From: Diphasiastrum complanatum
Taxonomy: Eukaryota; Streptophyta; Lycopodiopsida; Lycopodiales; Lycopodiaceae
Length of the DNA: 64,000 nucleotides
NCBI GenBank assembly: GCA_029204225.1
Contig: CM055095.1
Coordinates: forward strand, 43,196,862-43,260,861
Direction of reading: 5' to 3'
The position numbers and the translations under genes were made by a program. The notes beneath the pieces were generated by a model. The model was not told where the DNA came from. It was given only the letters and a program-made list of their open reading frames with translations, and made no database searches. The first letter of the stretch is position 1, and each line of letters starts with the position of its first letter. This document shows, piece after piece, positions 1-64,000 of the stretch.

Positions 1-603
1 CCCACTACATAGATTTCGTCGTATTTGCAGTTTGCACACGTCCCGATTCGGTCTTTTTGGTACTGCTTTAGTGTTGTTACACCAATTGGTAGTATTACTC
101 CAGTAGTCAGGTACTAATTTTACAAATTTTGTACTATTTTGGTATTATTTTTGTGTTGTAAAACTCTTGAATACAAAATATTAGTACTACGATAACTTAT
201 CGTGTACCAATTTTGATCCTGTTGACTACCTAATTAGGTTCTTTTATAGTAAGTGTCTCATTTTTATTCTAAAATCTACCAAATAGGTACTATTTAGACT
301 TCTTGTGACAATGTTTTATGCGTAAAACTATTAAATTAGGTACTTTTTTTTTTATATTTAATTGTGTTCGCAGCTCACATACAATCCTTTGTGGTCTTTT
401 TGGTACTATTTTAGTGGTGCTTACCAATTGGTGGAATCTAAGCTTTAGTTACTACCAATATTACAAGATTTGTAATATTTTTGTAATGTTTGTGTGTTTC
501 TGCAACTTTTGAGTACCAACTATTTGAACATATCGTGTAACAATTTTGATCCTCAGACTACCAATTAAGGTTCTTTATCTTTTTGCATGTGTAGTACTTT
601 TGC
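1..603. repeat. GGTACT-rich tandem repeat block, left part
   Basis: Two diverged units of about 300 bp (roughly 30-300 and 345-603) share landmarks in the same order: CTTTTTGGTACT, ACCAATTGGT, a TTTTGTAAT/TTTTGGTATT stretch, a TATCGTGTA box and CAATTTTGATCCT. Further units appear at 5838-6360 on the other side of copia A, so the element landed inside this array. No gene is seen. Confidence 0.75.
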
Positions 604-1263
604 TAAATTTCACACGTGTGGACTGTCCACTACATGTACTTGTGATCTCCTAAGGTGTGTAGATGCACCAAGATCAAGACTAGATTGAGATTCAAGATCA
701 ATCTTGAATCCTATGGCAAAAACACACTACTACATGCATTCAATCACTTCCAACTCTCACTCACACGTGTGGGAAGTATTCAAAAAATAATCTAAGTAAA
801 AACAAGCTGCTCTCCTCGGGTAGAGAGAGAAAATGCATCAAGAGCTCTCAGGTAGAGAGAAAAAGCTAGAAATCCAATAACTCACAAAATCCATGAAATC
901 ACTAAATCAATTTTCTATTGGACCTCACAAGATTCCACCTCTAAATCCTATTGGACCTCTTAAGCTTCATCAAAAAAAAGCATGACACTTGTCTACACTC
1001 TAATTGGCACAAGTTTGGCTCTATTTTGGCTCAATAGTGGCATTACAAGTGGAAATGGATAATTTGCCATCTATGCCAAATTTGACCCTATCAACATCCT
1101 ACACCTAAATGCTTGACTATGAGATTCTATGAGACCCCTATATCAAACATTTTAATTTACTCTACAATTCTCCACACGTGGGAACATCCTCCACACACGT
1201 GAGATTCACTTACAAACTTCTATCATAAAAAATACCAAGCTAGAATTTTGCCAATTTCTCACA
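604..1263 (-). repeat. copia A 3' LTR
   Basis: It reads TAAATTTCACACG at its left edge (the partner LTR has TGAATTT, so the terminal TG has changed) and ends TTTCTCACA. It carries four CACGTG cores at about 613, 764, 1175 and 1196. It matches 4720-5378 along its whole length. Confidence 0.9.
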
Positions 1264-1273
1264 CTCCTCCTCA
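1264..1273 (-). other. copia A polypurine tract
   Basis: On the minus strand TGAGGAGGAG directly precedes the LTR start TGTGAGAAATTGG, which is the usual position for plus-strand priming. The same arrangement occurs in copia B at 19916-19924. Confidence 0.75.
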
Positions 1274-1725
1274 AAAAAATAGCTTGGAAAGGTACTAGAT
1301 CACTTGAGAAGTTTGTAGATCTTTTTGAGTGGATCCTTTGGTATGCATAAGAAGTGAAGATCAGCCAAGGGATCCATCATAGCAGCACCCTCACCATATC
1401 CATGATAAGATCTCTTTGGTAGAGATCTCTTGCCAATGCCTTTGAAGAGTGCTCCACCAATATGCCACTATTATCATGGGCTTCCTCCATGCTTGATGAT
1501 GATCTTTGCCTTGAAAGTTCCACTTGCATGATGGATGCACCATAAATAGAGAAATCTGAGGCTTCCAAGCCTCATAAGGATCATGGAGATCAAGATCATA
1601 AGATGTGAAACAATGATGATTATCAAGATTATGCTTTCTAGCTTGACTAGTCCACATACAATGAACTATATCCATGATGGATCTAATCTTGATATCAAAG
1701 ACTATCTTGATCTTTTTTAGGCTAG

Positions 1726-3498
1726 TTACTCTCTCAAGGATGTAAGTGTCCATTTGGATGCTTCACTTAATCTCAAGAGGAGTTTACAATTTGTCTCAAA
1801 ACATGTGAAAACATGATTTTCAAAAAAGTGAGTACCAAGCTCAATCTTGTTCTTACTAGAACCAAGAGCATACTTTTGACAATACAATATCTTGCTTTTA
1901 GAAAGTATTGGAAACACATCTAAGTCAATAATGACAAGAAACATGTCCATACCATAAGCATCATACAAAACTAGTATAGCTTTTCTTGAACTTTGAGATC
2001 CAAAAAATTCAATGAAGCAAGATAGCATTTCAAGCAAAGGAAGAGAAGCATATATGAATGTGTTGTAGTAGATACAACATGAAATATGCCCCTCTTTGCC
2101 ATGTAAGGTGAGCCATAAAGACTCGGCCATGCATCTTGAAGATCTTCTTGAAATCATATGAAGAAGAAACTCCTCCTCACACATTGGCCCCATCATAACT
2201 TGAATACCTTCAAAAAGGATAACTTGTGATGCTTCTTGAGAAGCCTTGATCTCGGCCACTTCCAAGATTGAATCTTCATGCAATATGACATCTCTATTCA
2301 CCATCACATTTGAAATAGAGAGTGTAAAGACACTAAAGGCCTCCTTGATGGATGAGTATCCAATCATGATCCATGAGCTTGGATCATCCTTCCTTTTTGT
2401 TTCCAAGGGAATATATGCAAAGCAAGCACTACCAAGTTCACTAAGGTGATCAACCTTAGGCTTCATCTTGAATAAAACTTCATATGGTGCTATTCCTTCA
2501 AGAGCTCCAATACTCCTCAAAGCTTTGATCTTCAATGAGAATTTCTTCTCAACATATGCTTTGAATAATAAGGAATAATCATACACCATAACACTTGAAG
2601 AGAGAAGATATGTGCATCTTGTGTAATCCTCCTCCTTTGAAATATTGGAAATATAAGAAACATCAAGAGAGTTTGCACTCTCACTTGGATCCAGTTTGTA
2701 GATGCCTTCAAATCTTGATCCATATGCAAGGATCTCACCATCCTTCTTAATCACACAATTGTCAATATTGAAATTGACATCAAAGCCACTATCAAGAAGT
2801 TGGCCAATACTTAAGATGTTCTTTGTAAGCTTTGGGACAAAAAGAACATTGTTGAGAAAGAGATCTTTAGAAGATGCAAGCTTCAAGAGAATAATCCCTA
2901 CTCCTTCAATATTGCACTCATGCTTACCTGCAAAGTATATGGTCTTCTTGACTCCATCATAAGGCATAATAGATGAAAAAAAGTGCTTGGAGCCACACAT
3001 ATGTGAAGATGCTCCACTATCAATATACCATGAGTCATCCTTGTTGAAGGTGGAAGAGGAGAAGCTTGATGCCATAAGAGAGCCTTCTCCATCACTTGCA
3101 ATATAGTCTTCTTTCTCATTGGTGATGTTGGCTTGATTGAGTTGATTCTTCTTCTTGAAGCAATTGGTGGCATAATGGCCTTTCTTGCCACAATAAAAGC
3201 ACTTGATCATCTTCTTCTTGAGATTTGAATTAGAAGCATGAGAGGTATCCTCCTCCTCTCCATCTTGGTCTTTAGCTTTGTCATTAGAGAAGTGATGGTG
3301 TTGCTTCTTACTCCTCTCTTTGTGCTTGGCAAATAGAACTTTGCCATCATCATGATTGAGTGATAGCTTGTCCATCCTCAAGAGTTTGTACTCTTGTCTT
3401 GATTCTTCAGAAATAAGCACACTTTGAAGGGCCTCCAAACTTGGTAGCTCCTCCTTAATAGCATAGGATTGGACAAGGTTGTCATATTCATCTCTCAA
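1726..3498 (-). pseudogene. copia A Gag C-terminus, protease and truncated pol
   Basis: A 590-residue open frame. The first residues continue the Gag capsid region. A CCHC zinc knuckle, CFYCGKKGHYATNC, lies near residue 100. The aspartic protease motif DSGASSHM sits near residue 160. The post-protease segment ending LTKNILSIGQLL is present. The frame then jumps almost directly into the integrase C-terminal part (APYEVLF, then VNRDVILHED), so the H-H-C-C region and the D,D,E catalytic core are missing. The last 200 residues have no recognisable reverse transcriptase and lack the YVDD box. A pol C-terminal scrap (PKDPLKKIYKLL) is visible further down at about 1290-1380 minus. The initial Met is not a true start: it lies inside Gag, just past the frameshift described for the upstream frame. 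Confidence 0.85.
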
Positions 3499-3962
3499 GC
3501 ATTGAGAATGACTTGGACTAGCTCACGTTGATTGATTGAGTCACCAATACATGCAAGCTCCCTATGAATATCCTTGACTCTCAAAACATAATTAGATGCA
3601 CTCTCATCACTCTTTTGACTACTTTGGAATATTTGATTTCTAAGAGTGAGGAGCCTAGAGGTGTTCTTAGCCTCATAGATGGACTTGAGACAATCCCAAG
3701 CTTCCTTGGATGTAGAACAATCACCAATCTCCCTCAATATCTCATTAGAGACATTCATCTTAATGTAGTGGAGAGCCATCCTAGCTCTCTTCTTGTATTT
3801 TTGTACTTCTTGAAGGACTTGAGGCTCCTCCTCAATCCCAAGTACAATGTCCATCACATCTTGGAGTATCAAGATGGACTCCATCCTCAACTTCCATATT
3901 GAATAATTGGAAGTAGACAATCTCTCACTTGGTTGCAACAAGTATGAACTCATTGAAGTCAT
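3495..3962 (-). pseudogene. copia A Gag N-terminus (UBN2/DUF4219-like)
   Basis: A 155-residue frame beginning MTSMSSYLLQPSERL, with the copia Gag signature NYSIWKLRMES near residue 20 and capsid motifs AWDCLKSIYEA and LRNQIFQS. It ends inside the conserved LVQVILN motif and overlaps the next frame by four bases. Intact relatives read straight through here, so a one-base loss in a run of G is the simplest explanation. It would make the structural protein of the virus-like particle. The start is well placed about 740 bases downstream of the 5' LTR edge. Confidence 0.87.
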
Positions 3963-4703
3963 GTAAAGTGGAGATAAATAAAAGTGATGAACAAAAAATG
4001 TTGCTTCTCTCTCACTATAGGATCCAATAATGGTGTGCTACCATCTCCTATGCAAGATCTTGCAACAAACTGTGAGATGATTCTCACTAGCTATCTCAAT
4101 CTCTCCAAAACTAGATCTACTTCACATCAAATGATGGAGTATGAGCAAAGTTAGGATCAAACACTCTTAGCACGTGTGAAACACTAAGAAACCAAATTTG
4201 ACTCAAATACAATGATATTGCATGAAACAAAATGACTAAGATCTCAAAACAGTGCCTAGATCACATATTGATGAGATTGGTAAGCATTCAACTGTGATTT
4301 TGGATCAAACAAGCAATCTCTTGACCAAACCAAATGTGTCCACCCAGGTCTAGGTGCCTACCTAACCCTCTTCAAAAGCTTATAACTTTTGATTGGCTCA
4401 ACCAAATGGAATGAAACTGATTGCAACAGAAACTAGACAAAAATAGCTTCAAAACAAGCTATCTAGCAAGATTTTTGGATCAAACATGAAAGAGAACTCC
4501 AAAACTGAAATTGGATGTTCCTCACATGTGTCTGAGCACCTGATTCCGTACAGTACCAGGTCAGACCCAATCAATGTCCTTTTGATCTCTTTTGATCCAA
4601 AATTGAACAAGATAGCTAGGAAAATGGGCCTTGACAATTTCCAGCTCAAGATTGATGAATAGTTTTCACTCAAATGGATCAAAATGCATGGTAACCTTAG
4701 GTA
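3963..4703 (-). other. copia A 5' untranslated leader
   Basis: This stretch lies between the primer-binding site and Gag and has no convincing coding. It presumably holds the packaging leader, by position only. Confidence 0.6.
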
Positions 4704-4716
4704 GGCTCTGATACCA
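4704..4716 (-). other. Primer-binding site for initiator tRNA-Met (copia A)
   Basis: The minus strand reads TGGTATCAGAGCC three bases past the LTR end, complementary to the 3' end of plant initiator tRNA-Met. This is the standard priming site of plant copia elements. Confidence 0.92.
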
Positions 4717-4719
4717 TGT

Positions 4720-5378
4720 TGAATTTCACACGTGTGGACTGTCCACTACATGTACTTGTGATCTCCTAAGGTGTGTAGATGCACCAAGATCAAGACTAGA
4801 TTGAGATTCAAGATCAATCTTGAATCCTATGGCAAAAACACACTACTACATGCATTCAATCACTTCCAACTCTCACTCACACGTGTGGAAAGTATTCAAA
4901 AGTATTCTAAGTAAAAACAAGCTGCTCTCCTCGGGTAGAGAGAGAAAATGCATCAAGAACTCTCGGGTAGAGAGAGAAAGCTAGAAATCCAATAACTCAC
5001 AAAATCCATGAAATCACCAAATCAATTTTCTATTGGACCTCACAAGGTTCCACCTCTAAATCCTATTGGACCTCTTAAGCTTCATCAAACAAAAGCATGA
5101 CACTTGTCTACACTCCAATTGGCACAAGTTTGGCTCTATTTTGGCTCAATAGTGGCATTACAAGTGGAAATGGATAATTTGCCATCTATGCCAAATTTGA
5201 CCCTATCAACATCCTACACCTAAATGCTTTACTATGAAATTCTATGAGACCCCTATATCAAACATTTTGATTTACTCTACAATTCTCCACACGTGGGAAC
5301 ATCCTCCACACATGTGAGATTCACTTACAAACTTCTATCATAAAAAATACCAAGCTAGATTTTTGCCAATTTCTCACA
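4720..5378 (-). repeat. copia A 5' LTR
   Basis: 659 bp with TG...CA termini in either reading direction (TGAATTTCACACG to TTTCTCACA). It should hold the element promoter. CACGTG G-box cores flanked by CACA/TGTG are the obvious candidate control sites; the fourth has decayed here to CACATGTG. Confidence 0.9.
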
Positions 5379-5702
5379 CTTTGGTACTATATGATGCTTT
5401 GATACTTTGGTACTACCTTTATATGATGCTTTGGTACTACTTGCAGGTACTTTCTACCTTCTTGGTACTACCTATGCCTGTGTATGATACTTTGGTACTA
5501 CATGTATATGAGGCTTTGGTACTACCTGCAAGTACTTTCTACCTTCCTGGTACTACCCATGTACGATACTTTGGTACTACCTGTATATGATGCTTTGGTA
5601 CTACCTGTAGGTATTTTCTACCTTTTTGGTACTACTTGTGTATAATACTTTGGTACTACCTATATATGATGCTTTGAAACTACCTGTAGGTACTTTTTAC
5701 CT
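5379..5702. repeat. Minisatellite, about 79-bp unit
   Basis: About four tandem copies built from TTTGGTACTACCTGTATATG and CTACCT-TTTGGTACTAC sub-blocks. The GGTACTAC core recurs every 25-40 bp. No coding is supported. Confidence 0.8.
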
Positions 5703-8044
<2,342 letters not shown>

Positions 8045-8057
8045 TGGTATCAGAGCC
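8045..8057 (+). other. Isolated initiator tRNA-Met primer-binding site
   Basis: TGGTATCAGAGCC follows an LTR-like CA end. No gag is readable downstream. In the second copy (62079 onward) an extra A splits the motif. Confidence 0.65.
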
Positions 8058-8261
8058 CTACTCGCTAGAGGCTGTGCAATGCCTCCCTGGCTGAACTTGT
8101 TGGAACCCTCCACCTACTAGTCCTCATCTGTGCACAGGATGAAATGCTACATTTGAAGACTATGTGAACTCATGGACTGTGTTGATCAGAGTCTTGCACT
8201 AATGTATGTTCATCAGAGTCATGTTGTAGCCGCTCAATGTCTAGTAACCTGCCTGGTAAAG

Positions 8262-8263
<2 letters not shown>

Positions 8264-8335
<72 letters not shown>
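8264..8335. repeat. (GA)36 microsatellite
   Basis: 72 bp of GA after GTAAAGGG. The counterpart at 62301-62393 is longer. Confidence 0.96.
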
Positions 8336-9663
<1,328 letters not shown>

Positions 9664-9945
9664 TTGATCGTGGGTATGCCCTACCACCACCTCTTCACTT
9701 TTCTGATTTGTTGTAGTTAGTTGGCAAAATCTTATGTATACGTTTGTGGTTTGTGGGGAGATATGTTGGAAGAATAAGAAACACCCTAGTGCATTTATTC
9801 ATAAAAAAAATTAATAAGTACAATGATGAAAAGGATATATACATTCCCAAGGGAAAGTTTGACATAATGCAAGCTCAAACAAGAGCGAAGCTTGCACTAC
9901 AATTAATATTAGTTTAGCTTAAAAAAACTTGAAAAAGAAATGACT
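9664..9945. repeat. Dispersed repeat shared with 44370-44640
   Basis: 9664-9750 matches 44375-44420 in the same orientation (TTTTCTGATTTG, AGTTGGCA). 9764-9945 matches 44470-44635 in inverted orientation (ATATGTTGGAA, GCATTTATT, CAAGCTCAAACAAGAGC). The ATATGTTGGAAGAATAAG edge resembles an LTR start. Confidence 0.65.
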
Positions 9946-10084
9946 CCAAATGAGTATATCAGCAGTATATGATGCTCACTGCAAGTCGAACCCGAAGTAT
10001 GCTACCAAGTATGGAAGTGTCGTCCACGCGTCCACAGTGCATTGTATTTTTTGTACTAAACAAAATGGAACTAACATAACAATA

Positions 10085-12253
10085 TACTGACCATTTGTAA
10101 GAGTATAAATGCTTCCATCAGACACGCAAAGTTTTATTCCAAGTTTCTTCACAAATTTATCAAACCTCTAATTCCATTGCCTACATCCTTGTTTTAGACC
10201 ATATATGGATTCTTCAGCTTGCAACACTTGTTCCCTTCAACTTCAAAATCAGACAACTGTATTGTGTAAATGCTCTCTTCTAGAATTCCACTAAAAATTG
10301 TTGTTTCTACGTTCGACTACCAAATTCTCCAGTTCTTTTGAGTAACAATTGCCACCATGATTCTTATGGAAGAAATTCTTACCACAGGCGCATAGGTTTC
10401 AGTGTAGTCTATCCTCTCAATCTGGCTGTACCCCTTTGCTACAAGCCAGGCTTTGAATCTGTCATCACTTTGTCAGCAATTAATTTAACTTTGTATACCC
10501 ATTTGTTTCCAATTACCTTTGTATTTGTTGGTATCTCCGATAGCTCCCATACTTGGTTTTCTTCCAGGATTGAATCTCTTCCTCCATTGCTTTCCGCCAG
10601 TTGAGCCAGTGTTTTTTTGTTTTGCCTCTATGAGAGTCTTTGATTCTAATATGAACTCTCCCCATTCCTCCATTAGATATATCGTACCTTCATACCTCTT
10701 TGATGGAGTTTTTACTCTAGTTGATTTCCTTAAGAGAACACTTTGATCTGGTTCTTTTCTTTTCTCATGATTTTTTGTTGCTGCTGCATCATGTCTCTTA
10801 GCTTCTTGTTCAACTTGGAGATCTATATAGCTTATTCCCTTTTGATATTAATTTCTCTAGCCTTTTGTGAGATGCATGTCCTAATCTCTCATGCCAAACC
10901 CATGACTCTATGCCAGGTCCTTCTTCAGCAATATTTGCATGTTCTTCTTTTATAGAATTGCACTCAACTCTAAATAGATTGCCAGCTTTAACACTCTTTA
11001 TAACCAGCTTTTCATCAATATAAATCAGACAGTTCCCCCCTTGAAATCTAGTTTCAATCCCCATATCCATCATTTTGATGATAGAAAAAAGATTTTTACT
11101 GATAACAGGTACATATAAGACTTCCATCAGTTTACCCCTTCCTTTTCACTAAGCTTAATAGGAACATTACTTATCCCTTCTGCTACAATAGGCATATTGT
11201 TTCCCATAAAAATACTAATAGGCAGATCTAGATACCTGAAGTCTCAAATGATATGTTTGGGGGTGTCATATGAGAGGATCCACATACCAATGTAGATCTA
11301 GCTCTTCATCGCTATCACTGCTGATCACAACCTTATTTCTGAAATGTTCAGCTTTAATAGGGGTAGCCTTTTGCCTCGCCATCATACATCTTTCTTTAGG
11401 TTCCGCATCTTCTTCATCTTCTTCGGCCAAGTTTGCTACTTCTCTAGTCTGCATCTGCTTGATCCGTGCTTTTATCGAACAGTCTCTTACCAGATGATCT
11501 GGTGAATCACAGGCATAACACTTCCTTTCAAATTTCTTTCAAAACTCTTTCTTTCCTTTGGCATTTTGCTTTTCCTTTCGAATCTGTGGATTTTTAGGTT
11601 GGCTTCGTTGAGATGTCATAATCAAGGCCATTTCTTGGTCAGATGGCCCTGCCATCTTGCTTCTTCTTAGCTCCGTCTGCATGATCCTTGCCATTGCTAT
11701 TTCTAGCATTAACAAATCTTCCTTATCATATGCATACTGAGCCTCTATGACAACAATGGTAGTTTCAAAGGATGAAGGTAGTCCACCAAGAAATAAAGCC
11801 GCTACATCCTTTTCCTTCATGGAAAAACCCAATGATGCTAGGCACCTATGCACATCTTTGAATCTTATTACATAAGAAGCAATTGATTTGCCTTTTGCTA
11901 CTGCCATATGCGTTATCTCCTTCTGCAAAACAATCCTGGAGGTTACTCCTACTCCATGGTATAAATTTTGCAAGGTCTTCCAAACTTCTTTTGGAGGACT
12001 TGAGCACTGGCAGTATCTCCCAGAGATAGGCAAATAATGGAGAGAGCTTGCTTCATTCTATCTCGAAACAATCTCCCCTTCTCTGCTACATCCACTGATG
12101 CTTCTCCTTTGATGATCGGCTCTATTTCAGCTCCAGAGACAAGATCCCAGAGTCCCTTCTCATCTAGGATCAACTGAATTTTCCACGACCATACATCGTA
12201 GTTTTCGTCTTCCAGTTTCTCGACCTGCCTCGTTTCCTACATATGAGCCATCC
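10085..12253 (-). pseudogene. Ty1/copia relic C (gag-pro-pol fragments)
   Basis: Read on the minus strand from 12253: a Gag start followed within five codons by a TAG, then YDVWSWKIQLIL and ILDEKGLWDLV; the capsid part (11539-12033) with VWKTLQNLY and LFLGGLPSSFE; a CCHC knuckle CYACDSPDHLVRDC near 11480-11525; and a worn protease region near 11266. From 11127 come VLYVPVISKNLFSI and WHERLGHASHKRL (pre-integrase zinc region). The integrase core is absent. Reverse transcriptase resumes at about 10610 (NKWVYKVK, AWLVAKGYSQIE, YTETYAPV) and ends near 10090 with SIYGLKQG. Several frame changes and stops show that it is dead. No LTRs were found. The Gag differs clearly from that of copia A and B, so this is another lineage. 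Confidence 0.85.
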
Positions 12254-12743
12254 TTCTTGACGTTGTACTGCTCGATACCTTTTAGACAGCTATAATAATG
12301 ATCAATCCTTCTCAAAAGATTGTTCAGTACACAATCTGGTTTAAAAAACTTTTAAGAGGACAGGGTGCATGTGTGTCGTGGGCCCATAACCCATGTTAAG
12401 TCTAAAGCGTGCAACCAAAAGACATATCAAAGCACAATCATTCTCATACGTACACAACATATTTCCATCCTAACAAAAGCTTCTTTTATTACTTATCAAG
12501 AAAGATCTCAGTACATGATCACTTCTCAGAGATTCACAGTACGTATAATCTCTTTGCATTCACACTACTTTACTCACAAAAGACATACACTAGCAGCCCG
12601 AACTCATCATACTTATGAAACGTCTACCATCAATTATTCGCATAACTACTGCCTAAACTTAATCCTATCAGCTACCTAACTGTTAACCGTTTATCATGAC
12701 ACCTGATCCTGAAACTATTCTCAACGACTATCCACCAACTCAA
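12254..12743. other. No gene seen
   Basis: Follows the relic's Gag start. No primer-binding site is visible where one would be expected, so the relic's leader and LTR are gone. The open frames here are short and low in complexity. Confidence 0.5.
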
Positions 12744-14131
12744 CAGAATTCAAGCGGCATATCAAGCTACTTCGCTCTAACGCTCATCACCGGTATGCAG
12801 TTTCTTTTATTGCTATAACAACTATACTGTTTTGATGCATTGGTAGGACAAGAATTTGGTGCCGCTTTTCTGCAATTCAAGCGCTTTCTTATGACTACAT
12901 GTTTTTCTCCTATTCGCAAATGTCTGTGCTTTCTCTTCAAGTGTAACTAGACAATGTTTGGACGCTGTGACTTTTCTAGTTGAGATGTTCGTATATTTAT
13001 TGAATTGTGTATGGCAAGAAACACGTCAAAATATGGTTTTATCAATAAATGGTAGAGTCTAGACCTGAAATAGTTTGATACAGATCAGGATATAGACTAC
13101 CTATTATTAGTTCGTCGGAATATTAGCAATAAGATAGGATGACGGGTATCGATCGACGCGTAGAATAAAGCTCGCTATCGATGAATGAAAGATATAATAT
13201 TATCATCGTCATAATAGAAGATAGAGAGGAGTGTGAGAAGTGTTACTACTCAGATTTTATTCATCGATGAAGAACTGCTTCCGCTGGAAGAAATGCTGCA
13301 ATTAATCTAGCTTTTTGGAAAATATACATGGTATTGCATGACGTGAGTAAACATTCAGACAAGGCGATAAGCTCTTCTTTTGGTTTGGCCATAATGGAAG
13401 ACACAGCACCTGGTGTTATAGACAATATTTATGTGTTATTGCCTTTGAGAGACCAGTTTTAGCGGACGACGCTCAAACAATTGTGATTCTTTTGTAGTAA
13501 AGTCATAATCCAGAAGCTCTGCAAGGTCTGAACATTTATCTCAGTTTTAATCTGTTTGGGGAGCATTTCCATCTTGACCCAATGCTGTCTTATTGGGAAT
13601 TCTTATCTATGATGTTTTGCTTGCAAGTATATCTTGCATGCTCCATTTTTATGGTCACTTAGACTATTTCAGGCACTTACTGGTCAAGTGACTGCTCTCT
13701 AATTAGGATCAGAGTTAGATTTCACTCTAGCTTTGTCCGAGTGGTATCAGAGGCTTCGTAATGCTCCAGAAAAAATAGGTTCTAAATAGTTGCTTGGTTT
13801 TTAAGAAGAAATGAGCAGAGTTTGGGAGGAATTTAGAATCGAAAGCAACTGAAAGACTGGAGTAGAATAAAGAAAACAAGACTAGCTTTTGTCTATTAAA
13901 TGGGGAATAAATCTAAAGAGCATTTTCCATAAATTCGTTCTAGTGCTTGTACATTGCACTAACAAAAAGGTGCTTATATCTAGAAGTTTATCTCAAACAA
14001 GGTATTTTCTAGAAATAGCATTTTTAGGTTTGGAATGTGGCTTTGAGCTTTTAGTATTTCATAGAATCCTGCCCCCAAAAACACATTATGGATTCGATAA
14101 TTGGTTTTGTTGGCCCATGGTAGGGATATAA
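12744..14131 (+). repeat. 1.39-kb repeat with primer-binding site (copy 1 of 2)
   Basis: Matches 45012-46414 end to end in the same orientation, about 90% by eye, starting CAGAATTCAAGCGGC and ending GTTGGCCCATGG-TAGGATA. At 13742 it has TGGTATCAGAGG, a one-mismatch initiator tRNA-Met priming site, so the part before it is probably an LTR and the part after it a leader. LTR limits are unclear. A 60-70 residue frame (NAAINLAFWEIYLVLHDVSKHSD in copy 2) is partly open in copy 2 and broken here. I do not recognise it. Confidence 0.75.
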
Positions 14132-14771
14132 TGACTCGTACTCAATGAATACATAGAAGCTCTAATATGCTCAGATCCGAGCTCTACATGTATAAATATG
14201 TGATGGGATTTCCATCCAATTATGAGCAAAATCGAGATTTTCCTTCTTGACTAGTTTGAGTCTATGATTTGATTGATGAATGCTATTGGCATAGGATTTT
14301 TTGTGATGATTAAATGAGTTCAGAGTTGCAGATACAGTACACAGGCGGCGGCAGGCCGTACTTTCACATGTGTGAAGAGTTTTGGAGCTAATTCATGGAG
14401 TTCAAGCCAAGATAAGCTAGGATTCATTGCATTGATTAGTAATCTAGCTTCTAGATCTTGTTTGGATCTTAAGTAGGTGCTTTCTCCATCATTTCTAAGA
14501 TCAAATGAGATTATTTTGCTGATTTTTATCATGTTCATGTAGTTTCCAAAATCTCAACAATAGGCTGAACAAGTCTAAAGCCAAAATACAAAGTTTCCTC
14601 ACATCAAATTGTATATTTTATTCTAAATCATGCTCAAAATTACATTCTAAAATCATGATACAATCTGTAAAACACAAAAGTGAGTGTAAACTTCAGCTGG
14701 ATATATTGATAAAAAGCAAGAACTCAATAGGCGACTATTATAAAATGGAATCTGGTCACAACATGATTTTT
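14132..14771. other. No gene seen; possible LTR scrap
   Basis: Contains GGCAGGCCGTACTTTCACATG near 14350, similar to the ACAGGCCGTACTACAGCC...CACACGTGTGG stretch of the copia B LTR, so part may be a worn relative. Otherwise nothing is recognised. Confidence 0.4.
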
Positions 14772-15289
14772 TGGTAGTGATTCCTACTTTGTAGGATCTA
14801 GACCATGATTTATGATGAGATTTGTACCTACCATGCACCTACCAAGCGTGACTCTTGGATCTAGGCTAGGAATTTCACATTAGGGCAAGAAAGTGGAGTC
14901 CACTTCCTTATTACATGCTGGATTTTCACCTAACTTTGCAAAGGAAGTGTGTTTTACTATGTATTCCCATTCTCCATAGTGAGAAGATAGAAACTTTTTG
15001 GAGCCTCAAGGAGAAACTCGAGTTTCCTCTCATTGTATGGTGATTACTCTATTTTTCCAATGAAACCCAGCTTTGGCACTTTGTAAACACTGTCTACAGG
15101 CCGTACTACAGCCTTATTTCTACACGTGTGGAGTTGTGCTTTGATTGTCTCTACTTGTTTCCTATCTAGCTGCTAAACTAGATCTTGTTTTCTGATGACT
15201 AGTTTCTGATAGATTGTTTAACAAGCATACAATCACCTTGTGGATCATTCAAAGATCCATTAATGGTCCTTAGTACTGTACTTTTCACA
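14772..15289 (+). repeat. copia B 5' LTR, missing its first ~154 bp
   Basis: Begins GGTAGTGATTCC, equivalent to 20079 within the 3' LTR, and ends TTTTCACA against the primer-binding site. Sequence upstream of 14772 shows no match to 19925-20078. Confidence 0.85.
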
Positions 15290-15302
15290 TGGTATCAGAG
15301 CC
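15290..15302 (+). other. Primer-binding site, initiator tRNA-Met (copia B)
   Basis: TGGTATCAGAGCC directly abuts the LTR end CA. Confidence 0.93.
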
Positions 15303-15681
15303 AAGTACAAGGCCATTGATCTGTGTTTGAATCTAATCCAGTTTTAGCAAGTTTTGGTGCAAAAAGCTAGTATTGGAAGGGCGAGCTGGTATCCAGGTTT
15401 TGGTGAGGAAATTTGATCCCAAACTTTTTCAGGATCAAAATCCGTATTGTTCACACGTGTGGGCATCTCTGAACCAGCATTTAATAACCCATATTCATCG
15501 GATCATAGAAAATTCATCTGGTGTCAATTTGATGTAATTTTTGGTGCAAATCCTAGGATAAGCTACCAAGATCACTTGCCATTGATTAGTTTTGAATTTG
15601 TTTCATGAAAACTAATTAATCTAGGCTGATTTCAGACCTTCTTAAAGTGAAAACCAGTTCTTGAAAGTACATCAAAGTGAA

Positions 15682-15684
<3 letters not shown>

Positions 15685-15721
<37 letters not shown>
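15685..15721. repeat. (GA)18 microsatellite in the copia B leader
   Basis: 37 bp of GA between the primer-binding site and gag. Confidence 0.95.
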
Positions 15722-15725
<4 letters not shown>

Positions 15726-15946
15726 TTTTTGTCCAAGAATAGCCAAGATTGGCAAGATTTGCTTGAGTGTAGTTTTCATCTCATCTTATCTCCATTCCAG
15801 CTTGTGAGGGAGTGATAGAACTATGATTACAAATCCATTTGTTGGATTAGAAGTCAACATTTGAGTGAAACACTGCAAGTTAGAAACCTTTGTGAGTTTC
15901 AGGTACAAACAAATCTATATCTTGTGTGTAGAATCTTGCTAGTAAG

Positions 15947-17152
15947 ATGGGATCAACGGGAGCCTACCTTCTAGAAGCTAGTGGGAGGTTAAATTCTACC
16001 AATTATGCTATTTGAAAAGTGAGGATGGAGTCACTAATGGTGCTCCAAGATCTTTATGAGTTTCTAATAGATGATGAAGATGAACCTCTAGGTGCACAGG
16101 AATTAGTGAGATACAAGAAGAGGTCTAGGCTTGCACTTCACTGTATTAAGATAAATGTAAGCAATGATCTTTTAAGGGAAGTATCATCATGTAAGAGTGC
16201 TAAAGAGGCTTGGGAATCTTTAAAATCTATCTATGAGTCTAGTAACACTTCGAGGGTTCTCATGCTTAGGAATCAGATTCTACAAAGCATGAAGAGGAGT
16301 GATGAGAGTGCACAAGATTATGTGCTAAGAATCAAGTCTCTTAATAGGGAGTTAGCTTCCATTGGAGAGAAGATTCAAGATAGTGAGCTTGTTCAGATTT
16401 TCCTAAATGGTCTAGGGAGTGGCTTTACAAATTTGGTCCAAAGCTTTGCAATCCAAGACACTTTGCCTACTATAGAAAAGCTACACAGTGTATTAGTAGC
16501 TGAAGAGTGTAGGATGTTGCATATCAATGCAAGAATGAATGCTATTTCTTTGCAGGATGGTGATGAGAAAGCTAATTTCTCATTCAAAAGCAAGAAGAAG
16601 ACCAATGGCAAGAAGAATCACTTCAAGGAGACCAAGGAGGAGGATGAGGCTTCAAGCTCAAAGGGCAAGATCAAAGACAAGTCCAAGTCCAAATGTTTTT
16701 TCAGTGGAAAGAAAGGACATTTTGCATCAAAATGTCTCAAGAAGAAGAAGGCACAAGAGAGCAAACAAAGCAACATTGCACATCAGGAGGAAGAGGAGGA
16801 TGAAGAGTCATCCTTGATGGTTTCCAACAAACCACCATCATCCAAGAGCAACACCAATGATTCTTGGTGGATTGATAGTGGGGCAAGTTCCCACATGACA
16901 TATCAAAAGGACATATTCTCCACCTTACTTTCTTACAATGACTTACATAGATCAATCTATACTGCAAGTAGTCAAGAATGTAAGATAAGTGGAATAGGAA
17001 CAATTCCCTTGTATGTGGGATCATCCAAAAGGATGAATCTAGATAATGCTCTTTATGTTCCTAAGTTAACCAAGAATTTGCTTAGTGTTGGCCAGTTAAT
17101 GGATAATGGCCTAGATGTACAATTTAAGCATGGAGTTTGTTCCATTCTTTGA
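15947..17152 (+). pseudogene. copia B Gag, zinc knuckle and protease
   Basis: The natural start is ATG at 15947 (MGSTGAYLLEASGRL), in frame with the later reading. Codon 23 is TGA (16013-16015) at a position where the family has Trp, so apparent coding restarts at 16019. Capsid motifs follow: AWESLKSIYES, LRNQILQSM, SELVQIFLNGL. The zinc knuckle near 16695 reads CFFSGKKGHFASKC, so the second Cys ligand is Ser. The protease motif WWIDSGASSHMT lies near 16865. The NALYVPKLTKNLLSVGQLM segment is followed by a second TGA at 17150. Lys/Glu-rich linkers flank the knuckle, as is normal for Gag. Confidence 0.9.
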
Positions 17153-18839
17153 AATGATGAATGTATAGCCAAAGGCTTTAAGCAAGGTAGATTGTTTAAG
17201 CTTGATGCTAATGTTGTAGTGGAGAGTGTTAACTTGGCTGGAGTTATCAAAGGTGGAACTGTGGCACAAAAGGTTGGGCCACCCCAACTACAAAGCCATG
17301 AAATCTATGGCTACAAAGGAGCTTGTAATTGGACTCCCCAAGCATTTGTCAAAGTGTGGGAAGAGATGTGAAGCATGCAGCCTCTCAAAGGCTCACAAAC
17401 TACCCTTCTCAAGATCTACATCAAGATCAAACTCTCCTCTTGAACTCATCCATTCGGATGTTCATAGTTTTTCACATGAGCCTAATGGTAGTGCCAAGTA
17501 CTATGTAATCTTCATTGATGACTATTCTAGATTTTGTTGGATGTACCTCTTGTCTAGCAAATCAATGGTGTTTGATTCTTTTGTAAAGTTCAAGACTTTG
17601 GTAGAAAATCAACTTAGTACCAAGATTAAGGTATTAAGGAGTGATAATGGAGGTGAATATATCTCCAATAAGTTGATTGACTTTTGTAGTTCTAATGGCA
17701 TAAAGAGGGAGTTGTCATGTCCATACACCCCTCAACAAAATGGAGTGAGTGAGAGAAGAAATAGATCTCTTTCTGAGTGTGCTAAGGCCTTAAGGCTAGA
17801 TGCTTCTCTATCCAAACCATTTTGGGGTGAAGCAATAACTTGTGCTAACTATTTGTGCAATAGATTGCCAAACCAAGCCATTGGAGGAATCACACCATTT
17901 GAAGCTCTATTTGGAGAGAAGCCCAATCTCAAAGATCTCAAAGTTTTTGGATCCACTTGCTATGTACACCAATCCTTGGATAAGAGAAGGAAGGATGATG
18001 CAACATCCATCAAAGGCATCTTTGTGGGATATGGTGAGAATAGCAAAGCTTATAGAGTCTTCAATCCCATCACTAGCAAGGTGATAGTGAGTAGGGATGT
18101 TATTTTTTATGAAGGACATGCTTGTGAGTTGGATGATAATGCTACTAATCATCTTGATGCCAAGGATCATGCTAGGATGGAGGAGGAGCTTCCAAGTGAA
18201 GAAGAACTTGAGGATCCACCTCAAGATGCAAGAACTCCAAGAACTCCAAGAAGTTCTGCAAGGGCAAGATCCGAGCCGTTGAGGCTCACCTATGATGGTC
18301 AAGGTGATCAAAGGGAAGGCTCATCATCTTTCACATCTTACACCTTTCTTACTTCAATGTTAGATGAGCCAACATGCTATGAAGATGCTTGTAAGTCTAA
18401 AAGTTGGATGGATGCTATGCAAGTAGAGTTTGATGCTCTTATTGAGAATCATACTTGGGATCTTGTGGATCTTCCTCAAGGGAAGAAACCTCTTGATTGC
18501 AAGGGGGTGTTTAGATTGAAGTATAATCAAGATGGATCAATAAGCAAGCATAAAGCTAGGCTTGTTGCCAAAGGTTTTTTACAAATCAAAGGCATTGACT
18601 ATGATGAGACTTTTGCTCCTGTGGCTAAGCTTGTTACTATCAGGTTGATCATTAGTCTTGCTACAACCTTCAATTGGGAGCTATTCCAACTTGACTTCAC
18701 AAATGCATTCCTCAATGGTTATTTGGAGGAAGAGATCTACATGAGGCAACCCGAGGGCTTCATCAAGGCAAAGCATGAAGGAAAGGTGTGTTTTTTGAAG
18801 AAGAGCCTTTATGGGCTCAAGCAAGCACCTAGAGCATGA
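17153..18839 (+). pseudogene. copia B integrase and RT N-terminal half
   Basis: The frame changes by one between about 17160 and 17250, because upstream residues (AKGFKQGRLFKLD) read in a different phase. The pre-integrase zinc region LWHKRLGHPNYKAM...CEACSLSK is then present. The integrase core has its acidic triad: HSDV near 17455, SDNGGEY near 17640 and the Glu in NGVSERRNR near 17750. GKP/KVFG motifs follow (FEALFGEKPNLKDLKVFG). RT begins near 18450 with KARLVAKGFLQIKGIDYDETFAPV and QLDFTNAFLNG. The frame stops at a TGA (18837-18839) just after KQAPRA, where relatives have Trp. Confidence 0.92.
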
Positions 18840-19754
18840 TACTCTAGGCTAAACTCTTTTCTCATTTCCATCAATTTTGTAATGAGTGCCTATGATCCAT
18901 CATTGTATATAAGTTTTCATGATGGCATGATCATTATTCTTGTTTTGTATGTAGATGACATTATCTTGAGTGGTAATGATCTAGATGGAATTAGAGATGT
19001 AAAAATTGCTTTAGCAAAAGAGTTTAAGATGGTAGATCTCGGCCTATTGAGCTTCATTCTTGGAATAGAGGTTATTAGAGGATGTGATTTTAGCTTCATT
19101 TGTCAATCTAAATATGCTACATCCATCCTAGATAGATTTGGAATGAAGAATTGTAAAGGCATTGAGACACCAATGGAGCAACATGTAAAAGCATCTATTG
19201 GTTGTGATGAAGCATCCTTTGAGGACATCACATTATATAGAAGGCTTATTGGCTCCTTGATCTATTTAACTATGACTAGACCTGATCTTAGTTATAGTGT
19301 TGGAAAGTTAAGCCAATTCATGCAAAGTCCTCTAGTTTCACATTGGAAGATGGCCAAAAGAGTTCTTAGATACATTTCATTCACTAAGAATTTTGGTATT
19401 TTGTATAGAGGAACTAATCTTTGCTTAAGAGCCTATAGTGACTCGGATTTTGCAGGTGACAAAGTGGATAGAAGATCAACAAGTGCCTTTGCCACCTTTC
19501 TATGTGATGAAGTAGTATCATGGCTTTCTAAAAAGCAAGATACCATCTCCCTATCTTCCACAGAATCCGAATACAAGGCCTTGACATCAACATGCAAGGA
19601 GGTCTTGTGGCTCAAAAGGCTATTGGTGGAGCTTCATGTCATGGAGGAGGAGATTCCTATCATCTATTGTGACAACCAATCAGCCCAATCACTTGCAACT
19701 AATCCTACATTCCATGCAAGGAGCAAACACATCGAAATTGCTCATCTTTCGTGA
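18840..19754 (+). pseudogene. copia B RT C-terminal half and RNase H
   Basis: In frame with the preceding segment across the TGA. The RT catalytic box is LYVDDIILSG near 18945. RNase H carries YSDSDFAGDK, SWLSKKQDTISLSSTESEYKA and IYCDNQSAQSLA, with the expected acidic residues. It ends at an out-of-phase TGA (19752-19754). Confidence 0.92.
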
Positions 19755-19963
19755 GGGAAAAAGTGTAAGCTAAAGAGATCAAGCTCCAACATCTGCCATC
19801 ATCAAGTTGCTTGGCTGATTTGTTTACTAAACCTTTACCTAAAGATTCATTTGTCAAGCTTAGATCTTCAATTGGAGTTATTGATAAAAGCATTGTGATC
19901 TCCAAGGCTAGATTTGAGGAGGAGTGTGAAAAATTGCCTACATTGGCAAATCTAGCCATGTAG
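19755..19963 (+). pseudogene. copia B pol C-terminal tail in shifted frame
   Basis: From about 19751 another phase carries SSCLADLFTKPLPKDSF, the typical end of copia RNase H, interrupted by TAA at 19766. It stops at 19963, so pol would overlap the 3' LTR by 39 bases. Confidence 0.8.
19916..19924 (+). other. copia B polypurine tract
   Basis: GAGGAGGAG lies directly before TGTGAAAAATTGCC, the 3' LTR start. Confidence 0.78.
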
Positions 19964-20615
19964 AATATTGTACATTTTGTCAATATTGTTTGTTGGTTAC
20001 TTGAATGGCCAAAGTGCCACTTGTACATACACACCTAAAGTAGGTTACCACGAGTCAAGAGGAGTGGTTGTGTCTATATGGTAGTGATTCCTACTTTGTA
20101 GGATCTAGACCATGATTTATGATGAGATTTGTACCTACCATGCACCTACCAAGCATAACTCTTGGATCTAGGCTAGGGTTTTCACATTAGGGCAAGAAAG
20201 TGGAGTCTACTTCCTTATTACATGCTGGATTTTCACCTAACTTTGCAAAGGAAGTGTGTTTTACTATGTATTCCCATTCTCCATAGTGAGAAAATAGAAA
20301 CTTTTTGGAGCCTCAAGGAGAAACTCGAGTTTCCTCTCATTGTATGGTGATTACTCTATTTTTCCAATGAAACCCAGCTTTGGCACTTTGTAAACACTGT
20401 CTACAGGCCGTACTACAGCCTTATTTCCACACGTGTGGAGTTGGATTATACTAATTGATCAATATTTTGATTGTCTCTACTTGTTTCCTATCAAGCTGCT
20501 AAACTAGATCTTGTTTTCTGATGACTAGTTTCTGATAGATTGTTTAACAAGCATACAATCACCTTGTGGATCATTCAAAGATCCATTTATGGTCCTTAGT
20601 ACTGTACTTTTCACA
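19925..20615 (+). repeat. copia B 3' LTR, full length (691 bp)
   Basis: Begins TGTGAAAAATTG, like the copia A LTR (TGTGAGAAATTGG on its strand), and ends CTTTTCACA, giving TG...CA. It contains a CACACGTGTGG palindrome with a G-box core near 20433. Confidence 0.87.
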
Positions 20616-20715
20616 AATCATAACTAAAAATTCAACACATTTTCTTACTAAAACATCTCAAAAGTTTCACTTTTCTTAGACTAAGCCTTGTAAAATGAGA
20701 AAAATATGAGTAACG

Positions 20716-21129
20716 ACCTATGTTGAGCATAGGTTATGTTGAGGTCCTGAGTAACAACCTATGCTCAGCATAAGATGTCAGCATGATGTGTCTATTCTTA
20801 TCACCTATCGACCTATGCTGAGCATAGGTTGCATCTCTAGTTCTCTTCTAACCTATGCTAAGCATAGGTTAGCAAGCAGCATGCGAAGACATCCTATGTT
20901 GAGCATAGGTGGGACTCGAGCACGCGAGTGACAACCTATGTTGAGCATAGGTTAGAAGAGGACTAGAGAGACAACCTATGCTCGGCATAGGTTGAAACGT
21001 GGTAAGAATAGAAATATCCCGCCGGCTTCCTATGTTGAGCATAGGTTTTTACTTAGGACCCGAACACAGCCTATGCTCAGCATAGGTTAGAGGAGAGGAC
21101 TCGTGTAGCCACCTATGCTGAGCATATGT
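20716..21129. repeat. Array of ten short palindromes within a larger imperfect inverted repeat
   Basis: The core CCTATGCTGAGCATAGG, with centre variants TTG, CTC, CTA and CTCGG, occurs at 20716-20735, 20756-20775, 20811-20830, 20850-20870, 20893-20909, 20933-20953, 20973-20993, 21029-21045, 21070-21088 and 21111-21129. A worn eleventh is near 21196. Centre-to-centre steps are about 40, 55, 39, 41, 41, 41, 55, 41 and 41. The pattern is symmetrical about the fifth unit (centre 20901), and the spacers on the two sides are inverted copies of each other. No coding is seen. It sits 100 bp past the copia B 3' LTR. It could be a foldback element, a hairpin RNA source or an array of dimeric binding sites. 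Confidence 0.93.
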
Positions 21130-21632
21130 CACCCAAGTTTTAAGAAGAAGAACACTAGCTAAAACCTTAATATTTAGTAATGCAATAATTTAGTACCCAT
21201 GCTAAGCATAGAACAAAGTTAAAAAATGACAATAATCTTACCATCAAGAAATGTGTGAGCGAGAACGTATGCAATATACTTTAAAAATCCGTGACTTTGT
21301 CATAGCAAGAGCTCTGGCAACATGTATGCTTCTGAATTCGTAGATGAGGTGAGTTATGCTTGGACTACGGTCCATAGATATTTTTTTTTTCAGACCCTTG
21401 CCTCACGCCGATTTGGAGCATGAGACTCAACTCACTTCTTGCCGACCTCGAGCTTGCGTCGGGACCGTGTTGTCGTGACTCACCTCACCTCACCTCACGC
21501 CGACCTCGAGCGCACTCGGATCTGATACTCGGTTTTCTGATATCTCTTTCGAGCGCATAGGACGTTGTAGTCTTGTTTGAACTTGCATGTTGCGCCTGAG
21601 TCCAATATTCAAATTTTTTCTTTCTGTATTTT
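21130..21632. repeat. GC-richer segment with short direct repeats
   Basis: Between 21395 and 21535, CACGCCGA/TTGCCGACCTCGAGC-like strings and CACCTCACCTCACC recur. Composition is clearly GC-richer than the surroundings. No gene is seen. Confidence 0.5.
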
Positions 21633-23103
21633 TTTTGTTGAAATGTCTAATTTTGATTCTAGTTTGCTATCTTTTTTTCATGAATTTGGTATTAGTAATA
21701 TTATGGAGTATTTCAAATCTCTTTTTTCTCGTTTTCTTTTTGTTCTTCCTTCTATTATTGAGGATCCTGGTGTGGAAGCTTTTTCAGAGATTTATCTCAG
21801 ATTTAAGTCTCTGCTCAGTACTCCCTTGTTCAGATCTCGTAATAAGAACATGATTCATAGATGACTGTCCAATTCACAATAAAAAAATGTAGATTTGTAG
21901 AGTTTCAATCTACATTTATTTTTTTTTCTTTTGTTAAATGTTTTTGATGATTTGGAGGCTATCCTTTTTACTTCTGAAGTTGTTTCTTCCAGCGGTACAA
22001 AATCTGAAAAGTCGAAGACTGTAGATATTAATTTTTTTATTTATTGATATGAGCGTTAGTTTAGATGATTGTACAGTTTCTGATCGTGCACAAAATAGGG
22101 CATCGTTTATAGGCCCAAGAGTTACTAATACCATTTTTCCTTCTAATCAATTTTTTATCACATTGCCTACTTATAATATAGATAATAATTCTTTTTTGAC
22201 ACTATCGGATATATCCGATCTTTTTGATGTCACAGAGGCCAAGACTCTTTGCACTTTGAGCAAAGAGCTTCATGAATTTTCAGATATAATTGATTATGAT
22301 GCTGATGATCTTCTCCCTAGTGTTGACGATGTAAATAAGGATGAGTTTTATTCAGGAAAAAATTGCTTGAAAATGGATGTGGAGGAAATGTGCCAAAAGG
22401 AAAATGATCTTCCTTCTGACGAGGAGTTCTTCGGATTTCAAAGTCAGTTTGGTTTTTAAAAACCAACTGTTTATTCACCAACCTTATTGACATCGAAAGG
22501 TGGACATAATATTGATGGAGAGGCAGTAATCGAGAAAGACAAAGCTGAATGCGTAAGTTTTGTATCTTATCTTGTACTAATAGATCCGTAATGTTAGATT
22601 TTATACTAGAGTTTACTTTGCACTTTTTCATTTCAGAAAACAATTTTTCTTGGTGATTTTGCAATTCGTCGAGATGGGCAAAAATCCTTTGTTGGAGAAT
22701 TTTCAAGAGATCATGCACTAGGGATTATCCGAAATTCTTCAAGAATAATGAGATAAGTGTTCATTCAAAGTTTCATCAAGATGGTGATAAAATGATTATG
22801 GCAATCAAGGCACTTTCTCATTTTCTTGGAGGACATAATTTTAATAGGGCGCATAAAATAATTTTTGTTAAGAAAAATGTTGCACTTAAGATTTTAGGAT
22901 ATGGTCCAGTGAATTCCATGTTCAGATCATCTCATTTTGCATTGTATGCAGCCTACGTTGATCTGAGTAAGCATGAAAACTAAGAGCTTTTGGATTCTTA
23001 TGAGAGAAGGAAATTGTTGTATGATTTTAAATTACAACTTTTATTAGAGAAAGTGTCAAAGCGGAGTAGATATTGGATAACCGAACTTTGTAAAATTTTC
23101 ATT
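21633..23103 (+). pseudogene. Unrecognised gene-like stretch with a probable intron
   Basis: Three coding-like pieces lie in order on the plus strand. 21633-21863 (MSNFDSSLLSFFHEFG...) is hydrophobic and ends at a stop. 22049-22459 is 136 residues, acidic towards its end, starting MSVSLDDCTVSDRAQNRAS. A third segment from about 22640 to 22980 reads KMIMAIKALSHFLGGHNFNRAHKIIF. Between the second and third pieces, GTAAGTTTTG at 22554 and TTTCAG at about 22637 make a plausible 84-bp plant intron. I recognise no family. Stops between pieces suggest decay or missed introns. Confidence 0.4.
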
Positions 23104-23329
23104 TAATATACAAAATCTCTCTGTGTGTCTATTGACTATTGGCTTGTATAAATTTGCATGCTTTTTGAATTTTTTTTATAATCCGTCGATTTTGTATTAT
23201 GACGAATTTGGATTCTTCTATGAAACCATTGGAAAAGTTGCAATAGATAATTGTTCTTTATGCTAGTCCCACCATGTTCTATACTTTTATGAAATGCCGC
23301 TCTTGCTTGCCAATGAGATTTTTCCATTC

Positions 23330-24150
23330 CTTGCGATGACTATATGCTAAGACTTTCACAATTTCTTGCAAAGAATGTCGAATGATGCCGTAATATGTGC
23401 TACATGTCATAAAAACAAAATACAAATTATTACCAAAAGTATCTAAATTAATTGCACGTGTTTGTCTACACTAGTGCAACATCAAAATCTTACCATATAA
23501 TGAGTTATATGATCTAAACCCCATGCACTTCAAACTGCATCCACAAATTCACTAGTTGTTTTCTATATTATTTGTACATCAGTATTTGAAATTTTATCTT
23601 TTCTCAAGTATCCCACCATGTTGTCTAATTTTCTCCAAACTTTTACTTTGTGTACACGAGTAGGACCTTCTTCGAAATCTTGAGTTGCAGCTATTATCTC
23701 TTTCCAAACTGAGTATTGAATCTTGGATTGTTTGCCAGAATAATTTGATAAAAATCTACGAGCTTTGGATCCTCCAATGCTCGACTTGCATGGAATATTT
23801 CTTGTTATACCTGATAGCTTGTCATCTTTTTTTATTTTAACGTGGCCTTTATGTAAGCCTACTTTAGACAACACATCCTCTAATCTGGAAATAGCTTCCT
23901 TCACAGCTGCCTTTGGCTCGGAATTCCATGCAAACAAGATGTGAAGATATATTATTTTTTCTTTTATACGCACCTCTGCATGCAATGTACAAATATGAAT
24001 ATTTGAAGAGGAATCAGTAGTACGGGTTTCCAATTAGGATCTTCTCGATCTCTTGATATTTCTACACTCCTTGTCATGTCTTTTTTTGTCTTCATGCAAT
24101 ACAAACAAGGGTGTTTAGAGTTAGCACCATGGGATACATTGAACATACAT
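23330..24150 (-). pseudogene. Transposase-like relic (unclassified)
   Basis: Two overlapping frames. 24146-23964 starts MFNVSHGANSKHPCLYC, and 24033-23563 continues with TLHAEVRIKEK and SVWKEIIAATQDF. The ANSKHPCLYC block followed by a TLH-type block resembles, from memory, a poorly described transposon-encoded protein found in several eukaryotes. I could not verify this. The last part, near 23330, reads EWKNLIGKQERHFIKV. Confidence 0.35.
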
Positions 24151-24232
24151 TTTAATGTCTTTAGATCTCCTGCTAAATGCCATTATATCTTGTAGCATGT
24201 ATTGTTGTTGGATTTTCCTCCAACAAAAATAC

Positions 24233-25470
24233 GCAATATTTTGTTCACCAAATTAATTCACCTGATGCGTGGCCCAAAATCTATGCATTAAAGACTTTGA
24301 CAAGATCTTGGCAATGTTGATTTAAAAACGGTTCAATGTTACTAGTTTTCTACATATGCATTGTTACAATTTCCACCTACCCATCACTTGCTAATTTTAA
24401 CTCCTCTTTAATGCATACTCGTGGACTGTAATTTTGCTCCGTTGATTTGGTATACGTTTTATTTGTCTAAATTAATAATTTTCATGAATTGCAATATTGC
24501 TCCCTTGAATTGGATTTCGAAAATGTCAATACAATGGCACATGAAAGATGTTCCAGTATAATAATTCGATACTAAAATACTTTCTAAACCTACCTATATA
24601 GCCCAATGAGAAGCAAAAAATATATTTTTTAGTTTTAACTTTGGTAACAAGCACACTTTGCTTTTGATTACAGCCGGTTTCAAAAAAAAACATCTAGCAT
24701 GCACCCAAGACAAAAACTTAGTTGCACCATAATACAGTAAGATTACCAAACACAATATATCCAACATGTTTTTTTTTTTTACAAATGTAGGTAGTTTCAC
24801 TCCATTTCATCTAACTATGACACTATATGTAAAAGCAAATGACAAACAAAACCTGTAAAAAGCTCAAATACATTGACGCTCATGCATAAAGCATACAACA
24901 TACTCTCCTTTATTTTCATATTAATAAAGAATGTTAACACCATAATCTCATCAACAATACATCCAAAGTAACTAATTACAAGTATTTGTTGATGTTAGTT
25001 TGCGCAATATTTCATGCACCAGGATTTTCCACCTGATGGATGGCCAAAAGTCTACGCATTAAAAACATTGACAAGATTTTGGCAATGGTAATCAAGAAAT
25101 GTTCAATGTTGTAATATGCATTTTACAATACCCACTTATCCATCACATTGTTAGAATACCTACCTACTATGCACTTAAATAAGAAACTTAGTCACATCAT
25201 AATACAATAAAATTATCAAACACAACACACATTCAAGATGCTCTAATTTTGTAAATGTAGGTAGTTTCACTCCTTCATATCCAAGTATCACAATACACAT
25301 GAAAATAAAAAAATGAACCAAAGAAAAATGGCTTCAAGAAACTCAAATACACCAAGAATCATGAATAAAGCATACAATTTGCTTCTTTTTTATATTAATA
25401 AAGAATGCAACTGCTATAATCTCAACAGCAACACGTCTAAAATAATCTCATCAACGGCACGTCTAATCTC
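24233..25470. repeat. Diverged direct repeat, ~700-bp period
   Basis: 24233-24970 and 25007-25470 share, in order, CACCTGATG-GTGGCC, GCATTAAAGAC/AAAACATTGACAAGAT, TTGGCAATG, ACAAATGTAGGTAGTTTCACTCC and AATAAAGAATG. The second copy is shorter through internal deletions. No coding. Confidence 0.7.
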
Positions 25471-25505
25471 ATCTACATCTTATGAAAATCAAACACTCTT
25501 CTAGT

Positions 25506-25737
25506 TGATGTGTTCACTGCACATGTAAATCACACATTACAACTAGCCCCATTCACATTGAAGTACCTGAAACACAATCACAAATATTGCAATCTCATAT
25601 CACTACCCAAGCAATGCCCATTAATATGCTCATTGCCACATGTAGATCACACATTACAACTAGCCCCATACACATCAAGGTACTTGACACAATCACAAAT
25701 ATTGCAATCTAATATTACTACCCAGACAATGCCTACA
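25506..25737. repeat. Tandem duplication of ~118 bp
   Basis: Both copies contain ATCACACATTACAACTAGCC and CACAATCACAAATATTGCAA. Confidence 0.85.
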
Positions 25738-26545
25738 CAGCACCCTTGTGGAAAAATACGAATCAATCGACTAGCATTTTTTTTTGCACGTCCATTTTTT
25801 GTGTGATTATGACAAACTATCATAAACTTGTGAACATTGTGTCCGCTAATTATGAATCCTCCAAAGTATTGAACATGTCGATACAATGTTGAAAGTGAAT
25901 ACCTTGACTATTGAACATGTCTACTGTTAATATTGACATCAAACTAAAATCATAAATTGATATGTTGTGTACCTGTTCTTTTCTTTTGGGAAAAATAATA
26001 ATATCATGCAAAAATTAAGTGAAGAGAATGTATTTTCCAACAATACAACTACATAAAACCTGTTCAGATATTATTGTCTATCTGATAAAGTATTATGATC
26101 CACCACCTAAAAATACTGGATATTTTAGCTTGTAAAAAACCAATCATTGTGATTATTAATCATTTGATGCTATTAGTTAATATCTAGGTTCTAAGCTAAG
26201 TTGAAGATCGGAATTTGCTTACAGTTGCAAACAAATCATGTATTCGTGTTGGATTTTTTACAGCCGTTTGAAAGCCTGCCCAACAAATGGATACTATCAA
26301 TCACTATTAAATAAGTATATGTCAAAGAATAATTATAGCCATAGTAGTATATCATGTGAATGTCAAGAATTACTAGTTGTATGTAACTGTAAACAAACTC
26401 CTATGTACACAAGATAGACATTGCTTGAATGATTACTTGAGCATTAACCTAATCCTAGATACTCATGCATTGTCCACATTACAATGGCATGTAGTGTAAA
26501 CTCCCTCTAGGGGTGCAAAATGTCATATACATTCATCCCCTTCCA
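25738..26545. other. No gene seen
   Basis: AT-rich flank downstream of the minus-strand CACTA transposase. It should hold the 3' terminus of that element, but no CACTA-type end was recognised. Confidence 0.45.
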
Positions 26546-27130
26546 CTAATCTTCCAACTCGTCAATAAGCGGTTCCTTGCGTTGGCCAGGAATTAGAAGT
26601 GCCAATATAATGTGTCTCTTTTTTGTACTAAACCAAGGAGGAATATTATAATTTACCAAGCAAATAGACCAAATGGACCACGTAGTTGCTCGTACACCAA
26701 AGGGGTTCACACCATCTGTTGCAAGACCAAATCTCACATTTCTTGACTCATTGGCAAAGCTTGGATACTCTTTGTTGATGTGCTTCCATGCAGGTGAATC
26801 TGAAGGTACCCTCATTATCCCATCCGTAGAGGTATGGTGTGCATGTCAGTCCATAAGTTGTGCAAGAGATTTACAATGAAATAATTGTTGCAATCATAAA
26901 ATTACTGAAAAATGTCGTAAGACTTTGCACGGAAAGGTTGCCCCTTGCAAATCATCTCTATATCGAGGAGTATCACAAATGGGACATTTCTTGAGTGTTT
27001 CGTACCTTCCTCGATATAAAATACAATCTTTTAGACATGCCTGATATTGCTTGTAGTTCATCTAGATGTTAGACAACATCTTTCGTGCCTCATCTCTTGT
27101 CTCAGGCATGACATTTTCTTCTGGAAAATT
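26546..27130 (-). pseudogene. CACTA transposase TNP2, catalytic part
   Basis: From 27123 the minus strand reads PEETRDEARKML-type text, then MNYKQYQACLKDCILYRG, KKCPICDTPRYRDD and KVLRHFSVI. A stop follows, then KSLAQLMD and, from 26815, MRVPSDSPAWKHINKEYPSFANESRNVRFGLATDGVNPFG with NIPPWF and LLIPG. These are the characteristic TNP2 blocks of plant CACTA elements: the CPICDTxRY zinc-like pair and the DGVNPFG segment near the DDE core. Two stops and a phase change mark it as broken. The enzyme would cut and move the element in the nucleus. Confidence 0.9.
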
Positions 27131-27245
27131 TTGTTTTTCAATACTCTATACATGACAAAAGAAGTTATTGTAAAAAAATTATCACTAGATGTCCAAATTG
27201 TGAATTTTGTTTCAAAGCAAAAATGACAAGTAGATGAAAAAAAAT

Positions 27246-27665
27246 TTACTCAAATAATGATGTGAGGCTTTGGTTACTCCATCTATATTTGGCTTGAAGA
27301 TTTAATAGAAGTAGAGAAATCGCCAAACGAGATGTCTTTGCTCCAGGATACAATGCGGTCTTTGATTCTTCACGCAATTTCTTTTCTTCTTTAGACAAAA
27401 GTGCCTCCTCATCTTGTTCATTGTGTCTAGCTGCACTATTGTTCTCGTACATATCATCCAACATGTCTCCCATGACTTCAAATTCATCATTCATTGGAAG
27501 CTCATTTTCATCGTTGGAACTTGTTTGCGAAGAAGTAGATCTAGATGAGCTAGATTCAGATGCATTAGTCTCTTGATTAATGCGCTCATCAATTTCCATC
27601 ATCTCTTTTAAGCCTTGACGTAGACGACGAGGTAATTGCTTTATATGAGGACCATTGTATTGCAT
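27246..27665 (-). pseudogene. CACTA TNP2, N-terminal linker and first conserved block
   Basis: A 139-residue frame: basic start (PHIKQLPRRLRQGLKEM), long acidic Ser-rich linker, then KTALYPGAKTSRLAISLLLLNLQAKYRWSNQSLTSLFE. That last block is the usual TNP2 lead-in (PLY-GC-SRL...LLNLK...WS). It is in the right order upstream of the catalytic part. The 110 bases between them probably include a decayed intron. Confidence 0.82.
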
Positions 27666-28111
27666 TCGTCATCTACGTCGACCATTACGAGGATTATTGT
27701 CTCCAACGCTAAATGAGGATGAAGAATCCTATATACCAAAATAACAAGAAGTAGGTTGAAACAATGCTTGATAAACATTTCCTCCCAATACTTGATAGAT
27801 CTAAATGTTGCATATGAATATAAATTACCTCTTTGTTTAAGAAGTATGAACATACCAATGTATCTATTAGACATTTTTCTTTTCAACTTATTAACATTCA
27901 ATGAACTCAAGAATTGCACGCTTCTACATATTTACATATTTATGAATTTCACATTCATTAGCTTTCACTTATTACCTTATGTAAACATCTAGGCAAATGA
28001 TGAATAATGCTTCTAACATTTGACATATTTAATGACACAAACCAAATACAATCAAGATGCATGGATTATACATCTCTGCATATCAACAAAATTTAAATCT
28101 TCACATTTGAC

Positions 28112-29055
28112 TTATTGTCTTTTGCAAACATTTGGGTAGAGGACGGTTGAAACTATACTTGATGAACAATTCCTGGTGCGTTCTTCAAACTCATAATTCG
28201 TCAATAGAGGGTGGCCAATGGAACTATTTATATATGCAGCAATGTTTCCATGCACATCTGGATGTCCATCAATGTATGTACGATTTGCCCTTGAGATGTT
28301 GTCTCCTTGCATGCGTTGCTCCTCTAAAGAACAAGCATTTGAATTCAAGCCATATACTTGCATCCTCCATTGGTGACGACACAAAGCATGCCAGTCACCC
28401 CAATTGTATTGAGGTCCTGCATATGGCATCAATGTCACAACACTATTTAGAGGGACCTCAATACTACTCACTGCAAAAAGGCCCAAATCAGCCTTAGTGT
28501 TCACTAGGCATGATCATGTACATTTGACCCCAATACATAAATGGTGTTCCATTTAATGGTAATGGTGATTGCAGTGGCCAACACGAATATCTACTTCTAA
28601 TGAAAGTTTTTACTAATGGTTGCAAGCTAGGTGGAAGAGGAAGGTTAGACAAAAAACCTAGAATGTCTTTTGACACATCAACAGTGTGTAGTAATTTGTA
28701 ATTATCTTTCAAACTAGTCATAATACATCCAAGACGTGTTCTCTTTTTTAAAGAGGTGGTCAAGTTTGTGGAATCCACGTGGAGTATCGTGGAGTATCGT
28801 GGAGGACTCATGTGCAACATCCAAGATCGGTGTGGTTGGGTGTAAGGAACGTTCTAGAGATTTGGAAACATGGATTGAATCACAAGGCATTGATGAACTA
28901 ATTATATCATGCAAGGGGTCATCATCAACAAGAGCATCATCTAAGGCCAAAGATGATCCAAAATCAATATTCATGTGATTTATCCTATTAATAATATTCT
29001 CGATCTCTCTTGCAACTCTTTTTCTTGAAACCAGCTTATGTTCCTTCTTCTGCAA
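28112..29055 (-). pseudogene. SET-like coding block inside the CACTA unit
   Basis: Three overlapping frames read as one broken gene. 29055-28714 has a basic N-terminus, EIENIINRINH. 28820-28494 has LLHTVDVSKDILGFLSNLPLPPSLQPLV. 28504-28112 has ADLGLFAVSSIEVPLNSVVTLMPYAG, then YIDGHPDVHGNIAAYINSS...TNYEFEE. The last part has the layout of a SET fold: a GLFA-type start, a YAG segment and an NIAxYINSS...N-x-EFEE end resembling NxxRFxNHSC-xxPN. The Cys of the usual NHSC is absent. It lies between the transposase-associated domain and TNP2 on the same strand. It could be a captured host gene or an unknown transposon protein. Confidence 0.4.
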
Positions 29056-29077
29056 AAGTTGAAAATGTTAGATGTAT

Positions 29078-29080
<3 letters not shown>

Positions 29081-29164
<84 letters not shown>
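29081..29164. repeat. (TC)42 microsatellite
   Basis: 84 bp of TC, followed by AAACATAAACTA and a CACACA-rich stretch. Confidence 0.97.
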
Positions 29165-29167
<3 letters not shown>

Positions 29168-29399
29168 CATGAAACATAAACTAATATATAACACAAACCA
29201 TAGACCAGTAGCATAAAACACACACACAAACACATGCATGCATGCACACACACACACCCACTCACACCCACCCTAAACACACATGAAGAGAAAAATAGAG
29301 AGAACATTATAGAGTGCTAATCAAAACTCTTGAACCACACGACTATATCCTACTCCGCAATGTCACCACATGCTCCCTCCCTACGGCATTTGGGCTTTT

Positions 29400-29512
29400 T
29401 TGTGGAACTCATCTTCTAACAAAAAACATTTGAACCGTGCCTTTAACGGAAGAAAACAAGGGCTACACACCTTCCTAGAATTGGGAGTGTTGGTTACCTT
29501 TAACTCTTTCAT

Positions 29513-29598
<86 letters not shown>
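29400..29598. repeat. (TC)42 microsatellite with conserved flank
   Basis: TC tract 29515-29598. The left flank contains CAAGGGCTACACACCTTCC and CTAGAATTGGGAG, an inverted match to the flank of the AG tract at 6718. Flank and tract move or duplicate together. Confidence 0.8.
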
Positions 29599-29600
<2 letters not shown>

Positions 29601-29639
29601 ATGAGTCTATTACGGGTGATTGGATATGGAAATCAAGAT

Positions 29640-29812
29640 TAACTACATCTTTCGATTTTTTTCTTTTAGAAGCAAGTGAGGGATTAACTTCATCTAATCA
29701 TTCTATTTGGATTTCTCCTTTTAGAAGCAAGTGAGAGATTAACTTCATCTAATTATTCTATTTGGATTTTTCCTTTTAGAAGCAAGTGAGAGATTAACTT
29801 CAAAGTATCGTG
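29640..29812. repeat. Three short tandem copies, about 66 bp each
   Basis: TTTTAGAAGCAAGTGAGAGA followed by TTAACTTCATCTAAT recurs three times in a row. Confidence 0.8.
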
Positions 29813-29821
29813 GCACTTATC

Positions 29822-30097
29822 CTATCGCTCAATATTTATTGGCCAAACTGTACTTGAAGTGCCATAAGGGTCAAAGATTAAAGCATTTCCAAAAAGACAC
29901 TTTAAAGAGTTCACCTCTAGTTCTCTTGGATTCTCTGTGTGCACTCCATTGGCCCAAATATGATCATTGACAATCTTTCTTGTCCGAATTCTAAGGCCTT
30001 TGCATTGTGTGCATGTACATGGTATCCTCTCATCATATTCTGGTTGAAACTGGTCCAATAATCCAATTGCAAATTGCACAAATTCTTTCAATGTCAT
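29822..30097 (-). pseudogene. Transposase-associated domain of CACTA TNP2 gene
   Basis: A 91-residue frame with EFVQFAIGLL, IPCTCTQCKGLRIRTRKIV and NDHIWANGV. The C-x-C-x2-C followed by a basic stretch and His is the plant transposase-associated (Transpos_assoc) pattern normally encoded just before TNP2. Here it is separated from TNP2 by 2.1 kb containing the SET-like block and two microsatellites. Confidence 0.85.
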
Positions 30098-30167
30098 TCA
30101 AGTGAAAATTGACAAATTCTAATATGTGACGAATTGTAACATGTGACAAAAATTGACAAAATAGTCT

Positions 30168-30275
30168 TTGTACATTTAGTGCATTTGCAACCTTCATTTG
30201 TGATGGAGTGGTGTCTTGGCTTTCCAAAGAGCAATATACTATATCACAATCCTCAACCAAATCGGAGTACATCAC
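30168..30275 (+). pseudogene. copia RNase H fragment
   Basis: The plus strand reads TFSAFATFICDGVVSWLSKEQYTI and SSTKSEYI, matching the RNase H block of copia B (SAFATFLCDEVVSWLSKKQ). Only about 110 bp are present, with no LTR nearby, inside the CACTA unit and antisense to its gene. Confidence 0.85.
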
Positions 30276-30319
30276 TATTACAAATGAAAAAATTATGACG
30301 TAAATCAATATACATACAT

Positions 30320-30655
30320 GTGATGGATCAATAGGCGGTCTACGTCGACTGATGGAAGAGCTTGAAGATGAACCAGTCAATAGTTGTTCATTGTACTTTA
30401 GTCTTGCTTGTTCCTTTTTTCTGTGATAGAGCTCAATTCTTTTTTCTTTCTCTAAATCATGTGGAGGTATGATAATTTCCCTAGAATTCATAATTCCAAT
30501 TGAATGTCATTGTAAGAAGTAATTTGCAAGAAAAATTATACACTCATATTCAAATAACAGACAAAGTACAATTGATGTCAATATCAATAACAATATATAC
30601 TTGCTGTTGCGATCATGAGATGAATCGTTATTTGATGATGATGACATTGTCAATG
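30320..30655 (-). pseudogene. Probable 5' exons of the CACTA TNP2 gene
   Basis: 30655-30600 encodes a Ser/Asp-rich start (MSSSSNNDSSHDRNSK) followed by a GTATAT donor. An acceptor TTCTAG near 30483 leads to a basic exon (EIIIPPHDLEKEKRIELYHRKKEQARLKYN, then a Ser run and SRRRPP). An acidic Ser/Asp-rich first exon ending at a donor also occurs at 36200 and 53545 in the other CACTA units, which supports this reading. Confidence 0.5.
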
Positions 30656-30699
30656 ACATATACACACTGTAGTCAGCTACTCTATACCACATCATAAGT

Positions 30700-31500
30700 A
30701 ATCATTATGAGACCGTATGTACTGAACAAATAAAATTTGTTAGAGACATGCCAACATCTCATCCATGTATATTCTACTTATGCTTAATGTAAATCTAATA
30801 TTCTAGTAACATTGCTATCAAGAAAAGACAACACATGACAAGCAATCAAAATGAGGTTCATACTGACAAATGTTAGACATCAGTAGATAGTGCGCACAAG
30901 CCTATCTCAACTAATTTAAAGACCAAATAGCACTCAATATTTGAAGCATTCAGTTTGAACCCTTGTCCAAGATGAGTGATGATCTCACTCAATCTTTCTT
31001 TCAAGATGGAATGATCAAAATCAAACAATCAGTCATATACTCAATTGATTCATTGCCCACTCAATCACTCATTTGATTAATTAATACTTGGCTCGAGTTA
31101 GCACACACCAACAATTAAAAAGATATATCATATAGGTCACATATAAGCAAAAAATTTCTATTTGACCATATAATTATGTCATCAAATTATATCAAATCTA
31201 TGACACCTAGATTATTAATAAACTAAATGTTTTATGACATCACCGATTATGTCATAAAATCTTAAAAAACTTGTCAAATTACTTGTTTAATAATAATATG
31301 TACTATTTCTTATCTCATGATTTTGTCTTGTATGTCAAATCTCAAGAAAAATCAAATTTATAACAATATAAAACTAGTTTTAACAACTAAATACTACCAT
31401 AATGATCTTTGAATCGATTTTTTTATGTTCCATCATATTAAAAAAAAAAATTATGTAAAATCCTACAATAAAATATTCTCATAAAATCTAGAAAAGATTA
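30700..31500. other. No gene seen; intergenic region of a divergent gene pair
   Basis: AT-rich sequence between the minus-strand TNP2 exons and the plus-strand frame at 31986. It may hold promoters for both genes, but no motif is certain. Confidence 0.4.
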
Positions 31501-31739
31501 TGAGAAGATTGAATGAGATTTAAAGCATGCAAGCCCATGTGGGGGACCCTCTCACGTGTGAAGAGAGGGGAAAAAAACCGTGTGGAACATCCACGCGTAG
31601 ATATCGCGTGGATAACTTCTGCATGGATAATCCACGCGAAACTTGAATGCCAATAGAATAGCATTTTCGCGAGCATTCTTGCTCCTCTTCTTTTGCTTTC
31701 AAGTTTTATAGGTTTTTCCTAATCTAGTGTTTAGTGTTC

Positions 31740-31900
31740 TTGATTGCTATTGCTCTTCCAAGCTCTATAGATCTTGCTTGATTGCTTGCTTCCTTCCTTG
31801 CTAGTGATCTTGTTCTTGCTATTGCTTGCTCTATTGATCTTGCTTGGTATTGATCTTGCTTGTTCTTGCTTACTATTGATCTATTGCTTTCTTGTCATTG
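31740..31900. repeat. Pyrimidine-rich degenerate minisatellite
   Basis: Repeats of GATCTTGCTTG, TTGCTATTGCT and CTCTATTGATCTTG occur before the gene at 31986, perhaps in its 5' leader. Confidence 0.65.
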
Positions 31901-31985
31901 CTTACTCTTCTAATCTAACAGTCTTCACTACTCTTTCACTCCCATTTTTCACTACTTTCTAACTTTTAAAGTTTTTTTTGCTACA

Positions 31986-32204
31986 ATGTCTTCAAGTGGT
32001 AGCTCAAGTGGAAGGTCAAGTGGGAGACCATCTAGGAGAAGAGCTCGTGAGGAGCCCGAAGAATATAATCAAGAGTGGTTTGAGAATCTATCTCCTCAAC
32101 AAAGAGATAGAATCAAAAATCTTGTGTTAACTTCTTCGGGTGAATCATTCGAGAGGAGCTTCCAAGGATGCCCCTTCCCTGGTTTAAGCAAGGACCAGCT
32201 GTGA
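31986..32204 (+). pseudogene. CACTA accessory gene, N-terminal exon (Ser/Gly-rich)
   Basis: 72 residues: MSSSGSSSGRSSGRPSRRR, then EYNQEWFENLSPQQRDRIKNLVL. The same plan (Ser/Gly start, basic run, acidic/aromatic residues, then SPEQR-type helix) is seen at 35547 and 37363 minus and about 53251 minus. It points away from the TNP2 gene on the opposite strand. The downstream part is not recognisable in 32205-32900, so only the first exon survives. Its role is unknown; by analogy with TNPA-type proteins it might bind element ends. Confidence 0.55.
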
Positions 32205-32929
32205 GCCAGCGCTCAAACACTTGTAAAATCCAGTGCTGAGAATCCCAAGAGGAAGAGCAAAAGACAACGCTCTCTCTACACTTCTTTCTTGACTTCCGTT
32301 GGAGGGCTTCCGGTTTTTCTTGTTCTTCACTGCCATTGAAGGTGCTGCCTACTGAACCAATTGAGATACTGTCTTTAATTGTTGAAAGACCTGTATCATG
32401 TCACTTTTGGTAGCAACTGCTGCTTCTTGAATGAGTTTGAGGTGCACATAAGGGGTTGTTCTGAAGGTGCTATCACAACAATGTGCTATTCTTGCAGGTG
32501 ATGCCACATATTTCTATTTTTTCATAGGCTGATTCAGAGTTGATGAATTGATTTCTTAGCTAAATCATGGATTTCCATGTTTGGATTCTCAGAGTTTGTG
32601 ATTCAGAGATGAATCTAAAAGATGAATGCAAAACTAATTATTGCTAGCTATTGTTACCTATTGGGTGCTTACCAAAATACAGGAAGATAAAGGAGCTCAA
32701 AATTACCTGAAGTTGACGGCTCCATCTTGCTGGTGGACTTATTGTCCTCAATCCTTGCAATGCACTGCTTCTCCACTTGTTAGGTCAGCCTTGCCTCTTC
32801 TCCTCTATTTTCTTTGATGCTAAACTCCTCTTGCCCTACTTTGATGCTAACTGACTCCTCTTGCCCTAGTTTGATACTTGTAAGGCTTGTCTTTATTTAA
32901 CCTTTCAGTATGAAGGGTCCCATTCAGTC
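32205..32929. other. No gene seen
   Basis: Contains a small direct repeat near 32815-32870 (TTTGATGCTAACTGACTCCTCTTGCCCTA). Nothing else is recognised. Confidence 0.5.
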
Positions 32930-33780
32930 ATAACAAGCAGTTAAGTCCACTGTTGATTTTCCAATTGACACACCTCACATATTTAATATAATACATTGAC
33001 ATGGGGTAGACCAATTACCATGTCGCTCTTTTCAAAATGACTCAAAAATTGAAGTTCAAGTGATCAAGCTGATGATGCCAACAAATAAATTAGGAGAGAT
33101 TTGTTGAAATTTGACAAGCATACAATACATAATCAATATCAGTCTATATGTTCCTCTTCCTTTGACACCTATAGCAATTGCAATATTTACCTCCTTATTA
33201 GTGCATTTATTATCAAAGAAGGGAACTTGAAAGTTTTTTAAAGTTATTGTAGCAAACTGAGATAAGGTTTTGCAATAGTTTAGAGATATATAATACTTGC
33301 TCAATGTTCCTCAATTCTTGTGGTGTATCAATCACAACGGAAACAATTTTATGAATTGGAATTTGATTGCCATCACCTAAACATACTTGTCTTTGCTCAT
33401 CAATCCAATCCACAAAAGTACAAAATGATCACTCTATGAGATGTCATATGTTGGGTGCATGCAAAATCTCTCAACTAACCATCATGTTTCTAATCCAAAG
33501 AAGCTAAAAAGAGTTTAGGATTGTTTATACCATCACACTTCTTCTCTTTAGCAAAGTTGTCGATCTCCTTAGCCTAAACCTTGCCCTTCTTAAGATCAAA
33601 TGTCTTTTGTTTGTAGTAAAATTTGTCCTAATGGCATTCCTTGCCACAATAGTTTTATGCACCATGCTTCTTGCCTTTGCTTCCATCAATTTAAATTGTG
33701 AAATCAGCATCATGACATGCACTATAAGAGGAATTCTTCTTTTTTTGAAATTTCTTATAGTCTTTAGCAAGAAATGCATG
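32930..33780 (-). pseudogene. Ty1/copia relic D (gag end to pre-integrase)
   Basis: Minus strand: a worn knuckle near 33640 (NYCGKECH) and a degraded protease region near 33500. At 33413-33213 come LGDGNQIPIHKI, VLYISKLLQNLISV and YNNFKKL. Further down, near 33020, are MVIGLPHVNVL and ICEVCQLE, the C-x2-C end of the pre-integrase zinc region. Many stops and phase changes are present. No LTRs are assigned. Confidence 0.75.
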
Positions 33781-33789
33781 ACTTGATGG

Positions 33790-34200
33790 CTCTAGCAATG
33801 TAAATTCGCATTTACAAAAACTAAGGCATTGGCCTTTTCAGTCCCCAAGCAATTCCTCTTCAGAGTGGCTATATTGCCAAAACTCCATAATCGCTCGCAG
33901 TGAGATGAGCTCCCATCATGGCTAAGGACACGAATTGCAAGCTTCTGCAATTGTGGTGTATTTGCCCCATAATTCCTCCCACCACAAGGCTAAACTGTGA
34001 AGGAACCTATCAACATGTGTTTATCACCTTTTGAATTATCTATGGCCTTCACAAAGTATGTCTTACCACATGAATAACAAAGAACACCTTAAATAGTTTG
34101 ACTCCTAGTATCATTCCAACCATCACCAATCAAAGAGACGCCCTCATAAAGGATGAGTAACCATCAACTTATGGCCGTGAAAATTTGACTAAACCCAGGC
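33790..34200 (-). pseudogene. hAT transposase relic (DUF659 fused to dimerisation domain)
   Basis: Minus strand from about 34150: SLIGDGWNDTRSQTI, then a stop, GVLCYSCGKTYFVKAIDNSK. This is the DUF659 pattern (DGW-D-R...F-K-ID-S). Less than 60 bases later, WWEE, then in a shifted phase NYGANTPQLQKLAIRVLSHDGSSSHCERLWS and LKRN, the hAT C-terminal dimerisation domain. The several hundred residues normally between them are gone, and at least one stop and one frameshift are present. Confidence 0.85.
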
Positions 34201-34545
34201 TTATAAAAAGGTGCGTCAGGAGGCTTTGACACCTATAGACACTTTCAATGTGGCTCATACTTGGGACAAACCCTTTCCCTAGTCTCGTAGGTCTATAAGG
34301 AGTCCACCAGCTCAATTTTCAATAAAATCGACATTCCTTACGATTATACGACCTCATGTAATCAAGAAGATGATTGAGCATTTTTGCCCTAATTGCCAAT
34401 CCAACCTAACCCTTGAGCTTTTCCAAGTTGATGGCTAGGTTGATCAACCAACTCCATAATTCTAGGGATTTGGTCCTCTAATTTAGGAATCATTAACAAA
34501 AAAAACTTGATCAACCCTATGAACATGATCTAACATATTCTAGAG

Positions 34546-34660
34546 TAGATTCACACGTGGCAACATGGACTCACACGTGTGGGACCCATCAATATACATA
34601 TTTACATGGTTTAATCAAGCCAAGTTTGCCAAATTTGACAATTTCTCACAATTTAGAGTA
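34546..34660. repeat. LTR fragment of copia A type
   Basis: TTCACACGTGGCAACATGGACTC and TTTGACAATTTCTCACA recall the copia A LTR, including two CACGTG cores. Confidence 0.6.
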
Positions 34661-34987
34661 GGACATACTTATGGTTCGGAACTAGGCAATTTCATGGATA
34701 GATATGCCTTGTGACAGTTTTGACAACCTCGGTTACGTTTGTAGTTAGAAAGAAGATATCCCCGCAGCATGAGGGACGGTAGAGATGAAATAGATCAAAG
34801 TCAGTACTCCACAAGGGCCGAGATCATTGCTGCACTACAACAACAGCCCGAGTGGTGGAATAAAGTCCTAAAGGATAGTAGGGCGTTAGCGTGGAAAAGG
34901 ATCAATCCTTTTTATATGCCGATCAGATGAAGAAATCTCTAGCCAACAGAGCAACCGCGAGTCGAAGTGGTGAACTGGCCGGTAATT
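34661..34987. other. Possible coding scrap, unrecognised
   Basis: A plus-strand frame near 34825-34915 reads RAEIIAALQQQPEWWNKVLKD. It is flanked by copia A-type LTR scraps, so it may be what remains inside a deleted element. No family is recognised. Confidence 0.3.
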
Positions 34988-35057
34988 TCAGGAATTTCAG
35001 ACGTGTGAGATTCACTTACAGACTTCTATCATAAAAAAATACCAAACTAGAATTTTG
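34988..35057. repeat. LTR fragment of copia A
   Basis: Nearly identical to 1196-1255 (GTGAGATTCACTTACA, CTTCTATCATAAAAAA, CTAGAATTTTGCCA). It joins directly to the accessory-gene relic at 35058 with no spacer, marking a recombination or deletion joint. Confidence 0.85.
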
Positions 35058-35059
35058 CC

Positions 35060-35547
35060 AGGCAGGTTTTGACTTGCCTGTCCAAAGTGTGCCCCGCACA
35101 ACATTCCTCTTACGCCGAATCCATTTGCTCATATCTTTTGATATGGCTCCTGGATCGAACTCATTTTCTTGCTGGAATTCTTCCCGCAACTCCTACATAA
35201 TCTTGGATTTTGATTCTCCAGGTTGATCACACCCTTTTTTAAAAAGTCTTGTTCCAAAATAATGAGAACATAACAAATGCAACTTATTAATAAAGTGGTC
35301 CCTTTCTCATCCCTCACTACATCCCCATCGACAGTTAAATTGTAGTGAGGGTTGGAGGATGATTCATCTGTGGCAGCGGGTGGAGATGAAGGGCCTGTTG
35401 TGGCGCCTTCTTATGTGTTAAAAGCATTTGCCTAATAGCCACCCTTTGTTCTGGCGACATGGTACCAATCAAGCTAGCGGTGTAATCTTCATATACAGAC
35501 CTAGATCGACGTCGTCCGCTACCACCGCCACTTCCACTTCCACTCAT
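35060..35547 (-). pseudogene. CACTA accessory gene, relic 1
   Basis: The start at 35547 reads MSGSGSGGGSGRRRSRSVYEDYTASLIG, then TMSPEQRVAIRQMLL. After a frame change near 35410 come SSSNPHYNLTVDGDVV. An intron-like gap follows, then EFQQENEFDPGAISKDMSKWIRRKRN and TLWTGKSKPAW. The same order is seen at 52600-53251. Plan: short Ser/Gly tail, helix, NPxY segment, W-basic region. It is reminiscent of plant Ptta/En/Spm transposon proteins, but I cannot assign a family. It is cut off at 35058 by the copia LTR scrap. Confidence 0.6.
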
Positions 35548-36183
35548 GATTGTGTGCAACCTGCAGATGCTGAACAGACAAATAAATCATGAAATGAATT
35601 CTATCATATGTTGGACAATAATTATTTAGTCGAAGATCTGAAAATTGACAAATTCACATCATGAAAAGATTGTGAACCCAACAATATAAGGACTAACTTA
35701 AAACTTTCAAACACTCCAAGCTTGAAACAATGGGACAAAAAACTTGAATAATGTAATGGTATTGAATAACTTCCACTAACAACATTCTCTCCATGAAATA
35801 AGAACCAATTACATTCTGCTTTGCAAATATGTCATAACTTGTCCAATGCATACTATCAACAATCAATCACACCACCATCACCACTTGACCAAATTCCTCA
35901 AGACAACTAGCTATCCACAAAAGAAATCTTTGTTGTTAATCTACTCCTTTATGACAATCATTTCTTGCATCAAGCATGCACACTATGGAACTAAAATTTC
36001 TCCCTACCACCAAGCAACAACAATATTCATATCTACAATGTCATGACCAATCCAAAAAAGAATTACAAATGACTTTATCCTCTTGATTGTAAAAAAATGC
36101 TTATCAAACTTCAAATATGTGAACATTCTTATGAAAAAAAAAAGTCTCGCACATTTGAAATACTTTACTAGAAATTGAATGTT

Positions 36184-36235
36184 TTGACAGATGTTTGTGT
36201 AGCTCATCAGACGGAGAATCTAGTGATGAAGGCAT
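36184..36235 (+). pseudogene. TNP2 gene first exon, copy 1 (acidic)
   Basis: Reads SSDGESSDEGINVNK, ending at AAAGTAAAT. Comparable with 53540-53590 (QSSDDDTTQVNK, donor GTAAGT), and the same exon recurs at about 37715-37770. Confidence 0.5.
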
Positions 36236-36354
36236 AAATGTCAACAAAGTAAATCAATATACCATATCCTACAATGATTTTTTCAAGTTAACTATTACCG
36301 ATTTTTGCAAGAAACAACGTACTTACAATTTTTTGTAGGCCAATTATTATCAAG

Positions 36355-36482
36355 AATGAATGTCGTGAACCTGCGTCAGATGCGACAGGCAAGTGTTCTG
36401 TCAAAGATGCATTGTCAATGCTCACTTGTGGAAGTATGGAAGAGGAGCGGATGGTCACACATCAAATCCAGAAGAGATTGAG
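36355..36482 (+). pseudogene. Transposase-associated domain, copy 1
   Basis: In one plus-strand frame a C-x2-C pair (CVRCDRQ-like, worn here), a basic stretch and NAHLWKYGRGADGHTSNPEE parallel the 29822 domain (NDHIWANGVHTENPRE). Confidence 0.6.
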
Positions 36483-36719
36483 GTTTGCTTTAAAAGCTAA
36501 CACACTTATGGCATTTATTATATTTTTTTAAATACTAGGATATCTAGGTAACCGTTGACTTGTTTAAATGACACATTCTCTATCGATTTGTTTAGACACA
36601 CCATCGAATGCCATTACATGGTCTTGATCCATCCGTATTAAATTCCAAATGAAGAAAAATCTTGATACAAATGAGAAAACAAAGAATGAAAAAAATAGAA
36701 GAAGGCGCTAGTGGATTGC

Positions 36720-37363
36720 CACTAGATCCTAACTTAGATCCTACCTTTCCACTAGATCCTAACTTAGGATTCTCCATGCCAGGGGTAATCCTACTCACTG
36801 CAACCTCCTTCTGCAAGCGATATTTTTCTAGATCTTTGGCCTCATCCTTGTAGGCCTTCCAATCTGGCTTGGAACACCAGGCAGGTTTTGATTTGCCTGT
36901 CCAAAGTGTGCCCCGTACGACATTCCTCTTACGTCAAATCCATTTGCTCATATCTTTTGATATGGCTCCTGGATCGAACTCATTTTCTTGCGGGAATTCT
37001 TCCCGCAACTCCTAAATAATCCTGGATTTTGATTCTCCAGGTTGATCACACCCTTTTTTAAAAAGTCTTGTTCCAAAATAATGATAACATAACAAATTAT
37101 CAATAATGTAACTTATTAATAAAGTGGTCTCTTTCTCATCCCCCACTACATCCCCATCGGCAGTTAAATTGTAGTGAGGGTTGGAGGATGATTCATCTGT
37201 GGCAGCGGGTGGAGATGAAGGCCTTCTGCGGCACCTTCTTCTGTGTTAAAAGCATTTGCCTAATAGCCACCCTTTGTTCGGGCGACATGGTACCAATCAA
37301 GCTAGCGGTGTAATCTTCATATACAGACCTAGATCGATGTCGTCTGCTTCCACTTCCACTCAT
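36720..37363 (-). pseudogene. CACTA accessory gene, relic 2 (longest)
   Basis: The start at 37363 reads MSGSGSRRHRSRSVYEDYTASLIG, then MSPEQRVAIRQMLL, with the same downstream order as relic 1. It extends past the copy 1 truncation: KSKPAW, CSKPDWKAYKDEAKDLEKY, LQKEVAVSRITPGMENPKLGSSGK. The GMENPKLGSSG tail matches GIGNPRLGSSG in the third unit (near 52640). It is cut at 36720 by the tandem-duplication joint. Divergent from the TNP2 gene that starts at about 37700. Confidence 0.62.
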
Positions 37364-38234
37364 GGTTGTGTGCAACCTGCAGATGCTAGACAAATAAATT
37401 ATGAAATGAATTCTATCATATGTTGGACAATAATTATTTAGTCGAAGATCTGAAAATCGACTTTATGACAATCATTTCTTGCATCAAGCATGCACACTAT
37501 GGAATTAAAATTTCTCCCTACCACCAAGCAACAACAATATTCATATCTACAATGTCATGACCAATCCAAAAAAGAATTATAAATGACTTTATCCTCTTGA
37601 TTGTAAAAAAATGCTTATCAAACTTCAAATATGTGAACATTCTTATGAAAAAAAAAAAGTCTCACACATTTGAAATACTTTACTAGAAATTGAATGTTTT
37701 GACGGATGTTTGTGTAGCTCATCAGATGGAGAATCTAGTGACGAAGGCATAAATGTCAACAAAGTAAATCAAGATACCATATCCTACAATGATTTTTTCA
37801 GGTTAACTATTACCGATTTTTGCAAGAAACAATATACTTACAATTTTTTGTAGGCCAATTATTATCAAGAACGAATGTCATGCACCTGCATCAGATGCGA
37901 CAGGCAAGTGTTTCGTCAAAGATGCACTGTCAATGCTCACTTGTGGAAGTATGGAAGAGGAGCGGATGGTCACACATCAAATCCAGAAGAGATTGAGGTT
38001 TGCTTTAAAAGCTAACACACTTATGGCATTTATTATATTTTTTTAAATACTAGGATATCTAGGTAACCGTTGACTTGTTTAAATGACACATTCTCTGTCA
38101 ATTTGTTTAGACACACCATCGAATGCCATTACATGGTCTTGATCCATCCGTATTAAATTCCAAACGAAGAAAAGTCTTGATACAATTGAGGGAACAAAGA
38201 ATGAAACAAATAGAAGAAGGTGCTAGTGGATTGC
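36877..38234. repeat. Tandem duplication, copy 2 (1.36 kb)
   Basis: See copy 1 at 35058. The deletion joint lies at about 37460, between GAAAATCGAC and TTTATGACAATC. Confidence 0.9.
37868..37995 (+). pseudogene. Transposase-associated domain, copy 2
   Basis: The frame reads CTCIRCDRQVFRQRCTVNAHLWKYGRGADGHTSNPEEIEV with a C-x-C-x2-C pattern, basic residues, and His before GxxxGH. It is the N-terminal domain of the TNP2 gene continuing at 38123. An intron is likely between. Confidence 0.72.
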
Positions 38235-38446
38235 TGCAACATCTAATGAGGAAGACAGTTGCAGTTGATGATAATGATACTGAGGTACTACACGATGAAG
38301 CAATGCATGACTTGTTTCAATCATATTTTACAACCAACAATGAACGTGCACACTCAACGGGTGGAGAGAACATGGATGAAAGTGAAGAGTTGCATGATGA
38401 TGAAAATGAAATATTACTACGCAAAAAAGCCGACACTCCCTTATAA
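38123..38446 (+). pseudogene. CACTA TNP2 (plus), acidic linker
   Basis: 107 residues: MPLHGLDPSVLNSKRRKVL, ASGLLQHLM, a long acidic linker (ESEELHDDENEI) and LLRKKADTPLY, the TNP2 lead-in seen in the minus-strand unit (SKTALYPG). The homologous gene at 27246-27665 has the same plan. Confidence 0.75.
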
Positions 38447-38511
38447 ATGCATTATACTGTTTGTTAGAATTTAGGGTTATGCATTCATTTTTACAAACAC
38501 AATATTCGTTT

Positions 38512-39210
38512 TTAGTCTATTACAAAAAATACTTCCAAAAGACAATGTGATGCCGAGAACGCAAAAATAAGCTCGAAACATGTTGAGCAAGCTTGGAATG
38601 GATTACGAAAAGATTCATGGTTGTCCAAGTGACCACATTTTATATAGGGGTGTGCATTCAGAGAAAGATCAATGTCCAACGTGTGGCACATCACCATGTA
38701 GAACAGTCGTTTAAGGATCGAGTGTGCCACAAAAAGTGTTACGTCATTTTCCTATCATTCCACGACTGCAACGTTTGTTTTGATGCAGGTCTTTGGCACA
38801 ACTAGTAGATTGGCATATTAAGAATTGATCTATAGATGATGTTATGCGGGTACCAAGTGACTCACCTGCATGGAAACATATTGATGAGCAATGGTCCGAG
38901 GTCAAAAATGAACCTCGTCATTTACAATTTGGTTTAGCACACGTGGCCAGTTGTTCTTGTTAATTATAATAAACGTGGGTGAATGTGTATAGAAACATAT
39001 AATTGGTGCAAAGGACAGTGTTGCAGCACGTCAAGACTTGGAGATGGCTAAGGTGAAGAGACCTTATTGGATTCAAAATGATGAAAGTGGAATGACAAGT
39101 ACTTCTAGCGTGCCATGGATTCTAAAAGCGGGAGAGTCTCACATGTAAAAAATGTCATAAGACGAAAAAGAACTCCAACTGGCTATGCACATTCCTTGTG
39201 CAGCCATTAG
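38512..39210 (+). pseudogene. CACTA TNP2 (plus), catalytic part
   Basis: The plus strand reads LPKDNVMPRT, GCPSDHILYRGVHSEKDQCPTCGTS, KVLRHFPIIPRLQRLF, SLAQLVDWH, then VMRVPSDSPAWKHIDEQWSEVKNEPRHLQFGLAH. All are standard TNP2 blocks in order. Stops and phase changes are present, and the DGxNPFG segment is disrupted. Downstream blocks to 39210 are weak. A foldback element then interrupts the gene at 39425. Confidence 0.87.
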
Positions 39211-39424
39211 AGGAGTTCTAAATCCAAAAAAGACCCTTTGTAAAGATACTTTTTATATTTTTTCTCAAATTTTGCTTACACATGGACCAATCAAAACACT
39301 CAAATTTGAAATCTACGTAACGTAGCTCATTTAAATTAAAAAATGTTTTCTTAATAATGTTATAATTCGCGCCGGGGGCAGCCCACAAACATGACATGTT
39401 ATTCATAGTATAATATGCAATTAT

Positions 39425-39837
39425 CATTTAAAATAGCATAACTTTTTAACCGTAGCTCTGATTGAGATGAAAATTATATCGTTGGAAAGTGCTCGACGAG
39501 AGCTTTCCAATGGTACCTAGGTGACCTACTTTTGACCTACCGTTCAAAAGTTATGGCTAACCAAAATTTTAGACCCCAAAAAAAAAAGTCCACATAGCTC
39601 TCTCGTGCGCGGATAGAGTACCCTCTCACTGAGAGGGTACTCTATCCTTGCACAAGAGAGATATGTGGAGTTTTTCTTTTTTTTTTGGTCTGAAACTTTG
39701 GCCGGCCATAACTTTTGAATGATAGCTTGGAAGTAGGCAATGTAGGCACCATTGAAAACCTCTCGTTGAGCACTTTCCAACAGTATAATTTTCGTCTCAA
39801 TCAGAGCTATGGTTAAAAAGTTATGCTATTTTAAATG
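39425..39837. mobile_element. 413-bp foldback (MITE-like) element
   Basis: Starts CATTTAAAATAGCATAAC and ends with its complement GTTATGCTATTTTAAATG. The arms pair over most of the length (CTCTGATTGAGATGAAAAT with ATTTTCGTCTCAATCAGAG). The centre is an uninterrupted palindrome around GAGTACCCTCTCA/TGAGAGGGTACTC (about 39615-39650). TTAA lies at both ends and could be the target duplication. No coding. It sits between the TNP2 and DUF4218-like blocks, so it inserted into the CACTA unit. Confidence 0.9.
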
Positions 39838-39882
39838 AACTACAAATGGTAATGTACATAGAATGGTTAAGCATCGAAACTA

Positions 39883-40560
39883 GTGTGGGAAGAAATGAAA
39901 AAAATTTGGGCAGAAAATGAATTTATTTTGGTAATTGACATTAATAAACTTTGTCAATCTACGTGGCATTCCTTAAAGAGTCTTTCTTGGATTCAGAATT
40001 CTTCTAATGTCTTTCACCAAAGTGGATTAAAATCTCACGATTGGCTAAAGATGTTGCAATTCATTTTTTCGATTGCTATTCGAGGTTACTTAGGAGACAA
40101 TCTACAAAGTACTCTGTACAAATTAGCATCAATTGTCAAGTATCTACAAAACTCATTTGTGACTAGGGACATTAAGATAGACATGACAATACAGAACCAA
40201 ATGCATCATGTTATTTGTACATTAATATTTTATGTAATGTTTATCTTGTAGGTGGATCACCTCAAAGGAGATCAAATGGAGTGAATTGCATTCGAAACAA
40301 CAAGAAATGATTGAAACTATGTGCTTGCTAGAAAGAGATTTTCTGACTTCTTTCATGGATATACAAGTTTATGTACTTGTGCATTTGGTTGATGAAATTT
40401 CCATCGTCGGGCCAGTGCACATTAGATGGATGTTCTACCTTGAGCATTTTATGAAAGTTCTAAAAGACTTTGTGAGACAAAAGGCAAGGCCATAAGATAG
40501 CATCGCAGAAGGTTGGCTTGTTCAAGAATTATTGTTTTACACCACATAATATTCCTTACA
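39883..40560 (+). pseudogene. CACTA DUF4218-like domain
   Basis: First piece (39883-40251): GLKSHDWLKMLQFIFSIAIRGYLGDN, the DUF4218 opening. A GTTATTTG...TTGTAG stretch (about 40200-40250) looks like an intron. Second piece (40286-40495): ETMCLLERDFLTSFMDIQVYVLVHLVDEI, GPVHIRWMFYLEHFMKVLKDFVRQKARP, and past a stop SIAEGWLVQE. These match the conserved DUF4218 sequence that follows TNP2 in plant CACTA proteins. Confidence 0.88.
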
Positions 40561-40619
40561 AATACACCCTAGGGCGCCAAAGTTACGGCATACTGAAGAG
40601 GACGAGCGCGTCAAAGGTG

Positions 40620-41530
40620 AATTACATCAAGGAAAAGGAGTAAGAAAAATGTCTATGTCGTTACGAGAAAAAATTGGCACTTTCATTTTATACAATTGCG
40701 AAAGAATGGACACGAAGAAGCCTTGAGACGAAACAGGAGAAGGAACAGGATGGTGACTCGCCATTTGCATGAAAATGACGAGCCATTAAACAATGACCTT
40801 CTCGATGCGCATGTGAATGGATCTATGATACTCTTGAAAAAGCAATGGAATATAGTAAACACGTGATAGAACAAGAGTGGGAATTCACTTGCAATTATTC
40901 ATGGCATGTAAGTAATGTTTTAATTTTAAAAGGGTAATATAAATTTGTTTATTAAGTTTTTTCTAGCTCAAAGTCCTAAACCCTAGAATGTTCAAGATAT
41001 GTTGTGCTAAATTTTCAAGATATGTTGTGCCAATACAAAACATACAATGTCATGTGGGCATACGGATATCACTTTCGTGTTGAGGGCATTGACACCAAAA
41101 GAAGCACATATGATTGTGGCATAATGGCAAACTTTCAATAGAAGAGTTGTCTAATGCATGCGACACAAACATCATTTCAGGTGACCTAGGCTATGTCGGC
41201 ACACTTCAACATATTTATGAGGTCGACTATGGAAGTAATGGAAAATACTTGATCTTTGATGTGAAATGTTTCAAAGACTTTTTTGTTCGATCGCTTTGAA
41301 CACAAATTGTGATCACATTGTGCACTGATTTTATTTGTCAATTGTAGATCATACTTCATCCGGATCGATTATCCCCTCAGTGATTATATGTTGTCCAACC
41401 CAATACAAGATCACGACATATATTTCAAGACAAAGATCTTGCATCAAATATGTCAAACGACTTGCACGAGAAATCGGAAATCGATCCAAAACCCTTGATC
41501 GAGCAAGAAATCCAAGTTCCATTTGATGCT
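40620..41530 (+). pseudogene. CACTA C-terminal DUF4216-like domain
   Basis: After a basic linker come GYHFRVEGIDTKRSTYDCGIM near 41055. In another phase at 41114-41299 is SGDLGYVGTLQHIYEVDYGSNGKYLIFDVKCFKDFFV, matching the DUF4216 YYG-L-I-EL-Y...VLFKC-WFD pattern. The following PTQYKITTY is the usual end. The domain is broken by stops. Confidence 0.75.
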
Positions 41531-42926
41531 GAAATCATTGAAGAAGAGATCGCAAATGAAAATATGAACGTAGAAAGGAAATCGCCGATGAGAATGCCAC
41601 GTTTCGATGAAGAATGGCCAGAGGAATAAAGTGATGATGAAGATTATCATAACTCTTATACTCATGGGCGAAGAAATTTATGATTGCAATTAGAATTGGA
41701 TTCAGATGAGTGTATGGACTTAGATAATGACGAGAATGAGACACTATTTGATGAGCAATGTAATGAGAATATTGACTTATAATATTGACTCACAATTTAA
41801 ATGTTATTGCAAAGACTGCTTGCACTAGTATCACAAAGATTGTATGCACACTATTGGCATGACCTCAAGTTTCAAGTATGTACTATGGACCTAAGTTGCA
41901 CCCCCTTCTGGAATGCTGTGTTCCAATCGCGTTCTAGACCGCTACGTTCCGGAACGGATTCGGGTCCAGAAAGCTGCGTTGTAGAATGTAAGGGTCATGC
42001 GTTGGATTGTGTTCAAATTTTACTGAATGTTAGTCGATGGGTTGTGGACCCGAACAAACCCATAAAGCTGTTTTCTAGACAGATAAGAGGAATAGCACAT
42101 AATATATTTTGATGGACTTGGATATGATATTAGGGTTTTCTCACTCCTACACTGAACCAAATTAAACCTTATTAGCCTCAATCAAACCTCATTAGCCTCA
42201 CCAATTAATAAGAGTTACCAATGATGATTTAATAAGAGTTACCAATTAATAAGAGTTACCCTCAAATCTCTCTTTCTTTCACTCTTCATATCTCTATTAC
42301 CAATGAGGATTGTGAGGAGAGAAGGAGTTTTCAATTGAGGAGCAAATGAGCTAATGAGCGATTTTCAAAAGGAGGCGCTATCATCATTGTTGATTGTGAA
42401 AAGCATATAGGGTGCTAGCTAAGGAGTAGAGTAGATGAGGTTATGCAGGTTTTCAAGACAAACAAACACATGCAAGGTGCATTGACCCCTTAAGTATTGC
42501 GAAGAAATTGAGCATGAAACTTCAACCACGTATGATTAAGTGAACTTGAGGACTTAGGAGATTGTGACATACCTTTTTAGCTATATATACCAACACATCC
42601 CTTAAACTACTGCATGAATCAAAATGGACCTCCATGGCTTACTATGAACATATGTTAGTCTACAAAGACTAGGACCTATGGCTTTGATATTTGATGATCG
42701 TAGATATGAGACGATGCTACTTGTAAAATTAGTTCAATAATAGACAAAGGATTGACACCCGAATGTATTTGTGAATGATATATCTCAATGACCCCTTAAA
42801 TCCGTGATCTTACTTTTATGCTTATTAATATAAGATGAAAGCCTATATCATCTTTACGGACATACCCTATAATATCAAAGATGGAGATGTTATATTGAAC
42901 CCAAGAACCGAAACCCATGTTTTCTT

Positions 42927-42928
<2 letters not shown>
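41531..42928. other. CACTA 3' part without recognised genes
   Basis: 41560-41780 has an acidic coding-like stretch (DLDNDENETLFDEQCNENIDL in one frame), possibly the protein C-terminus. Short direct repeats of CCAATTAATAAGAGTTACC occur at 42200-42260. Confidence 0.45.
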
Positions 42929-43020
<92 letters not shown>

Positions 43021-43260
43021 TCTCAATTTCTTTTCTCAAAACAAAAAATTGAAACCAAAAATCAAAGTCAACTCATTCTCTGTCTCTTTCATTCTCAATT
43101 TCTCTCTCACAAATTCAATCACTCACACACACACACACTCTTTAAAATCAAATGTCACAATTTTTTTTACACACACACACTCTCTGTTTCTTTCTATCTA
43201 GCTATTTATCTCTCTCCCTATCTATCTATCTATCTATTTATCTCTTTCTATCTATCTATC
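42929..43260. repeat. (TC)44 microsatellite plus CACA and TATC tracts
   Basis: TC tract 42929-43017, (CA)n near 43120 and 43175, and (TATC)n at 43190-43260. Confidence 0.93.
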
Positions 43261-43317
43261 AATCTAAAATATGTAAAATCAACTAAATTAATAAATGAAA
43301 ACCTCCAAAATATGAAT

Positions 43318-43432
43318 CTCCAAGCTCCCCAAGCTCCAAGCTCCAAGCTCTGCAAGTTCCCAACTCTCGAAGCTCCCCAAGCTCCAAGCTCCCCAAGCTC
43401 TCCAAGCTCCAAGCTCCTCAACCTCCTCCACT
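43318..43432. repeat. CCAAGCT minisatellite
   Basis: About 14 imperfect copies of CTCCAAG/CCCCAAGCT in a row. Confidence 0.88.
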
Positions 43433-43489
43433 TCCAAGCACCAAGATTTCTCTGGAAAGGTAGCGCGAAAATGGAGGTCGTGGGAAGCT

Positions 43490-43898
43490 ATACAAACACA
43501 GTGTCGGAATCCGACATCCATAGGATCCATTGAATTTCGACATAATTTTTAGAACTTAAAATGTCCAATCATCGACACGGATTGCTGATCTGGATGTCAG
43601 AATCTGACATATTTAAAAATGTGTCGGATTCCGGCATCCAACTAGGATGCCAGCTCAAAGAAAGTTTGCCACATGGCACCCACGTCGGATGTCAAAATTT
43701 GTCACAGATTTTATATGTCAAATTCCGACATCCAATTTAAAATTCTATTCCCATCAGCTATAGGAGGCAGCAGGAGTTTGTTTTTACGGGGATTTGACAA
43801 AGGTGTCACATAGCGACATGTCGGATTTCGACATTTAATGGGATTTTCCGAAATTTGTCACAACCACATGTCGGAATGAGCGTGTTTTGTAGTAGTGA
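43490..43898 (+). mobile_element. CACTA right terminus and subterminal repeats
   Basis: Ends GTTTTGTAGTAGTG, whose complement CACTACTACAAAAC is a classic CACTA terminal inverted repeat. Inside lie at least seven variants of the palindrome TGTCGGATTCCGACA (near 43502, 43598, 43622, 43690, 43722, 43818 and 43868), the arrangement expected of subterminal transposase-binding sites. The orientation suits the plus-strand TNP2 gene to its left. The matching left end was not found. Confidence 0.85.
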
Positions 43899-45011
43899 TG
43901 GAGGATTTCATGTCCTCAGAGAATAGTCTCATATTTTTCCTTATCTCGCTTCTCACTCTTCATGCAAGCTTGTCAACATTGTGGCCTCTCCCAAGATGGG
44001 CTTCATAGATGTTGTTGCTGATCCCACATATGGTGACCTACTGCCTTGCTCTACCTTCACACCAGAGGAAGTGGCAGGGGTGGCAACAATACAAGAAAAG
44101 GAATAGAACTACCCCAATAGACACCCTACTGATGCTTTCCTTTCCCTAGTAACTAAGACTTATGCCACCTTGCATCGACACTTTTGAGGAATTTCTTTGG
44201 ATGTGTTCACGTCGAGCAGGAGAGTGTCAAGGTATTCCAAGTTCTATTCTCGTGGCGTTTTTCTAACAACATATTTTTATTGCCTTGTAACATGCTCAGG
44301 CCTTGTCAATCCTACTACGGGCGATGATGGTTGGGTCTGCTTCATCTCATCTCCCTTCATTAGCCGACTCACTACCTCTACGATTTTCTGATTTGATGCA
44401 GTCAGTTGGCAGAGTCTCGCTGATACCCTCATAAATTTTGAACTTTTTTTAAAGCTGGGATCTAAACTAATCTTAGTTGTTGTGCAATCTTTGCTCTTGT
44501 TTGAGCTTGGGTTTTGTCAAACTTTTCCTTGGGGATGTATATATATTTCTCATCATTGTACCTATTGATTTTTTTAATAAATAAATGCACCACTGTGTTT
44601 CTTCTTGGTTCCAACATATCTCCCAAAGGTATACATAAGATTTTTAAAAGAAGTCCTAGATTTCATTGTGTCATTGTGTTGCCACATCAGATTGAACCCG
44701 CATGCCCAGAATCTATAAATTCAAAACATACCACGGTTATATAACTTATGGCGTTATCTTCCACGATGGACTTATCCCCGCGCGATTAACAGGTCAAAAT
44801 TAGCCCCCCGCGCTTTCACAAACTATATATTCAAATCTTTCGATTAACGCTCTTGCTGTTGCGTGTTCTTTCTGGTACTCGTGTGCCATCAGTGTTTTAT
44901 TTCCTTCTTGTGTGTCTACCTCATCGCTATTTCTGCAGCCGTCTAGTTTGTAGTTTTTATAACATTTTCCTTACCTGACCATCTTCTTTCTTTTTCTATT
45001 ATTTTTCAGTC
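43899..45011. other. No gene seen; dispersed repeat 44370-44640
   Basis: 44375-44640 is related to 9664-9945 in two orientations (see that entry). The remainder is unrecognised. Confidence 0.55.
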
Positions 45012-46414
45012 CAGAATTCAAGCGGCACATCAAGCGATTTTGCTCTAACATTCATCACTGCTATGCAGTTTCTTTTATTAGCTATAACAACTATATTGTT
45101 TTGAGTATTGGTACGACAAGAATTTGGTGCTGCTTTTCTGCAATGTCAGTTCAAACGCTTTCTTATGACTGCATATTTTTCTCCTGTTCGCTAATGTCTG
45201 TGTTTTCACTTCCAGTATAGCTAGACAATGTTTGGACGCTGTGACTTTTCTAGATGAGATGTTCGTATATTTATTGAATTACGTATGTCAAGAATCACGT
45301 CAAAATATGGTTTTATCAATAAATGGTAGAGTCTAGACCTGAAATAGTTTGATACAGATCAGGATGTAGGCTACGTACGCTTCGTTCGTCGGAATATTTG
45401 CCATAAGATAGGATGACGGGTAACGATCCACGCGCAGAATAAAGCTCGCTATCGATGAATGAACGACATAATATTATCATCGTCGTAATAGAGCGTGTGA
45501 GAAATGTTACTACTCAGATTTTATTCATCGACCAATACACTAGTGACTGACGAAAGAACTGCTTCCGCTGGAAGAAATGCTGCAATTAATCTAGCTTTTT
45601 GGGAAATATACCTGGTATTGCATGACGTGAGTAAACATTCAGACAAGGCGATAAGCTCTTCTTTTGATAATTTGGCCATAATGGAAGAGTCAGCACCTAG
45701 CGTTAGAGACAATATTTATGTGTTATTGCCTTTGAGAGACCAGTTTTAGCGGACGGCGCTCAAACAATTGTCATTCTTTCTATAGGAAAGTCATAATCCA
45801 GAAGCTCTGTCAAGTCTGCAAGGTCTGAACATGTATCTCACTTTTAATCTGTTTGGGGAGCATTTCCATCTTGACCCCAATGCTGTCTTATTGAAATTGT
45901 TATCTATGATATCTTGCACGTTCCACTTTTATGGTCACTGAGACTATTTCAAGCACTTACTGGTCAAGTGACTGCTCTGTAACTAGTATCAGTGTCAGAT
46001 TTCACTCTAGCTTTGTCCGACTGGTATCAGAGCCTTCGTAATGCTCCAGAAAAAAATAGGTTCCTAAATAGTTGCTTGGTTTTTAAGAAGAAATGAACAG
46101 AGTTTGGGAGGAATTTAGAATCGAAAGCAACCGAAAAACTGGAATAGAATAAAGAAAACAAGAGCTTTTGCATCTATAAAATGGGGCATAGATCTAAAGA
46201 GCCTTTTCCATAAATTCGTTCTGGTGCTTGTACATTGTCAGTAACAAAAACGTGCTTATATCTAAAAGTTGATCTCAAACAAGGAATTTTTTAGAAAATA
46301 GCATTTTTAGGTTTGGCATGTAGCTCTGAGCTTTTAGTATTTCATAGAATCCTGCCCCCAAAAGACTTTATGGATTAGATAATTGGTTTTGTTGGCCCAT
46401 GGTTAGGATACAAT
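45012..46414 (+). repeat. 1.40-kb repeat with primer-binding site (copy 2 of 2)
   Basis: Same-orientation partner of 12744-14131. The primer-binding site TGGTATCAGAGCC at 46022-46034 is exact here, supporting an LTR plus leader reading. An 81-residue frame at 45504-45749 is open here and broken in copy 1. I do not recognise it. Confidence 0.75.
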
Positions 46415-47535
46415 GTCATCATCTTGTCTTGCTCCCACAAGAGGAGATGATAATCCATTATATCCTTAACATGGGTCAACGTCAAACACCCATTATCTAT
46501 AGACAATGTGTGTCATGGAAATCTTAAAAAAGAAAAAGGAAATAATTTTCAATCTTTTGTTGCACCATCCATGAGTGCTAAGTATTTTCAGGATTCCAAA
46601 ATCCATGATAGCTTCGTATTTTGAAGGCTGAAAATTACACCCAGTCAAATTTGTACACAATAATGAGGTCCCACTTTTATGACCTAAGCGATGGTAATCT
46701 CCAAACTCAGTATAAAACGACGATTCATGTAAGATTCGAGTAGACACACATTATGTGTTTGAGGAGCCTTGCCTTGGCACTAATAGTGCACATCTTACTG
46801 TCAGGCTACAACAATCCATGAAGTGCACCTATGCCATGAATTTATCTTGCCTCAAAGTCTCATAAAAAGTTGTTTAACTCATTCTTTAAGTTAGTGGACG
46901 GGCCTAATGCACTTTATGTCATAAAGTTTGAAGACTTTGATGGAATATTATCCTATCCACATTGAAACCAATGGGCTTTGTGTGGGCATATGCACTTCAT
47001 GTCACAAAGTTCAAGGATTTTTATGGGCATAGTATCCTATATCTACTATGAAGCCCATGGCTTTTGTTGTGCTATAAACACTACATACACAATTGTCCAT
47101 ACATTTTTCATCTCAATATAACAAACTTCATAAGTAGTTGTAAGCAAGAAATATCAATGCAACCCATTAGAGTTGGTCAAAGAGAGCCAAGTCCTTATGC
47201 CTTTCAAAACATCCAACAATAAATTGGCCTTCAACTAGATATAAGCACTTCAAAAAGATCTTTAGAATTTGTCAATGATGAAACACATGACAAGAAGTTT
47301 AATTTGATAAAACAGAGATATCTCAAAAGTCATGTTAGATAAGACCGACTTTACTTTGAGAATCCATCTGGAACTTTAGTCTGTCGACGTTAAGAGAGAT
47401 ACCGTGCTGTGGAAATTCATTCTCTGATATCGAAACAAATCATTTCGAACTGAATAATTTGATATCGTGAAAGATATTAAGTATTAGAGCTTGCGCTATG
47501 ATATAGTAATAAAATTAGGCCCTAAAGAATCAACA
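46415..47535. other. No gene seen; short tandem duplication
   Basis: 46908-46983 and 46991-47066 are diverged tandem copies (GCACTT-ATGTCA-AAAGTT and TATCCTAT shared). The rest may be the leader of the element primed at 47536. Confidence 0.5.
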
Positions 47536-47546
47536 CTCTGATACCA
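47536..47546 (-). other. Primer-binding site, initiator tRNA-Met (minus)
   Basis: The minus strand reads TGGTATCAGAG directly after CCAACA. An LTR therefore probably starts at 47545 with TGTTGGAAAGAGC and runs rightward. Its far end is not determined. Confidence 0.6.
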
Positions 47547-48589
47547 TGTTGGAAAGAGCTATGAAAAGATAGGTCGAGTAAGATTCAAATAAAAAGAATT
47601 CGAACGACAAGAATTAAAACTTATCGTGCGCAGCGGAATAAGCTCTCTGTCTCTTTCTCTGTGCATGTCCGCCTATCAATTTCGAACAAAACAATAGTGA
47701 CAAAAATCATGTTCGATCTTATAGTAACTAACTTTGAAATCATTAGTACTACATTGATTACATAACCAAACATTAAGCATTGAATTATCAGACAAATAAT
47801 TAGTCACGAAGAACTACAGAGATGCATACATTCTTATACGAACCTGAACGCAAGAAGAAGATAGATTGATTTAGTATGAAAACGAAATAGATGTAAATGA
47901 GTACAACAAGTTGCAGATTGCAGCTGCGTACTCTAAGCTATCTCTGAGGGACTAAATATAAGTCTGAATTAAGCGCAACTACTGATGACCAGAAGCACAA
48001 TAGCAATCTCTAATCAACTCTAAAAAAATGAGCTAGAATGCTCAAGAGTGTCCAAGCTCGCAAGCTTGAGAGAGAGAATGCTGACTATTCAATACTTGAT
48101 CATTTAAGAACGATATGTGTTTATCTAAGATGATAACAACGTAAAAATATGAACAATTATTTATACTATGAAATAAGATTGTCAAATGTGTCATCCAGTT
48201 GGTTGTGATGTGCTGGCATCCATCCAATTAGGACTTCTCAGAAATTACTTGCTGATTAATGCAAGTCGGTGGCTTCGGTCGTAAACAGTCTGTCTGCAGA
48301 TTTGAACATAAATTGTAACTTTGTAGAAATTAACGTAAACTGTAATGCAAAAAATGTGAAGGTCTTCACCAATGTTATTTCCTTAACATTTGAGGCATCT
48401 GGCATTTTGCAAAAATGTCGAAGTGAGAGAAAATGCTGAAAGACAAAAATCCCGAAGTGCCGACATTGTGAGCTATTTCTGAGTAATTATGCAGACTGTG
48501 TAAAAACATGAAGGCTGCAGGTCTGGATAAGAATTGGACTAAGATTAGAAGGTCGATTAGTCGATTAGTAGGAGAATAGTCCGACATCC
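47547..48589 (-). repeat. Possible LTR adjoining the 47536 primer site
   Basis: Inferred only from the primer site and the TGTTGG start. No partner LTR in the window and no coding. Confidence 0.3.
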
Positions 48590-49062
48590 CTTTGTCTTAC
48601 CAATGCTCCTGCCACATTCAATCAAATGATGGAACAAATTTTTCGACCTTATCGACGATTTCTGGGAACATTCTTTGATGATATCCTAGTCTTCAATGCT
48701 AATGAAGAAGAACACAAAAGACATCTTGATATCATTTTTAAAACTTTAATGGAAAATTCACTTCTTATTAAGGGAAAAAAAAGTGAATTCTTCCTAGAAG
48801 AGATACATTTCTTAGGACATATGATTTCGAAAGAAGGAATCCAAATGGACCCTTTCAAGATCAAAGCTCTAAAAGATTGGCCAAAACCTAGAAACATTCA
48901 TGAAATTCAATCTTACTATATGAAATTTATTCGACATTTTGCTCATATAGCTTCACCTCTTCATGAACTCACTAAAAAGAGAGTGAAATTCCATTGGAAC
49001 AAGAATGAACAAAATTCTCTGATTCCTTTAAGCACTCCCTTATCACAAGACCCGTCATGACC
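48590..49062 (+). pseudogene. Ty3/gypsy reverse transcriptase fragment
   Basis: Reads LTNAPATFNQMM, then FFDDILVFNANEEEHKRHLDIIF, LLIKGKKSEFF, IHFLGHMISKEGIQMDPFKIKALKDWPKP and HFAHIASPLHELTKK, then in another phase KHSLITRP. These are gypsy RT palm and thumb motifs; the catalytic box is FFDD where YLDD is usual. It begins abruptly and ends at 49062, where CACTA-type terminal sequence starts, so it was interrupted by that insertion. Confidence 0.92.
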
Positions 49063-49420
49063 ACAATAACATATCGCGCACATTTCGACGTGGGAAATCT
49101 CATAATCTGTCACAATCCGACACATTGAAATATGACGTCCCAGTAAAAATCCAAAAACCAGAGTTTGGCGGTTGAGAATATGGGCGGCAAACAATTTTTG
49201 AAAGGCACGTCGAAATCCGACATGTCGGATTCTGACATTCAAACGTGGATATCACCTGGCATGGCTTTTCCAAAAAAAAATACGTGTGATCCGATGTGGA
49301 CATCAGAATCCGACGTCCACATCGGCAATCTGAACGCTTGTCCACGGCAACTGGTACCTGTCGTCCAGGCCTGAATGGGCACGGATGTCAGATTCCGATG
49401 TGTTTTGAAGTCTGTTTCAT
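49062..49420 (-). mobile_element. CACTA-like left terminus and subterminal repeats
   Basis: Starting CACAATAACATATCGCGCAC, it aligns with the complement of the 43898 end (CACTACTACAAAACACGCTC), both leading into a CCGACAT/TCGACG motif. TGTCGGATTCTGACA-type palindromes recur near 49107, 49200, 49222, 49285, 49306 and 49387, and again at 51623-51700. This end belongs to the unit that carries the accessory gene at 52253-53251. Confidence 0.7.
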
Positions 49421-49859
49421 TTTTTGTATTCGCGCGATCCAGCGCCTTCTCTCTCACTCTGATTTTTTGCATGTTAAAACATCTCTGGAGCAATTGAGGG
49501 TGCTTGAAGATCAGTGTTTGAGGTTGGGGCTTGTTTGTTTAGCTTTTTGTTTGTTTGTTTGAGGTTGGTGTTTGCTTGTTTGTTTTGAGAAGAGATAGAG
49601 AGTGTGAAAGATAGAAAGAGATAGAGAGTGTGTGTGTATTATATGTGTATGTGTTTTTAAATTTTGCATTGATTTAAAATGGTTTTGAATATTGTTAGTA
49701 TGAATATGGTTTTGAATGGTCTTGTAATAAATTATTAGTATTATTTAGGATAGTTTGGTAATAATATATTATTAGATTTGTAATTTGTGAGAGAGAAAGA
49801 GAGAGAAGAGGTGGAGTGTAGATGTATGCTTGAAGATATTGAAAGATTTTGGAGTTTAT

Positions 49860-51360
<1,501 letters not shown>

Positions 51361-52252
51361 GATGACTAGATAGTGTTTGATGGTAATTGTATGTTTGAAT
51401 TTACTTATAATAATGGTTCAAGTGTGTAATACAGTGTTATTTTTTAAATGATTCTGCATGTGACAAAAATATTCAAAAAAAAGAGAGCAAGCGTTTAAAA
51501 AGCGAGCAATTGCACGTTTGCATTTAAGCTTTGAGTGAGTTTCCGGTGAGTTTGTGTTGTTTCAATTTGTTTTATTATTGGAATACGTTATCTAACATAG
51601 TAAAAAATCCTACATGTAACATGTCGACATCTATAAAAAGGAAGTCTCCGACGTCTATCCAACGTCTGTCTGACACGTTTTAATGTCGGATTCTGACGTC
51701 CCAAATTAGGTAAAATAAAAAAAAATTATTCTTGGAGTTGGATTCTTGGAAAAGCGATGTTCATGAATTGTTTTTGAAACAATATTTTTGAGTTGCATTC
51801 AACATTTGGATCAAACAACAACCTAAGCATGAGGTACTTTTCATTCTGAAATTACTTTTCATTCTATATTTTATTGCATTACTTCATGTCTATTATGAAT
51901 GACAATACTTTATTGCATTGCTTTATGCACATCATAAATTTCATTTAGATTTCTATATATGATATTGATTGTTGTTTTGAAATCCGACATTGCACATGGT
52001 TTTAAATTCTTAGTTGGTTATTACGTCAATCCACATCTCAAAATTCGATATTGCAATTTTTAAAAAAACAACATTGCACATATAAAAGCAATGGCAATAT
52101 AGCACGATCATTTGCAATAATAATATATTCATAATATCAATCAATGTATTACAAAATTGCTGCTTTAATGTCACATGAGTCTTTTTAGATCTAACATTAA
52201 CTAAAATTTATAAACCTAATCTACTCGTCGTCGTCGAAGCGAACAAACTACA
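51361..52252. other. No gene seen apart from subterminal motifs
   Basis: TGTCGGATTCTGACGTC near 51688 and GACGTCTATCC/AACGTCTGTCTGAC near 51650 repeat the CACTA subterminal motif. The rest is AT-rich. Confidence 0.5.
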
Positions 52253-53251
52253 TTAATATTTAATACTTGATCGTATTAAATAAAATAAAATTGACGCTGG
52301 AATACAAACCACATCCATATGAATACAAAAACTAGTACTTACATTTGGAGGATGACCCTCGCTCTTTAGTTTGTTGACTAATGCGTCGTATGATTCCTTG
52401 AAGGCAAATTCGTATTCCTCCTTAGTTGGCAGACGTCCATAGTCCGCCAACTATCCATGCATTGAATTTAAGTTGAAATTAATTTAGGGCTACGTTGGAG
52501 TAGCTAGTCATAATGCATATTAAAAAATAAAAGCATATGAAATCAAAGATAAACTATAAGAGTAGTGTAAGTTCACTTACCATGCTTGCTGGCAATCCCG
52601 CCCTTCCGCTCGAGCCCAACCTAGGATTGCCTATCCCATGCATCCTAGCAACCGCATCATCTTTCTGGATCTTGTATTAATCTGGTATTCGTTCATCTGC
52701 TTTTACACGGTTCCAATCATTTCTTGAACACCAGGAGGGCTTGGATTGCCCGTCCCTATAAGCTCGTCGTGCCATATCACGATGATACCTAATCCATAAG
52801 CTCATATGCTTATGAATTTCCTTCTCCTCGAATTCCTCTTCTTGTCGAAATTCATCATGAAAGGTACCAATAATCTGTCGTTTATCGGCGGCAGGTTTTT
52901 CGGACCATTTACTAAACAATCTATCACCAAAATGGTGTTGGCATAAAGAATAGAGCCGGACCAAAACCACCCTAAGCCGTTGGCTACCTGAATAAGATTT
53001 TGCTATCCGGAATCTATGAGTTTGTCAACACCTGCTCCCTTTTCTGTTGGGAATTATATTACCTTGAGGATCCACGTCATAATAAGGATTTGTGAATGAC
53101 TCTTCGGTGGGGGCGGGAGCCGCGGCCGTTTGTGAGGGACCACCCTCATCTCGGCTAAGCATACTTTGTAGTTTTGCTTTTTGCTCAGGAGTTAATGATT
53201 CATATAAATTTTTACCATAGTCTCCCGAGCTTTCACCACTGACCCCGACAT
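52253..53251 (-). pseudogene. CACTA accessory gene, third unit
   Basis: Near 53251 an ATG gives MSGS, and one phase away GESSGDYGKNLYESLTPEQKAKLQSML continues, so a one-base change separates start and body. Then comes TNPYYDVDPQGNIIPNRKGSR. The second exon (52970-52677) has RLFSKWSEKPAADKRQIIG, EFEEKEIHKHMSLWIRYHRDMA and SKPSWCSRNDWNRVKADERI. After a TAA come KDDAVARMHGIGNPRLGSSGRAGLP, then YGRLPTKEEYEFAFKESYDALV at 52450-52340. Segment order is as in relics 1 and 2. It is the best preserved member. Function unknown; it resembles plant En/Spm-associated proteins in plan only. Confidence 0.65.
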
Positions 53252-53529
53252 GATTACTACATTCATAAACATACAATACATTACAATAGACCCTAATATA
53301 TTGAAATGAAGTAGAAAAGAAAATCAACTACAGAACTTGAATGCATATTGGAGTGGGACTTTCATACTTGTGATAACAAAACAAGAGAGATATGCATTTA
53401 GAGCCTACACCAAGTTGCAAAAGAATCATATAAGCGACAACGTATAAGAATAGTACTATCTAAAAATTAGAACATTTGAATCATACAATAATTTTATGTT
53501 ATTTGTGTTTTGTACTTGTGCATATATGC

Positions 53530-53595
53530 ATCACAACGAGATGAATTACATTCAAATCAGTCTAGCGATGATGACACTACTCAAGTTAACAAGGT
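53530..53595 (+). pseudogene. First exon of the divergent TNP2 gene, third unit
   Basis: Reads QSSDDDTTQVNK before the donor AAGGTAAGT, like the acidic exon at 36184. The rest of the gene is not present before the 53964 repeat starts. Confidence 0.45.
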
Positions 53596-53963
53596 AAGTA
53601 AATTTGAATAATTAGGGAGGCAGAAATGGATTAATAGGATTTAGAGGCTAGGGGACCAACTGGAGTTCCTACACATGTACATTTCTTCATTTCAATAAAG
53701 CAGATTGGTTCTCTTGTGAAATGGATTTATGAATGTCCTTGCTCTCTATCACTTTTCCTCCATCTCTCATGCTTTATTTGTGTTTTGCTACTTGTTGGAT
53801 TTGATTGTTATTAGCATTGCATGTTATTATACTTTTTATGAGGGAGAAAGGGAGAGAGAGAAAGAGTAAGCTATCTTGTTGTAGATCTATGCGTGACAAT
53901 TAACTTCATCTCTTTGATGCTAGATTGATGAAATCTTGGATTGAGGTTAGGCAAGGAAAGAAA
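53596..53963. other. Unique sequence up to the 54-kb repeat joint
   Basis: No gene seen. The left neighbour of position 1 is outside the window, so it cannot be told whether the duplication starts at 53964 or earlier. Confidence 0.5.
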
Positions 53964-55688
53964 CCCACTACATAGATTTCGTCGTATTTGCAGTTTGCAC
54001 ACGTCCCGATTCGGTCTTTTTGGTACTGCTTTAGTGTTGTTACACCAATTGGTAGTATTACTCCAGTAGTCAGGTACTAATTTTACAAATTTTGTACTAT
54101 TTTGGTATTATTTTTGTGTTGTAAAACTCTTGAATACAAAATATTAGTACTACGATAACTTATCGTGTACCAATTTTGATCCTGTTGACTACCTAATTAG
54201 GTTCTTTTATAGTAAGTGTCTCATTTTTATTCTAAAATCTACCAAATAGGTACTATTTAGACTTCTTGTGACAATGTTTTATGCGTAAAACTATTAAATT
54301 AGGTACTTTTTTTTTTATATTTAATTGTGTTCGCAGCTCACATACAATCCTTTGTGGTCTTTTTGGTACTATTTTAGTGGTGCTTACCAATTGGTGGAAT
54401 CTAAGCTTTAGTTACTACCAATATTACAAGATTTGTAATATTTTTGTAATGTTTGTGTGTTTCTGCAACTTTTGAGTACCAACTATTTGAACATATCGTG
54501 TAACAATTTTGATCCTCAGACTACCAATTAAGGTTCTTTATCTTTTTGCATGTGTAGTACTTTTGCTAAATTTCACACGTGTGGACTGTCCACTACATGT
54601 ACTTGTGATCTCCTAAGGTGTGTAGATGCACCAAGATCAAGACTAGATTGAGATTCAAGATCAATCTTGAATCCTATGGCAAAAACACACTACTACATGC
54701 ATTCAATCACTTCCAACTCTCACTCACACGTGTGGGAAGTATTCAAAAAATAATCTAAGTAAAAACAAGCTGCTCTCCTCGGGTAGAGAGAGAAAATGCA
54801 TCAAGAGCTCTCAGGTAGAGAGAAAAAGCTAGAAATCCAATAACTCACAAAATCCATGAAATCACTAAATCAATTTTCTATTGGACCTCACAAGATTCCA
54901 CCTCTAAATCCTATTGGACCTCTTAAGCTTCATCAAAAAAAAGCATGACACTTGTCTACACTCTAATTGGCACAAGTTTGGCTCTATTTTGGCTCAATAG
55001 TGGCATTACAAGTGGAAATGGATAATTTGCCATCTATGCCAAATTTGACCCTATCAACATCCTACACCTAAATGCTTGACTATGAGATTCTATGAGACCC
55101 CTATATCAAACATTTTAATTTACTCTACAATTCTCCACACGTGGGAACATCCTCCACACACGTGAGATTCACTTACAAACTTCTATCATAAAAAATACCA
55201 AGCTAGAATTTTGCCAATTTCTCACACTCCTCCTCAAAAAAATAGCTTGGAAAGGTACTAGATCACTTGAGAAGTTTGTAGATCTTTTTGAGTGGATCCT
55301 TTGGTATGCATAAGAAGTGAAGATCAGCCAAGGGATCCATCATAGCAGCACCCTCACCATATCCATGATAAGATCTCTTTGGTAGAGATCTCTTGCCAAT
55401 GCCTTTGAAGAGTGCTCCACCAATATGCCACTATTATCATGGGCTTCCTCCATGCTTGATGATGATCTTTGCCTTGAAAGTTCCACTTGCATGATGGATG
55501 CACCATAAATAGAGAAATCTGAGGCTTCCAAGCCTCATAAGGATCATGGAGATCAAGATCATAAGATGTGAAACAATGATGATTATCAAGATTATGCTTT
55601 CTAGCTTGACTAGTCCACATACAATGAACTATATCCATGATGGATCTAATCTTGATATCAAAGACTATCTTGATCTTTTTTAGGCTAG

Positions 55689-57461
55689 TTACTCTCTCAA
55701 GGATGTAAGTGTCCATTTGGATGCTTCACTTAATCTCAAGAGGAGTTTACAATTTGTCTCAAAACATGTGAAAACATGATTTTCAAAAAAGTGAGTACCA
55801 AGCTCAATCTTGTTCTTACTAGAACCAAGAGCATACTTTTGACAATACAATATCTTGCTTTTAGAAATTATTGGAAACACATCTAAGTCAATAATGACAA
55901 GAAACATGTCCATACCATAAGCATCATACAAAACTAGTATAGCTTTTCTTGAACTTTGAGATCCAAAAAATTCAATGAAGCAAGATAGCATTTCAAGCAA
56001 AGGAAGAGAAGCATATATGAATGTGTTGTAGTAGATACAACATGAAATATGCCCCTCTTTGCCATGTAAGGTGAGCCATAAAGACTCGGCCATGCATCTT
56101 GAAGATCTTCTTGAAATCATATGAAGAAGAAACTCCTCCTCACACATTGGCCCCATCATAACTTGAATACCTTCAAAAAGGATAACTTGTGATGCTTCTT
56201 GAGAAGCCTTGATCTCGGCCACTTCCAAGATTGAATCTTCATGCAATATGACATCTCTATTCACCATCACATTTGAAATAGAGAGTGTAAAGACACTAAA
56301 GGCCTCCTTGATGGATGAGTATCCAATCATGATCCATGAGCTTGGATCATCCTTCCTTTTTGTTTCCAAGGGAATATATGCAAAGCAAGCACTACCAAGT
56401 TCACTAAGGTGATCAACCTTAGGCTTCATCTTGAATAAAACTTCATATGGTGCTATTCCTTCAAGAGCTCCAATACTCCTCAAAGCTTTGATCTTCAATG
56501 AGAATTTCTTCTCAACATATGCTTTGAATAATAAGGAATAATCATACACCATAACACTTGAAGAGAGAAGATATGTGCATCTTGTGTAATCCTCCTCCTT
56601 TGAAATATTGGAAATATAAGAAACATCAAGAGAGTTTGCACTCTCACTTGGATTCAGTTTGTAGATGCCTTCAAATCTTGATCCATATGCAAGGATCTCA
56701 CCATCCTTCTTAATCACACAATTGTCAATATTGAAATTGACATCAAAGCCACTATCAAGAAGTTGGCCAATACTTAAGATGTTCTTTGTAAGCTTTGGGA
56801 CAAAAAGAACATTGTTGAGAAAGAGATCTTTAGAAGATGCAAGCTTCAAGAGAATAATCCCTACTCCTTCAATATTGCACTCATGCTTACCTGCAAAGTA
56901 TATGGTCTTCTTGACTCCATCATAAGGCATAATAGATGAAAAAAAGTGCTTGGAGCCACACATATGTGAAGATGCTCCACTATCAATATACCATGAGTCA
57001 TCCTTGTTGAAGGTGGAAGAGGAGAAGCTTGATGCCATAAGAGAGCCTTCTCCATCACTTGCAATATAGTCTTCTTTCTCATTGATGATGTTGGCTTGAT
57101 TGAGTTGATTCTTCTTCTTGAAGCAATTGGTGGCATAATGGCCTTTCTTGCCACAATAAAAGCACTTGATCATCTTCTTCTTGAGATTTGAATTAGAAGC
57201 ATGAGAGGTATCCTCCTCCTCTCCATCTTGGTCTTTAGCTTTGTCATTAGAGAAGTGATGGTGTTGCTTCTTACTCCTCTCTTTGTGCTTGGCAAATAGA
57301 ACTTTGCCATCATCATGATTGAGTGATAGCTTGTCCATCCTCAAGAGTTTGTACTCTTGTCTTGATTCTTCAGAAATAAGCACACTTTGAAGGGCCTCCA
57401 AACTTGGTAGCTCCTCCTTAATAGCATAGGATTGGACAAGGTTGTCATATTCATCTCTCAA
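55689..57461 (-). pseudogene. copia A (second copy) Gag C-terminus, protease, truncated pol
   Basis: 590 residues differing from 1726-3498 at three places: Thr to Ile near residue 125, Asp to Asn in the KLDPSES segment, and Leu to Ile in FPILSK. The same zinc knuckle, DSGASSHM and missing integrase core/RT. Confidence 0.85.
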
Positions 57462-57925
57462 GCATTGAGAATGACTTGGACTAGCTCACGTTGATTGATT
57501 GAGTCACCAATACATGCAAGCTCCCTATGAATATCCTTGACTCTCAAAACATAATTAGATGCACTCTCATCACTCTTTTGACTACTTTGGAATATTTGAT
57601 TTCTAAGAGTGAGGAGCCTAGAGGTGTTCTTAGCCTCATAGATGGACTTGAGACAATCCCAAGCTTCCTTGGATGTAGAACAATCACCAATCTCCCTCAA
57701 TATCTCATTAGAGACATTCATCTTAATGTAGTGGAGAGCCATCCTAGCTCTCTTCTTGTATTTTTGTACTTCTTGAAGGACTTGAGGCTCCTCCTCAATC
57801 CCAAGTACAATGTCCATCACATCTTGGAGTATCAAGATGGACTCCATCCTCAACTTCCATATTGAATAATTGGAAGTAGACAATCTCTCACTTGGTTGCA
57901 ACAAGTATGAACTCATTGAAGTCAT
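57458..57925 (-). pseudogene. copia A (second copy) Gag N-terminus
   Basis: Identical protein to 3495-3962, including the frameshift in LVQVILN. Confidence 0.87.
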
Positions 57926-59341
57926 GTAAAGTGGAGATAAATAAAAGTGATGAACAAAAAATGTTGCTTCTCTCTCACTATAGGATCCAATAATGGTGTG
58001 CTACCATCTCCTATGCAAGATCTTGCAACAAACTGTGAGATGATTCTCACTAGCTATCTCAATCTCTCCAAAACTAGATCTACTTCACATCAAATGATGG
58101 AGTATGAGCAAAGTTAGGATCAAACACTCTTAGCACGTGTGAAACACTAAGAAACCAAATTTGACTCAAATACAATGATATTGCATGAAACAAAATGACT
58201 AAGATCTCAAAACAGTGCCTAGATCACATATTGATGAGATTGGTAAGCATTCAACTGTGATTTTGGATCAAACAAGCAATCTCTTGACCAAACCAAATGT
58301 GTCCACCCAGGTCTAGGTGCCTACCTAACCCTCTTCAAAAGCTTATAACTTTTGATTGGCTCAACCAAATGGAATGAAACTGATTGCAACAGAAACTAGA
58401 CAAAAATAGCTTCAAAACAAGCTATCTAGCAAGATTTTTGGATCAAACATGAAAGATAACTCCAAAACTGAAATTGGATGTTCCTCACATGTGTCTGAGC
58501 ACCTGATTCCGTACAGTACCAGGTCAGACCCAATCAATGTCCTTTTGATCTCTTTTGATCCAAAATTGAACAAGATAGCTAGGAAAATGGGCCTTGACAA
58601 TTTCCAGCTCAAGATTGATGAATAGTTTTCACTCAAATGGATCAAAATGCATGGTAACCTTAGGTAGGCTCTGATACCATGTTGAATTTCACACGTGTGG
58701 ACTGTCCACTACATGTACTTGTGATCTCCTAAGGTGTGTAGATGCACCAAGATCAAGACTAGATTGAGATTCAAGATCAATCTTGAATCCTATGGCAAAA
58801 ACACACTACTACATGCATTCAATCACTTCCAACTCTCACTCACACGTGTGGAAAGTATTCAAAAGTATTCTAAGTAAAAACAAGCTGCTCTCCTCGGGTA
58901 GAGAGAGAAAATGCATCAAGAACTCTCGGGTAGAGAGAGAAAGCTAGAAATCCAATAACTCACAAAATCCATGAAATCACCAAATCAATTTTCTATTGGA
59001 CCTCACAAGGTTCCACCTCTAAATCCTATTGGACCTCTTAAGCTTCATCAAACAAAAGCATGACACTTGTCTACACTCCAATTGGCACAAGTTTGGCTCT
59101 ATTTTGGCTCAATAGTGGCATTACAAGTGGAAATGGATAATTTGCCATCTATGCCAAATTTGACCCTATCAACATCCTACACCTAAATGCTTTACTATGA
59201 AATTCTATGAGACCCCTATATCAAACATTTTGATTTACTCTACAATTCTCCACACGTGGGAACATCCTCCACACATGTGAGATTCACTTACAAACTTCTA
59301 TCATAAAAAATACCAAGCTAGATTTTTGCCAATTTCTCACA

Positions 59342-60801
<1,460 letters not shown>

Positions 60802-61845
60802 AAGATAGTCAATGTTCCCAATTCTAGGAAGGGGAATAGCCCTTGAAACATCACATATAAACTCCTTGTAAGGAACTTCAGTTGTTCCATTCTATTGCAT
60901 TGGGACTTTTTTTTAGATCTTTGACAATGCTTTATCATCAGAGTTGTTACTTGGGCCCTCCCCATTGAAGCTTTCTTTGGAAACTTCTCGGGTCAATGAC
61001 ATTTCATGATTCTAATTTCGGGTTGAAATCTCTATAAGAGCTTCAATAAGCTCACTCTCGAGATCTTGCTAGTTGAAGTATGTCTAGCTGGTGCCTTTTA
61101 GTGGTGCTTCTATGTTTCGATATTTTCTCTTTTGAGCTTTCACATAATGGCTTATTGGAAATTCAGATTCCTTGATCCAATAGATGTGACATGATTGTGT
61201 CAAACAATTATGCATGCATTTTGTTAGCTTGAAAACTCAAATTCATAACTTGACTAGGAGACTCACTAGAAACTTCACCTCTGATTGCTCCAGACTGCAA
61301 TATGGAATCATGAGCATCCCTTTGTTGCTAGAACTTTCCAATCATCACTTGTGTGAGGTTTTACCCACCGCACATGCCGCCGTTTTAGAATCCTTACCCA
61401 TAAGCTTTTGAATATATTCTCTTTCAAGCGTGTCTATAGTTAAACAATCTTAGTTGTTCCTACTTTAAAGGACAACTACAACCAGAAAACAACAAAAATC
61501 GAAATTATGCTCAATATGTGGATTTTTTCTACCTTTATTACAACTTCATGAAGGAATTTGGATTTTCTACATACGTAGCCAGAAGTCAATAATAATCAAT
61601 GCCATATTGCCTTGGCATGAATCTACATGGAGGCCAAATAGCAATTTCAATGCCATTATTATTCATTTAGGATTATAGATTTAGGTTTGTTCAAGTTTAT
61701 GGCACCTTAAGTAGTTTTAGGTCATAGAAAATGCCATTCTACAAATGTCCCTCTCCTTCAATAGTCACAAACTGTTGTTCTTTTTTAGGTTCTATCTGTC
61801 ACCAATGTAGAGGCTACGTCTAAGTTTTCATATTATTGAATAAAC

Positions 61846-62046
<201 letters not shown>

Positions 62047-62297
62047 TACTAGTATTGCATTAGACGATTAAAGCAACATGGTAATCAGAGCCCTACTCGC
62101 TAGAGGCTGTGCAATGCCTCCCTGGCTGAACTTGTTGGAACCCTCCACCTACTAGTCCTCATCTGTGCACAGGATGAAATGCTACATTTGAAGACTATGT
62201 GAACTCATGGACTGTGTTGATCAGAGTCTTGCACTAATGTATGTTCATCAGAGTCATGTTGTAGCCGCTCAATGTCTAGTAACCTGCCTGGTAAAGG

Positions 62298-62397
<100 letters not shown>

Positions 62398-62563
62398 GGT
62401 TTGTTTAGTTTTTGGGTAACCTCAAGTAATTTTAGGTCACATAAAATGCCACACTACAAATGTCCCTCTCCTTCAGCAATCACAAAGTTTCATTTTGTTT
62501 CATATTCTATTTGTCACCATGTAGAAGCTACTCCTCACTTGCCAGATCATTGAATAAACTGCT

Positions 62564-64000
<1,437 letters not shown>

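What the first reader, a model, noticed from the sequence alone, without database searches (positions are those of the whole stretch)
20716..21129. Regular array of ten ~20-bp palindromes, core CCTATGCTGAGCATAGG
Ten near-perfect palindromes are set about 41 bp apart (close to four helical turns) in 414 bp with unrelated-looking spacers. Arms are strongly conserved while the central three bases vary (TTG, CTC, CTG, CTA), as expected if the half-sites are what matters. No known plant repeat class that I can name has this form. Each unit could be a dimeric protein site, a cruciform, or a small RNA hairpin.
Basis: seen in the sequence. Interest (0 to 1): 0.85.

Follow-up and report, generated by a model that had tools for sequence, protein, structure and literature searches.

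The report
Transposon's array of palindromic binding sites
The ten palindromes are probably protein-binding sites in the control region of a jumping gene that has spread widely through this large, apparently plant genome and that also carries a bacterial-type DNA methylase gene, which makes a possible self-recognition system of a transposon open to direct test.

Summary
The array is real: ten 17-bp palindromes (20717-21128) and a degenerate eleventh at 21196. It is not unique: the palindrome occurs exactly 3,132 times in the 1.74-Gb genome (reversed control 0). The copies examined belong to a DNA transposon with 11-bp terminal inverted repeats and 4-bp target duplications, as in the Sola superfamily. 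The array lies between two divergent genes, a DUF7869 gene (probable transposase) and one with a bacterial-type amino-methyltransferase domain; it is upstream of the gene in 8 of 8 co-located DUF7869 and 6 of 6 co-located methylase matches. Extra sites lie before the start codon and in apparent introns, none close to the ends read. In five divergent copies palindromes stay 93% alike, spacers 77%. The variable centre is mostly decay of one CHG methylation site; the arms show no compensatory changes. The window copy is a truncated relic beside a copia element. Best reading: a cluster of dimer sites for an element-encoded DNA-binding protein, working like the VANC targets of Arabidopsis VANDAL elements. 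The binder is unknown. Closest known: Ectocarpus Sola1 with a ParB-methyltransferase gene on the opposite strand; no ParB domain was detected here.

The parts
20616..21511 (+). Fragment of a Sola-like DNA transposon: part of its divergent intergenic region. The left half (methylase gene, left end) and right half (DUF7869 gene, right end) are missing here.
   Evidence: Homology to 20 fetched genome copies starts at 20615-20692 and, outside the C4 relatives L009-L011, ends between 21197 and 21515; copies elsewhere extend to both ends.
20717..21128 (.). Array of ten palindromes CCTATGCTNAGCATAGG
20717..20733 (.). Palindrome 1
20758..20774 (.). Palindrome 2
20812..20828 (.). Palindrome 3
20852..20868 (.). 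Palindrome 4
20893..20909 (.). Palindrome 5, centre of the large inverted repeat
20935..20951 (.). Palindrome 6
20975..20991 (.). Palindrome 7
21029..21045 (.). Palindrome 8
21070..21086 (.). Palindrome 9
21112..21128 (.). Palindrome 10
21196..21212 (.). Eleventh, degenerate palindrome CCCATGCTAAGCATAGA; nearly the same form stands at the same place in most copies examined
20716..20870 (+). Left arm of the array-wide inverted repeat (83% complementary to the right arm)
20933..21087 (-). Right arm of the array-wide inverted repeat
14772..20615 (+). Copia LTR retrotransposon abutting the fragment (LTRs 14772-15289 and 20079-20615, 95% alike; gag, integrase and RT domains). Not part of the system; it marks where the element is broken.

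Best explanation
The array is the main cis-control region of a Sola-like DNA transposon. Each palindrome is the site of a sequence-specific, dimeric DNA-binding protein, most likely made by the element itself. About ten to twelve sites stand in the shared intergenic region of the two divergent element genes, with further sites before the DUF7869-side start codon and in apparent introns of the methylase-side gene. Dense clustering would let the protein find its own family's copies and act there as activator, autoregulator or anti-silencing factor, as VANC does on VANDAL elements. Shown by calls: membership in the transposon, position between divergent genes, mostly noncoding placement, palindrome conservation between subfamilies, absence close to the ends read, a signature of host cytosine methylation. 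Inferred: that a protein binds, that it is element-encoded, and what binding does.
For: Element ends and 4-bp target duplications. DUF7869 at E 1.4e-46; methylase domain at E 1.7e-11, above the Pfam cut-off. Divergent gene order in 8 of 8 pairs, two of which look like one duplicated locus. Array upstream of 8 of 8 co-located DUF7869 and 6 of 6 co-located methylase places, control means 0.12 and 0.10. Sites at about +1000, +1070, -620 and a trio at -2570 to -2430 (L015 coordinates) recur in many copies; no match within 1.3 kb of the 7 left ends or 2.0 kb of the 4 right ends read. Palindromes 93.2% against spacers 77.3% in five divergent copies; within the window array 90% against 52%. Core sites persist in two loci whose DUF7869 protein is 78 and 71% alike: 7 and 6 sites against 0.20 and 0.15 expected. 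Exact palindrome 3,132 times, control 0. VANC precedent (PMC5735166).
Against: No binding, expression or methylation data. The binding protein is not identified; the family scans made recognised no DNA-binding domain in either gene. Among 17 close copies palindromes are no better conserved than spacers (95.1 against 94.7%), as expected for dead copies but giving no support. The five divergent copies were chosen because they carry arrays, from 11 fetched; L032 keeps dispersed sites but no array, and four others lack the region. Homogenisation within arrays could mimic selection. A few weak matches (3 mismatches) recur inside coding frames, at about -2850, -1790 and +1690; they look like chance.
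Confidence: 0.65

Rival explanations
1. The array works through RNA: read-through transcripts fold into a long hairpin that is diced into small RNAs, either silencing the family or regulating it.
For: The 441-nt array folds at -254 kcal/mol, z -23.6, 0 of 100 shuffles as good; 5 divergent arrays fold at -240 to -308 kcal/mol (no shuffles run). Over all 22 copies mirrored spacers show more paired double changes than shuffles (39 against 23.7; 1 of 300 shuffles reaches it), though relatedness inflates this.
Against: Palindromes show 1 double change against 167 single (about 7 expected); the 17 close copies show no covariation; the mirror layout differs between subfamilies; small dispersed sites in apparent introns do not need a long hairpin. 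No Rfam match in 20300-21600 at gathering scores.
Confidence: 0.15
2. The palindromes are transposase or end-recognition sites for transposition itself, like subterminal TnpA sites of CACTA elements (recalled).
For: Repeated short motif inside a DNA transposon; the CACTA analogy is recalled.
Against: No palindrome with 3 or fewer mismatches within 1.3 kb of the 7 left ends or 2.0 kb of the 4 right ends read; the array is central.
Confidence: 0.06
3. No function: tandem and inverted duplication plus homogenisation made a palindromic microarray that hitch-hikes in the transposon.
For: Arrays do turn over by inverted duplication; close copies decay evenly.
Against: Palindromes stay alike while adjacent spacers become unrelated within one array; the same palindrome sits among quite different spacers and spacings (28, 34, about 41 and 54 bp) genome-wide; isolated sites outside arrays persist at fixed places.
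Confidence: 0.14

Closest known systems
Sola1-1_Ec32 transposon of Ectocarpus, with a ParB-like plus DNA methyltransferase gene on the strand opposite to the transposase (PMC12477816, passages seen)
   Same: Large DNA transposon; putative transposase and an amino-methyltransferase gene on opposite strands; the authors suggest that such proteins may bind and modify their own transposon.
   Different: No ParB domain detected here; no array of palindromic sites is mentioned in the passages seen; this element is about 7-9 kb, not 21.5 kb. Sequence homology of the transposases was not tested.
VANDAL21 / VANC21 target arrays in Arabidopsis (PMC5735166, sections 8 and 9 read; PMC10398659, abstract and outline seen)
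   Same: Short motif repeated at high density in noncoding regions (introns, upstream of the transposase gene) of one transposon family; arrays gain and lose repeats between related copies.
   Different: The VANC21 motif YAGTATTAY is not palindromic and is arrayed in one orientation; VANDALs are Mutator-like (recalled), a superfamily with 7-12-bp target duplications; no VANC protein was looked for or seen here.
ParB-parS partition sites (recalled)
   Same: Clusters of roughly 16-bp inverted repeats near the gene of the binding protein.
   Different: No ParB_N match in this genome; different core sequence (recalled).
Subterminal TnpA sites of CACTA/En-Spm elements (recalled)
   Same: Multiple short motifs in a plant DNA transposon.
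   Different: Those lie at the element ends; here the array is central and the ends read are free of the motif.

Membership tests
Sola superfamily of DNA transposons (features from PMC10741241, passage) | 4-bp target site duplication | tested here: met
   Of 4 copies with both ends read: ATGT/ATGT, ATAT/ATAT, TATT/TATT if the right end lost 1 nt, TTAT/TTAC (3 of 4 bases). Small number.
Sola superfamily of DNA transposons (features from PMC10741241, passage) | Terminal inverted repeats, 11-1124 bp | tested here: met
   AACAYGATGAC (11 bp) in 7 left and 4 right ends (some are duplicates of one another); one further right end differs (L043).
Sola superfamily of DNA transposons (features from PMC10741241, passage) | Transposase homologous to Sola DDD transposases | not testable with these tools
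   No Sola reference sequence was at hand; DUF7869 shows D-containing motifs by eye only; no paper in the library mentions DUF7869.
Sola1 type with opposite-strand ParB-methyltransferase gene | DNA amino-methyltransferase gene divergent from the transposase gene | tested here: met
   PF01555 E 1.7e-11; MboIIA and RsrI best among solved structures; 8 of 8 pairs divergent.
Sola1 type with opposite-strand ParB-methyltransferase gene | ParB-like domain | tested here: not met
   PF02195 finds no candidate in the genome at E up to 1 while ringing in 11 of 14 control genomes; hmmscan, PDB, PHROGs, NCBIfam and hhalign negative. The profiles were shallow, so a diverged domain is not excluded.
VANDAL/VANC system | Mutator-like element (7-12-bp target duplications) | tested here: not met
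   Target duplication is 4 bp and the genes found are DUF7869 and a methylase.
VANDAL/VANC system | VANC-type anti-silencing protein | not tested
   No VANC-specific search was made.
VANDAL/VANC system | Dense motif arrays in noncoding regions of the element | tested here: met
MITE or satellite | Short non-coding element or long tandem array as the whole repeat unit | tested here: not met
   The array is part of an element of about 7-9 kb with genes and ends.

The most novel reading that the evidence does not exclude
The palindromes are the recognition sites of a transposon-encoded amino-methyltransferase system: the methylase-side protein binds the array between its own gene and the transposase gene and writes 6mA or 4mC there, marking family members as self and countering host CHG/CG silencing. 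A transposon of an apparent plant would then carry its own non-5mC epigenetic code with a visible address.
Probability: 0.18. Interest if true: 0.9.

Novelty: new variant of a known kind. Interest (0 to 1): 0.6.

Why it matters
It has been proposed that methylase-carrying transposons bind and modify their own sequence (PMC12477816, passages), but the passages seen name no address sequence. This family offers one: a 17-21-bp palindrome, thousands of exact copies, clustered between the two genes. It makes the proposal testable by binding assay and by native methylation sequencing. If the binder is an anti-silencing factor, it would be a second solution to the VANC problem. Sola elements are said to be not common in flowering plants (PMC10741241; Physcomitrella and Capsicum are named in PMC9033089), so a Sola-like family with over a thousand first-look candidate ends in one genome would be unusual in itself, if the host is a flowering plant and the family is Sola.

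Tried and rejected
MITE or satellite: rejected, the array belongs to a larger element with genes and ends. CACTA-like end sites: rejected, no sites close to the ends read. Selected small hairpin or cruciform: not supported. ParB identity of the methylase-side gene: suspected by eye, not supported by hmmscan, PDB, PHROGs, NCBIfam, hhalign or a genome search with PF02195; relatives of that piece were not found in phages or viral contigs. Rfam: nothing. One search used a wrong stretch (coding, not the left end) and serves only as a coding-region copy count (741 candidates). Literature: two 13-base forms of the core in 0 papers; DUF7869 in 0 papers; searches gave the analogues cited and, in their listings, no description of this array. 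The 2009 Sola paper is not held. The host was not identified.

Full report
Observation. The window holds ten palindromes CCTATGCTNAGCATAGG at 20717-21128 and a weaker eleventh at 21196, against a mean of 0.33 chance matches in shuffles. Intervals are 41, 54, 40, 41, 42, 40, 54, 41, 42. Within the array palindromes are 90% alike, spacers 52% (shuffled 49%), but mirror-image spacers are 75, 70, 87 and 52% alike, so the array is also one large inverted repeat. Pooled over 281 palindromes from 23 fetched sequences and the window, the site extends weakly to AACCTATGCTSAGCATAGGTT.

Genome context. The window is part of a 1.74-Gb genome of 5,176 contigs. The 441-bp stretch has 40 scored copies at 88-100% identity, most of them full length, a lower bound since 40 of 519 candidates were scored. 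The exact pattern CCTATGYTNARCATAGG occurs 3,132 times; read backwards, 0 times. The 50 palindromes listed there fall into 10 clusters of 2 to 9; at about 5 per cluster the genome would hold some 600 clusters (extrapolation). Exact pairs: 1,011 with gaps of 22-26 bp, 327 with 27-57, 117 with 0-21; the second class can span another site. Spacers in some of the listed arrays are unrelated to those in the window while the palindrome is the same.

The carrier. Alignment of 20 copies with about 10 kb each shows a larger element with many internal deletions. Its ends are AACAYGATGAC and the reverse complement (7 left and 4 right ends, some from duplicated loci). Four copies with both ends read give 4-bp target duplications: two exact, one exact with a 1-nt loss at the right end, one 3 of 4 bases. 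First-look candidates number 1,119 for the left end and 1,168 for the right end, 40 of each scored. The element is about 7.1 kb in L023 and has longer left parts in L025 and L028.

Genes. To the right of the array runs a gene with DUF7869 (PF25273, E 1.4e-46), a probable transposase (inference). To the left, on the other strand, lies a gene with an N6/N4 amino-methyltransferase domain (PF01555, E 1.7e-11, above cut-off; best solved structures MboIIA and RsrI methylases). A DIPYG stretch in the place of motif IV was seen by eye. In the genome 150 of 1,605 candidates were scored for PF01555, and all 150 are over the cut-off. Of DUF7869, 120 of 4,493 candidates were scored. Among scored places less than 15 kb apart, 8 of 8 DUF7869-methylase pairs are divergent (those on C12 and C4185 look like one duplicated locus); 3 of 3 DUF7869-left end, 3 of 3 left end-methylase and 4 of 4 right end-methylase pairs fit one gene order; of 6 DUF7869-right end pairs 4 fit and 2 (again apparent duplicates) do not. 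For arrays I merged by hand the places listed into 80 and compared them with the 51 of 120 DUF7869 and 63 of 150 methylase places on the same contigs. Those within 6 kb lie upstream of the gene in 8 of 8 and 6 of 6 cases, at 0.8-3.4 kb; moving the arrays at random gives means of 0.12 and 0.10 such pairs. Most listed arrays have no scored gene nearby, which says little because most candidates were not scored.

Where the palindromes are. Besides the array, matches with 3 or fewer mismatches recur at about +497, +1000, +1070, -620 and as a trio from -2570 to -2430 relative to the array start (coordinates of L015 and its like; shifted by deletions elsewhere). The gene to the right starts near +1133 in L023 (first Met of the open frame, inferred). 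The sites at -620 and the trio lie between open frames of the left gene, so apparently in introns. Weak matches also recur inside coding frames at about -2850, -1790 and +1690, and scattered elsewhere. No match lies within 1.3 kb of the 7 left ends or 2.0 kb of the 4 right ends read.

Conservation. In 17 close copies (16 of 20 loci plus the window; L013, L016, L017 left out as near-duplicates, L026 as partial) palindrome columns are 95.1% and spacer columns 94.7% identical to the majority base: no difference, as for dead copies. In five divergent copies the figures are 93.2 and 77.3%; over all 22, palindromes 94.0, spacers 87.7, right flank 89.1%. The five were picked from 11 DUF7869-containing loci because they have arrays. 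Of the other six, L030 keeps 7 and L032 6 core sites (0.20 and 0.15 expected), L032 without an array; L029, L031, L033 and L037 have no array, and in them detectable homology to the element stops inside the coding region, so the intergenic part is absent.

The variable centre. When the centre base is G, the C two bases before it is T in 44 of 113 palindromes; with other centres in 2 of 101. When the centre is C, the mirror G is A in 19 of 65; otherwise in 0 of 149 (214 ungapped palindromes of 220). These are the CHG positions. Over the region, transitions are 12.7% at CG, 15.5% at CHG, 3.8% at CHH and 1.7% at A/T sites. So most of the centre variation is best read as the trace of host cytosine methylation, and the copies were probably silenced. 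Changes shared by descent were not removed.

RNA structure. The array would fold at -254 kcal/mol (z -23.6), because it is an inverted repeat. Palindromes carry 167 single-arm changes and 1 double. Mirrored spacers show no covariation in close copies (double changes 1 against 3.1 shuffled) but an excess over all 22 copies (39 against 23.7, 1 of 300 shuffles reaches it), which relatedness can cause. Mirror layouts differ among subfamilies: arrays turn over by inverted duplication.

The window copy. Its homology starts at the 3' end of a copia element (LTRs 14772-15289 and 20079-20615) and stops near 21511; neither gene is present. The flanks of that copia element show no target duplication, so the junction was probably rearranged. 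Close relatives lie within 0.9 Mb on the same contig, and three of them share a longer stretch with the window, as duplicates of one broken insertion would. Two further places on contig C3 are 99.97-100% identical to the window over 3.4 kb.

Mechanism. Conserved symmetric half-sites, dense clusters in the divergent control region, isolated copies in apparent introns, absence close to the ends, and constancy of the site while spacers change all fit a dimeric DNA-binding protein that recognises the family. The VANC21 precedent has the same placement (introns and upstream regions; PMC5735166 sections 8-9). The methylase gene adds the option that binding leads to DNA modification, as proposed for Ectocarpus Sola1 (PMC12477816 passages). 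Which protein binds is open: no ParB domain was found, and no DNA-binding domain was recognised by the family scans made.

Verdict. A real, strong and functional-looking feature of an abundant transposon family, whose copies examined look mostly dead; a new variant of a known kind (site arrays of a transposon), with an unusual partner gene.

Noticed in passing
window 1-9932 and 53964-64000: A direct repeat of about 10 kb, 97.5-99.8% identical, 54 kb apart and running off both window ends: a recent tandem duplication or an assembly duplication.
   Followed up: no
window 39424-39838: A 415-bp near-palindrome (83.5% self-complementary), perhaps a foldback MITE; it lacks the array palindrome.
   Followed up: no
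window 14772-20615: Copia element with 95% identical LTRs but different 5-bp flanks (no target duplication), hinting at recombination between copies.
   Followed up: partly
G000, PF01555 places: 1,605 first-look candidates of a bacterial-type amino-methyltransferase domain in one apparently plant genome; 150 of 150 scored are over the Pfam cut-off.
   Followed up: partly
L002, L003 (contig C3, 56.46 and 56.39 Mb): Two stretches 99.97-100% identical to the window over 3.4 kb on another contig: very recent duplication or assembly error.
   Followed up: no
L026, about 4.7 kb upstream of its array: A second, diverged array with the same palindrome in direct orientation, perhaps two elements side by side.
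   Followed up: no
L010, about 0.7-0.8 kb outside its left end: Two palindrome-like matches beyond the element end, perhaps part of another element next to it.
   Followed up: no
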